Assembly: GCF_900177665.1 (NCBI RefSeq)
Contig: NZ_FXAW01000006.1
Span: forward strand, 62,001-126,000
Direction: 5' to 3'
Length of the DNA: 64,000 bases
DNA from: Marivirga sericea
Lineage (GTDB): Bacteria > Bacteroidota > Bacteroidia > Cytophagales > Cyclobacteriaceae
Shown: positions 1-64,000 of the stretch, piece after piece
Layout: the number at the start of each line of letters is the position of its first letter
How positions within the stretch are numbered: position 1 is the stretch's first letter
Made by a program: the position numbers and the translations under genes
Notes under the pieces: generated by a model
What the model was told of the DNA's origin: nothing
The model's database searches: none
Seen by the model: the letters and a program-made list of their open reading frames with translations, nothing else

Positions 1-2
1 TA

Positions 3-320
3 AAAGATGAGAAGTTAGCACAAAACGCACGAAAGCTAGGACAGCTTTTCAGGGACAGAATGCAGAAATTTGTAGATTCTTCTGATATGGTCAACCTTGT
101 GAGAGGTAAAGGACTTTTAAATGCTATCGTAATTAATGATTCTGAAGATAGCTCAACAGCTTGGGATATATGCATGGCTTTAAAAGAGAATGGTTTATTG
201 GCTAAGCCTACTCACGGAAACATTATCCGATTTGCACCACCATTGGTAATCACAGAAGAGCAAATCAATGAATGCTGTGATATTATAGAGAAAACGATTA
301 GCGGATTTAAGAAAAAGTAA
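3..320 (+). CDS. rocD: Ornithine--oxo-acid aminotransferase, C-terminal part (partial)
   Basis: The reading frame is open from the left window edge, so only about the last 105 residues are present. The segment VRGKGLLNAIVI, then KENGLLAKPTHGNIIRFAPP and a closing helix (ITEEQINECCDIIEKTI) match the small C-terminal domain of class III PLP aminotransferases, closest to ornithine aminotransferase. That enzyme moves the delta-amino group of ornithine to 2-oxoglutarate, giving glutamate semialdehyde, in the cytoplasm. The catalytic lysine and the large domain lie outside the window, so substrate specificity rests on the C-terminal pattern alone. A hairpin terminator follows 25 bases after the stop. 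Confidence 0.8.
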   Translation, partial: KDEKLAQNARKLGQLFRDRMQKFVDSSDMVNLVRGKGLLNAIVINDSEDSSTAWDICMALKENGLLAKPTHGNIIRFAPPLVITEEQINECCDIIEKTISGFKKK

Positions 321-344
321 ACTCAATTATGGGTGGACTATAAA

Positions 345-388
345 GAGGCTGTTAGAAAATTTTGCTTTTCTGACAGCCTCTTTTTTTT
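345..388 (+). terminator. Rho-independent terminator after rocD
   Basis: GAGGCTGT (345-352) pairs with ACAGCCTC (373-380). The inner part of the stem continues through AGAAAA/TTTTCT, and eight T follow directly (381-388). The T-run orientation suits the plus-strand gene. The convergent minus-strand gene ends at 393 and has only a short T-run on its side. Confidence 0.85.
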
Positions 389-392
389 GGCA

Positions 393-1898
393 TCAGTAAT
401 TCAATTTCACTTTATCAATGCTAAGCTCTTTCTCTTTTTCATCATACTCTAAAACCACAATATATCCTGCTTCAGAAGGTAAGACTTTAAACCTCTTTTC
501 TTCCTCTGCTTCCATTAGATCAATAGTATCTGTTGAGAGTTTACCATCAGCGATAAAAACATTGCCGAAAACATATTTATCTGATTCCTTCTTTATTTCC
601 AAGTAGTCTTGGTACCCGATACTTATGACATCTTTATCTGTACTACTAGTTGTGAATTCATAGTCATAACCGTTTAAAGCCTTCACTATCATGGCCAACA
701 TTTGTGGACTAAACAGGGCAGCATTAGGTACTGATATATTGTTCTCAGCTTTTTCTATGGTTTCTATATTGGTCAAATTAAAATCCTTATCAAATTTAAA
801 AATCATCATGTCTTTCACCACAATATCAAACCCAAGTCCTTTAAATTCTTTGTCATATTGTTCTCCTATGGCGTAGAAGTTGCCCATGTTGTCTTCCACA
901 AAGTCGTGAAAAAACACATATCCAAAATCTTCAAATTCACCTTTTTCATCGACTTTAAAAAACTTTCCAGCATCTTCAGTCCAGGAGATATAATTTTTAC
1001 TTACTATTTCCCCAGAGTTATTGAGCGTATACTGAAATAGCCCCAAGCTCTTACTGGATATGATATTACTTTCTTTATTATAGTAATATCCTAATAAATG
1101 GAAGTTGCCGCTTTCATCAACTCTAAATCCATTAATAGGAGATAATTTATACTTACTATCATCTAGAGATTTTCTAAATAGTGGTTTTCCAGTCTTAGAG
1201 TCAAGAACCATTAAATTTAAATTAAAATCTTTGCTTAAAAGTCCATCTTTTTCCATGATAATGTTCATCATGATATCTTCATCTCCATAAAGCATGGTAG
1301 GAAAGAGATGAGTTTTCAATTTAGGATCACTACTATAATTCCAATTTTTACCTCCTTGAGATGAATAATAATCTATACTATATCCATAGTTTTTATTTTT
1401 CACAGTTCTGAAATCGGCAAAACCAAAATCTTTCAAGGGGAATAAAAAGATTGCCTGAGCACCTTTACTGCTCTGCATCTGGCGGAACTGGGCCTTTTCA
1501 ATCTTACCTACTTCTCGATCTTCCGCACTTAGTAGCTTAGCTGAATTATCTAACTGTTGCAACATCACTTTATCATTTTTATAATCATAAAGCTTTAGCA
1601 TAAGCGAATTACCATTATATACAGCATCCATTAGAAAGAGATGTTTTGAACTTTCAACGGTATGTTTACCCACCTCATTCAGATTTTGATCTAGTATCTG
1701 TAGTTCATAGTTGTAAGTCTTTCTATTTATTCTGTCAGTTTTATAAAATAGATAATGACCAACTACAATTTCATTATTAATAATTGATCCTGCATTTCTT
1801 AACTGAACTTCTACTATATCTTGAATCTTCTTCTCTTGCGCTTTGGCGCTTATCGCAATGATGAAGAAGCATAATGTTGCATAAAGTCTAATTTTCAT
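393..1898 (-). CDS. Secreted protein of unknown function (501 aa)
   Basis: No recognised family. A signal peptide is clear (MKIRLYATLCFFIIAISAKA, cleavage near AKA|QEKK). The mature protein is rich in short beta-strand-like segments with repeated patterns such as 'LLGYYYNKESN' and 'YAIGEQYDK', which suggests a beta-propeller-like or WD-like fold; this is inference. It is probably periplasmic or surface exposed. It starts 24 bases downstream of the M48 peptidase stop on the same strand, so the two are probably co-transcribed, and a joint role is possible. Confidence 0.75.
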   Translation of the reverse strand: MKIRLYATLCFFIIAISAKAQEKKIQDIVEVQLRNAGSIINNEIVVGHYLFYKTDRINRKTYNYELQILDQNLNEVGKHTVESSKHLFLMDAVYNGNSLMLKLYDYKNDKVMLQQLDNSAKLLSAEDREVGKIEKAQFRQMQSSKGAQAIFLFPLKDFGFADFRTVKNKNYGYSIDYYSSQGGKNWNYSSDPKLKTHLFPTMLYGDEDIMMNIIMEKDGLLSKDFNLNLMVLDSKTGKPLFRKSLDDSKYKLSPINGFRVDESGNFHLLGYYYNKESNIISSKSLGLFQYTLNNSGEIVSKNYISWTEDAGKFFKVDEKGEFEDFGYVFFHDFVEDNMGNFYAIGEQYDKEFKGLGFDIVVKDMMIFKFDKDFNLTNIETIEKAENNISVPNAALFSPQMLAMIVKALNGYDYEFTTSSTDKDVISIGYQDYLEIKKESDKYVFGNVFIADGKLSTDTIDLMEAEEEKRFKVLPSEAGYIVVLEYDEKEKELSIDKVKLNY

Positions 1899-1922
1899 TT
1901 TTTCTGATTTTATTAAAATTAA

Positions 1923-3299
1923 TTACCGGGTTTTTAGTTTGTATTTGTTTAATGTGCTCAAAAAAGCTTCATCTTGGCTCAGGAACCTGCAATTTTCCAA
2001 GTGAAAATAATAGATGAGCATTTCCAATTCTGAAAGTCTAATTCTATTCAAAAAAGTTAAAAATTCCTTGTAAGAAGCTTCTTGATGTGGACCAGGAGAC
2101 GCTACATATTTGTTTAGCTCATGGGATTTCTGAGCTTCGTAAATCTGATCAAACAAATTACTAATTCTCGTCAACAAATGTTTGTTCTCAGGTTGTTCTT
2201 GTAATTGCTTCAATGAAAAAAACAGTGCTTTTCCAAAATCATTTTGAGCTTCCCAACTATCAATAAAAGCTAAATCTAGGTCTATCCCGGATTTAAAAGC
2301 CAGAAGCTTACTTTGATTGAATAATTCATTGGTAGTATCTGCTTTTTCATCATTGATAAGCTTTAGACGAGCAATTCGTTCAGCTATATCGGGATGAGAT
2401 TTTAAAGCATCAGTATCTTCCTCAGTGGGACCAGCAGACATTGAAAATATGTCGCTTTTGTCTAAAATCCATTTTTCTTTAAATGGATAATCTTCAAATC
2501 CCAGCGTGTTGGGGTAACTGATCGCTGGAAACTTGTATAAATCAATGGAATCTAAAAGATTTAAAGTGCTAAAAGAATACCGATGGTCATAATCGGCATT
2601 GATGATCAATTTCAAGGCCAGAGAATCAGCGCTAATCTCTTGTTTTCGACTAAACTTCATTTCTGTTAAATACAGCGTTTTAAGAAAAGTTTCTAACTGT
2701 TCCCTTCTATTATATTTCTCTTTATCAATAAGATCAATTACATTTTTAAACTCTTTTGAATCCAACCTTTCTAACGTGCGATAGGAGGATATATCAACGT
2801 CCTGTCTGTAGTCATGTCCAATCTCGTGAGCAATAATAAAAGCCAACGCTCCTTGATTCCTGATTTTTCTAAGCATTCCGAGAGTTAGAATTATAGTTCC
2901 ACCGCCCATAGAATAGGCATTAGCAATAGGAGAATTACTAACGAGAATGGTGTAGTTCTTATCGTCAATTACTTCATTGGATGTGCCGAATTTTTGAAGA
3001 CAATTGTCTATGCAGTCATAAATTAAGCTGTCATAGACAAATGAACTGTCACGGAAGGCTTTTTCAATATTCTTTTCTCGAATCTTGTAGATTTTTTCAT
3101 AAATAGAAAAGTCACTATCCTCTAATTTATAATTATTTAATCGCTCTTGGTGTTGGCTTTTTATCTGGCTTATTATACTGTCAGAAAAATGTAAAGACTG
3201 TAAATCTTGCCCCTGTGCTATACAAATGAATGCACTGAATGAGAGTATAAAAATATATCTTATATATTTAGCAGGAGAGTTGATTTTGGTAAACTTCAA
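1923..3299 (-). CDS. Secreted M48-family zinc metallopeptidase
   Basis: The protein has an N-terminal hydrophobic signal segment (about residues 13-30) and the zinc motif HEIGH at residues 158-162, preceded by the family's GGGTIILTLGML strand. About 60 residues later comes EISADSLALKLI, which supplies the third ligand (the E of ExxxD). This is the M48 (Ste24/BepA-like) layout. BepA-type members degrade or fold outer-membrane proteins in the periplasm. The roughly 200-residue C-terminal region is alpha-helical and could be TPR-like, as in BepA, but I do not see clear TPR consensus. It is the first gene of a two-gene unit with the secreted protein at 393-1898. Confidence 0.85.
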   Translation of the reverse strand: MKFTKINSPAKYIRYIFILSFSAFICIAQGQDLQSLHFSDSIISQIKSQHQERLNNYKLEDSDFSIYEKIYKIREKNIEKAFRDSSFVYDSLIYDCIDNCLQKFGTSNEVIDDKNYTILVSNSPIANAYSMGGGTIILTLGMLRKIRNQGALAFIIAHEIGHDYRQDVDISSYRTLERLDSKEFKNVIDLIDKEKYNRREQLETFLKTLYLTEMKFSRKQEISADSLALKLIINADYDHRYSFSTLNLLDSIDLYKFPAISYPNTLGFEDYPFKEKWILDKSDIFSMSAGPTEEDTDALKSHPDIAERIARLKLINDEKADTTNELFNQSKLLAFKSGIDLDLAFIDSWEAQNDFGKALFFSLKQLQEQPENKHLLTRISNLFDQIYEAQKSHELNKYVASPGPHQEASYKEFLTFLNRIRLSELEMLIYYFHLENCRFLSQDEAFLSTLNKYKLKTR

Positions 3300-3624
3300 A
3301 AAACTAAAATATTTTGGGTTTATTTAATAACTCTTGTAAACATAGTAATAATATTTTTGAACGGCACGAATAGCAACAATAAGTTTTAAGAGCGATATAA
3401 GGGTGGTTTGGGATGTCTTATTTCCCTATTTCTATTAAATGTTTATAGGTTGCCTTCTCAAACATCCCTACAAAATTTAGTATGACAGTAGTAGTCGAGC
3501 TTTTCAGTCACTGTTTTATTGAGAGATTATATTTTTCAATACTTTCTGAACCCCTACGAGAAAATTTGATATATAAAGATCAATTTCATTCATTTGGTTA
3601 TTAAGCTAATATCATCATTTCTTT
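3300..3624. other. Intergenic region, no gene seen
   Basis: These 325 bases between two minus-strand genes contain no credible ORF. The part next to 3299 presumably carries the M48 gene promoter. GGGATGT near 3413 and ACATCCC near 3462 could pair, but the distance and the interrupted flanks make this weak. Confidence 0.5.
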
Positions 3625-4743
3625 CTAATGATTCAAGACTAATTTCCAGGTTTCATATGAGGGCCTTTCTCTTCCTTCTTCATCTAACAAACCCGTATCC
3701 CTCCAAATTCGTCCCAGATCTTTAACTTCCTCGGGAAATGTTTCCCAAAGTTCATCAAAATCTCTGTGGGCCCACCAAATCACATATTCATAATCGTGGA
3801 TTTGCGCCTGCGTTAATAATGCCTTCAGATAATCATTTTGTTCGGATTCATTGCCCGCAATAAAAAGATTCACGGCTTCAACTGATAAATCTTCAGCCAA
3901 ATGGTTTGTTTCTGCTATTGCAATCGGTCTTTCGATCTTTTCATGCACGAAGTCGAATGCTCTCTTAAATTCTTGCTCCGTTTTTAAGCCTTTAAAAAAA
4001 GGATAAAAACTAATACTTACTAATTCCATAGTGTTAGCATAATTAGCTATTTCTTCAATAAAACTATCTGAATCGGTAACATCAGGCTGGTAAAAATTAT
4101 GCAAAGTAATCGACTCTGAAATTTGAAGCGCTGGAAATTCCTCTTGAATTCTTGCCCTAATATTAGCCATTAGCAATTTGTAAGCATCCCATTTTTCAGG
4201 GGCATTTTTCAATAGTTCGTTGACCTCTATGGCCAACAATAAATAATCGGGATTTAGTTGCTCAGCGATATATTGTAAATGCTTAAAGTAAGCATCCTCA
4301 ATTTCTTTATCATTTAAGGCCGCATAGTCCGGAATGCTTCCATCATAATCAAAAGCCAAGTCACTACGTGAACTGTTCAACAAACTTACCGAAACGGTGA
4401 GTTTGGCATTGGGTAATTTCTTGGAAGCTCTAGAGGCAATATCATTTGTAAATTCAGACGGTAAAGACAAATCATTGATCCATGCATTCCACGGAATATT
4501 AGAATCAATATGTTCCGAATAGATATCAGCATTTTCTCCAATGAAGTCATAAGTATTTTCAATAGATGCTACAGTTGGGGCGTAGGGCCAGGTACTAAAA
4601 CCCATCTCAAAATTCCTGGAGCCGAATTCACAGAAAAATTCTTCATTCTCACAATCCGCTAATGGATTTTCATCATTATTGCAGGAGAAGCCCAGCATCA
4701 TGATGATGAGTATCAAAAATAGGGTTCCTTTATAATTCTTCAT
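3625..4743 (-). CDS. Glycoside-hydrolase-like lipoprotein (GH53-type TIM barrel)
   Basis: This 372-residue protein has a lipoprotein signal (hydrophobic stretch ending GFSCNN, lipobox Cys at about 21), so it is probably anchored in the outer membrane. The body reads like a TIM-barrel glycosidase related to GH53 endo-galactanases. LLAIEVNELL at the end of a central strand carries a candidate acid/base Glu, and PIAIAETNHL carries a candidate nucleophile Glu on a later strand; WWAHRDF is a typical aromatic substrate-site segment. The substrate is not predictable. There is no SusC/SusD pair beside it, so it is not in an obvious utilisation locus. Confidence 0.6.
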   Translation of the reverse strand: MKNYKGTLFLILIIMMLGFSCNNDENPLADCENEEFFCEFGSRNFEMGFSTWPYAPTVASIENTYDFIGENADIYSEHIDSNIPWNAWINDLSLPSEFTNDIASRASKKLPNAKLTVSVSLLNSSRSDLAFDYDGSIPDYAALNDKEIEDAYFKHLQYIAEQLNPDYLLLAIEVNELLKNAPEKWDAYKLLMANIRARIQEEFPALQISESITLHNFYQPDVTDSDSFIEEIANYANTMELVSISFYPFFKGLKTEQEFKRAFDFVHEKIERPIAIAETNHLAEDLSVEAVNLFIAGNESEQNDYLKALLTQAQIHDYEYVIWWAHRDFDELWETFPEEVKDLGRIWRDTGLLDEEGRERPSYETWKLVLNH

Positions 4744-4771
4744 CCTTCATCGTTTTAAGGCACGTTTAGCT

Positions 4772-4879
4772 CTAATTCAGTTTCTGAGGCGTATATTTTA
4801 CCTTTAAGTTATCTATCATCCGCCAGCTAGAGGTATCCAAATCTTGAATCTGCCAAGTAGCGTCTATTGACCCATTTAA
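4772..4879 (-). pseudogene. Short C-terminal gene remnant, possibly lipocalin-like
   Basis: Between the genes at 4743 and 4876 a minus-strand frame encodes about 35 residues that look like a real protein end: ATWQIQDLDTSSW, then LKVKYTPQKLN, then stop. The pattern W-x-I-x-x-L-x-x-x-x-W resembles the last strands of secreted lipocalin-like domains in Bacteroidota. A stop lies directly upstream and there is no start codon, so this would be a leftover tail rather than a gene. The family assignment is tentative. Confidence 0.3.
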
Positions 4880-5754
4880 TTACATTTATATGCTACTCTG
4901 TTGCTATAATTCTCTGCTTCTTGTTCAAAAAAGTTACAGTTATGTGTTGGTCCCGCGCCTCTATAGGCCAGAAAAAAAATTGGGCCATTTAAATCGAAGT
5001 AAATGTATTTTGAAAGCTTTTTATATATGGTGTTTTTGGATTTTAAATTTTGATCAAAAGAGTATAATAGTGCATTAGCTCCGACCATTCTATCAAATTG
5101 AAGGATGTGGGCGACTTCGTGAGCGTAAATACTGTAAAATGTATCATCAGAAAAGTCGCTGCTCATGCCGATTGAGCTTACTTGGCCAGTTGCACCTCCG
5201 GTGCCGATTGAAGAAGTAAAGTTTTGATTGGACTCAAAATAGAAAATGCCAGTCTGTAATGATCTTTTTAAGTCTAACTTTGCATTCTTGCCAACAACCA
5301 AAATACCATAGATAGAAGAAGTGAAGAGTCTTCCCCTGAATTTATTTTCGTAAGGGTAATATTCTAAGCGAGTAATATAAAGGTTTAGATGCATTCGTTC
5401 AAACATTCTTTGGCCTTCAGCAGCGTTTTGTATGATTGAGCTCCCGACAGCGTTAACTAGTCTTGCGGGCCATGCATATGAAATATTGCGTTGTTTTTGT
5501 ACTTGATGTGTTAATGATAGCCCAACATGACTAACAGCACCTCCAATAGCCCCCTGGTAAAATCCTTTGGTAAATGCTTGAAAGCCAGATTTCTTCCCAT
5601 TGTTATTAATTAATCCACCGACCCCGCCAATTAGTCCATTAAACCCAATATTGAATGCAGCCAGCTGGGCTCTTTGATTTCTGAATTCCTTGGATTGACT
5701 TTGAACAGTGGTTGATGATACCAATAAAAACAATACTAGAGCTGTCCTTTTCAT
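4876..5754 (-). CDS. Secreted protein with HEVAH zinc-binding motif, unknown function
   Basis: The 292-residue protein starts with a signal peptide (cleavage near VQSQS, residue 20). A glycine-rich region (about 35-80: GFNGLIGGVGGLINNNGK and FYQGAIGGAVSHVG) resembles membrane-active or filling glycine-zipper segments. Near the C-terminus YAHEVAHILQFDR (about 210-222) has the HExxH arrangement of zinc metallopeptidases. The third ligand cannot be named; a later Glu in QEAENYSNRVAY is one candidate. I do not recognise a family. It could be a peptidase or a structural protein that only resembles one. Confidence 0.65.
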   Translation of the reverse strand: MKRTALVLFLLVSSTTVQSQSKEFRNQRAQLAAFNIGFNGLIGGVGGLINNNGKKSGFQAFTKGFYQGAIGGAVSHVGLSLTHQVQKQRNISYAWPARLVNAVGSSIIQNAAEGQRMFERMHLNLYITRLEYYPYENKFRGRLFTSSIYGILVVGKNAKLDLKRSLQTGIFYFESNQNFTSSIGTGGATGQVSSIGMSSDFSDDTFYSIYAHEVAHILQFDRMVGANALLYSFDQNLKSKNTIYKKLSKYIYFDLNGPIFFLAYRGAGPTHNCNFFEQEAENYSNRVAYKCN

Positions 5755-5996
5755 ATTTCACTAAGTTACTGTGCATTCGAATGTAATAGGTTTTTGTCCA
5801 CCTATATCGATTTGGTCAAAAACGGTTCAACGAATAAATTCTGTAGGCCATGGTGTAAAGTAAAGATATGGATTTTTATGATAATCCGAATTCGGCTTAT
5901 TTTATGGTAATTACTACTGCTTTATCCTATCAAAATAATGTATAAGTGCCTAAAGGTATGCGGTATGTTTATAGATCCTTATCAGCACAAAAGCCC

Positions 5997-6788
5997 TTAT
6001 ATCATCGCCAAAAGGAATACACTTAAAACGGCTAAGCAATACAATCCAATCAAACTATATAGCCATACTGCTGTCGCTTTTTTCAGTTGTGAAACACCAT
6101 TTATAGAAATCCCAATAAGTGCAAATAGTTGAAGGCCGTGCATCCCCAAAAAATGGCTAATCCTTAAATCTCCCTGACCAATCTTCCAATCCAATATTGG
6201 GATATGGAAAGTTGCTATCGCATCGGGAGAAGCTAAATGACGGTTCAGTCCAATCATGGCACCTCCGATAAGGGAGGAAAATAACAGTAACAACAAGCCA
6301 AGGCGTATGAAATTTCGCATATGTAGTGATATGTCCATAGGTTTGCTTTTCTTCTTAAAGTATAATGTTATGATCCAAATAAGAAAAACGGTATTAACGA
6401 CAATCAATACGCCCATTAATTGAAAAATCACAGCACCTGAAATACTGCTGATATTAAAATGAGATTTAACTCCTCTAGCTCCTTGCATTACGATTAATGC
6501 CAATTCTAGTAAGATGACAATCGAAATATTCCGAATTAGCTTGCGCTTCCGTTGATCCTCGATGTTTAATAAATCCACCACCCAAATAATACTCATAAGA
6601 TAAATCCCCACCGAGAGGCAAAATTTTGCTGGCTTGTACCATGTATTGAGGGCATTTACTTCACGCAGATCAACCAACGGAAATAAGAAGAAAATACCTG
6701 CCAGAAGTAAACATAACCAAGATGCCTTCCACCAAATGGGGTATTGAGTTTTCATTGTGGAATGAATCGTGTACAGTTGCTCTCTCAT
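5997..6788 (-). CDS. Multi-pass inner-membrane protein, unknown function
   Basis: This 263-residue protein has about seven hydrophobic segments and short charged loops, with no recognised catalytic motif. Conserved-looking polar residues sit within or near helices (ISHFLGMHGLQLFALIG, GAMIGLNRHL), including three histidines that might bind a metal or haem; this is inference. The start codon is one base after the stop of the ABA4-like gene upstream, so the two are translationally coupled and probably work together. An alternative start at Met12 (MKTQYPIWW) is possible. Confidence 0.75.
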   Translation of the reverse strand: MREQLYTIHSTMKTQYPIWWKASWLCLLLAGIFFLFPLVDLREVNALNTWYKPAKFCLSVGIYLMSIIWVVDLLNIEDQRKRKLIRNISIVILLELALIVMQGARGVKSHFNISSISGAVIFQLMGVLIVVNTVFLIWIITLYFKKKSKPMDISLHMRNFIRLGLLLLLFSSLIGGAMIGLNRHLASPDAIATFHIPILDWKIGQGDLRISHFLGMHGLQLFALIGISINGVSQLKKATAVWLYSLIGLYCLAVLSVFLLAMI

Positions 6789-6789
6789 C

Positions 6790-7224
6790 TTAAAAAAGGC
6801 TGAGTTCCTTTTGTTTTTTCTTTGCCGCCAGGTAGATCAACCAATATAATAACACCCCAGCCGGCCCTGCCATAAAAGTTAAGATCAAAGCAGGAATTAT
6901 CAGTAGGTGATGGATCGAATGCTTTTGTGCGTGATGCACTATCCAGGTTCCTAAGAAAAGATCAAATGCCAAATAATGCACCCATCCTGCCAACAATGAT
7001 TTGTCATTTTCAAATAGTCTTCTCACTTCCTCCAGTGAGCCAAAACCACCATCTGTTACTCCCCATGAGCTGATCATAAGATAGACATAGAGCACCGCAA
7101 TCATCAGCATAATAGCAAAGCCGGAAATGTATTTTGTTAATTTCCATTTAGGGACAAAAATGAGTAGGATCCATCCCAGCATGGCCAAATAATTAGCGAA
7201 GGGAAATAATAGTTTGGCGGTCAT
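6790..7224 (-). CDS. ABA4-like (DUF4281) membrane protein
   Basis: The 144-residue protein has four transmembrane segments. The motifs LAGWVHYLAFDLFLGTW and FMAGPAGVLLYWLIY are characteristic of the ABA4-like/DUF4281 family. The plant member is required for neoxanthin synthesis; bacterial members are uncharacterised. A link with carotenoid or isoprenoid metabolism is possible but nothing nearby supports it. It is first in a two-gene unit with the membrane protein at 5997-6788. Confidence 0.75.
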   Translation of the reverse strand: MTAKLLFPFANYLAMLGWILLIFVPKWKLTKYISGFAIMLMIAVLYVYLMISSWGVTDGGFGSLEEVRRLFENDKSLLAGWVHYLAFDLFLGTWIVHHAQKHSIHHLLIIPALILTFMAGPAGVLLYWLIYLAAKKKQKELSLF

Positions 7225-7456
7225 ATTGTTTAGGTTTGATAGTTTGATTTAGTAACTAAAGTAGCAATTTATGCTTTCTCGGCAAACTGATACCCTTCAT
7301 TAATTGCAAAATCTTAGGATAATTCAGCACAATACTTTCCCAGTGCACTATCTTTGGTTGCTAGCTATGAAAAGCAAGCATAAATTACGGGCTATTTTGC
7401 AGACACTTTGCTACAGGGTGGTGAGCAAATGGGTTTTTATATTATGTTATGTGTAT

Positions 7457-8041
7457 TTATCGCTTCTTCTTAGGTGGCTTGCAGTCAAAGCAAAAGTTAC
7501 TGAGTTCTCCAATTTCGTTTTTGACTTTTTGATGTTCAAGGTCTAATAGTTCGGCTTCTCGTCCAAGGTCAGTTGCTTTCAAGACTCTCGCACTTTCAGC
7601 ATTCATTTCTTCTTGAAGGTTGTCAAATATTGGCTTGAAAAAGTTTGCATTAGAGAAAGTACCCTTTTCTTCATACATTCTTTGTCTGAATTTCCTTGAA
7701 TAGAGTTCAGTCAAATCAAAACTGTATTGTCCAAATTTTACAAGCTGAAGTGCAGTTGTCGAATCTGGAGCAGTGATTACAGCAGCGCTTCTATTAAAAG
7801 TAGTTTTAACTTTTGAATTAAAGTTTTTGGTGAACAGGAATTCAAATGAACTCATTTGAAATGTGAAATCCATGTTCGAGCCAGAGTAGATAGAGTAAGA
7901 TGTCAAATCCGGACTAATTTCAGTTTGTGGAGATTGAAAATCACTGAGTTGTAGTTGAAATTCAGGTGTCCAATCTTCAATTGTCTGACTAAATCCAGTT
8001 GAAAGTGTTATGGCGAAAAATAAAAAAATTGCTAGTTTCAT
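7457..8041 (-). CDS. Secreted protein of unknown function (194 aa)
   Basis: It has a signal peptide (MKLAIFLFFAITLSTGFSQ) followed by about 175 residues ending in a basic tail (CFDCKPPKKKR) with a CxxC pair. I recognise no family. FNRSAAVITAPDSTTALQLVKFGQYSFDLTELYSRKFR-type sequence (positions about 80-120) resembles small Bacteroidota proteins that describe DUF-type periplasmic domains, without a known role. Its start lies 22 bases from the palindromic repeat at 8063-8207, and it is the last of three minus-strand ORFs separated by copies of this repeat. Confidence 0.65.
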   Translation of the reverse strand: MKLAIFLFFAITLSTGFSQTIEDWTPEFQLQLSDFQSPQTEISPDLTSYSIYSGSNMDFTFQMSSFEFLFTKNFNSKVKTTFNRSAAVITAPDSTTALQLVKFGQYSFDLTELYSRKFRQRMYEEKGTFSNANFFKPIFDNLQEEMNAESARVLKATDLGREAELLDLEHQKVKNEIGELSNFCFDCKPPKKKR

Positions 8042-8062
8042 TGAGATGACTTTTGTTACACA

Positions 8063-8207
8063 TAACGCCCCTGTATAAATTCGTGGCTGATTAAAAGTAT
8101 AAAAATTTCAGTTAACTACCGAGGCAATCCTACGGATTGCCGGGCTGTCTACAAAGAGCTGAAAGAACAATAACCTACTAACAGCCCTGATTTATTACAG
8201 AATGTTA
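8063..8207. repeat. Palindromic intergenic repeat, copy 1
   Basis: This 145-base non-coding element recurs at 8848-9036. Its ends are imperfect inverted repeats: TAACGCCCCTGTATAAAT at the left, and at the right the complement of TAACATTCTGTAATAAAT. GGCTG and CAGCC follow inside these arms. The centre is a hairpin, GGCAATCC (8123-8130) with GGATTGCC (8134-8141). It lies between two unrelated minus-strand ORFs. It may be a MITE or REP-like element, or a recombination site. Confidence 0.8.
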
Positions 8208-8240
8208 ACTGCAGATGTTTTTACTGACTCCAATCAAAAT

Positions 8241-8741
8241 TTATTCAAAAGACTGAAAGAAGGTTAAATTAAATAATATAGTTAAAATACTGGCGACAAC
8301 TAAGGTTACGACTGCCATCCGATTGTCAATTCCGAATAGCTTTCTAAGGTCTACCTTCAGTAGATACCACAAAGTTGCAGAATAAAAAAGTGTGAAGGTT
8401 ATTAGTAATGGTGCTGAGGTTTGAGGATAATTTTTATCAATATAGGATGTCCCAAATGATCCTAGGTTCAAGTATAAAATGAGAGTCCAAAGCTCAGTAA
8501 TAGCCAAATACATTAGAAATGAGGAGAACAAAATCCAGCCTATTTTCCACTTTCTCCATAACATTAAAACAGTAACCGGAAGTATGATAAGATTTATATT
8601 TACTAATGAACTGAGCTCCCAGTCAACCATATTATACCAACTGTAAATTGTTATCAGTGCATAAAGCACTGTGATTTTTTGTACAGTATTTTCTGGATCG
8701 CTCTTTTTGTTATATTGGTCACTTCCTAAATCTTCATTCAT
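8241..8741 (-). CDS. Membrane protein of unknown function (166 aa)
   Basis: After a charged N-terminus (MNEDLGSDQYNKKSDPENTV) there are about five hydrophobic helices: residues about 22-38, 46-62, 68-90, 110-128 and 142-160. I recognise no family or motif. Its stop lies 34 bases from the end of repeat copy 1, and its start is 107 bases from repeat copy 2, so it sits between the two copies like a cargo gene. Confidence 0.65.
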   Translation of the reverse strand: MNEDLGSDQYNKKSDPENTVQKITVLYALITIYSWYNMVDWELSSLVNINLIILPVTVLMLWRKWKIGWILFSSFLMYLAITELWTLILYLNLGSFGTSYIDKNYPQTSAPLLITFTLFYSATLWYLLKVDLRKLFGIDNRMAVVTLVVASILTILFNLTFFQSFE

Positions 8742-8847
8742 ATTGTTGAATTGAATTTAAATTTCTTTTTTCTTGATTTACTACTTCCTTATAACCTTTG
8801 GATGTCCCCACATTAACAAAATCAGTGTTTGTGTAGTATTTTGCAGG

Positions 8848-9036
8848 CAACGCCACTGTATAAATTCGTGGCTGATTAAAAGTATAAAAATTTCAGTTAA
8901 CTACCGAGGCAATCCGCAGGATTGGCTTATTAAATTAACTTTTATAAATAAGTCAATCCTGCGGATTGCCGGGCTATCTACAAAGAGCTAAAGGAACAAT
9001 AACCTACTAACAGCCATGATTTATTACAGGATGTTA
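8848..9036. repeat. Palindromic intergenic repeat, copy 2
   Basis: This is a second copy of the element at 8063-8207, nearly identical in its outer parts, with an enlarged central hairpin. GGCAATCCGCAGGATTG (8908-8924) pairs perfectly with CAATCCTGCGGATTGCC (8954-8970), and the stem continues partly through CTTATT/AATAAG. The right terminus supplies the stop codon (9034-9036) of the gene at 9034-9744. Confidence 0.8.
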
Positions 9037-9744
9037 CATGGCGTTTCTCACCATTTTCTCAAGTGAGACTGTCGTTAGTTGGCTGTTTACATCAAGCTTT
9101 TCGTTAATTCTAAGAAATTCTTTGTTATCAAGATCGTCATACAGGCTAACCCAGAATTTTTTATATGTGTCAGTCCGACCAATCATGTCATTTTCTCCTT
9201 CTGTGCTAGAGATTGTCAAGAAGCTGAAACTTGCGTTAGAGGCAAATCCCACTATTTGATTCTCTTTCAGGCTATTTGTTAACCACTGGATTAGAAAATT
9301 GTATCCATAAAATCCAGTTTGTGGAACATCAATTACAGTATAAGTGTCAGTTCTTGAGATTCGTAGTTCTACCAAGTTTAATTCTAAACAGCACTCATCA
9401 GCTTCCCTTACTTCCTCTTCAATCTGTTCAGATGTTGAATTTATGATTACATATTTTTTGAAATTTTTGAAATTGATATGTTTACGTTCCGTTGTTTGCT
9501 TTTTTGTTGATGACGATTCACTATCAATAAATTTGGTAAGATAGTTAACATCAAATTTATGTTCTAAAAAGAGAATGAGGAGCTCAAAAGGGAGTAGTAA
9601 AAATCTTATCAGTGTCCATAGGCGTCTAAAAGGAAGTGAGAGCGTTCCAAGAAGACCTTTGCCAATGTCCTTCGGATATTTGATAATTGTTACAATCAGA
9701 GCAACAATCCCAATTATGATTAAGCCTTCAAATACGTATTTCAT
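9034..9744 (-). CDS. Membrane-anchored protein of unknown function (236 aa)
   Basis: There is one N-terminal membrane segment (residues 5-22) and a second amphipathic or hydrophobic stretch (about 30-62: LLGTLSLPFRRLWTLIRFLLLP). A cytoplasmic or periplasmic domain of about 150 residues follows, with no family I recognise. Its stop codon is formed by the last bases of the palindromic repeat copy 2, which suggests the repeat arrived or moved together with the gene end. Confidence 0.65.
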   Translation of the reverse strand: MKYVFEGLIIIGIVALIVTIIKYPKDIGKGLLGTLSLPFRRLWTLIRFLLLPFELLILFLEHKFDVNYLTKFIDSESSSTKKQTTERKHINFKNFKKYVIINSTSEQIEEEVREADECCLELNLVELRISRTDTYTVIDVPQTGFYGYNFLIQWLTNSLKENQIVGFASNASFSFLTISSTEGENDMIGRTDTYKKFWVSLYDDLDNKEFLRINEKLDVNSQLTTVSLEKMVRNAM

Positions 9745-9777
9745 TTGCGATGTGCAGGTATGACATGTAACAAGTGA

Positions 9778-9803
9778 ATATAGTCACCCCCTGGTGACTA
9801 TAT
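9778..9803. other. Perfect 11-bp inverted repeat upstream of the 9034-9744 gene
   Basis: ATATAGTCACC (9778-9788) and GGTGACTATAT (9793-9803) form a perfect palindrome with a four-base CCCT spacer, 34 bases upstream of the minus-strand start at 9744. There is no T-run, so an operator or an RNA hairpin in the leader is more likely than a terminator. Confidence 0.6.
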
Positions 9804-9937
9804 ATCTATTATACTATTGTTAAAAACCTAGCGGGAATTTTCAAATGGGAAAATACTCCCTAGGTTTTGATTTAGATTAAAGGTATATAGATTTTATGAG
9901 ATACTGAAAAGGAAGGATTCGCTTAGTTTTTTTAAAA

Positions 9938-10008
9938 AAAAACAAAAAACCTGAAAAATCTTGGCGAAGGCTATTGCTAAAACAGCTTTCGCAAGAGTTT
10001 TTCAGGTT
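9938..10008 (-). terminator. Terminator of the tricorn-like protease gene
   Basis: A long imperfect stem joins AACCTGAAAAA (9948-9958) to its complement ending CAGGTT at 10008. The inner part pairs through CGAAGGCT/AGCTTTCG. On the minus strand the stem is followed by a T-rich run (the A-tract at about 9934-9949). It lies 20 bases after the stop of the gene at 10028. Confidence 0.85.
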
Positions 10009-10027
10009 TAAAATTATATTGTTAATA

Positions 10028-13000
10028 TTATTTATCTACTTCTTCTAATAATACTTCCACCGCTTTCTGAAGCTGGCTGTCTTTACCTTCCACTAATTCA
10101 CCTGGCATATTTTTTACTTTAACATCAGGCTCAAATTGGAAGTTTTCCATATAATTCCCTTCCATATCAACCACACCAACTTGCGGGATACCAAATACAA
10201 TATTGGGATTGATTTGTCTTTCCCACCATACCGCAGTTGCCGTCCCCGGTATGGGCATCCCGATTGTTTTGCCTATACCTAGCGCTCTGTAAGTCACTGG
10301 AAAGAAATGAGCATCTGAATAATTTCCTTCGCCAATGATTACTGCAGACGGTTTTTGCCATTTATTCTGCGGTTCAGAGCCGATATACTGTCCGCGTGGC
10401 ATCAGTTTTACATATTGCTCGCCACTTAAAAGTGTAGCAAGGTCGTCATGCAGCCAGCCACCTCCATTAAAGCGCGTATCTACGATTACTGCTTCCTTCT
10501 CATTATAGCGACCCAATAGGTCTTCAAAAACTTCTCGATAGCTAGATGAATTCATACCTCTAACGTGCACATAGCCTAATCTTCCATTAGATAGTTGCTC
10601 TGTAGCTTCTCTTCTGGATTTCACCCAACGATCGTATAGCAAATTGTATTCTTGTCCTGAGCTGAGCCCCTTTATTTTCACCGTCTTAGTATTGGAGCCG
10701 CCAGCATCTGTAACTTCCAGCACGATATCTTTGCCAGCTTTGTGGTTTAGTAGAGGATAATAATTTTGCCCCGCAGCTAGTCGTTCACCATCTATTTTAG
10801 TGATAATCATTCCCCCTTTGATGCCTTGTTCAGCCATTGAAAGTGGAGATTTATCCATTACATCCGCAATTTTAATTCCTGCAGCAGTATAGTTCCAGTC
10901 TTGATAAATACCCAATGAAGCTGTTTCTGTTCCTTCACTATCGTTAAAATAGTAGCGGCAACCTGTATGCGAGCCATTTAATTCTCCTAGAAGCTCGGAC
11001 ATCATTTCAGCGAAATCACGGTCATTATTAATGTGCGCTAATTTTGGTTGGTATGCAGCTTTCATAGCATCCCATTCCACACCGTGTAAATCCTTTTTGT
11101 AGAACTTGCGCAATACTTGTCTCCACATGTGTTCGAATAGATAAGCGCGCTCCGCTTGTGGATCTAAGTACATCTCTGCGGCATAGCTTACCGGCTTGGA
11201 AGTGCCACTCTTTGTCTCCACTTTATAGATTGATCCACCCGCCATTACAAACAGATTTTCCCCTTTCTCATCTATGGTAAGAGAAGCTCCCCCACCCTTG
11301 AAATTTCCGATCGTTTTCGTTTTTTTCTCACGGATTTCTAATTCCCATAAATCAAAGCTATTGTCTCTACTAGACAGATAATACAACTTTTCGCCATCAG
11401 GAGATAGTTTCATGTCCGAAATAAATGAAGAAGAGATAGTTAAGCGATCAACACGATCATCTAAATTATCCCATTCTATTTTGACATCTGCAGATTCTTT
11501 CTCCTTCTCTTTACTTTTCTTTTTCTTGTCATCTTTATCCTCATCACTCTCCTCTTCCTTTTGCAGTTCTTTCCAAATCTCATATTCATCCTTGCTCATT
11601 TGCGCTTGATCATATGCTTCTTTGGTTAAATAAACTGCATATACATCGCCTGTCGATCCCCAACTTCCATGAGAACGGAAGCCTTGCTTATCAGAATAGT
11701 AGGCAATCACTTTTCCTTCATTAATCCACTGACCACCAGCTTCGGTATATCCACTTTCAGTAATATTTTGCACAGATTGTGAACCATCTGCTTTTACCAG
11801 TCCAACTTCCGATACCCAGCGTTTTTTGTCAATGAAATCCACGGTAAACCATTTGCCATCCGGAGACCACGCATAGTATTGATCACCGTCAGAATAGGAA
11901 TAGTTTTTATCGCCAGATAAAACAGTTCGGGTTTGACCCGAAGCCAGATTAATTACCTTTAAAGTTGTTCTGTTACTGAGGTAAGCTACTTCCTTGCCAT
12001 CTGGAGAGTATTGAGGCTGAAAAGTTTCTTCTTCATTCGCTAGCAACGCTTTTTCGTCTAAAAGTGAAGCAGCATAAAAATAAGGTTCCTTATCATTTTT
12101 AATGCTAGTTTCGTACAAATTCCAGCTACCGTTTCGCTCGCCAGCATATACTAATTTCTTCCCGTCAGGATGGAATTGAACAGATCGTTCTTGCTCAGGC
12201 GTATTAGTAATTCTTTTGGTTAGCCCGGTTTCTGTACCGGTTACAAAAACTTCACCTCTAACTATAAAAGCAATTTCCTTTCCGTTAGGGGATAGTGCCA
12301 TTTCACTAGCTCCCGAATTTAAAGTTTTTAGTTTTTCAACGCTTGCTTGTTCATAAGGAATTCTAACTTCTTTTTTTATGGCTTCAGCGCCTTCTTTCTG
12401 CGTGTAGATTTCTCCCTGATACGTGTAGCATAAGGTTCCGTCATTAGCTAAGCTTAGGAAGCGAACAGGATGCGTATCAAAATTAGAAATCTTCTCAGGA
12501 GCAGCTTCACTTCCCGGCTTTAATTTCCAGACATTAAAGGTACCTGATCTTTCGCTAAGATAGAAAATGCTTTCTTGATCGTTGGCCCAGATGGGATTTC
12601 GATCTTCGCCTTCAAAGTCTGTTAATTGCTTATGGCTTTTATCGGCAGCCGTATAGACCCAAACATCACGTGCAATAGAGGAGGTGTGATGTTTCCTCCA
12701 GTAGTCTTCATAGCCCTTCAAGTCCATATATAGTAACTGACTACCATCTTTTTTAACATTTACAGCATCTAGCGGAAGTGGGATTTCCATTTTAGGCATT
12801 TTTCCTTCAAGGCTCACACTATAGAGCTGTGAAAAGCGTCCATAAGGAAATTGTGCATTTTGCGCATTCATCTTTCGGCCGGAAGTGAATAAAATTGACT
12901 TTCCATCAGCTGTAAAACTTTGTGGGATGTCATTGGCCGAATGAAAAGTTAACTGCTTAGTGCTACCATCTTCAGTATTGTATAGGTACACGTCATAATT

Positions 13001-13255
13001 GCCTTGCCGATCGGAAGCAAAAGCAATATGTTTACTGTCAGGTGACCAAACCGCTTCATATTCGTAGCTGTCATCAATACTTAGTGGTATAGCTAAAGCT
13101 TGATCTTTTGCTACATAGTACAAATTGCTCTTATAGCTAAATGCGATTTTTTCACCATTGGGTGCTATTTTGGCATATCGCATCCATTTCGGGGTCGATT
13201 GACCCAGAACTGCAAAGCTAGTTCCGAAAAGTAATAGAATTAGTAGTTTTTTCAT
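10028..13255 (-). CDS. Tricorn-type S41 serine protease with beta-propeller and PDZ domain
   Basis: This 1075-residue protein has a signal peptide (cleavage near VLGQS). Two TolB/WD-like propellers fill about residues 20-680; repeated WSPDGK, FSPDGKE and PDGEKLYYLS strands are visible. A core segment, a PDZ domain (about 785-870: GIKIADVMDKSPL, GMIITKIDGERL) and a C-terminal S41 domain follow. VDTRFNGGGWLHDD and GEGNYSDAHFFP give the oxyanion region and the catalytic Ser of the NYSD motif. Such enzymes degrade peptides in the periplasm, with the propeller gating access. An acidic/lysine-rich insert (about 560-590, with EEESDEDKDDKKKKSKEKEK) separates the propellers. It is monocistronic, with its own terminator. 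Confidence 0.9.
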   Translation of the reverse strand: MKKLLILLLFGTSFAVLGQSTPKWMRYAKIAPNGEKIAFSYKSNLYYVAKDQALAIPLSIDDSYEYEAVWSPDSKHIAFASDRQGNYDVYLYNTEDGSTKQLTFHSANDIPQSFTADGKSILFTSGRKMNAQNAQFPYGRFSQLYSVSLEGKMPKMEIPLPLDAVNVKKDGSQLLYMDLKGYEDYWRKHHTSSIARDVWVYTAADKSHKQLTDFEGEDRNPIWANDQESIFYLSERSGTFNVWKLKPGSEAAPEKISNFDTHPVRFLSLANDGTLCYTYQGEIYTQKEGAEAIKKEVRIPYEQASVEKLKTLNSGASEMALSPNGKEIAFIVRGEVFVTGTETGLTKRITNTPEQERSVQFHPDGKKLVYAGERNGSWNLYETSIKNDKEPYFYAASLLDEKALLANEEETFQPQYSPDGKEVAYLSNRTTLKVINLASGQTRTVLSGDKNYSYSDGDQYYAWSPDGKWFTVDFIDKKRWVSEVGLVKADGSQSVQNITESGYTEAGGQWINEGKVIAYYSDKQGFRSHGSWGSTGDVYAVYLTKEAYDQAQMSKDEYEIWKELQKEEESDEDKDDKKKKSKEKEKESADVKIEWDNLDDRVDRLTISSSFISDMKLSPDGEKLYYLSSRDNSFDLWELEIREKKTKTIGNFKGGGASLTIDEKGENLFVMAGGSIYKVETKSGTSKPVSYAAEMYLDPQAERAYLFEHMWRQVLRKFYKKDLHGVEWDAMKAAYQPKLAHINNDRDFAEMMSELLGELNGSHTGCRYYFNDSEGTETASLGIYQDWNYTAAGIKIADVMDKSPLSMAEQGIKGGMIITKIDGERLAAGQNYYPLLNHKAGKDIVLEVTDAGGSNTKTVKIKGLSSGQEYNLLYDRWVKSRREATEQLSNGRLGYVHVRGMNSSSYREVFEDLLGRYNEKEAVIVDTRFNGGGWLHDDLATLLSGEQYVKLMPRGQYIGSEPQNKWQKPSAVIIGEGNYSDAHFFPVTYRALGIGKTIGMPIPGTATAVWWERQINPNIVFGIPQVGVVDMEGNYMENFQFEPDVKVKNMPGELVEGKDSQLQKAVEVLLEEVDK

Positions 13256-13384
13256 CTTGTGCTAGTTTTTAGATAATGATAATTGAATATAGTTATTTTT
13301 TCAGGTGACTCAGCTGTTTTTTATTGGAAAGGAGAAATGAATACATCAACCTAAGTTATTTGATTTGAAAAAGATGGGAATGCA

Positions 13385-13415
13385 TTGGTTTCCTTTCGGT
13401 ATTGCACTAATTTTG
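13385..13415 (+). promoter_or_regulatory. Bacteroidota-type promoter of purM
   Basis: TTGG (13385-13388), 19 bases, then TAATTTTG (13408-13415) matches the Bacteroidota sigma factor consensus TTTG-N19-TAnnTTTG. The start codon follows 16 bases later, so the untranslated leader is short. Confidence 0.65.
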
Positions 13416-13431
13416 TTGAAATTTTAGAATC

Positions 13432-14598
13432 ATGTCCGATAGATATAACCAACGCGGAGTTTCTGCCTCCAAAGAAGATGTTCACAATGCCATCAAAAAC
13501 CTTGATAAAGGACTTTTCCCGCAGGCTTTTTGCAAAATCGTGCCCGATCACCTGACAGGTGATGAGAATTATTGCACCATTATGCATGCTGATGGTGCTG
13601 GAACCAAATCCTCTTTGGCTTATATGTATTGGAAAGAAACAGGAGATATTTCTATTTGGAAAGGCATTGCTCAAGATGCCATCATCATGAATATTGATGA
13701 TTTGCTCTGTGTAGGATGCACTGATAAAATTTTACTTTCTTCTACTATCGGAAGGAACAAAAACCTGATTCCGGGCGAAGTGATTTCTGCTATTATCAAC
13801 GGCACGGAGGAAGTTTTGCAGATGCTTCGAGATAATGGTATGAACATTATCAGCACCGGAGGCGAAACTGCTGACGTGGGAGATTTAGTGCGTACCATCA
13901 TAGTAGATTCTACGGTTACTGCTCGAATGAAGAGATCAGAAGTAATTTCCAATGACAATATTAAAGCTGGACATGTGGTAGTAGGCTTGGCTTCTTATGG
14001 ACAAGCCACTTATGAAAGCGAATATAATGGCGGAATGGGAAGCAATGGTTTAACCTCGGCTCGTCACGATGTCTTCAGCAAGGATTTGATGGCGAAATAC
14101 CCTGAAAGCTTTGATCCTTCGGTTCCTGATACTTTGATTTATACGGGTTCTAAAAAGTTGACAGATGCTGTGCAAGGTGTTGATTTGGACGCGGGAAAAT
14201 TAGTATTATCTCCGACCAGAACTTATGCACCAGTAATTAAGAATATATTGGGTGAGATGCCAGGTAAAGTGGCCGGGATGGTGCATTGTAGTGGTGGAGC
14301 GCAAACCAAAGTGCTTCATTTTGTAGAAGGATTACATATCATAAAAGATAATTTGTTTCCAACTCCTCCTCTTTTCAGAATGATCCAGGAAGAGTCAGGC
14401 ACAGATTGGAAAGAAATGTACAAAGTATTCAACATGGGTCACCGTATGGAATTGTATGTGGAGGAGGCCGATGCTCAAAAGATTATTGATATCTCAAAGT
14501 CATTCAATATTGATGCTCAAATCATTGGTAGAGTGGAAGCTTCAGAGCAAAAACAGGTGACGGTGAAAAGTGAGCATGGGGAGTTTGTGTATCATTGA
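13432..14598 (+). CDS. purM: Phosphoribosylformylglycinamidine cyclo-ligase (AIR synthetase)
   Basis: This is the ATP-dependent closure of FGAM to aminoimidazole ribotide, step five of purine synthesis, in the cytoplasm. The N-terminus has RYNQRGVSASKEDVHNAI; MHADGAGTKS and IIMNIDDLLCVG are the nucleotide and substrate loops; STGGETADVGD is the conserved glycine/acid motif. The C-terminal domain (GMVHCSGGAQTKVLHF, then MGHRMELYV) completes a PurM/AIR-synthase fold. At 388 residues it is longer than the roughly 345 of E. coli PurM, as usual for the Bacteroidota form. It stands alone, without other pur genes. Confidence 0.9.
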   Translation: MSDRYNQRGVSASKEDVHNAIKNLDKGLFPQAFCKIVPDHLTGDENYCTIMHADGAGTKSSLAYMYWKETGDISIWKGIAQDAIIMNIDDLLCVGCTDKILLSSTIGRNKNLIPGEVISAIINGTEEVLQMLRDNGMNIISTGGETADVGDLVRTIIVDSTVTARMKRSEVISNDNIKAGHVVVGLASYGQATYESEYNGGMGSNGLTSARHDVFSKDLMAKYPESFDPSVPDTLIYTGSKKLTDAVQGVDLDAGKLVLSPTRTYAPVIKNILGEMPGKVAGMVHCSGGAQTKVLHFVEGLHIIKDNLFPTPPLFRMIQEESGTDWKEMYKVFNMGHRMELYVEEADAQKIIDISKSFNIDAQIIGRVEASEQKQVTVKSEHGEFVYH

Positions 14599-14685
14599 TT
14601 TGCTTCTACTAAAGCAAAAAGAGTTTTCAATAATTAACTTAAAGGCATACCTTTCTCTGGGAACGGTTTTGGCTGACTTGTGAAA

Positions 14686-14829
14686 TTACCTATTGAGGAA
14701 AACGATAAAGCCCATGCCAACTTCAAGCAAAAATTGCAGGCTTTTATCTGGGCGATCAATATAGGTTTGATTATCAAAAATATTATGACCGGTTTTTTTG
14801 CTCTCCAGCATACGGAGGTATAAATTGAA
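14686..14829 (-). pseudogene. Decayed C-terminal remnant of a paralogue of the 18074-18979 gene
   Basis: On the minus strand about 45 codons read GHNIFDNQTYIDRPDKSLQF then LLEVGMGF before a stop. This aligns end to end with the C-terminus of the toast-rack-like protein at 18074-18979 (GHNIFGNQAYVDNPDESMEF, LLDVGMG). Upstream the frame closes at a TGA and nothing else of the gene remains. It lies in the 420-base gap after purM and is in the same orientation as the intact paralogue 3.3 kb away. The intervening T9SS gene therefore sits between a dead and a living copy. Confidence 0.75.
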
Positions 14830-15018
14830 CCTTATGAACTTAAAAAAGCAAGATCATTTGCAGAACTAAATAGAGGAAAGCTTCTCAATGATTACATAAT
14901 TTAAGTAATAGTACTTGTTGAGTTATTTAACAAAAGAGGTCAAAATCGCTTTTATATTTATGTATTTTTATATATTTTCGAATTATTTCTATTTATTAAC
15001 AGTAAGTCTTCTTTTCAA

Positions 15019-17859
15019 ATGGGTAAGTTTATCTTAATATCACTTATAGTATTTTTTCATTCTTTTTTTATTATGTGCCACATTGGTTACTCTGAACATA
15101 GAATAGATGGGCTGGTAAAAAACACTACTGACCTTTACAGATTATCTTGCGAAGCAGCTACTGAAGCGGTGGCGAATGGCCTCGGTGCTGGAGGAAACAT
15201 TATCGAGGATGTTCAAATGCAACAAAGCTATTTTTTTAAATATACTTTGCCTTCTGACGGGAGAATAGAAGCCTACTATGTTCAGGCAACAGAGGGCACT
15301 CTTAATTTATATACTGATTGTAGTGCTGAGCCAGTTATTAGTAATCCATATGAGTCTATGGAAAGCGATGTTTACCCTGCTGGAACTACTTTGTACCTTG
15401 AGTGGATTTTTGGCACTAATGAAGGTGCTTTAGATCCCACTATTGTTGAATGGGATTTGCGTTTTACATCTTTTGAATCTGAAGATCCTATTAACTCTAA
15501 TTGTGAAGATGCGACAGAAGCGGTGGCGAATGGGCTTGGTGCTGGAGGAAATATTATCGAGGATGTGCAAATGCAGCAAAGCTATTTTTTTAAATATACT
15601 TTGCCTTCTGATGGGAAAATAGAAGCCTACTATGTTCAGGCAACAGAGGGCACTCTTAATTTATATTCTGATTGTAATGCTGAGCCAGTTATTAGTAATC
15701 CATATGAGTCTATGGAAAGCGATGTTTACCCTGCTGGAACTACTTTGTACCTTGAGTGGATTTTTGGCACTAATGAAGGTGCTTTAGATCCCACTATTGT
15801 TGAATGGGATTTGAGTTTTACATCTTCTGAGTATTTTCCTCCTACCGGCTTGTCCTGCGAAGAGAAGATAGAGGCACAAGTAGGAACAAATACAATCACT
15901 GATGCGAAGGGAGATTCACCATACTATTACAGGTACGTAATGCAAAATGATGCAAGTGTTACTGTTTCGATGGATAGTAAAACTACCTTGCAAAGTAGCG
16001 TGATTTTAGAATCCTGCGAATCTAGCCCTTCTTTTTATTTAGATTCTAGTAATGATTATACTTCCGATCCAATTAAAGCTGGTACAGAAATTTTTATAGT
16101 TGTTTATTTTCTGGGAGATGAACCAAGTTTAGACTGGGAATTATCCTTAAATGAACCGGACCAAGTGATTTCCTTTGAAAGCCTAGATGCAAAAATATAT
16201 GGTGATTCAGATTTCCTGTTAAATGCAGTATCTAGTGAAAACCTTGACGTATCGTATACAAGCTCCAACTCAGAGGTTGCTGAAATTGAAGGCAATATAC
16301 TAAAGATTGTGGGAGTGGGAACAAGCATTATCACAGCCTATCAACAAGGGAATGAAACGATTTCTGCAGCCGTTCCAGTAAGCAGAGAACTAGAAATTTC
16401 TAAAAAATCGCAAATTGTTAATTTTACTTCCTTTGGCGAGGTGATTTACGGTGATTCAAATTTTATGTTAAATGCAGAATCTAGCGAGAATTTAGAAATA
16501 TCTTATACTAGCTCGAATTCGGAGGTTGCTGAGATAGAGGGTAACATGCTTAAAATTGTTGGGGTGGGGTCTAGTACAATTACAGCCTATCAATATGGAA
16601 ATGATACGGTTTTTACAGCCGATCCGATAAGCAGAGAGTTGGAAATTTCTAAAAGATCTCAATCAATCTCCCTCATTGAGTTTTCTACAATAGCGTATTC
16701 AGATACTGTTATAGTATTACAAAGAAAAACTTCTGCCGGCCTGCCAATAACTTATGAAAGTTCAAATAGTAATGTTGCCGCAATTCACGAGAATAGCATT
16801 AAAATTAAAGGAGCTGGTGTTTCTACAATATTGGCTTTTCAAGAAGGTGACTCTAATACGCTTGCCGCCCCGAGCTTGGAGCAAGATTTAAGAGTAGATA
16901 AAGCTGACCAAAAGATTAGCATCCAAGAGATTCCTGATAAAAGTATTGGCTCAGATCCTTTTAATGTTAAAGCTTACTCTTCCAGCGAACTAGAATTAGA
17001 TTATTCTGTTGATGGCCCTGCTAGTATTGATGATAGTACTATTGTACTCTCAGGAGCTGTGGGCGTTGTTACAGTGACGACTATCCAAGCGGGGAATAAT
17101 AATTACAATTCTGCGGAAGCAAAAGTTAGTTTTGAGGTATTTGATCAATGTCAAGATTTAAAATTTGTAATTTCAGGTATAGAGTCAGTAAAATGCCAGG
17201 GTGATTCGACCGGTTCAGTACTGCTAAATATTGAAGGGGGAAGCAGTCCATTTACGTTCTTACTGAACGAACAAAGCATAGTTGAAGAAGACCTATTAAG
17301 GCTCCCTGCAGGAGATTATTCCCTTACAATAAGTGACTCTAATTCTTGTGAAAAAAACAAACTTTTTACCATCGAGCAACCAGAATCCCTGGTTATAACA
17401 GGTATTATTACAGAATCAAGCTCTCCAGAAGGTAATGGAAGTATAATTGCAAATGTTGAAGGTGGTACTTCTCCCTATCAGTTCAAGTGGAGCACTGGAG
17501 CAGAGGGTAGTGAAATTTATGATTTAACTGCTGATACATATACTCTAGTTGTGACTGATGCACAAGGATGTACAAAAACCGAAACTCTTGAAGTGGGCAG
17601 TATAACTGGTATGAGCAATCCGGTAAAAAAATCAATTAATATTTATCCAAATCCAACTTCAAACATTGTATACCTTGAAACTCACGAAAATGTTTTAAAG
17701 GTAAAATTATTTAATAGTTTCGGACAGCGAATAGACCTACAGGCATCAATGAATAAGCTCTCGAATAATCTATTGGTGCTGGACACAAATTTTCTACAAC
17801 CAGGAATATATTTTATCAATGTCTCAGGGGAAATGCATAGGTTAATAATTGAAAAATAA
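15019..17859 (+). CDS. Large secreted repeat protein with Ig-like, SprB-type and T9SS sorting domains
   Basis: The 946-residue protein has a signal peptide and two almost identical modules of 118-residue period (about residues 45-155 and 163-272: CE.ATEAVANGLGAGG...). A related diverged third module follows. Then come about four Ig-like repeats of about 81 residues (TSSNSEVAEIEGN..LKIVGVG). Two SprB-type segments follow (GGSSPFTFLLN, GGTSPYQFKWSTG). The C-terminus is a T9SS type A sorting domain (INIYPNPTSNIVYLET ... FLQPGIYFINV). It is expected to be exported by T9SS and fixed to the cell surface as an adhesin or gliding-associated protein. Confidence 0.88.
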   Translation: MGKFILISLIVFFHSFFIMCHIGYSEHRIDGLVKNTTDLYRLSCEAATEAVANGLGAGGNIIEDVQMQQSYFFKYTLPSDGRIEAYYVQATEGTLNLYTDCSAEPVISNPYESMESDVYPAGTTLYLEWIFGTNEGALDPTIVEWDLRFTSFESEDPINSNCEDATEAVANGLGAGGNIIEDVQMQQSYFFKYTLPSDGKIEAYYVQATEGTLNLYSDCNAEPVISNPYESMESDVYPAGTTLYLEWIFGTNEGALDPTIVEWDLSFTSSEYFPPTGLSCEEKIEAQVGTNTITDAKGDSPYYYRYVMQNDASVTVSMDSKTTLQSSVILESCESSPSFYLDSSNDYTSDPIKAGTEIFIVVYFLGDEPSLDWELSLNEPDQVISFESLDAKIYGDSDFLLNAVSSENLDVSYTSSNSEVAEIEGNILKIVGVGTSIITAYQQGNETISAAVPVSRELEISKKSQIVNFTSFGEVIYGDSNFMLNAESSENLEISYTSSNSEVAEIEGNMLKIVGVGSSTITAYQYGNDTVFTADPISRELEISKRSQSISLIEFSTIAYSDTVIVLQRKTSAGLPITYESSNSNVAAIHENSIKIKGAGVSTILAFQEGDSNTLAAPSLEQDLRVDKADQKISIQEIPDKSIGSDPFNVKAYSSSELELDYSVDGPASIDDSTIVLSGAVGVVTVTTIQAGNNNYNSAEAKVSFEVFDQCQDLKFVISGIESVKCQGDSTGSVLLNIEGGSSPFTFLLNEQSIVEEDLLRLPAGDYSLTISDSNSCEKNKLFTIEQPESLVITGIITESSSPEGNGSIIANVEGGTSPYQFKWSTGAEGSEIYDLTADTYTLVVTDAQGCTKTETLEVGSITGMSNPVKKSINIYPNPTSNIVYLETHENVLKVKLFNSFGQRIDLQASMNKLSNNLLVLDTNFLQPGIYFINVSGEMHRLIIEK
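15163..15472 (+). repeat. Intragenic direct repeat, unit 1 (354-base period)
   Basis: This 310-base unit is nearly identical to 15517-15826. The few differences include silent changes (GGCCTC/GGGCTT, AACATT/AATATT). The period is 354 bases (118 codons), so reading frame is kept. Confidence 0.9.
15517..15826 (+). repeat. Intragenic direct repeat, unit 2
   Basis: This is the second copy of 15163-15472. The low divergence at silent sites indicates recent duplication or gene conversion, and such repeats can change copy number by slippage or recombination. Confidence 0.9.
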
Positions 17860-18073
17860 CTAACTTTTAAACAACATTTCAGATGATATTTGTTGCTTCA
17901 CTAAAATAAATGTTAGATCGTTACCGTTTTATTATAATTTACCTAACTTGAAAATAAAGAATAAGATCAGGAAATGTTCAATGGACTCAATTATTTAAAT
18001 AAATACAAAATCTTTGCCAGTTAGGATATCATGGCAATATAGTACTCGCCCCATTGAAATAATGTTAAATTTA

Positions 18074-18979
18074 TTATTGGTTTTGAAAAATTATCCTTCC
18101 CATCCCAACATCAAGGAGGAACTCCATACTTTCATCGGGATTATCTACATAGGCTTGGTTGCCAAAAATATTATGCCCAATTTTCTGGAAATTTTCAGCC
18201 ATTTTAATATTACACAAAGGAGAGTTATTGATTCTAATAATAACAGGAATTTCTTTTGGCGGGAGCAAAATGTTTAAATTACCAGCCCCAACAGACGCTG
18301 TCACCCTACTATTCATCTTCCAGTCTTGACCACAATCAATGGAGATAGCACCAAAGCCTACTTCAGCAATAATTTCTTTGGCTAAGGCGTAGTTTAAATC
18401 TTTCACCTCTATACTACCAAAATTGACTTTTACAAAAAAAGTATCCATCGCAACGCTATTCATCGATGCATCATTGTAAGATAGTTTGACGTCTGCACTG
18501 GCAGATTTAATTTTCAACCGCTGAACCGCTAGTTTACTTAAATCTACATTTGCTTCACCCATCAAATAGTTCAAATTCAGATCAAAAGTCTGATGCTGTG
18601 ATAAATTAATTTGCCATATATCATGTGGCTGATCAGGAGATGAAAAGAAACTACTAGCAACAGATTCAGTGAAGTTTAATCCCATATGGCTCTTGCAGGT
18701 TAATTCTGCATCAACTTTCTGACTGTTGTGTGTTTTCTCGATCTTGAAAGAACTAGCCGCTACGTCATTTTCACTAGCCCCAAAGATTCGAACGGGTATT
18801 GCGTCATCTACCGCAGTCAAAAATGATTTTCCTGCTTTAGTAGACACTTTCAATTCAATTCTGTCAATGTCCTTGGATTCAGCAAGTTCGAAATGCTTGT
18901 GTAATTGTTGCCCAACAACAGTTGAAGTAATACAAGAAACTGATGCAAAAAATAATAAAATTTGAAAAGCCTTAGCCAT
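18074..18979 (-). CDS. Secreted toast-rack/DUF4097-like putative adhesin
   Basis: The 301-residue protein has a signal peptide (cleavage near VVGQQ). The C-terminal two thirds form a regular beta pattern: LNYLMGEANVDLSKL, LKIKSASADVKLSY, VKVNFGSIEVKDL, AEVGFGAISIDCG, VTASVGAGNLNILLP. Strands alternate with G-A/S-G turns, as in the toast-rack / DUF4097 beta-helix-like domains found in cell-envelope proteins. The biochemical role is unknown. It is a single gene, convergent with the T9SS gene upstream. A degraded paralogue tail is present at 14686-14829. Confidence 0.7.
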   Translation of the reverse strand: MAKAFQILLFFASVSCITSTVVGQQLHKHFELAESKDIDRIELKVSTKAGKSFLTAVDDAIPVRIFGASENDVAASSFKIEKTHNSQKVDAELTCKSHMGLNFTESVASSFFSSPDQPHDIWQINLSQHQTFDLNLNYLMGEANVDLSKLAVQRLKIKSASADVKLSYNDASMNSVAMDTFFVKVNFGSIEVKDLNYALAKEIIAEVGFGAISIDCGQDWKMNSRVTASVGAGNLNILLPPKEIPVIIRINNSPLCNIKMAENFQKIGHNIFGNQAYVDNPDESMEFLLDVGMGRIIFQNQ

Positions 18980-19020
18980 AATGGGAGTATTACGATGGCT
19001 TTAAGCAATAAGTTGTCTAT

Positions 19021-19058
19021 TAAAATAAAAAAACCACTACTTTTTAGAATAGTGGTTT
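19021..19058 (-). terminator. Terminator after dnaJ
   Basis: AAACCACTA (19031-19039) pairs with TAGTGGTTT (19050-19058). On the minus strand the stem is followed by a T-run (the A-tract at 19022-19033), 62 bases past the dnaJ stop. Confidence 0.85.
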
Positions 19059-19119
19059 AGTCAAAAATAGATGTGCAATAATTACAGATTACACTTCAAT
19101 GTATCTCTTTCAAGTGAAC

Positions 19120-20250
19120 TCAATTAAAAAATTCTTTCACTCTATCAAAAAAGCCCTTATCCGCTTTAGTAGGATTTGGCTTAAAGTTATCAGATGTCCT
19201 CATACTTTCTAACATCTCCTTTTCATCGTCAGTGACTTTCTTAGGCGTCCAAACATTCACATGAATTAATTGGTCTCCTCTTCCGTAACCATTTACATCA
19301 CCAACTCCTTTTCCTCTTAATCTTAAGATCTTGCCGGACTGAGTCCCAGTTTCAATCTTAATCTTCACTTTACCATCAATCGTAGGTACTTCTACAGTAG
19401 TTCCTAATACAGCGTCTACGAAGTTTACATATAGATCATAAATGATATTGTTGCCATCACGTTTAAGCACTTCGTGCTCAATTTCTTCAATCAAGATAAT
19501 CAGGTCTCCTGCAGCTCCACCCATAGGAGCCTCGTTACCTTTACTTGACATCGATAGCTGCATACCATCGGTCACTCCCGCTGGAATTTTCACGCTAATT
19601 ACCTCTTCTTTTGACTGAAGACCTGTATTGTCTACATGAGGTGGCTTCTTATCAATGAATTTACCAGATCCTTGGCAAGTAGGGCAAGTACTTGCTGAGA
19701 CCATTTGACCCAACATGGTATTGGTTACTCTTCTAACTTGACCAGAACCTCCACAGGTATCACAAGATTTATAGGTCACACCATCTGCAGAAACCAATCG
19801 ATTAACCTTGATTTTTTTCTCAGCACCGTGTGCAATTTCTTTTAGATCAAGCTTCAATTTTATTCGAAGGTTGGAACCTCTTCTCCCTCGACTTCTACGG
19901 CCTCCACCGCCTCCGCCAAAGAAGCTTTCGAAGCCGCCACCTCCGCCACCTCCGAAGATATCACCAAATTGAGAGAAGATATCATCCATGTTCATACCTC
20001 CTCCACCGAAGCCGCCAGCTCCGCCTTTCATGCCTTCATGACCAAATTGATCATAGCGCTGACGTTTTTGCGGGTCTCGCAAGACTTCATATGCTTCCGC
20101 TGCTTCCTTAAATTTATCCTCCGCTTCAGGATTATCAGGATTCTTATCGGGATGGAATTTGATGGCTACTTTTCGATAAGCCTTCTTTATCTCCGCTTCT
20201 GAAGCTCCTTTGCTAACACCTAATATATCGTAATAATCTCTTTTGGCCAT
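19120..20250 (-). CDS. dnaJ: Molecular chaperone DnaJ (Hsp40) with a half zinc finger
   Basis: This is a 376-residue type I J-protein that stimulates the DnaK ATPase and delivers unfolded clients. The J domain (residues 1-70) contains HPD in [11 protein letters not shown] Gly/Phe-rich linker (about 76-125), the cysteine region and the C-terminal client-binding domains follow. Only two CxxCxGxG motifs are present (CDTCGGSG and CPTCQGSG), where four are usual. They correspond to motifs II and III, so zinc site 2 is kept and site 1 is lost: LVSADG and PPHVDNTG stand where motifs I and IV should be. grpE lies 97 bases upstream and a terminator follows. Confidence 0.93.
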
Positions 20251-20347
20251 CTTATCTATAATCTAATAACTAAAAACACAAATGTTTCTCATTTGATATT
20301 GAATATCGAACAGTTATAAAAATCTGTTATCTAGCTGCCTACTGTAT

Positions 20348-20959
20348 TTACTCTCCAATAACTACTTTTGCGAAACGAATTACCTTATCATTCAATAAGT
20401 ATCCCTTTTCTACAACATCCACTACCTTACCTTTCAATTTTTCATCGGGAGCAGGTATTTTAGTAATCGCTTCATGAATTTCAGGATCAAATTCAATTCC
20501 TGCCTCACTATCCATTGCTTTTAATCCTTTACTGATTAAGGTTTTTTCGAACTTATTTTTAATTAACGTAAATCCTTCCATCAAACCTTCGTTCTCAGCT
20601 TGGTCTTCGAATGACTTTTCAGCCCTTTCGAAATCGTCCATTACAGGTAGAAGGTCAGCAATTACTTCCTCAGAAGCTGTTTTTACTAATTCTAATCGTT
20701 CTTTAGCATTTCTTCTTCTGAAATTTTCAAACTCAGAATATAACCTTAAGAATTTATCTTTAGACTCTGCCAGTTCTATCTCTAGCTTCTCGAAATCTGA
20801 CAATTCTTCATCTTTGGCTTCAGCGTCAGCTTCAGCAGCTTTTTCTTCTTCAGATCTTTCGTCCTTGATCTCTTCCTCAGGATTTTGATCTTCTTGTATA
20901 TCTTCAGAGGTCTCTGCCTCTTTATTCAAATCTTTTTCGTCTAATTCTTCTTTAGCCAT
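20348..20959 (-). CDS. grpE: Nucleotide exchange factor GrpE
   Basis: The 203-residue protein has a long, highly acidic N-terminal region (about 1-55, mostly Glu/Asp/Lys) and a long coiled-coil helix (ELAESKDKFLRLYSEFENFR RRNAKERLEL). The compact C-terminal beta domain ends EKGYLLNDKVIRFAKVVIGE, diagnostic of GrpE. It releases ADP from DnaK in the chaperone cycle. It is placed between obg and dnaJ on the same strand; gaps of 82 and 97 bases suggest one transcription unit, possibly with an internal promoter. dnaK itself is not in the window. Confidence 0.95.
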   Translation of the reverse strand: MAKEELDEKDLNKEAETSEDIQEDQNPEEEIKDERSEEEKAAEADAEAKDEELSDFEKLEIELAESKDKFLRLYSEFENFRRRNAKERLELVKTASEEVIADLLPVMDDFERAEKSFEDQAENEGLMEGFTLIKNKFEKTLISKGLKAMDSEAGIEFDPEIHEAITKIPAPDEKLKGKVVDVVEKGYLLNDKVIRFAKVVIGE

Positions 20960-21041
20960 AACTGTATTATGTTATCCTATCTAATTTTCAGCATAGTGGA
21001 ACAAGGAGTTTGCCAAATGCGATGCCACTGACAAGATGACA

Positions 21042-22034
21042 TTACGCATTTAATGTCTTCCAAATCATGTCTTTAAGTTCGTTGATATTGTATTGTGTCA
21101 AAGACGAGATGAAAATATTTGGCAAGTCACTAGGCAATTCTTTTCTTAATTCTTGCATTAACTCCTCATCCATCAAGTCTGACTTTGTTATCGCCAATAA
21201 TCGGTTTTTATCTAGCAATTCAGGATTGTATTCCTTTAGTTCATTAATCAAAATCTCATACTCTTTCTTTACATCTTTACTATCAGCAGGAATCATGAAA
21301 AGCAAAATGGAGTTCCTTTCGATATGTCTCAAGAAACGAGTTCCTAAACCTTTCCCTGCCGCTGCCCCCTCTATAATCCCTGGAATATCAGCCATTACAA
21401 AAGATCTGTGATCACGATAAGGAATTACTCCCAAATTCGGAGTAAGTGTTGTGAAAGCATAGTCAGCAATTTCAGGTTTGGCCGCTGAAACTACAGACAG
21501 TAAAGTGCTTTTTCCAGCATTGGGAAAACCCACTAACCCTACATCTGCTAGCAGTTTAAGCTCTAAAATGATCCATTCTTCTCGGCCATCTTCTCCTGGT
21601 TGAGCATAGCGAGGAGTTTGATTGGTAGCAGTTTTAAAATTAGCATTACCTAATCCTCCTCTTCCTCCTTCAGTTAAAATTTGCTCTTCTCCTTCTTCAG
21701 TTATTTCAAATCTGATTTTTCCGGTTTCAGCATCTTTAGCAACAGTGCCCAAAGGCACTTCTAGAATAATATCTTTACCATCTGCCCCAGAACTTCTCGC
21801 CCCTCCACCATTGTCTCCACCATCAGCAATTACATGCTTTTTGTATTTCAAGTGCAACAGTGTCCACAACTGAGCACTTCCTTTTAAAATGATATTTCCA
21901 CCACGACCCCCGTTTCCGCCATCTGGGCCACCTTTTGGCACATGCTTTTCTCTACGCATAGAAACAGCACCTGCTCCTCCTTTTCCAGAACGAGAGCAGA
22001 ATTTGACATAATCAATAAAATTGGGATTGGCCAT
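21042..22034 (-). CDS. obg: Obg-family GTPase (CgtA)
   Basis: This 330-residue protein binds the large ribosomal subunit and acts in its late assembly and in stress control. The glycine-rich Obg fold is at residues 1-158 ([17 protein letters not shown]). The G domain follows, with G1 [11 protein letters not shown]2/G3 FTTLTPNLG and [11 protein letters not shown]4 ITKSD and G5 ISSL. There is no C-terminal OCT or TGS extension, which is normal for the short Bacteroidota form. A promoter with TAAATTTG lies about 20 bases upstream, and grpE-dnaJ follow. Confidence 0.95.
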
Positions 22035-22053
22035 GGGACTAAACTTTAGGGCG

Positions 22054-22084
22054 CAAATTTAGTCTAAATAAAGCAGGAAATAAA
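22054..22084 (-). promoter_or_regulatory. Bacteroidota-type promoter of obg
   Basis: On the minus strand TTTA, 19 bases, then TAAATTTG (complement at 22054-22061) fits TTTG-N19-TAnnTTTG with one mismatch in the -33 box. The obg start codon is 19 bases downstream. Confidence 0.65.
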
Positions 22085-22388
22085 AAAACCTACCTATTTA
22101 GGACCAGACAATATGAAAAACTTAATTTGCCAAATACAAATGGCAATGTTTAGCCTTGCAATTTAGCTTTTCAGTCTACTATCATTTGTATGGTGATTTC
22201 TCGTCTTAATTCTTACTAGTATTCCTAGAAGAATTAGATGTGTTTTTAGAGCAAGAGTGGTGCTTTTAACTACAATGTGTTCCTGCGTAAAGTAATAAGT
22301 AGTTTAGTGTATCTGATAAGTTGGTATAAGTTATTATTAAAGAGGATTGGATTAAATAAAACTCTTTAGCAAAACTGCGTGATAAAAA
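22085..22388. other. Intergenic region, nothing recognised
   Basis: About 300 bases between the obg promoter and the TPM-domain gene end. I see no ORF with coding character, no clear hairpin with a T-run and no repeat shared with the rest of the window. Confidence 0.5.
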
Positions 22389-22826
22389 TCAATTTTTTCC
22401 AAAGGAAATCTCATCAGGCAACTCATTCTCATCATCCCTTTTATAAGGAAAGTGCGTTGCTAATTGATCTCCCGCCATCTTGATACCTTCGCTTAGACCT
22501 GCTGTTATATTATCCTTTTTGAAATGAGCTAACATGTGTTCCTTAATGTCATCCCAAAAATTTTCCGGAACCTTACTGTTGATACCAGCATCTCCTAGAA
22601 TAGCAAATTTATGATCTTTAATAGCCATATAAAACAAAACGCCATTACGCAGTTTGGTTTTGTGCATTTTTAAGGTCTTGAAAATATGAGCAGCATGATC
22701 TAGCACGTCTTCTTTGCAATGATTCTCTAAATGCACCTGGATTTCACCAGATGTATTGAGCTCTGCTGCTTTAATAGCATTCGTTATTGTCTTTTTCTCT
22801 TCCTCGGTAAATGCTTCTTTTGCCAT
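22389..22826 (-). CDS. TPM-domain protein (YgcG-like), cytosolic form
   Basis: The 145-residue TPM domain has AAELNTSGEIQVHLE at its start, VLFYMAIKDHKFAILGDAGI in the middle and GLSEGIKMAGDQLATHFP at the end. Family members are linked to phosphatase or repair functions (photosystem II repair in plants), but the bacterial role is not established. There is no signal peptide or membrane segment, unlike many YgcG proteins. The gene order TPM protein, FKBP isomerase, LemA places it in the frequent LemA-TPM neighbourhood, here with an isomerase gene inserted between. Confidence 0.8.
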   Translation of the reverse strand: MAKEAFTEEEKKTITNAIKAAELNTSGEIQVHLENHCKEDVLDHAAHIFKTLKMHKTKLRNGVLFYMAIKDHKFAILGDAGINSKVPENFWDDIKEHMLAHFKKDNITAGLSEGIKMAGDQLATHFPYKRDDENELPDEISFGKN

Positions 22827-22892
22827 AATGTAAAAATAGTAAATCTTGAGAGGAATACGATTAAGAAAGGCAATAGTTCTTTATCTTGGAAG

Positions 22893-23399
22893 TTATTGAA
22901 ACCTAATGCCGTCTGGTTCTATGTGATGTTGCCTTTCTATTTCCTCAAAAGAGGCTTTCCTTACAGAAATTATATTCCCTTTAAAAAATAAATCCTGTCC
23001 CGCTAGTGGATGATTGAAATCGACCTTGATGTCTTTTCGACTTTTATCAATGATTTGCCCACTTTGCGACTCCTCGCTATTTTCATAGCGTATAAATGAT
23101 CCGATTTCTAGGGTCTCTTTAGTGTATCCTTCTTTTTCTGTAAACTCCTGAATCGGTATAGTTTTTATAAGGCTTTCATCTTTCTTACCATAAGCAAAAT
23201 CTGCAGGAAGTCTGAAGGCAAAAGTTTCATTGTGATTTCGCCCCTTTAATTGTTCTTCAAAGTAAGGAAGCATTTTACCTGTGCCCACAAGAAACCTTAA
23301 GGGGTAGGATTGACCGGAAAAGTCTACCAATTCTCCTTCTTCATCCTTCTTTCTTACATGATAGGATAAAGTCACGACTGTGTTATCTTGAATTTCCAT
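22893..23399 (-). CDS. SlyD-like FKBP-type peptidyl-prolyl isomerase
   Basis: The 168-residue cytosolic protein starts with the SlyD pattern: NTVVTLSYHVRKKDEEGELV, then PLRFLVGTGKMLPYFEEQL and an FAYGKKDESL segment. An insert-in-flap domain (about 75-125) and the closing strand VDFNHPLAGQDLFFKGNI follow, the signature of SlyD-type FKBPs. It catalyses cis/trans proline isomerisation and acts as a chaperone. The histidine/cysteine-rich metal-binding tail of E. coli SlyD is absent apart from QHHI. Confidence 0.9.
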   Translation of the reverse strand: MEIQDNTVVTLSYHVRKKDEEGELVDFSGQSYPLRFLVGTGKMLPYFEEQLKGRNHNETFAFRLPADFAYGKKDESLIKTIPIQEFTEKEGYTKETLEIGSFIRYENSEESQSGQIIDKSRKDIKVDFNHPLAGQDLFFKGNIISVRKASFEEIERQHHIEPDGIRFQ

Positions 23400-23516
23400 A
23401 TCTTATTAACTTTTGAAGCAGGCGGGATGTTTAGCAAGTTTAAATTCTGATTTTATTCAAAGTAGATAAAGACAGGTTGAAATACTGCGATTACTTTTGA
23501 TCAGCATACAAATAAA

Positions 23517-23545
23517 AAGGCTTCTGAAGATGATCCAGAAGCCTT
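23517..23545 (-). terminator. Terminator after lemA
   Basis: AAGGCTTCTG (23517-23526) and CAGAAGCCTT (23536-23545) form a perfect 10-base stem with a nine-base loop. A T-run follows on the minus strand (A-tract at 23513-23518). It lies 24 bases after the lemA stop. Confidence 0.9.
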
Positions 23546-23568
23546 AGTTAAATCAACAATTTCGTTTT

Positions 23569-24165
23569 TTAATCGAAACTCACTTCCGGAGCATCTTCAG
23601 CACCTTGATCAGCTTCAAAATAGCCTTTCTTTTCAAAGCCGTACATTCCTGCTAACATAGTCTGCGGGAACTTTCTGATATAAGTATTATACTCTTGAGT
23701 AACCTCATTAAATCTTCTTCTTTCTACTGCGATGCGATTTTCTGTACCTTCTAGTTGGTCTTGTAATTTAATGAAATTCTGATTGGCTTTCAGGTCAGGA
23801 TATCTTTCTACAACCACCATTAATCTAGATAGCGCAGAACTCAACCCTTGTTGCGCTTGCTGAAACTGCTGGATTTTCTCAGGGCTTAAATCGTCAGTAT
23901 TTACATTTATACCCGTTGCCTTCGAACGCGCTTCTATCACACCTTGTAAGGTTTCTTGTTCGAAATCAGCATACCCCTTGACAGTATTCACCAAGTTTGG
24001 AATCAAATCTGCTCTTCTTTGATAAACATTTTCTACTTGCGACCAAGCACCTGTCACCTGCTCTTCTTTTGTGACCATTTTATTGTAGGAACCTGCAAAA
24101 ACTCGATACAGTATAAAAACTATAACGACTATTACACCTAGGGTAATTAAAAGTCCTTTTTTCAT
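23569..24165 (-). CDS. lemA: LemA family membrane protein
   Basis: The start at 24165 (MKKGLLITLGVIVVIVFILY) was chosen over an in-frame Met 45 codons upstream, because family members begin with this single transmembrane helix and the upstream residues lack coding character. The 198-residue protein continues with the conserved YNKMVTKEEQVTGAWSQVEN, NVYQRRADLIPNLVNTVKGY and a helical bundle. LemA proteins are envelope-anchored and of unclear function, often found with TPM-domain partners as here. A TACCTTCG promoter is present upstream. Confidence 0.93.
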   Translation of the reverse strand: MKKGLLITLGVIVVIVFILYRVFAGSYNKMVTKEEQVTGAWSQVENVYQRRADLIPNLVNTVKGYADFEQETLQGVIEARSKATGINVNTDDLSPEKIQQFQQAQQGLSSALSRLMVVVERYPDLKANQNFIKLQDQLEGTENRIAVERRRFNEVTQEYNTYIRKFPQTMLAGMYGFEKKGYFEADQGAEDAPEVSFD

Positions 24166-24214
24166 ATTAGTTAAGTTAGATATTATTTTAGTTAGTTCAT
24201 TAAAATATTGATTA

Positions 24215-24245
24215 CGAAGGTAGCAGAGAAATGTTGATTTCGAAA
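24215..24245 (-). promoter_or_regulatory. Bacteroidota-type promoter of lemA
   Basis: On the minus strand TTTC, 19 bases, then TACCTTCG (complement at 24215-24222) is a one-mismatch version of both boxes of TTTG-N19-TAnnTTTG. It supports the lemA start at 24165, because the alternative start at 24300 lies upstream of this promoter. Confidence 0.55.
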
Positions 24246-24262
24246 TTGATTTGATATTAATG

Positions 24263-24293
24263 CTGGTAAATGATTTTTGAAGCCCTATTTTTG
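24263..24293 (+). promoter_or_regulatory. Promoter of the serine hydrolase gene
   Basis: TATTTTTG (24286-24293) matches TAnnTTTG, with CTGG 19 bases upstream as a weak -33 box. The start codon follows 28 bases downstream. It is divergent from the lemA promoter. Confidence 0.5.
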
Positions 24294-24321
24294 CATCCAT
24301 TACATAAATTCATAGAATACC

Positions 24322-25452
24322 ATGTTGAAAAAAATTGGAGGCTATACGATTCTAGTAGTGATATTTTTAGGAATAATCTACTTTTTCTTACCTAATTATG
24401 CCCAAAAGGCATTTCTTCATTTAACGGCCGACATTGATGACTATAAGATCTTTGAGAACAGAACTATTGCAGCTAGCAATCCTAAAGAATGGAAATTGTC
24501 CCCTCAATATAATCAATATGAGATGGGCCAGACTTATCAAGATGAGCTAGATTCTTATGAAACCACTGCTTTTTTGATCGTAAAGGATACCGCACTTTAT
24601 TACCAACAGTATTTTTTAGGATATGATCAAAATGAAATATCTAATTCCTTTTCGGCTGCTAAAAGTATTGTAAGCTTGCTGGTAGGAATAGCTATTGAAG
24701 AGGGTAAAATAGAAAGCGTATTTCAGCCAGTGTCAGATTTCCTTGACTCTTTTCAAGAGGGTGAAAAATCTAAAATAGTAATTAAAGACCTATTGACTAT
24801 GAGTTCAGGAATTGAATGGGATGAAGCTTACATTAGTCCTTTTTCCAAAACTACAGACGCGTATTACGGAGATGATCTAAAGAAAATAGTAAATGATTTA
24901 GAAGTTTCAGATGCACCAGCAAAGGAATTTGCCTACAAAAGCATCAATACCCAAATTTTAGCAGAAATACTGGAATCAGCTACGGGTCAATCCATTAGCG
25001 ACTACGCAGCCAACCGCTTTTGGCGTAAGATTGGAGCGGAATATGATGCTTTGTGGAGTTTAGACAAAGTTGGAGGCATGGAAAAAGCATTTTGCTGCTT
25101 CAATAGTACTGCTAGAGATTTCGCAAGGATTGGACAGCTGGTTTTGAATAACGGTAGCTGGAATGATGAGCAAGTGGTGCCTGCTGACTACATTGAAATG
25201 GCAACAAAACCCGCTCAACTTACAGGTTCAGAAAAAAGCATTCCACATTATGGATATCAATGGTGGATATTGAATTATAAAGGCAAGCAAATTCCATATG
25301 CTAGAGGAATATTGGGCCAGTATATATTTGTGCTTAGAGATGAAAATGCGGTGGTGGTGAGATTAGGAAAAAGCAGAAGTAAGCTTTACACCGATGAACA
25401 TCCAAACGATGTTTATGTATATGTAGAGGCCGCTTATGAACTTTTAAAATAG
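24322..25452 (+). CDS. Class C beta-lactamase-fold serine hydrolase
   Basis: The 376-residue protein has an N-terminal membrane anchor or signal (residues 5-25). The catalytic SxxK is SAAK in NSFSAAKSIVSLLVG (about residue 112). The second motif is the Y-x-x-x-N of FAYKSINTQILAEIL, and HYGYQWW takes the place of the KTG-like third motif. It resembles the 6-aminohexanoate-dimer hydrolase / esterase branch of family S12 rather than true AmpC enzymes. The substrate is unknown. A small membrane protein gene follows after eight bases. Confidence 0.85.
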   Translation: MLKKIGGYTILVVIFLGIIYFFLPNYAQKAFLHLTADIDDYKIFENRTIAASNPKEWKLSPQYNQYEMGQTYQDELDSYETTAFLIVKDTALYYQQYFLGYDQNEISNSFSAAKSIVSLLVGIAIEEGKIESVFQPVSDFLDSFQEGEKSKIVIKDLLTMSSGIEWDEAYISPFSKTTDAYYGDDLKKIVNDLEVSDAPAKEFAYKSINTQILAEILESATGQSISDYAANRFWRKIGAEYDALWSLDKVGGMEKAFCCFNSTARDFARIGQLVLNNGSWNDEQVVPADYIEMATKPAQLTGSEKSIPHYGYQWWILNYKGKQIPYARGILGQYIFVLRDENAVVVRLGKSRSKLYTDEHPNDVYVYVEAAYELLK

Positions 25453-25460
25453 ACGATAAG

Positions 25461-25646
25461 ATGGAATTAACAAAAATATTAAGAATCCTATACTGGATTT
25501 TAGTGGTGATTATGATCATGGTATTCTATTACAGCCTTCGGTACGCTGAAGATCAAGCGATGGAATATACCTTGGTGGCCTTGGCTTTTTGGACCGGTGC
25601 TTTTGTTTTAAACCGATATATAAGAAAGTTGAAGTCGAAGGAGTAG
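25461..25646 (+). CDS. Small two-helix membrane protein (61 aa)
   Basis: MELTKILRILYWILVVIMIM and VALAFWTGAFVLNRYI are two hydrophobic helices, separated by a short polar loop (SLRYAEDQAMEY), with a basic C-terminus. It starts eight bases after the serine hydrolase stop, so it is probably in the same operon. I recognise no family. Confidence 0.6.
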   Translation: MELTKILRILYWILVVIMIMVFYYSLRYAEDQAMEYTLVALAFWTGAFVLNRYIRKLKSKE

Positions 25647-25664
25647 TGGCTTGCCTTCAACTCA

Positions 25665-25771
25665 GCGTCATTCCGAACCTGCCTGTCTGCAGACACTAGA
25701 GTCGCGACTGGAGTAATCTAAAGCTTTCTTTTTGCAGTCTGTAGAGGGCTTCACTGCGTTCGCAATGACGC
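25665..25771. repeat. Palindromic dispersed repeat (GCGTCATT ... AATGACGC)
   Basis: The 107-base element starts GCGTCATTCCGAACCTGCC and ends GTTCGCAATGACGC, so the tips are inverted repeats. Internal bits such as GGAGTAATCTAAAGC are typical of dispersed elements seen in many bacterial genomes with the theme CGTCATTGCGA...AGCAATCT. It lies between the small membrane protein gene and upxY. Confidence 0.7.
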
Positions 25772-25859
25772 AGGGGAAACACCTAACTTTCCATATTAAC
25801 CCGAGAACTTGTCAACTTGTACACCTGCTAACTCAATTCATCGAAATCAATCAAAATCC

Positions 25860-25890
25860 TTTTTATAAATAGCGAGAAGCACTAATTTTG
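25860..25890 (+). promoter_or_regulatory. Promoter of upxY and the polysaccharide locus
   Basis: TTTT (25860-25863), 19 bases, then TAATTTTG (25883-25890) matches the Bacteroidota promoter. The upxY start codon lies 18 bases downstream. Confidence 0.65.
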
Positions 25891-25908
25891 GATATTATAT
25901 AACAATTT

Positions 25909-26397
25909 ATGGAACATTGGTTTGCCATTTACACAAAATCCAGAATGGAAAAAAAAGTTGCGGATAGGCTTGCCGAGCAGCATATAGAAGTCTATTGCCC
26001 AACGCAAACGGTACTAAGGCAGTGGTCTGACCGAAAAAAGAAAGTGACAGTAGCCGTTTTCCCTTCTTACGTTTTTGTTAGGTTTAAAGGTGAAGAAGAG
26101 CGACTCAGCATTTTGCAAACTCCTGGAACAGTAAACTTCGTACGTCATTTAGGAGCAGATGCTAAAATACGCCCCAGCGAAATTGAAGCCATACAAGCTT
26201 TATTAGGGGAATATGAGGAAGTAAGTGTAGAAGCTATAGAAAAAGGAGATAAAGTGCAAATACAGCACGGGGGTATGAAAGGTCAAGAAGGTAAAGTAAT
26301 TAAAACGCAAAAAGACAAAGTAATTCTATATATTGAAAGCCTTGGATTAAGCTTAAAAGCAGAAATAAGCCAGGCTAAGGTGAAAAAGCTGGGTTAA
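25909..26397 (+). CDS. upxY: UpxY-family transcription antiterminator (NusG paralogue)
   Basis: The 162-residue protein has a NusG N-terminal domain (residues 1-100: HWFAIYTKSRMEKKVADRL, FPSYVFVRF, LQTPGTVNFVRHLG) and a KOW domain (about 112-160: GDKVQIQHGGMKGQEGKVIK). UpxY proteins travel with RNA polymerase and prevent early termination in the polysaccharide operon they head. This position, directly before a flippase gene and a run of glycosyltransferases, is the expected one. The 167-base stretch to the next start may hold its recruitment element, though I cannot name it from sequence. Confidence 0.9.
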   Translation: MEHWFAIYTKSRMEKKVADRLAEQHIEVYCPTQTVLRQWSDRKKKVTVAVFPSYVFVRFKGEEERLSILQTPGTVNFVRHLGADAKIRPSEIEAIQALLGEYEEVSVEAIEKGDKVQIQHGGMKGQEGKVIKTQKDKVILYIESLGLSLKAEISQAKVKKLG

Positions 26398-26564
26398 TAT
26401 GAATTTCCTGTGAAAGATGGAATTGAAGTGTAGATGAATAGGGTACAATGAAATTATTAGCTTAAATCTTATAGTCTAAGTTTCTTGATGGGACTGAAAG
26501 GGCGGAGCTTTACTTCGAAATAAAAGTTAAATACAATGATCGAACAACATATTGAAATTGATAA
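26398..26564 (+). other. Leader between upxY and the flippase gene
   Basis: There is no ORF here. By analogy with UpxY- and RfaH-controlled operons this untranslated stretch could contain the pause or loading site for the antiterminator. I see only a weak hairpin candidate near 26495-26520 (GGGCGGAGCTTTACTTCG), so this is inference from position. Confidence 0.3.
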
Positions 26565-27932
26565 TTGAAAGATATATACGATAACCTTAAAAGAGGATTA
26601 TTTTCAAAAGGGTCCTTTATTAGGAACTCTACTATTTTTGCTGGCGGATCTTTTTTGGCCTATATCGTGGGTTTTATATTTACTCCGATTATCACAAGAA
26701 TCTATTTACCTGAGGATTACGGAGCTTTTGCTTTTTTTAATACTATTTTAGCCTTAACTACCTCAATTTCGACATTAAACTATTCGGAGGCACTTTTAAT
26801 ACCTAAGCGAACCAGAGATTTTTATAAATTGGGGGCTTTGGTATTAGTTGTATCAATAATGTTTTCACTGTTGTTTACTTTAGTACTTCTTTTCTTTAGC
26901 GAAGGCATACTAATGCATTTTGAAATGTCGAAAATAAGTGGTTTAATTTACTTTATCCCTTTTTTAATTATAATTAGCGCATTTCAAAAACTAGCTGATT
27001 TTTATTTAATTAGAAGAAAGAGATTTGCAATTAATTCTAGATCTAGAATTATCTCCGTGACTACTGGTAAAAGTGCTGTTGCAATTTTAGGATTAACTTT
27101 AGGGTCTAGTCCTAACGGTTTAGTAGTTGGTGAATTTATTATTAGACTAGTAAATCTAGCTAGCCTGCTTGGTAAAAACATCATACGCTTTCCTTATAAG
27201 ATCATCCGGTCTATTAGGCAACATGAGCTAATGTCTATTGCCAGAGCATACAAAAATTATCCTAAGTATGTGTTCCCTGCCTCAGTCTTATTGCAAATAT
27301 CAATTCATATACCTGTGTTTATAATTAGTACTTTTCATTCTAATGAATCTCTCGGGTTTTATTCACTTGCTATAACCCTTTTAGGATTACCAATACAAGT
27401 CATAGGTTTTTCAGTTGGAAAAGTCTACTTTCAAAAGGCAAACGAAACGTTCAACCAAAAAGGAATAGATAGCTTAACTAACCAGATTATTTTAGTTTTT
27501 TATGGAATACTAATTATTGCTTCGTTAGGCTACGGGGTCTTTTTTGTGTTTTCAGAAGAAATATTCTTGTTTATTGCTGGAGATACTTGGAAAACATCAG
27601 GCACTCTCGCTAGGGTATTGTCATTTGCGATGGTTTTTCAATTAATAGAGATAGTTATAAAACCTACTTATTTGATTTTAAACAGACAGAAGAGACAATT
27701 AGCGGCAGATCTTCTAGCTTCATTAATTTACATGTTTATCCTGCTAATTGGAGCACAATATATAACAAGCCTTTATGAGCTGATTTTACTTTTAAGCGTT
27801 TCAATATTCGTTCGTTATCTTATTAGTATTGTTTCAATTTTGGCTCTTATAAATAGTAATTCGATAAAGCATGCTGTTTTAGGAACTTTTTTAATTATTA
27901 GTTTTTTTCTCCTACTTTCTTTAATATTTTAA
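26565..27932 (+). CDS. Wzx-type lipid-linked oligosaccharide flippase
   Basis: The 455-residue protein of the MOP superfamily has 12-14 hydrophobic helices. The start region FIRNSTIFAGGSFLAYIVGF and the motif FTPIITRIYLPEDYGAFAFF are typical of polysaccharide flippases. It would move undecaprenyl-linked repeat units from the cytoplasmic to the periplasmic face. The start is TTG at 26565: the codon before it is TAA and no ATG follows until deep inside the first half. The methyltransferase gene begins five bases after the stop. Confidence 0.88.
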   Translation: MKDIYDNLKRGLFSKGSFIRNSTIFAGGSFLAYIVGFIFTPIITRIYLPEDYGAFAFFNTILALTTSISTLNYSEALLIPKRTRDFYKLGALVLVVSIMFSLLFTLVLLFFSEGILMHFEMSKISGLIYFIPFLIIISAFQKLADFYLIRRKRFAINSRSRIISVTTGKSAVAILGLTLGSSPNGLVVGEFIIRLVNLASLLGKNIIRFPYKIIRSIRQHELMSIARAYKNYPKYVFPASVLLQISIHIPVFIISTFHSNESLGFYSLAITLLGLPIQVIGFSVGKVYFQKANETFNQKGIDSLTNQIILVFYGILIIASLGYGVFFVFSEEIFLFIAGDTWKTSGTLARVLSFAMVFQLIEIVIKPTYLILNRQKRQLAADLLASLIYMFILLIGAQYITSLYELILLLSVSIFVRYLISIVSILALINSNSIKHAVLGTFLIISFFLLLSLIF

Positions 27933-27936
27933 AATC

Positions 27937-28623
27937 ATGAATATTAAACTGTTACCTGATTTTCTGAAAAATCATTTTCAATACTGGATGAATATAATCT
28001 TAAAACAAAAAAGAACTTTTTATAAGGACCAGCATCAACTTACATCTACAACTAAGTATAATCGGTATCCCAAAATTTTTTCTGCTATGCAGGAATATGT
28101 GACTCGGCATTGGCCGGAACAAGAAATTAAGATATTGTCTTATGGTTGTTCCGAAGGAGAAGAATGCTTTAGTGTAAATGAATATTTAAAAGAGTCTTCA
28201 ATACTGGGCGTGGATATTAATAAATCAAACTTATTGAAAGCTAAAAAGAAAAACGATACTAAAAATATAAAATTTGCAGAAAGCACACATTCAAACATTG
28301 AGACAGGCGGCAAGTATCACGCTATATTATGCATGTCTGTTCTTTGTAGATGGGAAGATACAAAGGATATGAACAATTGTGAGAAAATCTATCCTTTTAG
28401 GAAATTTGAAGAAACAGTATCTTTCCTTTCTGATCAGCTTTTAGAAAATGGTATTCTTATAATTTACAATAGTAATTTTATGTTTGAGCAAACGGAGGTA
28501 GGTAAGGAGTTCAAGATCCTTGATGTTAAGGGAGAAGATAATAGTGGTAATGTACATAAGTTTGATAAAAAGAATGAAAGATACACTAGCAGCCACAAAG
28601 CTATTATTTATCAAAAACTATAG
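27937..28623 (+). CDS. Class I SAM-dependent methyltransferase
   Basis: In this 228-residue Rossmann-type methyltransferase, IKILSYGCSEGEECFSV is motif I (SAM-binding, with G-C-S-E-G), SILGVDINKSNL is the acidic end of strand 2, and YHAILCMSVLCRW is strand 4. The region around RYPKIFSAMQEYV and the SEGEE motif recall CheR-like enzymes, but operon position argues for sugar or lipid methylation in polysaccharide synthesis. The gene is separated by five bases from the flippase and abuts the glycosyltransferase with no gap. Confidence 0.8.
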   Translation: MNIKLLPDFLKNHFQYWMNIILKQKRTFYKDQHQLTSTTKYNRYPKIFSAMQEYVTRHWPEQEIKILSYGCSEGEECFSVNEYLKESSILGVDINKSNLLKAKKKNDTKNIKFAESTHSNIETGGKYHAILCMSVLCRWEDTKDMNNCEKIYPFRKFEETVSFLSDQLLENGILIIYNSNFMFEQTEVGKEFKILDVKGEDNSGNVHKFDKKNERYTSSHKAIIYQKL

Positions 28624-29792
28624 ATGAAAGTTCTATTCATTAGCATAGCAGCGCCACCTAAGACTGGACCAGAGAGTATTCAAGTTTCAAAAGTTTTGGA
28701 AGAGCTACTTGCACAAAATGTCGAAGTTAAGTTTTTGACGGAAAAAATCGGTTATAATTCATGGTCCACCAATGTCAGTAGTAAGATGGTAGAGGACTCA
28801 AGTCTAGAGGTGCATGAGATTCCAACTCATAATTCTTTGGTCAATAAGCTTTCAAATAAGCCGCTTTTCAAAGAAATTTTTTATCCAGATAATAAATTTC
28901 TGTTTCACAGACGAATTCTTAGTCAGAATCTATTTAAAGATATAGACGGTCGCTTCCATTATCAAGTGCAATTGCTGCTTACAAAATAAAAAAGCTGACC
29001 AATCGACCTTGGATAATGCACTTAAGTGATCCTTGGACTATCAATAAGGTCAATACTGTGCGTAAAAAGGATCACCTTTGGGAGAAGAGATGCTTGGAAT
29101 TAGCAGATATAGTAACTTTTACAAACCAAGAAATAATTACAGCATATTCAAAAATTTATCCGCAATTCACAGACAAGTTCAAGTTATTTACAAATGCTTA
29201 TAAAAATGGAGAAGAAGCAATTAAATATAGAATTGCAGACTCTTTTACTATAGTTCATACAGGCAACTTGTACAAACCTAAAGATCCTAAAATATTTTTG
29301 ACTGCTTATAAAGCATTCTTAGAGTCTCTTGATAAAACAGCTAGAAAGCACGTAAATTGCATTTTTGTGGGACATGTGGATGAAGAGATAAAAAAAAATA
29401 CCCTAGGATTTGGCGAAAATCTCGAATTAAGATCTCAAATTTCCTTTGAAGAGGCTTTGGAATTACAAAAAAATGCTGACTTACTATTAAATGTCGGTGT
29501 GAATTTGCCGAATCGAACCGATGATCTATTCTTTCAGTCGAAGTTAGTAGATTATATGACTGCTCGAAGACCCATCCTGGCTATAACGGGTATTGATAGT
29601 CCCACTTACAAATTTGTTAATAGTGGCTATGGGAAAGCCTTTTCATTTTCTGATTTCGATGGAATACTAAAATTCTTGAAGGCGATCTACAATAAAAAAG
29701 ATTTTGAATTAGCTCCAGTGGATCCTACCTATTCGGTTGCCAATAATGTGGAAAACCTGATATCTTGGTTTAATGTGCTGAAAAATGAGTGA
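28624..29792 (+). pseudogene. Glycosyltransferase (GT4-type) gene split by a frameshift
   Basis: Two ORFs encode one protein. The first (28624-28989) has the GT4 N-terminus KVLFISIAAPPKTGPESIQV and ends in unrelated residues. The second frame is open from about 28938 and reads SLPLSSAIAAYKIKKLTNRP then WIMHLSDPW, the usual GT4 continuation, before any ATG; the remainder (to 29792) has the C-terminal Rossmann domain (FTIVHTGNLYKPKDP, DDLFFQSKLVDYMTARRP). A single missing base between about 28930 and 28950 accounts for the change of frame. No long homopolymer is present there. It may be a true mutation or a sequencing error. Confidence 0.85.
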
Positions 29793-31038
29793 AATAGAAA
29801 AAACTATTCTAGAGTTAAACCTTCTCGGGTCTTCAATCAATATTGATGATCCGTTCAGAAAACAATTTCTTGATACTTATGAAGCTAACCTATTGGAAAA
29901 ATTTGATGCTTTTGAGACTGAAAAAGAAATTGATTTTGTAAAACTTGAAAAGGTACTTACAGAAGCTATACTTCCTAAAATTAAGAATAAAGTCCCTGTT
30001 GTTTTCCTCAGTGGAGGGATAGATAGTACAGTTATTGCTCATGTTTTATATAAAAACAATATTCCCTTTCAAGCATGCTCATTTTTTGACTCTGAAGAAG
30101 ACCCTTCCATCGCATACGTTGAGTATTTAGAGAAAAAATATAACATTGTCAGCGAGAAATATTTCTTGGACTATGATAAACTGAGAGCAAATTATCAGCA
30201 ATACTTTACTCATTATCAATCTCCAAATCTTGACTATGCTTTTCTTAGTATGTGTAGTTTAGTGAATGATTTCTGTGGGAAATCCAATAGTAATGGGGAT
30301 CTCATCTTTTTAGATGGAATTGAGGGAGATAACCTGTTTGGCTATAAAAACAATTCTAAATTGTTTTTTCAATCTTTCATAAGAGGTGTAACATCTTACC
30401 AGCTGTCAAATAGCAAAATATATGACAACAGACGTTTAAATATTTACTCATCCTCGCTTATAGATGATTACTCTCTTAATTCCCTGTATCAAAATTTTAT
30501 TTTCCCTAAACTACTTACTAAAAAACAAGCTGCGGTTGCAAAGACTGATCTAAATAATCGACTGATCGAGATTGCTCCAAACCTAAGTTTTCATTCTAAA
30601 AATATGTTAGGGATGCTTTATTATATGGGCAGAAGAGTAGCATATAAAAACTTCTTACCGATTAAGAACTTTGGAAACGAGGTGCTGTATCCTTTCATTG
30701 ATAAGGAAGTTCTAAAATTTGGTTTTAGATTAGATAATAAGATTAAAATTAAGCCGGTTATAAAGTACCCTTTAAAAGCATTTTTGGAAAAGGAAGGATA
30801 TAGCAAATGGTTTGTTTTTTCTGAGAAAAGAGGCATGGGGTTTGATATTTTTAATGTGATTAGTTTTGATGATATCGAGCAAGGCTTAAAAAATATTTCG
30901 CAACATTTTGATTTAAAAGAGTACACTACATGCCACAATTACTTATATAATCTGTATTCAAAACGAGATAAGGCGGTGGATCATTTTTTATTTGGCATTG
31001 CTATGAGTTCAAAATATTTAGAACATCATTATGGCTAA
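29785..31038 (+). CDS. Asparagine-synthase-like sugar amidotransferase
   Basis: The 417-residue protein has the PP-loop ATPase domain of asparagine synthase: VPVVFLSGGIDSTVIAHVLY is the pyrophosphate loop (SGGIDS), and LDGIEGDNLFGY is the second conserved acid motif. An N-terminal glutaminase domain with catalytic Cys2 is absent, so ammonia would have to come from a partner or the enzyme uses another nucleophile. In polysaccharide loci such proteins amidate sugars, often uronates. It overlaps the preceding glycosyltransferase by eight bases and the next gene by eight. Confidence 0.75.
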   Translation: MSEIEKTILELNLLGSSINIDDPFRKQFLDTYEANLLEKFDAFETEKEIDFVKLEKVLTEAILPKIKNKVPVVFLSGGIDSTVIAHVLYKNNIPFQACSFFDSEEDPSIAYVEYLEKKYNIVSEKYFLDYDKLRANYQQYFTHYQSPNLDYAFLSMCSLVNDFCGKSNSNGDLIFLDGIEGDNLFGYKNNSKLFFQSFIRGVTSYQLSNSKIYDNRRLNIYSSSLIDDYSLNSLYQNFIFPKLLTKKQAAVAKTDLNNRLIEIAPNLSFHSKNMLGMLYYMGRRVAYKNFLPIKNFGNEVLYPFIDKEVLKFGFRLDNKIKIKPVIKYPLKAFLEKEGYSKWFVFSEKRGMGFDIFNVISFDDIEQGLKNISQHFDLKEYTTCHNYLYNLYSKRDKAVDHFLFGIAMSSKYLEHHYG

Positions 31039-32164
31039 AATTATTTTGCGGGGCTATTATGGATTTGGAAATTTAGGAGATGACATTTTGATGATAACGT
31101 CCTATCAGATTATTAAAGGTGTCTTTCCATCACCAAAGGTGCATATTTCTTCTGAAAGTGCGACCAGTGAATACATTTCGAAACTGGTAGACGTAGAGTC
31201 AGTAATTTCTTCATCAACAAAATTTAAAGCGGATTGGATAGTACATGGAGGTGGAGGTATATACTTCGATTTCAAGGAAGGGAGTTCTTTTTACAAGTTG
31301 CTCAACTTATTAATAAGAAAGACTGGATTTAAGTGGTATTCCTTTTTCTATAATGTTCTATTGAAAATCTTTGGAAAGAATCATTTAGAATACAGACATA
31401 GATTAGGTTTAGGTATTGGAGTTGGAAGGTTTACTTACAGTTCCAAAAAGTTTCATAAGTCAATACTGAGCTTGTCTTCATACGACTTTTTGTTGGTAAG
31501 AGATCAGCAAAGTTTTGATAATTTAGAAAAATACAATTTTGATTATCCAGTCTTTAAGTCCACTGATCTCGTTTTTAATAGGAAAGCATGGTTACAAAAT
31601 TTCACTATATCGAATGCAAAATCCACGGATATAGCCATAATTCTTAGAGACTGGAGCTTTGATAATCACTTTCATGTTGAAAGATTTCTCTCTTCTATTA
31701 AAGAATTGAAAGATAAAGGCTACAGTCTAAAATTTTTTTCTTTTGATGCAAAGGCTGATGAACACTATATACAATCTATCAAGCAACTTTCTATATCAAT
31801 AATGATCTGGTCTCCAGATAAAATGAGTCTCAACGATTTTATAGGACAGTTAAATGAGTGTAGATTTACAATTACAAGCAGAGCCCATGGCGCGATAATA
31901 TCTGCTTGTTTAGGCATTCCAGGGCTATGCATAGAAATTGAGCCCAAGCTAAGAACAGTACAAGCAATGCTGGGGACATCTTATTCTTTGGTTCCCAATG
32001 ATTTTACTACATCTTTACTAGCGAAGAAGGTTGAGGAATCATTTGATAAACTAGACGAACTGAAAAATAATACTATAAAAGATGTAGAATTTAACGAGAA
32101 AAGAATAAAGTCTGATTTAGTAATGGTTAAAGAGCATTTAAGTAAATATGAACAGAAAGATTAA
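31031..32164 (+). CDS. Polysaccharide pyruvyl transferase family protein
   Basis: The 377-residue protein has the family start ILRGYYGFGNLGDDILM. WIVHGGGGIYFDFKEGS follows, then SRAHGAIISACLGIPGLCIE, the C-terminal substrate motif. These enzymes (CsaB/WcaK group) transfer pyruvate from phosphoenolpyruvate to sugar residues as ketals in capsule or exopolysaccharide. It overlaps both neighbours (8 and 17 bases), so it belongs to a coupled operon. Confidence 0.88.
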   Translation: MAKIILRGYYGFGNLGDDILMITSYQIIKGVFPSPKVHISSESATSEYISKLVDVESVISSSTKFKADWIVHGGGGIYFDFKEGSSFYKLLNLLIRKTGFKWYSFFYNVLLKIFGKNHLEYRHRLGLGIGVGRFTYSSKKFHKSILSLSSYDFLLVRDQQSFDNLEKYNFDYPVFKSTDLVFNRKAWLQNFTISNAKSTDIAIILRDWSFDNHFHVERFLSSIKELKDKGYSLKFFSFDAKADEHYIQSIKQLSISIMIWSPDKMSLNDFIGQLNECRFTITSRAHGAIISACLGIPGLCIEIEPKLRTVQAMLGTSYSLVPNDFTTSLLAKKVEESFDKLDELKNNTIKDVEFNEKRIKSDLVMVKEHLSKYEQKD

Positions 32165-33284
32165 AATTGCCATTGTAGCAGGAACAAGGCCAGAAGTTAT
32201 CAAACTTTTTCCTTTACTAAATGAATTCGATAATCATGATGTATTTGAAACTTTCTGGATCTCAACAGGTCAGCATAAAGAAATGCTAGAGGGCCTATAT
32301 TCTTATTTTAACTTCAAGCCAGATTATAGTATGGATTTGATGATACCAAATCAAACATTATCCTCTCTGGCTTCAAAAATTATTGACGAATGTGCTTCAT
32401 TATTTAGTAAAATTGCCCCAGATTATATCATTGTTCAAGGAGATACTACAACAGCAATGTCAGCAGCTTTAGCAGGCTATTACAATAGGATTAAAGTGAT
32501 TCATATAGAAGCTGGCTTAAGATCTTTTGATAATAACTCACCTTATCCTGAAGAAGGCAATAGAAAAATTATCAGTGCCATTAGTGATTTGAATTTTGCA
32601 CCTACGAATTTATCAGCCTCTAATCTTAAAAAGGAGAATGCACAAGGAAAGATTTCTGTCAGCGGAAACACTGTAATAGATGCTCTTTTTTTTACAATAA
32701 ATAAAATTAAGAGCGCTCCTAAAAGCCAAGCATGTTTAGAAATTGATTCAATTATAGACGGATACGAGAGGCTGATCTTAATTACAGGGCATAGAAGAGA
32801 AAATTTTGGAGAAGGGATTGAGAACATCTGTACGGCCTTGCAGTCCTTAGCAATGAAATTCCCAAACACTATATTTTTATATCCTGTGCACTTGAATCCA
32901 AATGTTTCAGAGCCAGTTCACAGAATGCTCAAGAACTACTCCAATATACGATTGATTAATCCTTTATCTTATGAGGTGATGATCTATACCTTGTCAAAAA
33001 CCTTTTTGGTCATTACTGATTCTGGCGGCATTCAAGAAGAGGCGCCAAGTTTAAAAATACCTGTTCTTGTTACAAGAGATACAACGGAACGGCAAGAAGG
33101 AATAGCAACAGGCTGTGCTAAATTAATTGGAACAGAATCCAAAGACATTCAGAATGAAACTGAAAAGCTACTAACGGACAAAAATTATTATCAATCTTTT
33201 GCACAAAGTGAAAATCCCTACGGTGATGGTTTGGCTTCAAAAAGAATAGTGGATTATCTGATTGAATTGGAAAACCTAAATTAG
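32148..33284 (+). CDS. wecB: UDP-N-acetylglucosamine 2-epimerase (non-hydrolysing)
   Basis: The 378-residue protein interconverts UDP-GlcNAc and UDP-ManNAc. IAIVAGTRPEVIKLFPL, VQGDTTTAMSAALAGYY, HIEAGLRS, PEEGNRKIISAISD, LITGHRRENFGEG and ITDSGGIQEEAPSL are all conserved WecB motifs, at the expected length. ManNAc-type sugars are therefore likely in the product polysaccharide. It overlaps the pyruvyl transferase by 17 bases. Confidence 0.93.
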   Translation: MNRKIKIAIVAGTRPEVIKLFPLLNEFDNHDVFETFWISTGQHKEMLEGLYSYFNFKPDYSMDLMIPNQTLSSLASKIIDECASLFSKIAPDYIIVQGDTTTAMSAALAGYYNRIKVIHIEAGLRSFDNNSPYPEEGNRKIISAISDLNFAPTNLSASNLKKENAQGKISVSGNTVIDALFFTINKIKSAPKSQACLEIDSIIDGYERLILITGHRRENFGEGIENICTALQSLAMKFPNTIFLYPVHLNPNVSEPVHRMLKNYSNIRLINPLSYEVMIYTLSKTFLVITDSGGIQEEAPSLKIPVLVTRDTTERQEGIATGCAKLIGTESKDIQNETEKLLTDKNYYQSFAQSENPYGDGLASKRIVDYLIELENLN

Positions 33285-33289
33285 TAGCA

Positions 33290-34471
33290 TTGAAAACAAT
33301 TCTGATGATTATTCCTGAATTTGGCTTTGGAGGAGCAGAAAAGTCATTCTGCTCCTTAAGTGTAGAGCTCAGTAAAAGGTATGATCTAACAGTAGTAGTG
33401 TTCAACTTACAAAGAAAGCCTGCATATCCAGTGGGTGGTAAAATAGTTTCCCTTGATGTTGACTATGGGTTAGGTACTATTAAAAAGCTTTTAAATTTTA
33501 AAAGTAGGATAAAGAAATTAAAAAGGATCAAAAATCTAATTAGGCCACAAGTAAGTATCAGTTTTTTAGAAGGAGCAGACTATATAAATACCTTGTCAAG
33601 AATCTCAGGAGAAAAGATTGTCTTAAGCATACGTGGATCAAAAATACATGATCAGAATATAAGTGGCTTACTCGGTTATATTCGACATAAATTACTAATC
33701 CCTTTTATTTATAGAAGAGCAGATGAAATAATAGCCCTGAATCATGGCATTAAAAATGAGTTACTGAATTTTTATAAAATTAATAAACCTGTCCAAGTGA
33801 TCCATAATTGGATAGAGACCGAGAAAATTAAAATATCTACCGAAGAGAAACTAGAGCCAAGATTAGAGGCAATCTTTGAGGGAGGTGATATTTTAATTAG
33901 CCATGGCCGACTAGCTAAGGAAAAAGGCTATGAATATGTGCTTGATATACTTTTCATACTCCTCAAAGAACATCCTAATGCAACCTATGTTATTATTGGA
34001 GAAGGAGAAGAAATATCTTCCTTGATTAATAAGTGCAAAAATATGGGATTAAGCTATTGGGTTAATGATGGCAAGAGTCAACCTCTGAAAAAAAACGTCT
34101 ACTTTCTAGGCTATCAGTCAAATCCAATGGCCTTCCTCGTGAAATCAGATCTTTATATTCTATCTTCACTTCATGAGGGGTTTGGTAATTCATTAGTAGA
34201 GGCGATGGCTTGTTCTCTTCCTGTAGTCGCATCAGATTGTCCTTACGGACCAGCTGAAATATTAGTTAAAAATCAGGGCGGAGCTGAGTACGGAGTATTA
34301 CTTGATATCCCAAATAATAGGAAAGCTATTGAATTATGGAGTAATAGAATATCGGAGCTATTGCAAAGTGATTTATTGAGAAAGAATTTAAGCGTTAAGA
34401 GCTTGGAAAGAGCTAAGCAATTCAACAAAAAAGAGATTGTAGACAACTGGCAGAAAATAGTTGAAGATTGA
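33290..34471 (+). CDS. GT4 family glycosyltransferase
   Basis: The 393-residue GT-B enzyme starts at TTG (33290), giving KTILMIIPEFGFGGAEKSF, which is the standard GT4 N-terminus with the glycine-rich donor loop. The C-terminal half has ILISHGRLAKEKGYEYVLDI, YLSSLHEGFGNSLVEAMACS-like sequence and SDCPYGPAEIL, with the E-x7-E catalytic pair (EGFGNSLVE). It would add a sugar to the lipid-linked repeat unit. It starts five bases after wecB. Confidence 0.88.
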   Translation: MKTILMIIPEFGFGGAEKSFCSLSVELSKRYDLTVVVFNLQRKPAYPVGGKIVSLDVDYGLGTIKKLLNFKSRIKKLKRIKNLIRPQVSISFLEGADYINTLSRISGEKIVLSIRGSKIHDQNISGLLGYIRHKLLIPFIYRRADEIIALNHGIKNELLNFYKINKPVQVIHNWIETEKIKISTEEKLEPRLEAIFEGGDILISHGRLAKEKGYEYVLDILFILLKEHPNATYVIIGEGEEISSLINKCKNMGLSYWVNDGKSQPLKKNVYFLGYQSNPMAFLVKSDLYILSSLHEGFGNSLVEAMACSLPVVASDCPYGPAEILVKNQGGAEYGVLLDIPNNRKAIELWSNRISELLQSDLLRKNLSVKSLERAKQFNKKEIVDNWQKIVED

Positions 34472-35702
34472 TAAAGCTATAACTATTAATCCATTTAAAG
34501 GTGTTTTTACTATGGACCTTTTATTAGGTATTGGGCAATCTATTATGATTTGTGAAGGCCTTCATATTAAAAAAGACGAATACTTTTCTAAAAATTCAGT
34601 GCAACAAAAAAGAATACTAATAGTCGATAATTCTACGGAGATTACTGGAGCCTATAATTCTATCTTAACCTTTAGTAATGCGTTAAAAGAGGAGGTTAGT
34701 TTTCATTTTGCGATTTCCTCCAAAAAACATTTTGATGAATTGAATTCAAAAGGATTCACTCCCCACCTTGTTGATTTTCTTGAAATACAGAAGAGTTGGA
34801 AGGTAATGTTTTATTTGCCTGTTTTACTGTGGAACTCATATAAGATTCTAAAAATAGTTAGAAAGCACCATATCGACTTAATTCATGTAAATGATCTCTA
34901 CAATTTGACAGGGGTCATATTAAAGATATTTAAATTTCAAATACCTGTAGTCTATCACGTCAGATTACTACCAAATTCGTACATCCGGAAGATTTTTAAG
35001 TTACTATCCAAATTAGTGATGAGGTATAGTGATAAAGTAATATGTGTATCAAAAACAGTTTTCAAGGCATTGCCAGAATCTTCTAAAAAAATAATTATCC
35101 ATGATGCAGTTTTAGTAACCAGAAACCAACTGCAAAGCAATAAAGACAATACTTTTTCATTTCTTTTCCCCGCCAATTTCATTCGTGGCAAAGGACAGAA
35201 TTACGCACTTAAAGCATTTTATGAAGAATTTAAGAAATCAGAGAAGGTAAAACTACTATTTGCTGGTGGAAATATGGGGTTAGAAGCAAATAGATTGTAC
35301 AAAGCAGAATTGCAGAAGTTTGTTAAAGAAAATAATCGATCACATCAGATAGAATTTTTGGATTTTGTAAGCAACATGCCTGAAATGTATTGTAAATCGG
35401 ATGTTTCACTAGTATTTTCCGATTCAGAATCATTTTCAATGGTTACCTTAGAAAGTATGGTTCATGGAACTCCTGTGATAGCCACCAAATGCGGTGGCCC
35501 AGAGGAGATTATAACGCATAACTATAATAGTATATTAGTTAATAAAGCGGATATTGAACAAATGAGGTTTCAGATGAGAAACTTATATGAAAACAAGGAT
35601 GTTTTAAATGAACTTGGAGGAAGATCAAAACTAATAACTGAGCAATTTAAAATTGAGAATACAATCGGAAAATTATCACAGCTATACTCAAGTATATGTT
35701 AA
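34461..35702 (+). CDS. GT4 family glycosyltransferase with N-terminal extension
   Basis: The frame opens at TTG 34461, overlapping the previous gene by 11 bases. ATG codons at 34512 and 34545 are alternatives. The GT4 domain proper starts at about residue 50 (RILIVDNSTEITGAYNSI). IHVNDLYNLTGVILK and the C-terminal FSFLFPANFIRGKGQNYALKA-type strand follow, with DSESFSMVTLESMVHGTPVI (E-x7-E in SESFSMVTLE). The N-terminal 50 residues have no match to known GT4 starts. It overlaps the large PKD gene by seven bases. Confidence 0.83.
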   Translation: MKIDKAITINPFKGVFTMDLLLGIGQSIMICEGLHIKKDEYFSKNSVQQKRILIVDNSTEITGAYNSILTFSNALKEEVSFHFAISSKKHFDELNSKGFTPHLVDFLEIQKSWKVMFYLPVLLWNSYKILKIVRKHHIDLIHVNDLYNLTGVILKIFKFQIPVVYHVRLLPNSYIRKIFKLLSKLVMRYSDKVICVSKTVFKALPESSKKIIIHDAVLVTRNQLQSNKDNTFSFLFPANFIRGKGQNYALKAFYEEFKKSEKVKLLFAGGNMGLEANRLYKAELQKFVKENNRSHQIEFLDFVSNMPEMYCKSDVSLVFSDSESFSMVTLESMVHGTPVIATKCGGPEEIITHNYNSILVNKADIEQMRFQMRNLYENKDVLNELGGRSKLITEQFKIENTIGKLSQLYSSIC

Positions 35703-38700
35703 GTAGAAAAGCGATTTTTATCTTTTTGCTGATAAACTTTATCTCAGCGAATTTTATTTATTCTCAATGTCCGGTTCCGTCCTTTGATATTGCTTCTAAT
35801 GCATGCATAGGGGAGAATATATACGTGCTCAATAATTCCTCGAATGCGGATTCATATAGTTGGGATTTTTGTACTGATGACTTGACGCAATTGCCTGAAG
35901 GCAATACGATGCTTAATAATAGTGACTTTTTTAGAGCAAGAACAGTTAAGTTAATTAAGGAAAATGCCAATTGGTATGGTTTTGCAGTTAGCCAAACTTC
36001 TAATAACCTGATAAAGTTAAATTTCGGTGGTGCTTTAGATAATATTCCTACCTTTGAAGATTTAGGAAATCCTGGCAACCGATTGCAAGGAGCATTTGAC
36101 TTAGATGCAATATACATCAATGGAGTCTGGAATTTGGTAGTTGCAAATACGAATGGAGGAAATTTGATAAATATTGAATTTGTAAATGGGCTTGAGAGTG
36201 ATCCAATTATCTCGGATTTGGGCGATTTTGGAGCTTTAAGTAATCCGTCACATGTGTTAGCTCTCGCAGACCAAGATCAATACTTCCTATTTGTATCAAA
36301 TACAGACAAACTAGTAAAGTTGAAATTTGATAATTCATTGTTAGAGCCAAATCCTGTAGTGGAGGTTGTAACTGTAACTGGCAGTTCAACCTTAAGAGGA
36401 CTATCACTAATAAAAAATTGTAATATATGGTCTGGTATCTTATTATCATACAACAATAGACTTTTTTCCCTGGATTTCGGTAACTCTTTAGGAAATACTC
36501 CTTCATACTCGCAAATCAACACTAGCGGAATGGGTATTAGCTTTCCTGCAAATGTCGCATTGGTTAAGGAGGGCGGATTATTTCGTGGTTTTGTTCAAGG
36601 AGCTCTAGGAGCATTTCATAGACTGGATTTTACAGGAGATATTTCTGACTTTAATTTTACAGCTACTCAATTGACTATCCCTGAATTTACTTCAAACAGT
36701 AATTTTGCTTTGGACTTAGTGCAGGAAAAGAGTAAGACTCATGTTTTTAATTTCAACCTTGATCAAAGAAACCTGATACGAGTTAGTTTCCTAAATGATT
36801 GTGGATCGGATCAACCAATATCTAATGATAAAAATCCAGTTTTTTCATATAGTGCCCCTGGGTTTTATGATATAACTCTAACAGCTATTGATCAGAACGG
36901 TAATAATGAATCAATTACAAAGCAAATAGAAATCACCAACAACCAAGCACCTGACATCACCTTTTCAACAGGAGCAAATTTATGCATAGCTAACCCAATT
37001 GAATTTGATAGTGAAAGCTCTTCTACCATTAGCAGCTATAATTGGGATTTCGGAGATAGCAATTCAAGCACAGACGCAAATCCAAGCCACACTTATGCAA
37101 CTGCCGGGAAGTATGCAGTAAAGCTTACAGTTGGCGCTGCAAATGGCTGCAATAATTCATTCATAGATTCTGTTTCAGTATTTGAAGAACCAGTCCCAGA
37201 TTTTCAAGCTACCGCTCAAGGAAGTATTTGCACGAGAAAGCCCATCGTCTTTGAAAACCTCACCGACTTACCCACCGAAGCCACCTTCTCTTGGGATTTG
37301 GGAGATGGCACCACCAGCACCGATGAAGAGCCTGAGCATGTCTATGCAGAGGCAGGAGAATATACAGTGATTCAAAGTATCAATATGGCTGGTTGTACGG
37401 TAGAAAAAACCAAAACCATTACTGTTAATCCAGGGCCTTTGGTGGATTTTCAAACGGTCAACAATTGCTTGGGGGAAATACTGCAATTTGAAAATATGAG
37501 TGAAGGAGACTTCCTTGATACTTATCAATGGGATTTTGGAGACGGCACGCTGTCTACTCAAGCCAACCCTAGCCATCTTTATGATACAGCAGGCGTTTAT
37601 ACCGTCCAACTTTCGGCTTTCACCACCAATGGATGTGATTTCACTATTTCGCAAGAAGTAGAAATTCAGGCACTGGCTGAAATTGACTTTCAATCGGAAG
37701 TAGCTTGTGTTGGACAGCCAACTCAGTTCAGCGAGCAAGTAAGCATTACTCAAGCCAATATCACAGACTACTTTTGGGATTTTGGAGTTTTGGGAACTCA
37801 ATCGGACGTTTCTACTGAAGCGAGTCCGCAGTTTGCATATCCTGTTTCAGGAACCTATAATGTCACCTTGCAGGTCACCACTTCTGATGGTTGTACCAGC
37901 AGCGGATCCCAGGCTATTACCGTAAAAAGTTCTCCGCAAGCTATTTTTGAATCTGAAGAAACATGCTTAGATCAAATGCGGCTTTTCATTCCATTGGATA
38001 CCACCGAAATCATCACCCATTTCTGGGAATTGCAAAACAGCGAAGGAGAGATCATGGAGACTAGTTTGGATTCTACTTTTTCGTATCTGTTTCCTCAAGC
38101 AGGTGCTTATCAATTGACCTATAGACAAGAAAATGAAAATCTCTGTAGTCAATCCACAACACAAACATTTTCTATCAACGAACAGCCCAGTCCGGATTTT
38201 ACATGGGGCACAGCATGCGCAGGCCAGACAATACAATTAGAAAACTTGACAGATTTAAAAGGGAATACTTTAAAAAGCTATAGCTGGAGTATTAATGAAG
38301 GGGAAGAGGTAATCTCTTCTGAGTTCAATCCTCAATATACCTTTGAGGAAGGTGGAGAGTATCTTCTTACTCTTGAGGTGGAAACAATTGGTGGTTGTGT
38401 ACAAAGCCTCAGCAAGCAAATCAGTATTTCGTCAGCACCAACAGCCTTCTTTGAACTTAGTCAGACAATCGGTGCTTATCCCTTCACCCTCAACCTAAGT
38501 GCTCAATCACAAGATCAATCGACTGCCAATCCGGCCAATCAACCTACTGATAATAGCACAACTATTACCTCCCTTGTGGAGAATAAAGGACTTTTGGAAA
38601 AGGAGGTGCTGTGGACACTCAACTCTGATACGATCTCCCGTTCTTCAGAATTAAATTATACCATAGAAGATCCAGGCACCTACTTACTAGGCCTTTTCAT

Positions 38701-39331
38701 CACCAATGAAGCAGGATGTACAGCTGAGTACTTTGAGCAAATTCGAGTTCGGGAGCCTAGTTTAGATATTTCTTTGAGCAACTTGCGAATTAACCAAGAT
38801 GGTGAATTCACTTCCTTTTTACTCAATATCAGTAATAAGGGATCACTAGTGCCTGAAAGAATTGATTTAGCTATTGATTTAGGCTCTTATGCAGTCACAG
38901 AAAGTGTGATGACTCCCCTTTACCCTGAAGAAAATAGTAATTTCTCATTGAGTTTAAAGCTGACGGAAGATCAGATTCGGGGCTTATCCAAAATATGCAT
39001 AAGTGCAACTCCACGAGTAGGAGATCAAGCAGACAGCAATATCCAAAACAATAGGGTTTGTACCAATTTGGAGAGTGGTTTCAAAGTAATGGACATCTAC
39101 CCAAATCCTGCTATCAATCAATTTATAATACCCTTAATTACCCCAGAAAATGGGCAGCTCACCATAAGTATGGAAGACAGCAATGGCCGACAAGTAAAAG
39201 TATTCAACTACGACATTGAAGCAGGCTATAATGAACTTAGAATAGAAAGGGAGAGCCTTAGTCCTGGTATCTACTTCCTTCGCTTCCGCTATCAAGGCCA
39301 AGAAAAAGTCAAAAAGATTATTCTTCAGTAG
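35696..39331 (+). CDS. Giant PKD-repeat cell-surface protein with T9SS sorting domain
   Basis: The 1211-residue protein has a signal peptide (about 1-23, cleavage after YSQ). A propeller-like region (about 60-370) carries repeats such as NLIKLNFGGAL and RGLSLIKN. About seven PKD domains follow (YNWDFGDSNSS, FSWDLGDGTTST, YQWDFGDGTLST), most with a nearby Cys. The C-terminus is a T9SS type A sorting domain (MDIYPNPAINQFIIP ... LSPGIYFLRF). It should be exported by T9SS and anchored on the surface. Its start lies inside the last codons of the glycosyltransferase gene, tying it to the polysaccharide operon. Confidence 0.9.
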   Translation: MLSRKAIFIFLLINFISANFIYSQCPVPSFDIASNACIGENIYVLNNSSNADSYSWDFCTDDLTQLPEGNTMLNNSDFFRARTVKLIKENANWYGFAVSQTSNNLIKLNFGGALDNIPTFEDLGNPGNRLQGAFDLDAIYINGVWNLVVANTNGGNLINIEFVNGLESDPIISDLGDFGALSNPSHVLALADQDQYFLFVSNTDKLVKLKFDNSLLEPNPVVEVVTVTGSSTLRGLSLIKNCNIWSGILLSYNNRLFSLDFGNSLGNTPSYSQINTSGMGISFPANVALVKEGGLFRGFVQGALGAFHRLDFTGDISDFNFTATQLTIPEFTSNSNFALDLVQEKSKTHVFNFNLDQRNLIRVSFLNDCGSDQPISNDKNPVFSYSAPGFYDITLTAIDQNGNNESITKQIEITNNQAPDITFSTGANLCIANPIEFDSESSSTISSYNWDFGDSNSSTDANPSHTYATAGKYAVKLTVGAANGCNNSFIDSVSVFEEPVPDFQATAQGSICTRKPIVFENLTDLPTEATFSWDLGDGTTSTDEEPEHVYAEAGEYTVIQSINMAGCTVEKTKTITVNPGPLVDFQTVNNCLGEILQFENMSEGDFLDTYQWDFGDGTLSTQANPSHLYDTAGVYTVQLSAFTTNGCDFTISQEVEIQALAEIDFQSEVACVGQPTQFSEQVSITQANITDYFWDFGVLGTQSDVSTEASPQFAYPVSGTYNVTLQVTTSDGCTSSGSQAITVKSSPQAIFESEETCLDQMRLFIPLDTTEIITHFWELQNSEGEIMETSLDSTFSYLFPQAGAYQLTYRQENENLCSQSTTQTFSINEQPSPDFTWGTACAGQTIQLENLTDLKGNTLKSYSWSINEGEEVISSEFNPQYTFEEGGEYLLTLEVETIGGCVQSLSKQISISSAPTAFFELSQTIGAYPFTLNLSAQSQDQSTANPANQPTDNSTTITSLVENKGLLEKEVLWTLNSDTISRSSELNYTIEDPGTYLLGLFITNEAGCTAEYFEQIRVREPSLDISLSNLRINQDGEFTSFLLNISNKGSLVPERIDLAIDLGSYAVTESVMTPLYPEENSNFSLSLKLTEDQIRGLSKICISATPRVGDQADSNIQNNRVCTNLESGFKVMDIYPNPAINQFIIPLITPENGQLTISMEDSNGRQVKVFNYDIEAGYNELRIERESLSPGIYFLRFRYQGQEKVKKIILQ

Positions 39332-39342
39332 TAATGGTTTAG

Positions 39343-39520
39343 ACAAGCCAAAGGCTTGAGGTGATTCTCGCAAAGGCGCAGAGACGCAACGACCTAGCAA
39401 AAGAATTAAGGGTTTGAACCAATTTTCTTGAGAATATTGAACAGAATAGTATTTTCAGCAAGATAATATTACAATTAATGTTGCGTAAAGTCTGCGTCTC
39501 CCCGTCTTGGCATGAAATTT
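39343..39520. repeat. Palindromic repeat left of the GxxExxY gene
   Basis: It begins ACAAGCCAAAGGCTTGAGG, continues with TTCTCGCAAAGGCGCAGAGA at about 39365, and ends near GTTGCGTAAAGTCTGCGTCT at 39480. The two ends are roughly complementary (CGCAGAGACGCAAC against GTTGCG...CTGCGTCTC). The same element recurs in direct orientation at 39991-40155. Confidence 0.75.
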
Positions 39521-39564
39521 AAAAGTGTAGGAGAGAATAGAATACATTTAACACAACCAAAACA

Positions 39565-39948
39565 ATGAACCTAAGCGAAAACGAAATCAGCTCAATAATA
39601 CTTGATTGTTGCTTTAAAATTCATAGTCAATTGGGGCCAGGAATATTCGAATCCGTTTATGAAGAAGTGTTAAGCTACGAAATCCGAAAAGAAGGGCTTG
39701 ATGTCAAAAGACAATTTCCAATTGCAGTACAATGGGATAATCAAACTATGGGAATGGGCTTTAGGGCTGATTTAATAGTTGAAGACAAAGTCATTATAGA
39801 ACTTAAATCAGTGGAATCATTGCAAGCCGTTCATAAAAAGCAATTATTGACTTATCTGAAATTAAGTAATATTAAATTGGGATTATTGATAAACTTCAAT
39901 GAAAACTTGCTGAAAAACGGCATTAAAAGAATAGTCAACGGCTTATAA
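39565..39948 (+). CDS. GxxExxY protein (PD-(D/E)XK nuclease-like)
   Basis: The 127-residue protein carries the family motif G-x-x-E-x-x-Y (LGPGIFESVYEEVL, residues about 23-36). The nuclease-like triad follows: FRADLIVEDK (D), IIELKSVESL (E-x-K) and HKKQLLTYLKL (Q...Y). The fold is that of PD-(D/E)XK enzymes, but a biochemical function has not been established. It is bracketed by two copies of a palindromic repeat, in a setting typical of small mobile or dispersed cargo. Flanking genes on either side are unrelated. Confidence 0.88.
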   Translation: MNLSENEISSIILDCCFKIHSQLGPGIFESVYEEVLSYEIRKEGLDVKRQFPIAVQWDNQTMGMGFRADLIVEDKVIIELKSVESLQAVHKKQLLTYLKLSNIKLGLLINFNENLLKNGIKRIVNGL

Positions 39949-39990
39949 TTTCTCACAAAGTATCCTTTCGCCTAAAGCCAAAAAACTACA

Positions 39991-40155
39991 ACAAGCCAAA
40001 GACTTGAAGTTACTCTCGCAAAGGTATTGAGTATTTAAACAGTATTCTTGTGAATGATAGATTGAGCAGCGTAATTTTTTTCAGTATAATAATATTATCA
40101 TTAACGTTGCGTAAAACTTTGCGCCTCTGCGTCTTAGCGAGGTGATAAAAAAAGC
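39991..40155. repeat. Palindromic repeat right of the GxxExxY gene
   Basis: This is a second, diverged copy of 39343-39520: ACAAGCCAAAGACTTGAAG, CTCTCGCAAAGG, then ATTAACGTTGCGTAAAACTT and GCGCCTCTGCGTCTTAGCGA. Its right end (40121-40155, closing in AAAGCCTCAGGCTTT) is the inverted form of the left end of the first copy, so the whole gene-plus-repeats unit has long terminal inverted repeats. Confidence 0.75.
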
Positions 40156-40264
40156 CTCAGGCTTTCTATACATTTCCCGCCTTATTTCCCTATTTTTGAA
40201 TTCCTTTCCAAGATCTCCGCACGAGGAATCTGACAAATTTCAAAATCATTTAAATTTCTTATTC

Positions 40265-41479
40265 ATGCAAAAGTGGAAAAAGCTATCTCAGCAAGAGATT
40301 AGAAAAAGGATATTTTCTGCACTTTCAGAAAATGTAGATTATTATACTGAAAACATTATTGGGTTACCAGCTTCTCATTTGGACGATAAGGTGTTCTACC
40401 AGAATGCTCCTTTTCTGGAAGATGCACCCTATCTGTCAACATTAATCCACAATCCGAATCATATCGGTTGTCATACTTTGGGGGAATCCGAAAGCTTTTT
40501 TAAAGGGACTCAGGAACTCGAAAAAGAAGTGATTAAGATTTGAGCAGAGGATATTTTGTATTGTGATACTGACTATGATGGCTATGTAGCATCAGGTGGG
40601 ACAGAAGCCAATATGCAAGCAGTTTGGATCTACAGAAACTACTATAAGCAAGAACATCAAGCAAAACTGGATGAGATCGCGTTAATCAGCTCAGCAGATG
40701 CCCATTATTCTTCAGCAAAAGCATCCAATGTGCTCCAAATTGATTTCTACAAAGTAGCGGTGGATGAAAATGATCGATCGATCAGCAAGCAAGCTTTAGA
40801 AAATACGTTGGCCCAAGCGCAGCAAGATGGGAAGAAATACTTCATCATTATGGCGAATATGATGACTACTATGTTTGGATCAGTAGATGACGTCAACATC
40901 TACACTGATGTTCTTACCGATAAAGGCTTGGATTTCAAGTTACATGTTGACGGTGCTTATGGAGGATTTTTCTATCCATTTGCCAAGCCTAAGAATGCGT
41001 TGAATTTCAGCAATTCGCACGTTAATTCAGTCACTTTAGATGCCCATAAAATGTTGCAAGCACCTTATGGCACCGGGATATTTCTAATTCGAAAGAATTG
41101 GATGCACTATGCCAATACCCAAGAAGCAAGCTATGTCGAAGGTCAAGATTTCACACTGATTGGTTCTCGTTCTGGGGCGAATGCAATTGCCATCTGGATG
41201 ATATTGATGACCTATGGGCCTAATGGATGGTTTGAGAAAACCTTGGTACTAAACCACCGAACAGAATGGTTATGCAAGGCACTGAAAGCTAAAAGTATTG
41301 CGTACTATCGATATCCTGAAGCAAATATCGTCACCATAAAAGCCGAATTCTTAAATAAAGAAGTTTGTAAAAAATATGGACTTATACCCGATAGTCATCA
41401 GAATCCAATGTGGTATAAAATAGTGGTGATGGATCATGTCACGATCGAAAAATTAGAGCAATTCCTAGAAGAGGTTTGA
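40265..41479 (+). pseudogene. PLP-dependent decarboxylase (glutamate/tyrosine type) with in-frame TGA
   Basis: A group II PLP decarboxylase is read in one frame from MQKWKKLSQQEIRKRIFSAL (40265) to FLEEV, broken by a single TGA at 40541-40543 between EVIKI and AEDILYCD. The downstream part is intact: GYVASGGTEANMQA, LHVDGAYGGFF with the PLP-ring Asp, and TLDAHKMLQAPYGTG with the Schiff-base Lys. I chose the start at 40265 because the upstream 41 codons overlap the repeat. The second half has AGAGGA four bases before a TTG at 40556, so separate translation is conceivable. A nonsense mutation or base error is most likely. Confidence 0.85.
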
Positions 41480-41531
41480 AGTCTGAATTGCGGAAATAAA
41501 GGGAGGGGCTTCGGTGATATTTGCCGTACTA

Positions 41532-41906
41532 CTAGCTATAGGGTATAATCTCAATTGGCAATCTGCAAAGATTGGCGAAGTCTTCTCCAATTTCCATCAT
41601 GTCATCATCTGCTTCTCTGTAAAACCACTTTATTTTTACTTCTCTGCCATTTTCATCTGTTAATGATTCCATTTTATGGATCATATCTAGCATAAGCTTT
41701 GAAGTACTTGTATTAAAGTAATCTAGGCGAAAATGAAGTTCAGTAAGCGGCAATGGGTTCTCCATATATCGGTTTAAATGATCGAAAATAGGAGTAAAAA
41801 CATCCATCGGATTCTCCGGAATAGAAGAACCTGAAATTTCAAAAAAACCCTTTTCAATATCTATTACAACAGTGGGTCGCTGATGAGTGCCTGACATTCT
41901 AAACAT
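41532..41906 (-). CDS. SiaC-like regulatory phosphoprotein (DUF1987)
   Basis: The 124-residue protein fits the DUF1987/SiaC family: PTVVIDIEKGFFEISGSSIP carries the conserved ISGxSxPE motif with a phosphorylatable Ser/Thr, and LHFRLDYFNTSTSKLMLDMI is the second hallmark. In Pseudomonas, SiaC is phosphorylated by SiaB and activates the diguanylate cyclase SiaD. No SiaB or SiaD partner lies nearby here, so the role in this organism is open. The start could also be Met4 (MSGTHQRP). Confidence 0.85.
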   Translation of the reverse strand: MFRMSGTHQRPTVVIDIEKGFFEISGSSIPENPMDVFTPIFDHLNRYMENPLPLTELHFRLDYFNTSTSKLMLDMIHKMESLTDENGREVKIKWFYREADDDMMEIGEDFANLCRLPIEIIPYS

Positions 41907-42049
41907 ATACTGCCAAATATGAGAACAAATTACGTTAACTTCAAAATCTTGTTCTAAATTTCGATAACTATACCCATTTTTACTTTAAATCATAAAATTT
42001 AAAGTCTAGTTTAAAGATAATGATTTAGTTGAACGGGAACCTACTTTGG

Positions 42050-42080
42050 TTTCTTTAATTTAGTCTTTATTTTAATTTTG
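42050..42080 (+). promoter_or_regulatory. Promoter of the M1 aminopeptidase gene
   Basis: TTTC (42050-42053), 19 bases, then TAATTTTG (42073-42080) matches the Bacteroidota promoter with one mismatch in the -33 box. The start codon lies 51 bases downstream. Confidence 0.6.
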
Positions 42081-42131
42081 GTAAAATTAAGAGTTCTAAA
42101 GGGATTTTAAAATACGATCTAATCTGTAAAA

Positions 42132-44015
42132 ATGAAAAAAATAACTTTAATACTTTTACTACTAGCTGGCATGTTTTCGTGCAATGACAAAAAGGATATG
42201 AAAAGCAAGAGAATTACTACTGACAATTTCACAACAAACGATCCGCATTCTTTTGCACGGCCTCATGAGGCAGTAATAAAACATTTACGCTGGGATGCAA
42301 CTATCGATTTTGATACCAAAAGCATTTACGCTACCGCACTATATACCATCCGAAATTATCCGGATGCTAAAGAGATTATCTTTGATACTAAAGATTTAAC
42401 AATTGAAAAGGTTTGGGAAAACGAAAGCGATACGCTCAACTTTGAACTAAAAGATGAACACGAAGTATTGGGTCAAGCTTTACATATACCAATCTCAAAG
42501 AATACGAAATCTATTACTATTCAATATAAAACCCCTCCTAATGCTGAAGCCTTGCAATGGTTAAGTGCTCAGCAAACCAAAGGCGATGCTCCATTTTTGT
42601 TTACCCAATCTCAGGCTATTCTCTGCCGCTCTTGGATTCCCATTCAAGATTCTCCTGGAATCAGGTTTACCTATGAGGCGAACGTTAAGGTGCCGGCGGG
42701 TAATCTAGCACTGATGAGTGCTGAAAACCCACAAGAAATTGACTCAACAGGGAACTATAGCTTTAAAATGGAGCAAGCAATTCCTGCATATCTAATGGCC
42801 TTAGCTGTCGGTAATCTGGAATATCATAAAACGGGTCCTGAAACGGGCATTTACGCTGAACCTGAAACCATGACCAAAGCCATTTCTGATTTAGAGGATC
42901 TACAATCTTTTTTAGAAATAGCGGAGAAACTATATGGAAAGTATCGATGGGAGCAATTTGATGTATTGGTTTTGCCACCAAGCTTCCCTTTTGGCGGAAT
43001 GGAAAATCCCCGCTTAACGTTTGCCACTCCTACTATTTTATCAGGCGATAAATCATTGATTTCTTTAATCGCACATGAATTAGCCCATAGCTGGTCAGGA
43101 AATTTGGTGACCAATGCGACATGGGATGATTTTTGGCTAAATGAAGGGTTTACAGTCTATTTCGAATATCGTATTATGGAGGAACTTTACGGAAAAGATT
43201 ATTCAGAAATGCTCGCCTCTATTTCTTACAAAGAATTAAAGCAAGAATCTAAAGAGTTAATAGATAATGGAAACAGCAAAGACACGCATCTAAAATTAGA
43301 CCTACAAGGAAGAAATCCTGATGTGGGGATGACAGCAATCGCATATGATAAAGGCTACTATTTTTTAAGATTTTTAGAAGGTTTAGTGGGTAGAGAAAAT
43401 TTTGATGCATTTTTACAGCAATATTTTGCCGAATATGCTTTTAGAAGTATCAACACAGAACTTTTTTTGTTGTACATGGAGCAATATTTATTCGCTAAAA
43501 ATGAAATCGAGCTACCGAAAGATTTGTTTTCCAATTGGGTTTATGGTGCAGGGCTGCCAGAGAATTTACCAAAAGCCAATTCTGATCGTTTTAAGAAAGT
43601 AGAGGAGTCTATTGATAAATGGCTGAATACAGGAAACATTGATACCTTAAAAACTGCCAATTGGAGTACACACGAATATTTACATTTCTTTCATGAATTG
43701 CCCGATTCTACCGATTTTAATCAAGTCCAGGAATTGGATAATAAGTTCAATTTCTCCGAAAATGGGAACGCAGAGATTTTGACTGAGTGGTTTTTACTAG
43801 CCGTTAAAAATGAGTACAAGCCTGCATACTATAGAATGGAAGATTTTTTAATTAATACAGGACGTAAAAAATTCTTGATGCCAATTTATAGCGAATTAAT
43901 TAAAACAGAAACCGGGAATACTATAGCCCTCAATATTTATAAAAAAGCAAGACAAAATTACCACTATGTAAGCTATAATTCGTTAGATAAATTATTAAAT
44001 TACCAAACTGACTGA
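42132..44015 (+). CDS. M1 family aminopeptidase lipoprotein (LTA4H-like)
   Basis: The 627-residue lipoprotein (lipobox ending GMFSCN, Cys17) has GGMENPRLTFATPTIL, the exopeptidase GxMEN motif. HELAHSWSGNLV with the second Glu in LNEGFTVYFEYRI forms the HExxH-x18-E zinc site. The C-terminal armadillo-like helical domain is of the leukotriene A4 hydrolase / cold-active aminopeptidase subgroup. It should trim N-terminal residues from peptides in the periplasm or at the surface. The universal stress protein gene follows after 25 bases. Confidence 0.93.
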   Translation: MKKITLILLLLAGMFSCNDKKDMKSKRITTDNFTTNDPHSFARPHEAVIKHLRWDATIDFDTKSIYATALYTIRNYPDAKEIIFDTKDLTIEKVWENESDTLNFELKDEHEVLGQALHIPISKNTKSITIQYKTPPNAEALQWLSAQQTKGDAPFLFTQSQAILCRSWIPIQDSPGIRFTYEANVKVPAGNLALMSAENPQEIDSTGNYSFKMEQAIPAYLMALAVGNLEYHKTGPETGIYAEPETMTKAISDLEDLQSFLEIAEKLYGKYRWEQFDVLVLPPSFPFGGMENPRLTFATPTILSGDKSLISLIAHELAHSWSGNLVTNATWDDFWLNEGFTVYFEYRIMEELYGKDYSEMLASISYKELKQESKELIDNGNSKDTHLKLDLQGRNPDVGMTAIAYDKGYYFLRFLEGLVGRENFDAFLQQYFAEYAFRSINTELFLLYMEQYLFAKNEIELPKDLFSNWVYGAGLPENLPKANSDRFKKVEESIDKWLNTGNIDTLKTANWSTHEYLHFFHELPDSTDFNQVQELDNKFNFSENGNAEILTEWFLLAVKNEYKPAYYRMEDFLINTGRKKFLMPIYSELIKTETGNTIALNIYKKARQNYHYVSYNSLDKLLNYQTD

Positions 44016-44040
44016 ATTTTTTAAAAAACTAGATTGAAAA

Positions 44041-44955
44041 ATGTATAAAATAGAACGACTTTTAATTGCCCTAGACTTAACTGAAATGGATGAAATACTG
44101 ATTCGGTATACATCTCATTTAGCTAAATTTTTGAAAAGTGAAAAAGTGTATTTTGTCCATGTAGCAAAAGATTTAGAATTGCCTGAGGATTTAAGAAAAA
44201 ACTATCCCGACTTACTGGCCCCAAGTGATGAGTCAATGGCTGATTCCATAAATAAAGTAATTGAAAAAGCATGGGACAGTGGTTTTGATTGTGAAAAAGT
44301 AATAGAAATAAAAGAAGGAGATCCATCTGACCAAATACTGAAGTGGGTGAATATCAAAGACATTGATATGATGGTGATGGGAAGAAAGCGACAGTTGAAA
44401 GGCGGAGGAATTGTGCCTCAGAAAATTGCTAAGGTGGCGCAGACTTCTCTTATGTTGGTACCTGAAGATTTCAAATTTAAACTTGATAAGATGGTAGTTT
44501 CAGTCGACTTCTCAAAACATGCGAAGCTTGCTGTAGAAGAAGCTTTGGCAATATCAAAAGGTAAAAATATCAGTTTGACTTTAGTCAATGTTTTTAAGGT
44601 ACCCTCAGGTTATCACAAAACCGGCAAAAATTATGATGAATTTGCCACTATAATGAAAGGTCATGCTAAGATCGATTTCAATGATTTCGTGAAGAAAAAT
44701 GATTTCCCTAAAGAGCTTGATTGCCAATTCGTCTTGGATAATGATGATTCTCCAGCAGATAAAATCTTTGGTTTCGCCTCTGATCAGAAAGCTGACATGA
44801 TTGTGATGGGATCAAAAGGAAGAACAGGCTTAGCTTCTATTTTATTGGGAAGTGTAGCTGAAAAGGTAATAAAATTTGACAGTGATATCCCATTAATGAT
44901 CGTGAAAGAAAAAGGCGAAAACATGGGCTTTTTGAAGGCTTTACTAAAAATGTAA
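44041..44955 (+). CDS. Universal stress protein, tandem UspA domains
   Basis: The 304-residue protein has two UspA domains. The first (1-145) ends DIDMMVMGRKRQLKGGGIVP with a partly changed nucleotide loop. The second (150-290) has the canonical MIVMGSKGRTGLASILLGSV AEKV loop (G-x2-G-x9-G-S), predicting ATP binding in domain 2. It is cytoplasmic, and the role in stress survival is inferred from the family. Probably co-transcribed with the aminopeptidase. Confidence 0.9.
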   Translation: MYKIERLLIALDLTEMDEILIRYTSHLAKFLKSEKVYFVHVAKDLELPEDLRKNYPDLLAPSDESMADSINKVIEKAWDSGFDCEKVIEIKEGDPSDQILKWVNIKDIDMMVMGRKRQLKGGGIVPQKIAKVAQTSLMLVPEDFKFKLDKMVVSVDFSKHAKLAVEEALAISKGKNISLTLVNVFKVPSGYHKTGKNYDEFATIMKGHAKIDFNDFVKKNDFPKELDCQFVLDNDDSPADKIFGFASDQKADMIVMGSKGRTGLASILLGSVAEKVIKFDSDIPLMIVKEKGENMGFLKALLKM

Positions 44956-45037
44956 TCAGACAAGAACGAGATGAAAAACTTTTAAAACTGTCAGATTTAT
45001 TAAACAATAATAGACAGTTTTAAAAATTAACATAGTC

Positions 45038-46186
45038 TTAGTCCACCGTCTGCTTGTTATAAATTTCAGCTACAGCATCAACTGCACTGTCAATGTCTTT
45101 CGAAGTATTGTATTTACAAAACGAAAATCTCACATTAGGCCGTTCAGCAGCTTTTCCTAATTCAGCTATAACATGTGAACCCACATCACTTCCACTGCTA
45201 CAGGCAGAACCTCCGCTTGCTGAAATGCCTTTTATGTCCAGATTAAACAATAACATATCGCTCATATCAGAAGGCGGTAAACATACATTCAATACTGTAT
45301 AAAGACTTTGATCTTGATCTGCGCTTAATCCATTAAATGCAACGCCTTCCACTTTAGCTTTCAATTTTTGAATCATTCGATCCTTTAAACCCTGAATATG
45401 GTTCTGGTGCTCTTCCATATCGCGGTAGGCTATTTCCATAGCTTTAGCTAAACCTACTATGCCGTAAACATTTTCAGTTCCTCCTCGCATATTTCGTTCT
45501 TGCGCTCCACCATGAATAAAGGGCTGAATTTTATGCTCATTATTGATATACAAAAAGCCTACTCCCTTAGGGCCATGAAACTTATGGGCTGCCCCAACTA
45601 TATGTTGGGCTTTAATTTCTTGTAAATCATGATTGTAGTGCGCCATTGTTTGCACGGTATCAGAATGAAATATCGCTCCATACTGCTTACATAGCCAGCT
45701 GACTTCTTCGATATCAAGGATATTTCCAATTTCATTATTCCCATGCATTAAAGAAACTAAACTATCGGGATTAGTACTTAGCCAATCTTTTAAAGCATCC
45801 ATTTCAACCATACCCTTCTCATCCAAAGGGACATAATCTAAAGTGATTTGACCCGTTTTTTCCAAATGTTGTAAAGTATGTAAAACTGCATGATGCTCAA
45901 TTTTGGAGGTCAAAACCTTCTTGATTCCCTTCTGCTCAATGCTACATCTTAGAGCCATATTGTCGGCTTCAGTTCCTCCAGAAGTAAAAAATATCTCAGA
46001 AGGTGAGGTGTTCAGCAATTCAGCCACGGCTCTTCTTGATTTCTCAATAGCAGCACGAACTTCCCTTCCATGCGAATGAATAGAGGAAGGGTTCCCGTAA
46101 TGGTTCAACATGAACGGCTTCATGGCTTCAAAAACTTCAGGGTCTAAAGCTGTGGTTGCTGCATTATCTAAATAAATCCCTGCCAT
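45038..46186 (-). CDS. Cysteine desulfurase (NifS/IscS family)
   Basis: In this 382-residue PLP enzyme, YLDNAATTALDPEVF is the N-terminus, HSDTVQTMAHY holds the PLP-ring Asp region, and VGAAHKFHGPKGVGFLYI holds the Schiff-base Lys. The mobile catalytic Cys is in ASGGSACSSGSDVGSHV. It takes sulfur from cysteine for Fe-S clusters or thio-cofactors. No iscU or suf genes are adjacent, so its acceptor is not shown by context. It starts four bases after glmM and is probably coupled to it. Confidence 0.92.
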   Translation of the reverse strand: MAGIYLDNAATTALDPEVFEAMKPFMLNHYGNPSSIHSHGREVRAAIEKSRRAVAELLNTSPSEIFFTSGGTEADNMALRCSIEQKGIKKVLTSKIEHHAVLHTLQHLEKTGQITLDYVPLDEKGMVEMDALKDWLSTNPDSLVSLMHGNNEIGNILDIEEVSWLCKQYGAIFHSDTVQTMAHYNHDLQEIKAQHIVGAAHKFHGPKGVGFLYINNEHKIQPFIHGGAQERNMRGGTENVYGIVGLAKAMEIAYRDMEEHQNHIQGLKDRMIQKLKAKVEGVAFNGLSADQDQSLYTVLNVCLPPSDMSDMLLFNLDIKGISASGGSACSSGSDVGSHVIAELGKAAERPNVRFSFCKYNTSKDIDSAVDAVAEIYNKQTVD

Positions 46187-46190
46187 AATA

Positions 46191-47585
46191 TTAATCCTCT
46201 TTATATGAAATAATTTCCTTGATATCCGAAATCATTTTTTGAGCTAAATGCTCTGCTTTAGACTCCGAATCGGATTCAGAATAGATTCTGATAATAGGTT
46301 CAGTATTTGACTTGCGTAAATGAACCCATTCTTTATCAAATTCAACTTTTACACCATCAATAGTATTAATAGGTTGATTTTTATAACGCTCTTGAATAGC
46401 CTCCAAAATACCATCCACATCGATTTCAGGAGTTAATTCGATTTTATTCTTCGAAATATGATAACTCGGAAAAGAAGCCCTAAGCTGCGAGCAAGATTTT
46501 TCAAATTTTGCTAAGTAGGTTAAAAACAAAGCAATACCTACTAAAGCATCTCTTCCATAATGCAATTCAGGATAAATGATTCCTCCATTTCCTTCTCCAC
46601 CAATAATAGCATTCGTTTCTTTCATTTTGGTCACGACATTAACCTCCCCAACAGCTGAAGCTTCGTATTTTCCACCTCTCTTCTCTGTTACATCTCTTAA
46701 TGCGCGAGTACTAGAGAGATTCGAAACCGTATTGCCTTTTTGTTGACTCAATATGTAATCTGCCACCGCCACTAATGTATACTCCTCGCCAAAAGGAGTT
46801 CCATCTTCATTAACAATAGCTAATCTATCTACATCGGGATCCACAACGAAACCTACGTCATATTGACCATTCGCCAATTCATTGCTTATATGCGTAATAT
46901 TTTCTGGTAATGGCTCAGGATTATGTGGAAAATTACCATCAGGATAGCAGTAAAGTTCTCTTACTTCAGCTACCCCCAAAGATTTTAAAAGCTTTGGAAT
47001 AGCGATGCCTCCGGTGCTATTCACTGCGTCCACTACCACTTTAAACTTTCTTTCTCGAATTGCCGCAACATCAACAAGTGGCAAATCAATCACCATATCA
47101 ATGTGCTTTTGAATGTAATGATCTTGAGTAGTATATTTTCCTATTTTTTTAACTTCACTAAAACTATAATCAGCGCTTTCAGCTAAATCCAAAATAGTTT
47201 GCCCGTCTTCTCCCGAGATAAATTCACCCTTATGATTTAGAAGTTTCAAAGCATTCCATTGAACTGGATTGTGGCTTGCGGTAAGTATTATTCCTCCCGC
47301 AGCTTTTTCCAATACGACCGCTATTTCTACAGTTGGAGTAGTAGATAATCCAAGATCAACCACATTCATGCCCATTCCCTGCAGTGTCGCTGCTACTATT
47401 TTCGAAACCATTTCACCCGTAGGTCTGGCATCTCTTCCAATTATTACTTTGTTGTTGTTACCCTTAGTTTTTAACCATGCTGCATAAGCACTGCTAAATT
47501 TTACGATATCAACAGGCGTCAATCCTTCTCCTGTCTTTCCTCCTATGGTTCCTCTAATGCCGGAAATTGATTTAATTAAGGTCAC
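46191..47585 (-). CDS. glmM: Phosphoglucosamine mutase
   Basis: This 464-residue alpha-D-phosphohexomutase starts with GTG at 47585 (TLIKSISGIRGTIGG). IILTASHNPVQWNALKLL carries the phosphoserine, VDPDVDRLAIVNEDG is the magnesium loop, GGEGNGGIIYPELHYGRDA is the sugar-binding loop, and LRKSNTEPIIRIYSES is the phosphate-binding motif. It converts glucosamine-6-P to glucosamine-1-P for UDP-GlcNAc, which feeds peptidoglycan, LPS and the WecB step of the polysaccharide locus. A related phosphomannomutase activity cannot be excluded. Confidence 0.9.
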   Translation of the reverse strand: MTLIKSISGIRGTIGGKTGEGLTPVDIVKFSSAYAAWLKTKGNNNKVIIGRDARPTGEMVSKIVAATLQGMGMNVVDLGLSTTPTVEIAVVLEKAAGGIILTASHNPVQWNALKLLNHKGEFISGEDGQTILDLAESADYSFSEVKKIGKYTTQDHYIQKHIDMVIDLPLVDVAAIRERKFKVVVDAVNSTGGIAIPKLLKSLGVAEVRELYCYPDGNFPHNPEPLPENITHISNELANGQYDVGFVVDPDVDRLAIVNEDGTPFGEEYTLVAVADYILSQQKGNTVSNLSSTRALRDVTEKRGGKYEASAVGEVNVVTKMKETNAIIGGEGNGGIIYPELHYGRDALVGIALFLTYLAKFEKSCSQLRASFPSYHISKNKIELTPEIDVDGILEAIQERYKNQPINTIDGVKVEFDKEWVHLRKSNTEPIIRIYSESDSESKAEHLAQKMISDIKEIISYKED

Positions 47586-47610
47586 TTAAATAGTTGTTTG
47601 TTTCAATCGG

Positions 47611-47641
47611 CAAAGGTACTAAAAAATGGAAGGCCATTAAA
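47611..47641 (-). promoter_or_regulatory. Promoter of glmM and the cysteine desulfurase gene
   Basis: On the minus strand TTTA, 19 bases, then TACCTTTG (complement at 47611-47618) is a perfect TAnnTTTG -7 box. It lies 25 bases before the GTG start, which supports that start. Confidence 0.65.
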
Positions 47642-47746
47642 CAAAAATCCTATTTCAAAGAAAGAAATGTCTTCTTGATCGTAATTTTCTGAAAAAACCA
47701 ACTTTATTTTTTAATTTGAGTTAAACTTGGGCTTAAGCAAAAAGAT

Positions 47747-48703
47747 TTGAGGCGATATCTAGAAAATTGGACTAATGCAGGGATTCATTCAAATATGGAT
47801 GATGATGAAAGACGTAAAGTTTTTCTTACTAATGCGATGTCCTTATTTTTGGCAGCAGTAATGATCATAGTGCTGTTGAATGATATTTTCAACACAGGAA
47901 ATTATTTGGCTGCCTATCGGCGAGCAGCAGTTCTTGTTCTGATGCCCTTAATCCCATTTTTAAATGCAAAGCGCCTGTCGATATTATCCAAAAGCATTTT
48001 CCTTTTTATTCCCGGATGTATTCTTCTAGGGGTTCCTATTATTATCGGAGACTTCTACCCGGGTCAGTTTATTTGGTTTCAGTATGCAGGGGCAATATTT
48101 TGCTCGATTCCTGTTATATTATTTAACCAGGATAAGGAGAGGCTCTACATTGTTATTTTCTTTGTTTTTTACCTTGCAGTTACTCTATTTATTGATAAGG
48201 TGTTACTTTACTACGCTGAACCACCAGAGGCTATGAAAGAGTTGGTGACCAATTTTACTGATTTTAAACTACCCCCATTATTTGTGGCATTTTTCTCTAC
48301 CACTACCCTTCTATGGTATAATAGAACTAATTTTAGATATGAGAGACGCTTGAAAAGCACAAATAAAGAGTTGCAGGAAACCCAAGAAGAGCTGATTGCT
48401 AAAAATGAAGAGTATGAAGCTATTAATCGGAATCTAGAAGTGCTTGTAAAGGAGAGAACCAAAGTGATTGATTCAAAAAACAAGCAAATCATAGATTACG
48501 CGAATTTAAACGCCCATAAAGTAAGAGGACCATTAGCCAGAATAATGGGACTTATTAATATTTCTGATTATTCTAAAAATCCGGAAGAACTGAAGCATAT
48601 TTTTGAGAAACTAAGATCTCCTTCACAAGAACTCAATATTATTATAGAAGAAATTAATAAAACCTTGGAAGAAGGTAGTTCAGACGTTAATGAAAACCAA
48701 TAA
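47747..48703 (+). CDS. Membrane sensor-like protein with DHp helix but no kinase ATPase domain
   Basis: The 318-residue protein (TTG start; ATG at residue 18 is an alternative) has about six transmembrane helices (residues 25-200). A coiled coil follows (about 205-245), then LNAHKVRGPLARIMGLINI, the H-box of Bacteroidota histidine kinases with its phospho-acceptor His. After the second DHp helix the protein ends at a true stop, and the convergent nhaA gene ends 31 bases on. The HATPase domain is therefore absent. It could be a phosphotransfer or dimerisation partner, or a sensor that has lost its catalytic domain. Confidence 0.75.
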   Translation: MRRYLENWTNAGIHSNMDDDERRKVFLTNAMSLFLAAVMIIVLLNDIFNTGNYLAAYRRAAVLVLMPLIPFLNAKRLSILSKSIFLFIPGCILLGVPIIIGDFYPGQFIWFQYAGAIFCSIPVILFNQDKERLYIVIFFVFYLAVTLFIDKVLLYYAEPPEAMKELVTNFTDFKLPPLFVAFFSTTTLLWYNRTNFRYERRLKSTNKELQETQEELIAKNEEYEAINRNLEVLVKERTKVIDSKNKQIIDYANLNAHKVRGPLARIMGLINISDYSKNPEELKHIFEKLRSPSQELNIIIEEINKTLEEGSSDVNENQ

Positions 48704-48734
48704 AACAATATTACTTATTAATATATTCAGCAAC

Positions 48735-50075
48735 TCACTCGCTATTCTCTTTGGGTTTGGTCAATAACAAAGTAGCAATACCACCGAGAGCAGCAATTAA
48801 AGATGCCAATAAGATACTGATCTTCGAAATTTTTTCTAATCCAGGATCGCCAAAAGCGAGATTTGTAATAAATAAAGACATTGTAAAACCTATCCCTGCA
48901 ATTAAGCCAATTCCGATAATATGTTGCCACCTTAATGAAGTATGTAGTTCTGCAATGCCCATCTTTTCACCAATAAAAGCAAAAATACTGATTCCCAACA
49001 CCTTGCCGATAGCCAAACCTAGTAATATACCAAGTCCTAAGCTAGTAGATGCAACTTCCAAAAGACTTACATCTAATCTTACGCCAGCATTAGCGATAGC
49101 AAAAATGGGAAGGATAAAAAATGCATTAAAGTTAATAAGCGAATTCTCTAATTTGAGCAAAGGGGGTCTAGAGTTCTGAGCATCTTTCTTCATGGATTTG
49201 AGTATATTTCTCTGGCGAATATCTTGCATAGGATCTCGAGTTTCAATATCAGTTTTTTCCAATTCAGCCAAATTTTTGTCTGTGCGATCTTTCAATAATT
49301 TGCTATCCAGTTTTGGTTTGACTGGAATCGTAATGGCAAAAAGTACTCCCGCAATCGTAGGATGAACGCCAGAGTTAAGAAAATAATACCATAATACGAT
49401 GCCACCTAAAACATACCAGTGAAGACCTTTTACACCTTTTCTGTTGATTAACAATAAGATAATAAATACTGCCGCTCCTGATCCCAGATATAGCCAGCTT
49501 ATTTCATTACTGTAAAAAATCGCAATAACTAAAATAGCTCCTAAATCATCGGCTATGGCCAAGGCGACCAAGAAAACTTTGAGCTGTGCGGGTATCCTTT
49601 TCCCCAATAGACCAATGATCCCTAAGGAATATGCTATATCTGTTGCCATCGGTATTCCCCAGCCGCTTGCAGTTTCCGTACCCGCATTGAAGCTCGCAAA
49701 AATAACTGCAGGAACAATCATCCCTCCCAGTGCTGCCATTATTGGCATTGAGGCTTTCCGAAAAGATGACAGCTCCCCTACCATAATTTCCCGTTTCAGT
49801 TCCATCCCAGCTACTAAAAAAAATACGGCCATTAGACCGTCATTAATCCACTCTTCAATAGTGAGCCCAAAAGAAAAATACTCAGAAAATTTAATGAGAA
49901 TTTCATCCATCAGAAAATGATGATAGTTGTTTGCCCATTGTGAATTACCAATGATAAGAGCTACAATAGTTGCCACAATTAGAAGCAGCCCTCCAGCCGT
50001 CTCTCTATCGAGAAACTTCTTTGCAGTTTGTTGAATGTAATTTAAAGTAGATTGATTATTTGCTGAACTATGCAT
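48735..50075 (-). CDS. nhaA: Na+/H+ antiporter NhaA
   Basis: The 446-residue inner-membrane antiporter has about 12 helices. FFLVAGMELKREIMVGELS is typical of helix II-III, and FLVALAIADDLGAILVIAIFY contains the paired Asp residues of the ion site. GVLFAITIPVKP is the mid-protein break, and IGFTMSLFITNLAF is in the C-terminal half. A hydrophilic loop near residues 260-300 is longer than in E. coli. It exports sodium in exchange for protons, as expected in a marine or halotolerant cell. Confidence 0.95.
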   Translation of the reverse strand: MHSSANNQSTLNYIQQTAKKFLDRETAGGLLLIVATIVALIIGNSQWANNYHHFLMDEILIKFSEYFSFGLTIEEWINDGLMAVFFLVAGMELKREIMVGELSSFRKASMPIMAALGGMIVPAVIFASFNAGTETASGWGIPMATDIAYSLGIIGLLGKRIPAQLKVFLVALAIADDLGAILVIAIFYSNEISWLYLGSGAAVFIILLLINRKGVKGLHWYVLGGIVLWYYFLNSGVHPTIAGVLFAITIPVKPKLDSKLLKDRTDKNLAELEKTDIETRDPMQDIRQRNILKSMKKDAQNSRPPLLKLENSLINFNAFFILPIFAIANAGVRLDVSLLEVASTSLGLGILLGLAIGKVLGISIFAFIGEKMGIAELHTSLRWQHIIGIGLIAGIGFTMSLFITNLAFGDPGLEKISKISILLASLIAALGGIATLLLTKPKENSE

Positions 50076-50470
50076 ACTTAAGTTTATTCTTTTTATGATA
50101 TTAATAGACCTATGGCATCTCGTTACCCTCGAAAGGGAAATCTACAAATAGCTAGTAATTTAACAGACCGATAAAAATGATGGGGCAGCTCAAGAAGGCA
50201 TAACATAGAATTTTCCCTCTAAAAACTCCTGAAACAATATCGCCAAAATCGCTTAAAAATACAGATAGAAGGCACATTTTCATGCTTTATCAATTAATGT
50301 GCGATTTGAAATTAAAAGTTTAAATAAGTACTCTTAATTCGAAACAAAAAAAATTCAGCCGGTTAAGGCATAATATGTACACGCTTTAACTTTCACTATT
50401 GTTGCACCCTTGCAATTTCTAAGCTCTCCAGCAACTCTTGGCTATTAAAAAAATAAACATAGTTTTAAAA
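50076..50470. other. Intergenic region between divergent nhaA and arsR
   Basis: I found no gene here. On the nhaA side the leader holds a small hairpin, CCCT (50126-50129) and AGGG (50134-50137), which has a TTCG loop when read on the minus strand. It lies about 50 bases before the nhaA start. The rest is AT-rich without recognised motifs. Confidence 0.45.
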
Positions 50471-50506
50471 TTTGCGTAAAATTAAATATATCGTAATATT
50501 GCAATA
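50471..50506 (+). promoter_or_regulatory. arsR promoter with overlapping ArsR-type operator
   Basis: TTTG (50471-50474), 19 bases, then TAATATTG (50494-50501) is a close match to TTTG-N19-TAnnTTTG. The partly palindromic TCGTAATATTGCAATA (50491-50506) lies over the -7 box and recurs at 50878-50893. An ArsR dimer bound here would block RNA polymerase. The start codon of arsR is 15 bases downstream. Confidence 0.75.
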
Positions 50507-50521
50507 TAATAGTAGAAGAAA

Positions 50522-50857
50522 ATGGGAGTTACTAAATCAGACTTATTTACAAAAGAGCAAAACGACTTGGCAAATGTCGCAAAAGCCTTTGCACATCCAG
50601 CTCGTATTGCCATCATTCAATACCTATTGAAATCCAATGCATGCATTAATGGACATTTAGTTGTGGAATTGGGTTTGGCTCAGGCTACGATAAGTCAGCA
50701 TTTAAGAGCATTGAAAGATATTGGGATTATTCAAGGTGCCATTGAGGGCGTATCAGTAAGTTACTGCATAAATCCCAAGCGATGGGAGGAAGTGAAAAAT
50801 CACTTTAGTAATATTTTTGAGTTATATAAAAATCCTAATCAGCAGAACTGCTGCTAA
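50522..50857 (+). CDS. arsR: ArsR/SmtB family arsenic-responsive repressor
   Basis: The 111-residue winged-helix protein contains AKAFAHPARIAIIQYLLKSN in the first helices and LGLAQATISQHLRALKDIGI as the recognition helix-turn-helix. The C-terminus ends QNCC; paired cysteines at the tail, with another at CINGHL, are candidate As(III) ligands. It would repress the operon until arsenite binds. It heads the arsenic cluster and matching operators flank it. Confidence 0.92.
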   Translation: MGVTKSDLFTKEQNDLANVAKAFAHPARIAIIQYLLKSNACINGHLVVELGLAQATISQHLRALKDIGIIQGAIEGVSVSYCINPKRWEEVKNHFSNIFELYKNPNQQNCC

Positions 50858-50877
50858 TATTTTTTTGGCCATAATCA

Positions 50878-50893
50878 TCGTAATATTACAATA
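50878..50893 (+). promoter_or_regulatory. Second ArsR-type operator, between arsR and the DUF6428 gene
   Basis: TCGTAATATTACAATA differs from the operator upstream of arsR at one of 16 positions. TAATATTA could also serve as a weak -7 box. It lies 43 bases before the next gene, so the distal genes may have their own ArsR-controlled promoter. Confidence 0.65.
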
Positions 50894-50935
50894 AAAAGCT
50901 AGCTATTAAGACAGAAAATACTAAAAAGAAAAATT

Positions 50936-51412
50936 ATGAAACTTTCAGAAATCAAATCAAGGTTAGAAAACTTAAGCGAAGTTAAATTTCAATTACCAAA
51001 TGGTGAATTTGTTCCTCAACATTTTCACATAACAGAAGTAGGTATCATATCCCGTCATTTTATCGATTGTGGTGGAACTATGAGAGACGAAAAAACTGTG
51101 AATTTTCAATTATGGGAAGATCGAGATTATGACCATAGACTAGGAGCGAAAAAGCTTCATGATATCATCACTTTATCAGAAACCAAATTAGGGATTGATG
51201 ATAATCTGGAAATAGAAGTTGAATATCAGGGGTCTACTATTGGCAAATATCATTTGGACTTCATGGATGATCACTTTGTACTACTAAATACTCAAACAGA
51301 TTGTCTGGCAAAGGATAAATGCGGAATTCCTGCTTCAAAGCCAAAAGTACAGTTAGCGGATGTTTCTGGCACTAGCTCTAATTCATGTGAGCCTGGCGGT
51401 GGATGTTGCTAA
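50936..51412 (+). CDS. DUF6428 protein of arsenic operons
   Basis: The 158-residue protein matches the DUF6428 group found in arsenic operons of Bacteroidota. HFHITEVGIISRHFIDCGGT and VNFQLWEDRDYDHRLGAKKL lie in the N-terminal half. The C-terminal tail is cysteine-rich (DCLAKDKCGIP, then CEPGGGCC at the end). The function is unknown. Cysteines near the end suggest arsenite or metal binding or delivery to the efflux pump, which is inference. It lies between arsR and the reductase gene. Confidence 0.8.
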   Translation: MKLSEIKSRLENLSEVKFQLPNGEFVPQHFHITEVGIISRHFIDCGGTMRDEKTVNFQLWEDRDYDHRLGAKKLHDIITLSETKLGIDDNLEIEVEYQGSTIGKYHLDFMDDHFVLLNTQTDCLAKDKCGIPASKPKVQLADVSGTSSNSCEPGGGCC

Positions 51413-51450
51413 TAATTCTAAATAGACCTGTTGGTTAATACTTATTTAAA

Positions 51451-52065
51451 ATGCTTCTGAAACTCACTGATTACATCGGAAAATTAGACCCCAATTCCAT
51501 TCCAGCAAATAGAAAGGAAGTATTGGGGCCTTTTATTGATTATCTACAGGGAAAGATCAATTCGGGGAGCTATATAACACTGAATTTTATTTGCACCCAC
51601 AACTCTCGGAGAAGCCATCTTTCTCAAATATGGACTCAAGCGATTGCGCACCATTTTAAAATGAACCAAGTTGCCTGCTATTCTGGAGGTACTGCCGAAA
51701 CAGCTGTATATCCAATGATTCTACAAGTTTTGGAGGAAGCAGGATTTGAATCTGTTCAGCTCTCAAAAGGCGATAATCCCATATCCGCCATTAAATATAG
51801 CTCAGATAGTCATCCAGTCATTGCTTTTTCAAAGACATACGATCATCCATTTAATCCGTCCATTGGTTTTGCTGCCTTGATGACTTGTTCGGAGGCAGAT
51901 GAAAATTGCCCGTTTATTCCCGGAACTGAAAAAAGAATAGCTCTTAATTATGAAGACCCAAAAGCTTTTGATGACAGTCCGCTTCAAAAAAGTAAATATG
52001 AAGAAAGAAGTCGTCAAATTGCCACAGAATTATTTTTCGTATTCTCAAAAATAAAACAATCATGA
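51451..52065 (+). CDS. arsC: Arsenate reductase / low-molecular-weight protein tyrosine phosphatase family
   Basis: The 204-residue protein has a P-loop near residue 50: LNFICTHNSRRSHLSQIW carries CTHNSRRS, the C-x5-R motif of LMW-PTP-type arsenate reductases. A later FAALMTCSEADENCPFIPGT segment has the two cysteines that usually relay the disulphide. It would reduce arsenate to arsenite, which the ACR3 pump exports. It overlaps the pump gene by four bases (ATGA). Confidence 0.88.
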   Translation: MLLKLTDYIGKLDPNSIPANRKEVLGPFIDYLQGKINSGSYITLNFICTHNSRRSHLSQIWTQAIAHHFKMNQVACYSGGTAETAVYPMILQVLEEAGFESVQLSKGDNPISAIKYSSDSHPVIAFSKTYDHPFNPSIGFAALMTCSEADENCPFIPGTEKRIALNYEDPKAFDDSPLQKSKYEERSRQIATELFFVFSKIKQS

Positions 52066-53099
52066 GCGAATCAACAGGAAAGAAGCAAATTGCATTTTTT
52101 GAACGCTATTTAAGCGTTTGGGTAGCTTTATGTATAGGAGTAGGAATTTTAATTGGCTATTTAGCAGGAGATGATATCTCTTTTTTAAGTGATTTGGAGG
52201 TTTATAAAGTCAATCTGCCTATTGCCATTTTAATTTGGATGATGATATATCCTATGATGTTGCAAATCGATTTCTCAAGTATCAAAGGAGTTGGCAAAGC
52301 TCCGAAAGGTCTGATTATGACGGTTATCATCAATTGGCTCATTAAACCCTTCACTATGGCATTTTTTGCCTGGATCTTCTTTGAACATTTATATTCAGCG
52401 TTTATTGATCCTGAAATGGCTGGAGAATATATCGCAGGAGCTATTTTATTAGGCGCAGCACCTTGTACGGCCATGGTTTTCGTTTGGTCTTATTTAACGG
52501 ATGGCGATCCAAATTATACATTAGTGCAGGTTTCCGTTAATGATTTGATTATTTTAGTAGCTTTTATTCCTTTGGTTGGCTTTCTTTTGGGTATAACTGA
52601 TATTACAATTCCATATGGGACACTAGCAGCGAGCATCATTATTTTTGTTGTCATCCCTCTAGCGGCTGGTGTGATTACCAATAAAATCTTAGTAGCCCAA
52701 AAAGGTAAGAAATGGTTTCAGAAAGTGTTTTTACCAAAATTTAAACCTCTTAGTATTATTGCTCTGCTATTGACACTAATCCTGTTATTTGCTTTCCAAG
52801 GTCCTAATATCTTAGATAATCCAATAATCATTTTACTGATAGCTGTTCCACTTATCATTCAAACATATTTTATATTTTTCATAGCTTGGTTTGCAGGCAG
52901 AAAGTTAAAGCTTTCTCATGCTGTTTGCTCCCCAGCAGCTATGATAGGTGCCAGCAATTTCTTTGAATTAGCCGTGGCCGTAGCAATCGCACTATTTGGT
53001 TTACAAAGCCCAGCAGCATTAGTCACTGTGGTAGGAGTTTTGGTTGAAGTCCCTGTGATGTTATCATTGGTGACATTGGCTAACAAATGGAAATACTAG
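52062..53099 (+). CDS. acr3: Arsenite efflux permease of the ACR3 family
   Basis: The 345-residue, ten-helix inner-membrane protein starts FERYLSVWVALCIGVGILIG. AGAILLGAAPCTAMVFVWSY contains the conserved Cys needed for As(OH)3 transport in ACR3, and SPAAMIGASNFFELAVAVAI is the second hallmark. It exports arsenite using the membrane potential. The ATGA overlap with the reductase gene couples their expression. Confidence 0.95.
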   Translation: MSESTGKKQIAFFERYLSVWVALCIGVGILIGYLAGDDISFLSDLEVYKVNLPIAILIWMMIYPMMLQIDFSSIKGVGKAPKGLIMTVIINWLIKPFTMAFFAWIFFEHLYSAFIDPEMAGEYIAGAILLGAAPCTAMVFVWSYLTDGDPNYTLVQVSVNDLIILVAFIPLVGFLLGITDITIPYGTLAASIIIFVVIPLAAGVITNKILVAQKGKKWFQKVFLPKFKPLSIIALLLTLILLFAFQGPNILDNPIIILLIAVPLIIQTYFIFFIAWFAGRKLKLSHAVCSPAAMIGASNFFELAVAVAIALFGLQSPAALVTVVGVLVEVPVMLSLVTLANKWKY

Positions 53100-53197
53100 A
53101 AACTTCATCTACTTCTGGAAAAGTTAAGATCAAGTGAGTATAGTCTTATGTCCCTAAAAGTTGAGGAAATTACTAAGAAAAACATAAATCTTATTTC

Positions 53198-54265
53198 ATG
53201 TCTAAAAAACACATTTACGATGTTTTAGTAATCGGAGCAGGACAGAGCGGCCTCGCATGTGGCTATTATCTCCGAAGAACAGATCTTGATTACCTCATTG
53301 TAGACAATCAAGAAAAATGCGGGGGTGCTTGGAACAAAGCATGGAAATCCTTGACTCTTTTTTCTCCAGCAGAGCATAGCTCTCTGCCTGGCTGGTTAAT
53401 GCCAAAATCCCAGCAAGAATTCCCAGCCAAAGAAGAAGTGATTGATTATATCTGCCAATATGAACAACGATATAAGCTGCGAGTCAAAAGACCAGTTCAA
53501 GTAAAAGACGTTCGGAAGGAATCTGACTATTTCAAAATTATCACTGACTCTGTAACTTTCTATAGTAAATCTGTGATTTCAGCTACCGGCACTTGGAGAA
53601 AACCCTTTATTCCTGATGTTCCTGGGAAAGATCAATTCGAAGGAAGACAAATACATTCCGCCTATTATCAAGGGCCGGATGAATTAATCAGCAAGAAAGT
53701 CTTAATTGTTGGAGAAGGAAATTCTGGGGCTCAAATTCTGGCTGAAGTTTCCAAAGTTGGAGAAACGAGCTGGGCTACCCAGAAACCCCCAGAATTCTTA
53801 CCAGATGATGTGGATGGAAGGGTTTTATTTGACCAGGCTTCTGCCAAATATTACGCTGAGCAGAAAGGAGAAAAATTCGACATGTCGAAATATAATTTAG
53901 GGAATATAGTCATGGTTCCTTCAGTAAAGGAAGCCCGTGATCGAAAAGTTCTACACTCTAAAGGCCAAGTCAAGTCTTTTTATAAGAGAGGAGTCATATG
54001 GGAATCAGGTGAAGAAGAAGCTTTTGATGTTGTGATTTGGTGTACTGGATTTAGTTACGTTACTGACCATCTCCAGAACATAGTGTCTACAGATGAAAGA
54101 GGTAAGATTAACACTACGGGAACCCAATCGATTGAGGAAGCTAATCTGTGGTTGGTGGGATATGGTGGGTGGACAGGTTTCGCGTCAGCAACCTTGATTG
54201 GAGTTGGAAGATCTGCAAGATCTACTGTGCAAGACATTACAAATAAAATTGGGAAAAAAGCGTGA
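53198..54265 (+). CDS. arsO: ArsO-type flavin monooxygenase
   Basis: The 355-residue flavoprotein has an FAD Rossmann motif at the N-terminus (VLVIGAGQSGLACGYYLRRT) and a second nucleotide fold (KVLIVGEGNSGAQILAEVSK) for NADPH. YQGPDELISKK lies between them, and FDVVIWCTGFSYVTDHL is the family's third motif. ArsO proteins occur in arsenic operons and are proposed to oxidise arsenic compounds or protect against oxidative damage. It starts 98 bases after acr3, so it may be the last gene of this operon. Confidence 0.85.
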   Translation: MSKKHIYDVLVIGAGQSGLACGYYLRRTDLDYLIVDNQEKCGGAWNKAWKSLTLFSPAEHSSLPGWLMPKSQQEFPAKEEVIDYICQYEQRYKLRVKRPVQVKDVRKESDYFKIITDSVTFYSKSVISATGTWRKPFIPDVPGKDQFEGRQIHSAYYQGPDELISKKVLIVGEGNSGAQILAEVSKVGETSWATQKPPEFLPDDVDGRVLFDQASAKYYAEQKGEKFDMSKYNLGNIVMVPSVKEARDRKVLHSKGQVKSFYKRGVIWESGEEEAFDVVIWCTGFSYVTDHLQNIVSTDERGKINTTGTQSIEEANLWLVGYGGWTGFASATLIGVGRSARSTVQDITNKIGKKA

Positions 54266-54442
54266 TTTCATGAAATAAGAGAACTATTATAAGCTAACGA
54301 GCATTCGTTTGTAAAACATACAAACGTTCTCTTAAACAAAGGAAATATGTAACTCTTCTAACAATTAAATAATTTATTTGGTTAACAATTGGATTAATAC
54401 AATTTAATTGCTCATATTAACATAAAACCAAATATCAAATTT

Positions 54443-57367
54443 ATGAAAAAACAGTATCTATTAATGATTATTCTATTCCTGATGGGGACGTATTCGTACG
54501 CCCAAGACCGGGTGATAGAAGGAACAGTAGTAAGTGCCAGTGATGGGTTACCGTTAATTGGAGCTACAGTTGTAAAAAAAGGATCAACTTCTGGTGCCAC
54601 CACAGATTTAGACGGTCGATTCAAATTGGAAATATCTGAACCGGAAATTTTGGTAGTTTCTTTTATTGGTTTTGCCCAAAAAGAAGTGGCTGTTAATCCT
54701 GATCAAACAGGAGATTTAAATATTAGCCTCGAAGAAGACATTACTAAATTGAATGAAGTCGTAGTTTCTGGTCTTGCTTCAAGCGTTAAAAGATCAAACT
54801 TGGGTAATGCAGTTGCTACCGTTTCTGCTGAGGAACTGACAGGAATGACCAACCAACCTACAATGGATAACGCTTTGTATGGAAAGGTGACTGGAGTGAA
54901 CATAACCTCAAGTTCAGGTGCACCAGGCGGTGGTATTGCGATGAGGTTGAGAGGGGTTACCTCCATTACAGGGAATAATCAACCATTATTTATAATAGAT
55001 GGTGTTTATGTAAGTAATGCAGAGATTCCAAGTGGTTTAAGAAATGCTTCGGGTGCAAATTCAGGAAATGAAGAAAATGCATCCAATAGGATAGCTGATT
55101 TAGCTCCTAGCGATATAGAAAATATTGAAGTATTAAAAGGACCTTCTGCTGCTGCAATTTATGGTGCTCGTGCTAATGCGGGTGTGGTTATCATCACTAC
55201 AAAAAGAGGTAAAAGAGGTGAAACTAGAGTCAACCTTACCCAAGATGTTGGATTCAGTACTATCCAAAGAAAAGTAGGAATAGGACAAAGAAACTGGACT
55301 CCTGCCTTAGTAGGTGAAACTTTTGGTCCTGACGAAGTAGCACGTTATAATGCCGCCTTAAATGGTAGAGGGTTGGTTGATTATGAGGAAGAGATTTATG
55401 GTGAAACAGGCTTAATAACGGATACTAAAATTAGTGCCACAGGTGGAAGCGAAAAAACTAAATTTTATGTGGGTGCTTCTCTAAGAGATGAAGAAGGAAT
55501 TATAAAAAACACAGGCTATACTAGAGCAAGTGTTCGAGCAAACATTGATCATCAATTGACTGACCGAATTAAATTTACTACTTCAAGTAATTTTGTGAAC
55601 TCCACTACACAAAGGGGTTTTACTGGAAATGAAAATGAAGGAGGTTTGAGTGTTGGTTACAACATGGCATTCACAAGACCATGGGCAAATTTGTATCCTG
55701 ATGAGTTTGGCAACTACCCAGACAACCCAAATGCCGCTGGTAATATGCTATTGGTACGGGACCAAGCTCTAAATGACGAAGTAATTAATCGATACATTCA
55801 AGGTGCAAGTATTGATATTAGTTTATATGAAACTGATCAATCATTCTTGAAATTTAAATGGAATGGTGGTTTTGATACTTATAACCTTGAGACTTATGTC
55901 TATGTGCCAGAGTATCATCAAGCACAAAGAGGATTACAGAATGGATTTATAGGAGTTGGTAAAAACAGTATTTTCAACACGAATAATCAAGGTTTTTTAG
56001 TTTGGGATAATTATCTCAGCGGTGGTTCGGTTCAATTGACCTCACAAGTGGGATATACTTACATCACTTTTGACAGAGATTTGGTGTATAATCAAGCAAC
56101 ACAGTTGATTCCTGGTCAAACGACTTTAGGCCAATCTGGGACACAAGAATTCGATCAAACATTACAGAATGTGAGAGAGTTCGGTTTCTTTGCACAGCAA
56201 GAAGTGAATTATGAAGACAAAATTATTGGTACATTAGGCATAAGAGCAGATAAATCAACATTGAATGCTGAGCAGAACCAATTTTACTATTTTCCTAAGG
56301 CATCGATAGCGTTAAACCTAGCTAATTTTGATTTCTGGAATCTAGATTTATTTAATCAGTTTAAATTAAGAGCTGCTTATGGTGAAACAGGTTCTAGTGC
56401 TACTTTTGGTTCATTATATACAAGTTTCCAAGCTGTTAATATAGGAGGTTCGCCAGGAGTTTCTGTTGGTGGTCTGAGGGGAAGTGAAAATTTAATTCCA
56501 GAGACGGCCTCTGAGTTTGAAACGGGTATAGATGTTACATTATTAGAAAACAAACTATCTTTTACGGCTACTTACTATAATCGAAATATAAGTGACTTGA
56601 TCCTGCAAAGGGCCTTACAGCCTTCTTCAGGATTTGGATTAGAGGTTACTAACTTAGCTGATTTGCAAAATCAAGGATTGGAGTTAGCATTGAATGCAAG
56701 CCCAGTACAGAATGAAAATTTTGTTTGGACTTCCACTACTAATTTCTGGTTTAATAGGTCAAATGTGACGAGACTTGATGTTCCTCCATTTGCACCTGCG
56801 GGATCGGGATTCGGTTTAGGTCTTGGAACTGCCTTTATTGAAGAAGGCCAGCCTGTTACACAATTGAAAGGAACGATTGACGGAGAAGTGGTAACTGTGG
56901 GAGATGCAGAACCTGATTTTCAGACTTCATTCCTCAATAACTTTACCATATTCAAGAATTTTGATTTTAGCTTCTTAATTCATGTAAAGCAGGGTGGAAG
57001 TAACTTGAACCTTACTACATATTTAACAGATTTAGCAGGTCTTACAGGTGATTTGGATGATCCTTCAGGTATAGAAAGAACTTCTAATCCTAATACTGAC
57101 CGATTTATTGAAGATGCATCTTATATGAGATTAAGAGAAATTGCATTATACTATAGACTACCTGAATCAGCGGTAAGTGTATTCAACGGAGCAGTTAATA
57201 AAATTAAAATTGGTGCATCTGGGAGAAATTTATGGACTATAACTCCTTATACAGGATATGACCCTGAAGTTTCTGCTAAGGGTGGTGCTGGGTTGTCTAC
57301 GGGATTGGATGTTAACCCATTTCCATCTACTAAGCAAGTTTATGTTCACCTAGCCCTAGAATTTTAA
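54443..57367 (+). CDS. SusC/RagA family TonB-linked outer-membrane transporter
   Basis: This 974-residue protein has a signal peptide (cleavage after YAQ). A carboxypeptidase-D-like regulatory domain (residues 22-100: VIEGTVVSASDGLPLIGATV) and a plug domain (LFIIDGVYV, VLKGPSAAAIYGARANAGVV) follow. The rest is a 22-strand barrel ending FPSTKQVYVHLALEF. It imports a ligand captured by its SusD partner, energised by TonB. The substrate is not predictable: no glycosidase, sulfatase or sensor gene is adjacent. The SusD gene starts 11 bases downstream. Confidence 0.93.
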   Translation: MKKQYLLMIILFLMGTYSYAQDRVIEGTVVSASDGLPLIGATVVKKGSTSGATTDLDGRFKLEISEPEILVVSFIGFAQKEVAVNPDQTGDLNISLEEDITKLNEVVVSGLASSVKRSNLGNAVATVSAEELTGMTNQPTMDNALYGKVTGVNITSSSGAPGGGIAMRLRGVTSITGNNQPLFIIDGVYVSNAEIPSGLRNASGANSGNEENASNRIADLAPSDIENIEVLKGPSAAAIYGARANAGVVIITTKRGKRGETRVNLTQDVGFSTIQRKVGIGQRNWTPALVGETFGPDEVARYNAALNGRGLVDYEEEIYGETGLITDTKISATGGSEKTKFYVGASLRDEEGIIKNTGYTRASVRANIDHQLTDRIKFTTSSNFVNSTTQRGFTGNENEGGLSVGYNMAFTRPWANLYPDEFGNYPDNPNAAGNMLLVRDQALNDEVINRYIQGASIDISLYETDQSFLKFKWNGGFDTYNLETYVYVPEYHQAQRGLQNGFIGVGKNSIFNTNNQGFLVWDNYLSGGSVQLTSQVGYTYITFDRDLVYNQATQLIPGQTTLGQSGTQEFDQTLQNVREFGFFAQQEVNYEDKIIGTLGIRADKSTLNAEQNQFYYFPKASIALNLANFDFWNLDLFNQFKLRAAYGETGSSATFGSLYTSFQAVNIGGSPGVSVGGLRGSENLIPETASEFETGIDVTLLENKLSFTATYYNRNISDLILQRALQPSSGFGLEVTNLADLQNQGLELALNASPVQNENFVWTSTTNFWFNRSNVTRLDVPPFAPAGSGFGLGLGTAFIEEGQPVTQLKGTIDGEVVTVGDAEPDFQTSFLNNFTIFKNFDFSFLIHVKQGGSNLNLTTYLTDLAGLTGDLDDPSGIERTSNPNTDRFIEDASYMRLREIALYYRLPESAVSVFNGAVNKIKIGASGRNLWTITPYTGYDPEVSAKGGAGLSTGLDVNPFPSTKQVYVHLALEF

Positions 57368-57378
57368 ACCAAAAAATC

Positions 57379-58707
57379 ATGAAAAATATTAATATAAAAT
57401 CGATTGCATCAGGACTTTTGGCGTTTTCTATGCTGTTCTTCTATTCATGTGAATTTGAAGATCAAATAGATCCTAATAATCCTAATTTGCAACAGTACAA
57501 TCAAGACGCCACTGTCAACGAGCTGAATAATATAGTGGTTGGAATGGAGTCTGGAATGCGTAATGGTTACACACTTTATGTAACCTCAACAGGTACAATT
57601 GCACGGGAGTTGTATTTATTTAATGCAGATCCTAGAAATACTGAAGAGCTTTTAGGTAAAAATGGCGGTCAATTAGATAATAACGTATTTTACTTGAATG
57701 GTCCTTATAATGGAAGCTACACAAACGTAAAAAATGCAAATATTTTGTTAAATGCGTTAGACAATACTGAATTTGTGTCAGATCAAGAGGCAAATGGGTA
57801 CAGAGGTTTTGCTAACACAGTGATTGCCTTGCAAGAGTTACGTGTCTTAAACATGCTGGATGAAAATGGTATCAGAATTGATGTTGCGGATCCAGACAAC
57901 TTAGGGCCTTTTGTAAGTAAAGATGCCGCTTTAACTCATATTGCAGATTTATTAAATACAGCTAACACTCAGTTAGGAAATGCGGGTGCTGAATTTCCAT
58001 TTAGTCTTTCATCTGGATTTGATGGGTTTAATACTCCTGAGACTTTCGCCCAGTTCAACAGAGCTTTAGCTGCACGAGTAGCCATCTACAGAGAAGAATG
58101 GGCAGCTGTTCCTGGTTTTTTAGAAGATTCATTTTTTGATCTAAATGGCGATTTGACTGTAGGTCCGAAGCATAGTTTTTCTACGGCTTCTGGTGATCTC
58201 TTGAATGGATTGTTTAAAATCCCTGGTAATAATGGAGACATGATCGTTGTTCATGACAGACTTACCCAGGGAGAGGATACTTTAGATTTAAGGGTAATCA
58301 GAAAAATGGCTAAAAGAGAAAATGCAGCATCTCAAGATGATTTAAATGGAGATTACGAAACGGCATTATATCCTAGCCCTACTTCTCCTGTAGATATTAT
58401 CCGAAATGAAGAGCTAGTCTTGATTTCTGCTGAAGCCAAATTGCAAAGTGGGGATATTGCTGGAGCAATTGCCGACTTGGACATTATCAGAAATTCTGCT
58501 GGTCTTGACCCTTATAGCGGTGTAGAAACTACAGCAGCGGTAACAGATGAGTTACTAGAGCAGAGACAGTATTCTCTATGGTGTGAAGGCCATACGATGG
58601 TCGACTTAAGAAGATATGGCAGATTAAATGCAGACAACCTTCCAATTGATAGAGAAGGAGATCAAGTTTTTTCTCAATTTCCTGTTCCACTAACCGAACT
58701 CGATTAG
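57379..58707 (+). CDS. SusD/RagB family surface lipoprotein
   Basis: The 442-residue lipoprotein has its lipobox at YSCEF, followed by DPNNPNLQQY. The early TPR-like helices and the motif VDIIRNEELVLISAEAKLQSGD ... ADLDIIRNSAGL are diagnostic of SusD, as is QRQYSLWCEGHTMVDLRRYG near the C-terminus. It acts as the lid and ligand-binding subunit of the SusC transporter. It is somewhat shorter than the usual 500 or so residues. A strong terminator follows 22 bases after the stop. Confidence 0.92.
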   Translation: MKNINIKSIASGLLAFSMLFFYSCEFEDQIDPNNPNLQQYNQDATVNELNNIVVGMESGMRNGYTLYVTSTGTIARELYLFNADPRNTEELLGKNGGQLDNNVFYLNGPYNGSYTNVKNANILLNALDNTEFVSDQEANGYRGFANTVIALQELRVLNMLDENGIRIDVADPDNLGPFVSKDAALTHIADLLNTANTQLGNAGAEFPFSLSSGFDGFNTPETFAQFNRALAARVAIYREEWAAVPGFLEDSFFDLNGDLTVGPKHSFSTASGDLLNGLFKIPGNNGDMIVVHDRLTQGEDTLDLRVIRKMAKRENAASQDDLNGDYETALYPSPTSPVDIIRNEELVLISAEAKLQSGDIAGAIADLDIIRNSAGLDPYSGVETTAAVTDELLEQRQYSLWCEGHTMVDLRRYGRLNADNLPIDREGDQVFSQFPVPLTELD

Positions 58708-58729
58708 TGGATTAAAATCTCAAAATTAA

Positions 58730-58770
58730 AAATCTCCATTTTTCTAATCATGAAAAATGGAGATTTTTTT
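58730..58770 (+). terminator. Terminator after the SusC/SusD operon
   Basis: AAATCTCCATTTTTC (58730-58744) is perfectly complementary to GAAAAATGGAGATTT (58752-58766) with a seven-base loop, followed by a T-run. Confidence 0.93.
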
Positions 58771-58935
58771 ATTTTAAAAAACTAATTGTTATATAAATAG
58801 CTTGTAATCACAAATGCTTTCGTGCCAATCGATAAATTGGGGAATGATGTTCAGTTTTGTTAAAAGTCTGCCTGATATAAGGGGAAGCAAAACTATAACG
58901 AGAAAGAGTTTAATGACAGAACGACTTGGGCCTTA

Positions 58936-59544
58936 TTATTCTCTCTTCCTTAATTTTACTTGATAATTTACAGCCCCAATATTAAAATTGCGCTGGATAC
59001 AAGTTCCATTTTCATCGTATTCCCAAATCGTTTTTTCATTTTCGGAATTAACCATCATATAACGGTTTTCTTCCGGCAACTTTGCAATCTTAAAATATTG
59101 ATGAACACTTTCTGAAAAGACGGAATCTCGCTTGTGGGGCTGATCAAAATAAAGTTTAACAGTACTTTTTACTATAGGTTTTTCATACCAATTTTTACTA
59201 GTATCTATAATCGTCCGGTAATATTTTTTACCTAGTAATTGTTCGATTTTCGCTTCTTCAATCGTTTCTCCATTTCTTTTATCTACAAAATAGGCCTGTC
59301 GTAAAGTATCATTCTGATAAACGGCTTCTTGCAATTGGATCAATTGAGTGGGTCTAAATAGTTTGTATTCTAAGTCCATCACAGCTGAATAATAGACTTT
59401 ACCACTATCTAATACTTTTTTGGTCGCTAGCATATTGCCTACAGCTTTACCTTCAATCGAAACATCATACACCAATTCTTGAGAGACGCCTGAAAAGCTT
59501 AAGTTCACTAAAATGATTGTAATCAATGTTTTTAACCTGCCCAT
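58936..59544 (-). CDS. DUF6134-type secreted protein
   Basis: The 202-residue protein starts with a signal peptide (MGRLKTLITIILVNLSFSG) and reads like the DUF6134 family: ELVYDVSIEGKAVGNMLATK at the start, YYSAVMDLEYKLF, then KLYFDQPHKRDSVFSESVHQ in the middle. The function is unknown; it is probably periplasmic. Its start overlaps the end of the broken comM gene by 13 bases, so it was once co-translated with comM and may now depend on a promoter inside the fragment or in the transposon. Confidence 0.75.
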   Translation of the reverse strand: MGRLKTLITIILVNLSFSGVSQELVYDVSIEGKAVGNMLATKKVLDSGKVYYSAVMDLEYKLFRPTQLIQLQEAVYQNDTLRQAYFVDKRNGETIEEAKIEQLLGKKYYRTIIDTSKNWYEKPIVKSTVKLYFDQPHKRDSVFSESVHQYFKIAKLPEENRYMMVNSENEKTIWEYDENGTCIQRNFNIGAVNYQVKLRKRE

Positions 59545-60215
59545 TCTTCCCTATCTAAACTTCTATATTGGATGGCTTCTGCCAAATGCTCAATTTTAAT
59601 ATCTTCGCTACCTGCTAGATCTGCGATAGTACGAGATACTTTCATGATTCGGTCATAAGCTCTTGCTGAAAGTCCCAGTTTTTCCATAGCATTCTTTAAC
59701 AACGCCTTTCCTGCAGAGTTTATTACACATACCTCTTTAACCATTTGAGAGGGCATCAGAGCGTTAGAATGCACATCTTCTAATCCTTCAAAGCGCTTTT
59801 CTTGTATTTGTTTTGCTGCAATGACCCTTTTACGGATGGTATCACTACTTTCTGCCTTCCGGTCTGCTGTCATCTGATCAAAAGAAACCGGTGTGACTTC
59901 AACGTGCAGATCAATTCTATCCAAAAGAGGTCCACTTACTTTATTCAAATATCGTTTTACTGAACCTGGCGGACAAACACATTCTTTTTCAGGATGGTTG
60001 TAATATCCACACGGACAAGGATTCATGCTAGCCAATAGCATGAAGTTGGCTGGAAATTCTACAGAGACTTTTGCTCTTGAAATAGTTACTCTTCTTTCTT
60101 CCAAAGGTTGACGCATTACTTCCAAAACAGTTCTTTTAAACTCAGGAAGCTCGTCCAAAAATAATACTCCATTATTCGCTAGTGAAATTTCGCCTGGCTG
60201 CGGAATGCCGCCTCC
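59532..60215 (-). pseudogene. comM: ComM/YifB Mg-chelatase-like ATPase, 3' half, cut by a Tn7-like element
   Basis: The frame is open from the junction at 60215 to the stop at 59532. It encodes GGGIPQPGEISLANNGVLFL and DELPEF (Walker B region), the cysteine cluster NPCPCGYYNHPEKECVCPP, then the helical lid domain ending IQYRSLDREEW. These match residues from about 270 onward of YifB/ComM (about 510 residues). The N-terminal Lon-like domain and Walker A are missing, because the sequence changes abruptly to the transposon terminus upstream of the Gly-Gly-Gly codons. ComM is a branch-migration helicase used in natural transformation. The remnant is presumably non-functional. Confidence 0.92.
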
Positions 60216-60329
60216 TGTAATTTACAAAAGAAAATGCGAACTTGCAGAAGGTAAGTTCGCATTTTTACTTTACAAGCTGCAAAACTTCATAAAAGTATGT
60301 GCGAACAAATCTTATTTTAACCAAAGAAG
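60216..60329 (+). promoter_or_regulatory. Transposon terminal region with repeated GCGAAC sites
   Basis: The terminus starts TGTAATTTACAAAAG. A perfect 13-base inverted repeat follows, AAAATGCGAACTT (60231-60243) and AAGTTCGCATTTT (60253-60265), and a further direct TGTGCGAACAAAT lies at 60299-60311. TTACAA occurs at 60222 and again at 60270. Repeats of this kind at a Tn7-like end are expected TnsB binding sites. The palindrome, which is close to tnsA, could also serve as an operator or attenuator for the tns operon. Confidence 0.7.
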
Positions 60330-60986
60330 ATGCAAGTAAAAAAAGCACGTGAAGTAAAAAAAAGCCATGTTTCATTAACTGGACTTTTCTATAGTCAAAA
60401 AAATCTACGACAAATTAGCTTTGAGTCGTCCTTAGAAGCAGACTATGCTGAGCTACTAGAGTTTGATTCTGATGTAGAATCTTTTCTTGAACAGCCCACA
60501 AAACTACTGTTAAGTTCTTCAAAATATTTCCCAGATTTCTTAGTTAAATATTCCAAGAAAGCTAAAATAGAGAATGGTTTTGTTGATAAGTATGTAGAGA
60601 TAAAATATACATATGAGCTCGAAAAGAAAAAAGATTATTATGAAAACAGGTTTCAAGAAGTAAGGGAAGTTGTAAGTAGTTTGAATATGAACTTTGAGAT
60701 TGTAACCGAAAAAACTATCAGGAATAATTATCTTAATAATGTAAAGATATTAAATGGTTATAAATATCAACCAGTTGATGAGGTACTCAAAGGTATGGTT
60801 GTCGATCAAATTGAAAGATTAGGATATACAACGGCTGAGGAAGTGGTTAGAGGCATTGGTGGTGGTCTTTATGAAAGGGCCCACTCTATTTTCATAATTT
60901 GGCACCTGCTAGCAAATGATTTTCTTTATGCAGACTTAAATGAGCCAATCTCGATTGTAACTGAAATTAGTATTAATAAACCTTAA
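60330..60986 (+). CDS. tnsA: TnsA-like transposon endonuclease
   Basis: The 218-residue protein has a restriction-enzyme-like fold. QISFESSLEADYAELLEF gives the catalytic Glu (about 36), YFPDFLVKY the Asp (69) and KYVEIKYTYEL the E-x-K (90-92). These match the catalytic residues of Tn7 TnsA. With TnsB it makes a heteromeric transposase that cuts the 5' strands, so the element can move by cut-and-paste rather than by cointegrate formation. The C-terminal half (from about 130) is the TnsC-interacting region in Tn7 and is shorter here. Next gene: tnsB, seven bases later. Confidence 0.9.
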   Translation: MQVKKAREVKKSHVSLTGLFYSQKNLRQISFESSLEADYAELLEFDSDVESFLEQPTKLLLSSSKYFPDFLVKYSKKAKIENGFVDKYVEIKYTYELEKKKDYYENRFQEVREVVSSLNMNFEIVTEKTIRNNYLNNVKILNGYKYQPVDEVLKGMVVDQIERLGYTTAEEVVRGIGGGLYERAHSIFIIWHLLANDFLYADLNEPISIVTEISINKP

Positions 60987-60993
60987 ACTGCTT

Positions 60994-62838
60994 ATGGCAA
61001 GTATTAGTATTGAAGTAAATTCTTTGATATGCTTCAACAATGAAAACTATTTAGTTAAAAGAATTTCAGACTTAGATTCAATTATTGGAGAAAGAACCTC
61101 TGATTTAAAAAAAATAAGAATTCCTATAAATGAAATTAAGAGTCCGATTATCGAGGGAGATATTGATACGAGTCCTACAGCAGCATACTCTGAGGAAGAA
61201 TGGGAAATGGCTAGAAGGAGGTTTGAAATAATTGAACCATTCTTGCAACTAACAAACAGGGCGTCACAAATCAATGAATCTTCAGAAGAACACGGCATTC
61301 ACCCTTCGACAATTTATAGATGGTTAGAAAGATATGAGTCATCAGGATTAATTTCTTCCTTAGTTCCTTATCAGAAGGATGGAGGAAGGGGAAAAGGGAG
61401 AATATCAGAAAAGCTTGAACCCCTTATTCAAGATATTATTGAGAACCAGTATTTAAGAAGTCAAAGGATTAACATTAGTCAAGCTTATATTGAATTACAG
61501 CTGGCATGTAGAAATGAGAATTTAGAAGCTCCTCATATCAATACTTTCAGAAAGCGAGTAAAAGCAATTTCTCTAGAGATTAGAACTAAGAATCGCGATG
61601 GTAAGAAAAATGCTCAAGAAAAATTTGAACCAATTAGAGGTTTATATAATAAAGCTACCTATCCATTATCAATTGTTCAAATTGACCATACACTGTTAGA
61701 TATTATATTAGTTGATAATGAGACAAGACGGCCAATAGGACGACCATGGATAACTGTAGCTATAGATGTATATAGTAGAATGATAACCGGGTTTTATGTT
61801 TCTTATGATCCTCCCAGTTCAATGAGTGTTGGTTTATGTCTCTCACATTCTATTCTACCAAAAGAAAAGTATCTGCTTAATTTAGGGATTGAAGGCGAAT
61901 GGCCTTGTTGGGGCATAATGAATACTGTCCATGCAGATAATGCCAAGGAATTTAAGGGAAGAGTTTTAAAAAGAGCTTGTGAGGAGTATAAAATTAATAT
62001 TCAATGGAGACCAATAGGCACTCCACATTGGGGAGGCCATATAGAGAGGCTTATTGGGTCTCTGAATGGTGTTCTTCATACGCTACCTGGTACAACCTTT
62101 TCGAAGAAAGAATATAGAGAAAACTATAATTCTGAAGACAAAGCAACTTTATCGCTTATTGAATTAGAAAAATATCTGAGTATGTATATAGTGGATATTT
62201 ACCATAAAAAAGTTCACAGTGGGTTGAAAGTTTCTCCTATGTTTAAATATACAGAAGGGCTACTTGGAAGTGGCTCATTTGGAGGATATGGATTACCAGC
62301 AAAGGTCTCTGATGAGGATAAATTAAAGAAAGATTTTATGCCATTCTTTGAAAGAACTGTTCAAAGGTATGGAGTTAAAATTGATCAGATATATTATTAT
62401 CATGATATTTTGAGACGTTGGGTGAATTCTAACGATCCTAAAATACCTTCACAAAAAAGAAAGTTTATATTTTGTAGAGACCCGAGAGATATTTCAATTA
62501 TTTATTTTCTAGATCCTGAAACCAGGAATTATTATTCGATTCCTTGTAGAGATATCACTAGGCCATCAGTAAATATTTGGGAGTTTAGGGATGCAATTAA
62601 ACATTTGAAAGACCAAGGAGCAAAATCAATTGATGAGGATAAAATTTTTGATGCATATGAAAGACTTAACAATCTAAAAGAAGAGTCAAAGATTAAAACT
62701 AAACATAAGAAAAGAAGAACAAAAGAAGGTAGAACAAATGTCCATGAATCAATAAAGAAGATTCAAAGTGAGAATCTTGATACAATTGATGAGCTTGATA
62801 TTAAACCTTTTGACGACATAGATTATGGATCATATTAA
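60994..62838 (+). CDS. tnsB: TnsB-like DDE transposase
   Basis: The 614-residue retroviral-integrase-fold transposase has an N-terminal winged-helix/HTH region (HGIHPSTIYRWLERYESSGL, about 100-119). The DDE triad is Asp231 (SIVQIDHTLLD), Asp315 (VHADNAKEFKG) and Glu351 (HWGGHIERLIGSLNG). A Mu-type C-terminal beta-barrel follows, then a basic C-terminal tail (about 565-590) that in Tn7 binds TnsC. It recognises the transposon ends and joins the 3' strands to target DNA. It overlaps tnsC by 14 bases. Confidence 0.95.
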   Translation: MASISIEVNSLICFNNENYLVKRISDLDSIIGERTSDLKKIRIPINEIKSPIIEGDIDTSPTAAYSEEEWEMARRRFEIIEPFLQLTNRASQINESSEEHGIHPSTIYRWLERYESSGLISSLVPYQKDGGRGKGRISEKLEPLIQDIIENQYLRSQRINISQAYIELQLACRNENLEAPHINTFRKRVKAISLEIRTKNRDGKKNAQEKFEPIRGLYNKATYPLSIVQIDHTLLDIILVDNETRRPIGRPWITVAIDVYSRMITGFYVSYDPPSSMSVGLCLSHSILPKEKYLLNLGIEGEWPCWGIMNTVHADNAKEFKGRVLKRACEEYKINIQWRPIGTPHWGGHIERLIGSLNGVLHTLPGTTFSKKEYRENYNSEDKATLSLIELEKYLSMYIVDIYHKKVHSGLKVSPMFKYTEGLLGSGSFGGYGLPAKVSDEDKLKKDFMPFFERTVQRYGVKIDQIYYYHDILRRWVNSNDPKIPSQKRKFIFCRDPRDISIIYFLDPETRNYYSIPCRDITRPSVNIWEFRDAIKHLKDQGAKSIDEDKIFDAYERLNNLKEESKIKTKHKKRRTKEGRTNVHESIKKIQSENLDTIDELDIKPFDDIDYGSY

Positions 62839-63718
62839 AAGGGACCTAATACCACTACTTAATAAAAGTAAGCAAGAAAGAATAAGCTTTATTCTAAATG
62901 ATCTATGGATAGGCTATCCTAGAGCTCATGAAATACTCAATAAGCTTAATTTCTTGCTACGACATCCAAGAATAAATAGAATGCCTAGTATGTTATTGGT
63001 TGGAGAAACTAATAATGGTAAAACGGTTTTACTCAAAAAATTTATAAATGAAAATAAACCATTTCTTGATGAGGATGAAGAAAGATTAACAGCGCCAGTA
63101 CTCTATATACAAGCTCCACCAGCTCCTGATGAAAAGCGATTTTATAATTCTATATTGGATGCTACTTTTACTCCTTATAGGCTTAATGATAAACTTGATA
63201 AACGTCATCAACAAGTAATCAAAGTATTGAAGCAATTGGATGTTAAGGTTCTAATAATAGACGAAATACAACACATTTTAGGAGGAACTATAAGTAAGAG
63301 AGTCTCATTTTTGAATGTGATAAAGTATATGTCAAACGAATTGAGGATATCGATTATTGGAGCTGGGATTCATGAAGCATTTAATGCTATTAGTACAGAT
63401 CCTCAACTTATTAATAGATTTGACCAACAAGTGTTGCCAAGATGGTCATATGATTCAGATTTTTTGAGATTACTTGCAAGCTATGAAACTTTACTACCTC
63501 TTAGAAAATCATCACACTTAGTTAAAGATAGTACCTTAAATAAAAAGATTTTTAATTTGAGTGAGGGTATTATTGGAGAGGTGTCTTCTATTATAAAAAA
63601 GGCTGCAACATACGCAATAGAAAATGACATAGAATGTATAAATAATGAAGTTATTAAATTAATTAAATTTGCGCCTCCCTCGTCCAGAAGACATAATTCA
63701 GCCTATATTAACTCATAG
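62825..63718 (+). CDS. tnsC: TnsC/TniB-like AAA+ ATPase
   Basis: In this 297-residue ATPase, MLLVGETNNGKTVLLKKF is the Walker A motif (residues 60-67), VKVLIIDEIQHIL is Walker B (Asp146-Glu147), and SIIGAGIHEAFNAIS with INRFDQQVLPRW are the sensor and arginine-finger regions. It is short, like TniB, rather than the roughly 555 residues of Tn7 TnsC. It forms filaments on target DNA and links TniQ to the TnsA-TnsB transposase. It overlaps both tnsB and the probable tniQ start. Confidence 0.93.
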   Translation: MDHIKRDLIPLLNKSKQERISFILNDLWIGYPRAHEILNKLNFLLRHPRINRMPSMLLVGETNNGKTVLLKKFINENKPFLDEDEERLTAPVLYIQAPPAPDEKRFYNSILDATFTPYRLNDKLDKRHQQVIKVLKQLDVKVLIIDEIQHILGGTISKRVSFLNVIKYMSNELRISIIGAGIHEAFNAISTDPQLINRFDQQVLPRWSYDSDFLRLLASYETLLPLRKSSHLVKDSTLNKKIFNLSEGIIGEVSSIIKKAATYAIENDIECINNEVIKLIKFAPPSSRRHNSAYINS

Positions 63719-64000
63719 TGATTTCTTTGATTTATTGCCTTGCTTTACCAAACCAAAGGAAAATGAGTTGTTCACATGTTGGGTGTATCGTATGGCCCAC
63801 AGTCATGATTTAAAGGTTCAAACCTTTTTCAAAGTTCTTTTTGGCAATTACAATATATGGAATAGGGATATTGATCGACTTGTACCGGATGAGATCATTC
63901 ACTTTTTATCAAAAAGAAATAATATTGATTATCAAAAGGGCTTAGCGACCACCTTAAAATATTATGAAGGAAAATTATTCCCAAAGCTTAATTTTTACGG
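63669..64000 (+). CDS. tniQ: TniQ-family target-selection protein, N-terminal part (partial)
   Basis: The frame runs off the right edge. FDLLPCFTKPKENELFTCWV followed by YRMAHSHDLKVQTFFKVLFG and WNRDIDRLVPDEI is the TniQ N-terminal signature (L-x-SW..R.A...). No ATG lies near the frame's beginning; the first candidate is TTG at 63669, inside the tnsC gene (50-base overlap), giving RLPRPEDIIQPILTHSDFF. In Tn7-like elements this position holds a TniQ or a TnsD. If full length, it would be the factor that directs insertion into comM. Confidence 0.85.
   Translation, partial: MRLPRPEDIIQPILTHSDFFDLLPCFTKPKENELFTCWVYRMAHSHDLKVQTFFKVLFGNYNIWNRDIDRLVPDEIIHFLSKRNNIDYQKGLATTLKYYEGKLFPKLNFY

Follow-up and report, generated by a model that had tools for sequence, protein, structure and literature searches.

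A Tn7-like transposon in comM of Marivirga sericea, with a short TniQ as the probable selector of its insertion site

The DNA analyzed, a 64,000-nucleotide stretch from Marivirga sericea (hereafter, the window; the genome and its element are both referred to as G000), contained the 3' half of comM and, directly adjoining it, a TGT-bounded element beginning with tnsA, tnsB, tnsC, and tniQ (Table 1). A first-pass annotation had read this arrangement as a Tn7-like transposon interrupting comM in a Bacteroidota, and matches of the tns genes to Pfam families bore this out. Extension past position 64000 yielded everything that it had expected there: the far terminus, the 5' half of comM (C8:137815 onward, in the fetched flank; C8 denotes contig coordinates, including those past the window), the second CCTCC copy, and the cargo; neither a complete comM upstream without an element end nor a far side lacking the repeat and duplication was found. 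The complete element occupied C8:122216-137814 (15,599 bp), i.e., from window position 60216 to 11.8 kb past the window edge, with the termini TGT...ACA and with 27 of the first 36 bases shared between the two ends. When the comM flanks were joined with a single CCTCC, one open frame of 513 residues was obtained from stop to stop, and a genome of the same genus (G367) carried an uninterrupted comM, the protein of which was 95% identical. The insertion lay in the comM Gly codons that precede Walker B. Chance was excluded by the repeats at the ends, by the target duplication, and by the repeated use of this site in relatives (see below), and a Tn7-like element inside comM was confirmed.

Table 1. 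Features of the comM locus and of the left part of the element in the window
Feature	Position in window	Strand	Basis or remark
comM 3' part (yifB-type Mg-chelatase-like AAA ATPase), broken in the Gly-Gly-Gly codons	59532..60215	-	Pfam Mg_chelatase, Mg_chelatase_C; in-frame join to 5' half past the window
5-bp target duplication CCTCC, left copy	60211..60215		Right copy past the window edge, C8:137815-137819
Left transposon end with TGT terminus, terminal repeat, and recurring GCGAAC motifs ahead of tnsA	60216..60329		End comparison
tnsA, endonuclease	60330..60986	+	Pfam PF08722 (TnsA-N) 1.1e-7
tnsB, DDE transposase	60994..62838	+	Pfam Mu-transpos_C, HTH
tnsC, AAA+ regulator (TniB family)	62825..63718	+	Pfam TniB 3.9e-68
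tniQ, 341 aa, core-only putative target selector; reaches C8:126694 (= window 64694)	63669..64000 in window	+	Pfam TniQ 2.6e-5 (below the curated cut-off; computed on the part of tniQ cut by the window edge)

The four core genes formed one operon-like run with all four frames open, and the element is presumably still active. TnsB was 33-45% identical to the TnsB proteins of four relatives in the order. TniQ contained conserved CxxC pairs, and its AlphaFold2 model (pLDDT 87) matched a CAST TniQ in VIA with a Z-score of 15.1. Since the TniQ relatives found in the order shared only 29-38% identity with this protein, its role as a site selector in G000 is assigned by analogy.

The first-pass annotation had suggested resistance, defence, or CRISPR-associated genes as possible cargo. 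Thirteen proteins encoded between tniQ and the right end were scanned; among them, PADLOC recognized a ShosTA-type pair, adjacent and on the same strand (ShosT, PRTase-like, 1.6e-18; ShosA, DprA-like, 6.1e-72), and the cargo is probably of the defence type, with phage defence as the predicted function. A multiubiquitin operon was also noted in the cargo. The other two proposals found no counterpart in these 13 proteins: no resistance gene was detected by Pfam or PADLOC, and no cas gene except that an 80-aa ORF partially matched a CARF-HEPN model at a marginal 8e-4. No cargo protein matched a recombinase family. ORF605 (L002:8691-10508, minus strand) lay on the opposite strand at the position expected for tnsE. 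A profile of its group matched ORFs by tniQ-tnsF of TnsF-bearing elements (L085, 1.8e-24; L083, 1.4e-7; L070, 4.6e-6), and the top three VIA matches of its low-confidence model (pLDDT 58.6) were TnsE C-terminal domains (Z 8.3, 7.9, and 7.7; 124-128 residues), followed by unrelated chaperones at Z 7.3. No TnsE match was obtained in Pfam or in a PDB sequence search. ORF605 is likely TnsE-like, as predicted from these comparisons.

Relatives were surveyed by TnsB. The best 80 of 571 TnsB matches were used, and therefore these loci are not a random sample; in seven of them, the flank was too short for the site to be judged. Forty-two of the best 80 were comM loci, and the comM 3' half adjoined tnsA in 41 of these (L040 alone was reversed). 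At least three places in comM were used by the relatives: the Gly codons, Cys codons, and residue about 85. comM was also found broken elsewhere with no tns genes found beside the break. Insertion at the same comM codons occurred in Bacteroidota, Pseudomonadota, and Verrucomicrobiota, and 19 of the best 80 of 571 TnsB relatives were TnsF-less elements at the Gly codons, in three phyla. A motif allowed the junction bases to be read in 35 of 39 Gly-site loci, the other four (L071, L083, L097, and L101) being placed by tblastn alone. In 13 genomes from two phyla, matching Gly-site duplications were located in the first nine bases of the Gly-Gly-Gly codons; a Verrucomicrobiota MAG (G305) carried the duplication GATCG at the same place, with Ser as the third codon. 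An Acinetobacter element (L091 in G309) had the duplication GTGGC within the same three Gly codons, in agreement with the earlier reading that AbaR/Tn6022 islands enter these Gly-rich codons. Both empty and occupied sites, for which the first-pass annotation had proposed a search, were found, as G367 and the recurrent Gly site, respectively. The junction started 17 nt before the PGE codon in 14 of 15 readable TnsF-type Gly-site loci (16 nt in L093), and 15 to 24 nt before it in the 19 readable TnsF-less loci including G000 (18 nt).

The Acinetobacter type (AjTn6022) is described as using TnsF plus TniQ, with TnsF being required for transposition into comM (Faure 2023, PMC10293859). Since the G000 element is devoid of TnsF, whether TniQ chooses the site had to be tested separately. 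A TnsF profile gave no match in the G000 element or genome, or in any of the 24 whole genomes searched in which comM carries a TnsF-less element (three of three controls were positive). Of 24 genomes compared for a split comM, 22 contained both halves, and G310 and G312 the 3' half only. Likewise, no TnsF match was found in the L043 element, of which 13.8 of about 14.0 kb was read, or anywhere along the whole G000 element. L078 and L082 were set aside from the TnsF-less count because the contig of each stops short of where tnsF would lie, and the TnsF search for L101 and L040 covered the fetched locus only. In L055, TniQ and TnsF were fused. As a test for an RNA guide, the element was compared with its 300-bp target: the longest exact match was 11 nt for G000 and 12 nt for G249, not longer than in 50 shuffles each, and no Rfam family reached its gathering score in the G000 element. 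In the open-access literature searched, no paper on TnsF-less comM elements was found.

In the TnsB tree, G000 belonged to a wider group holding the Acinetobacter elements, while 20 of 21 TnsF-bearing loci were in one 26-row clade (SH-aLRT 96), with G000 outside it on an unresolved branch. With respect to the earlier proposal of an independent or shared lineage, comM use may have had one origin or several. Gly-site TniQs did not form one clade in the TniQ tree (built from 71 of 84 rows, after removal of those in which TniQ was short, duplicate, or missing): 12 changes were required on the drawn tree, 4 of them forced by starred branches.

A relationship between TniQ and the site was seen in Hymenobacter. 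The L065 element was close to the Gly-site element L043 in TnsB (59% identity) and TnsC (64%), and less so to the Cys-site element G249 (46 and 49%, respectively), but its TniQ was 75% identical to that of G249. L065 and G249 were both inserted at the comM Cys codons, with the duplications GCACA and CGCAT. In AU tests, with groups named after the trees had been seen, L065+G249 was rejected by TnsB and TnsC (p about 5e-5 each) and L065+L043 by TniQ (p 9e-45). TnsA of L065 shared 48% identity with G249 and 42% with L043; in its best tree, L065 was the partner of L043 (support 94, not starred), and the alternative L065+G249 was not rejected (p 0.115). Other genes common to L065 and G249 showed 49% identity or less in the stretches compared, the L065 element being partly on unfetched contig ends. 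In three more Hymenobacter elements, located at the Gly codons or next to them, TniQ was 52, 46, and 53% identical to that of L043, versus 42, 41, and 43% to that of G249. Since L065 combines Gly-type TnsB and TnsC with a G249-like TniQ and sits at the site of G249, TniQ tracks the site. This swap is a single case between two Hymenobacter elements because, among 395 genomes of the phylum and 389 of the order, only G801 (the genome of L065) carried a near relative of the Cys-site TniQ (74% identity) besides G249.

An ORF at the right end of G249 was also considered as the real selector. L065 and three Gly-site Hymenobacter elements each had a relative of this ORF at the right end; it did not follow the site because the L065 copy, a probable TnsE-like gene, was nearest to that of Gly-site G852 (38% identity, versus 24% to G249). 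The ORF may itself be TnsE-like, given an hhalign value of 87% to the ORF605 group; three TnsE-type profiles gave no match.

The comparison of relatives suggests that a single small TniQ picks the insertion spot. We propose, with a probability of about 0.72, that G000 is a Tn7-like transposon homed to comM, whose short TniQ specifies the Gly-Gly-Gly codons unaided by TnsF, Cas proteins, or any guide. TnsA and TnsB would excise and join the element, leaving the 5-bp duplication, and TnsC would couple them to the target; the TnsE-like protein would probably serve a second, plasmid-directed pathway. The insertion disrupts ComM, which acts as a helicase in natural transformation, and brings in the probable defence genes; transformation is presumably impaired in this host, and the cargo may protect it against phage. 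The broader statement that a core-only TniQ (approximately 320-350 residues) is a sequence-specific, exchangeable selector, and that tniQ exchange alone moved an element from the Gly to the Cys codons, is one for which we see the balance as even.

TniQ presumably reads the DNA itself rather than via a host partner. If it were only an adaptor, a host DNA-binding protein or an unrecognized element protein would read comM, and differences in TniQ would choose this partner. Such a role would suit the predicted core-only TniQ, which lacks the DNA-binding extension found at the C-terminus of TnsD, and selectors recruited in trans have been considered for loci with a too-short TniQ and no partner (Faure 2023, PMC10293859); however, the 49% ceiling on other genes common to both Cys-site elements in the stretches compared and the need for a partner conserved across Bacteroidota, Pseudomonadota, and Verrucomicrobiota make an adaptor doubtful. 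A diverged TnsF or tyrosine-recombinase-like selector that escaped recognition is considerably more improbable: target selectors are described as evolving fast (Faure 2023, PMC10293859) and L055 carries a TniQ-TnsF fusion, but the profile that matched all three controls found nothing in the 24 genomes, the nearly complete L043 element, or G000, and none of the scanned G000 cargo proteins matched a recombinase family. That comM is hit without site selection, simply as a gene that tolerates or attracts insertions, is very improbable because, despite the several places used and the break without adjacent tns genes, the matching Gly-site duplications were confined to nine bases in 13 genomes (and likewise in G305), and the orientation was the same in 41 of 42 comM loci among the best 80 of 571.

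G000 was compared with the closest known systems. As described, the Tn6022/AbaR backbone shares TnsA, TnsB, TnsC, a short TniQ, the same three comM Gly codons, the 5-bp duplication, and a TnsE-like gene (here the candidate ORF605) on the opposite strand; G000 differs by the absence of TnsF and by a TnsB outside the TnsF-bearing clade. Tn7 (TnsABCDE, glmS) also has a heteromeric transposase, TnsC, a TniQ-family selector, a TnsE-type second selector, and a 5-bp duplication (PMC11406308), whereas the G000 site is within a coding sequence and breaks the gene, TniQ is without the TnsD C-terminal extension, and the candidate TnsE is only weakly similar. Type I-B1 CAST uses comM as an attachment gene via crRNA (PMC11406308), but no cas genes were found among the 13 cargo proteins of G000, and no guide-like match in its element. 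Tsy elements, tyrosine-recombinase elements without tns genes, also target comM (Faure 2023, PMC10293859), in contrast to the tns-bearing G000.

Numerous Tn7-like loci are reported to have a TniQ too short for target selection and no known partner, and how they find their site was left open in that account (Faure 2023, PMC10293859). One group of such elements has a fixed site, comM, at which TnsF is dispensable. L043 and L065, together with G249, are a matched natural pair in which tniQ and the site change together, and thus the question of site selection is directly testable. If core-only TniQs are indeed exchangeable selectors, this published class would gain a function, and TniQ would be a small homing module swapped in evolution. 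Elements of several phyla habitually break comM, which is relevant to the conflict that has been proposed between mobile elements and natural transformation (PMC11472951); in Acinetobacter, AbaR removal is reported to restore comM and transformability (PMC7508600).

A fixed site was not evident for the whole group: a related gammaproteobacterial clade (19 TnsB rows) was outside comM where judged, and shared no common upstream flanking gene in 18 of its rows plus L089 except for the pair L033/L054. Nor was a tRNA nearby in L089 and 17 loci of this clade, the only tRNAs being approximately 5 kb from tnsA in L044 and L103. In G144, an element with a 36% identical TniQ was located elsewhere, upstream of what reads as rpsO.

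The minus-strand comM frame broke off at window position 60215, and an element starting with TGT followed from 60216. The first-pass annotation had proposed a Tn7-like transposon interrupting comM, and the stretch fetched past the window edge bore this out: the right terminus lay at position 137814 of the same contig (C8:137814; ...CTGTAAATCACA), followed by a second CCTCC and the missing 5' half of comM. The element was 15,599 bp long (in a genome of 4.74 Mb and 26 contigs), was flanked by CCTCC on the left and right, and had terminal repeats in which 27 of the first 36 bases were alike between both ends. When the flanks were rejoined with a single CCTCC, one open comM frame of 513 residues was obtained. 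In the coding sense, the break (...GTC GGG GGA GG|) was inside the Gly codons preceding PGEISLANNGVLFLDE (Walker B). An uninterrupted comM, 95% identical, was present in a genome of the same genus (G367).

Genes of the comM element in locus L002 (L002 position = window position - 56000)
Feature	L002 position	Remark
tnsA	4330-4986	
tnsB	4994-6838	
tnsC	6825-7718	
tniQ	7669-8694	
ORF605	8691-10508	605 codons; strand opposite to tniQ; touches tniQ
HTH genes (two)	10925-11218 and 12058-12363	cargo
IrrE/M78 gene		cargo
Multi_ubiq, DUF6791-ThiF, DUF6527 gene run		cargo
ShosT/ShosA-like pair		cargo
M23 peptidase-domain protein		cargo; 934 aa

PADLOC matches of the HTH and IrrE genes included the capH, capP and RmrA models, among others, and the family names of the cargo genes suggest a function in phage defense.

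The TniQ model (pLDDT 87) consisted of the core alone (helical-zinc finger-helical), and its closest structures were CAST TniQ (Z 15.1) and residues 19-240 of TnsD (Z 13.9). Published work (PMC10293859) interprets a TniQ this short as pointing to an additional selector and leaves open the case of elements that lack one. The best reading is that the short TniQ is itself the selector, and it would read DNA either alone or together with a host protein.

TniQ matches at 1e-10 were found in 5 of 291 genomes of the order, including this one. Among 60 genomes of the family, comM was whole in 51, split by an insertion in two (this genome and G352), cut by a contig end in six and not found in one. G352 carried a 41-kb element at the same Gly codons, with the duplication GGCGG and in the opposite orientation; locus L040 likewise had an element at or beside these codons in reversed orientation. 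Relatives were the best 80 of 571 matches to a TnsB alignment in genome contigs, chosen by TnsB similarity, and their sites were called from the tnsA-side flank on draft genomes: 39 were at the comM Gly codons, three elsewhere in comM or reversed and 31 outside comM, while seven could not be judged from the flank. A comM query of 24 genomes with comM loci recovered both halves in 22; in the other two, it recovered the 3' half alone.

TnsF, the additional selector of Acinetobacter Tn6022, was found in 21 of these best 80 relatives, using a profile seeded with Acinetobacter and Massilia sequences. The 39 Gly-site loci comprised 18 with TnsF and 21 without; two of the latter (L078 and L082) were dropped because their contigs end too early, leaving 19 (Bacteroidota, 12; Pseudomonadota, 6; Verrucomicrobiota, 1). 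Within the best 80, none of the 14 comM loci from Bacteroidota had TnsF. When a TnsF alignment was searched against 27 whole genomes, the three controls matched and none of the 24 with TnsF-less comM elements did, some of these being drafts or MAGs. TniQ of the TnsF-less Bacteroidota Gly-site loci was 322-372 aa long, and that of two proteobacterial counterparts (L104 and L105) had the length of TnsD (541 and 519 aa, respectively). In a TnsB tree of 84 rows, 20 of the 21 TnsF-bearing loci fell into one 26-row clade (SH-aLRT 96), the exception (L055) encoding a TniQ-TnsF fusion; TnsF-less Gly-site elements were spread over several further branches, among them a nine-row clade of Bacteroidota (99). 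With many deep TnsB forks open, the use of comM may be ancestral or may have been gained repeatedly.

Where both ends were readable and bore a matching duplication, this lay in the Gly codons, within their first nine bases: GGAGG (this element, coding sense, and G302), GAGGA (G292 and G315), TGGAG (G314), GGTGG (G299 and G311), GGGGG (G296), GCGGC (G303), GGCGG (G313 and G352), GTGGC (G309; Acinetobacter, TnsF type) and GTGGT (G907), those other than this element, G352 and G907 being read by eye. An Akkermansia MAG (G305), in which the third codon is Ser, had GATCG at the same place. Among the 15 readable TnsF-bearing loci, the junction lay 17 nt from the PGE codon in 14 and 16 nt in L093, versus 15-24 nt in the 19 readable TnsF-less loci; L035 was off this pattern (5 nt). 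The G918 element was beside the Gly site, with a 4-base overlap read across two contigs.

A natural exchange of tniQ was suggested in Hymenobacter. Two elements (L065, H. actinosclerus; G249) occupied the Cys-rich ...HPEKECVC codons of comM, and their duplications (GCACA and CGCAT, respectively) lay approximately five bases apart. In TnsB and TnsC, the element nearest to L065 was L043, at the Gly codons of H. ruricola (59 and 64% identity, versus 46 and 49% to G249), whereas TniQ of L065 shared 75% identity with G249 and 46% with L043, the greater identity to G249 extending all along the protein. In 26 of 28 pairs among eight elements, TniQ was conserved less than TnsB and TnsC alike. L065 grouped with L043 and G852 in the TnsB and TnsC trees (supports 93/83 and 96/92), and the two Cys-site rows paired in a careful TniQ tree (100/100). 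AU tests on 23 rows, with groups chosen after the trees were seen, rejected L065+G249 for TnsB (p = 5.35e-5) and TnsC (4.84e-5), and L065+L043 for TniQ (8.7e-45). For TnsA, L065 shared 48% identity with G249 and 42% with L043; it paired with L043 in the best tree (support 94), and L065+G249 was not rejected (p = 0.115). The whole G249 element was compared with the fetched parts of the L065 element (L065, L137 and L138), the middle of the L065 element being on unfetched contig ends; the common genes besides tniQ were tnsA (46%), tnsB (44%), tnsC (49%), an HTH gene (31%) and, at the right end, a gene with 24% identity. The last was also present in the Hymenobacter elements G907, G918 and G852, and the L065 copy was nearest to that of the Gly-site element G852 (38%); therefore, it goes with TnsB/TnsC, not with the site. 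In a later test, comM was surveyed in 120 Hymenobacter genomes. In the three further elements at or beside the Gly codons (G907, G918 and G852), TniQ was 52, 46 and 53% identical to L043 versus 42, 41 and 43% to G249, respectively; TnsB of G907 was hardly nearer to L043 than to G249 (44 versus 41%). The swap is a single case. The G249 cargo contained a CBASS-type set (L021:445-3641): cyclase (6e-90), HORMA (5.7e-55) and CARF-AAA-HTH regulator (4.9e-132).

ORF605 probably encodes a TnsE-like protein. A profile built from it and similar ORFs matched ORFs near tniQ-tnsF of TnsF-bearing elements (L085, 1.8e-24; L083, 1.4e-7; L075, 2.9e-6; L070, 4.6e-6), and profile-profile comparison with the L070/L091 pair gave 97.0% over 240 columns. 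The AlphaFold2 model was poor overall (pLDDT 58.6); its top three structural matches were Tn7 TnsE C-terminal domains (Z 8.3, 7.9 and 7.7; 124-128 residues), followed by unrelated secretion chaperones (Z 7.3). ORF605 had no match to Pfam TnsE_C, and its relative in L022 matched at a sub-threshold 0.062.

Several other comM loci were irregular. In seven Bacteroidota genomes (G291, G294, G297, G298, G300, G306 and G852; loci L145, L142, L151, L155, L153, L152 and L182, respectively), the left end was at or beside the Gly codons and the right end, with a TGTC terminus, was further 5' in comM (approximately residues 117 to 269), the intervening stretch being missing. These loci are one-sided deletions that make the loss of comM irreversible. 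G301 and G307 looked similar, with ends unclear on reading. An Akkermansia MAG element carried an intact 504-aa comM (L068:5931-7445), 73-77% identical to both split host halves and possibly a spare copy, and Fibrella (L030) had a second intact comM ~7 kb past tnsB, which may be cargo. Breaks near the NPCP codons were seen in G323 (C33 near 393,580, and C39; L139 and L140) and G893 (C19; L183 and L184); the fetched stretches of these and of G914, which like G893 had an interrupted comM in the Hymenobacter survey, contained no tns genes. At the Mucilaginibacter pineti break, the adjoining sequence resembled, by eye, an antisense serine recombinase. A related element in G019 (C12:296.9 kb and C10:19.6 kb) was near comM residue 85, with the duplication CACAG (by eye, two contigs). 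In G144, with comM whole elsewhere, a related element whose TniQ frame had an early TGA was located just upstream of putative rpsO and pnp (L020:13.6-14.2 kb; named from sequence).
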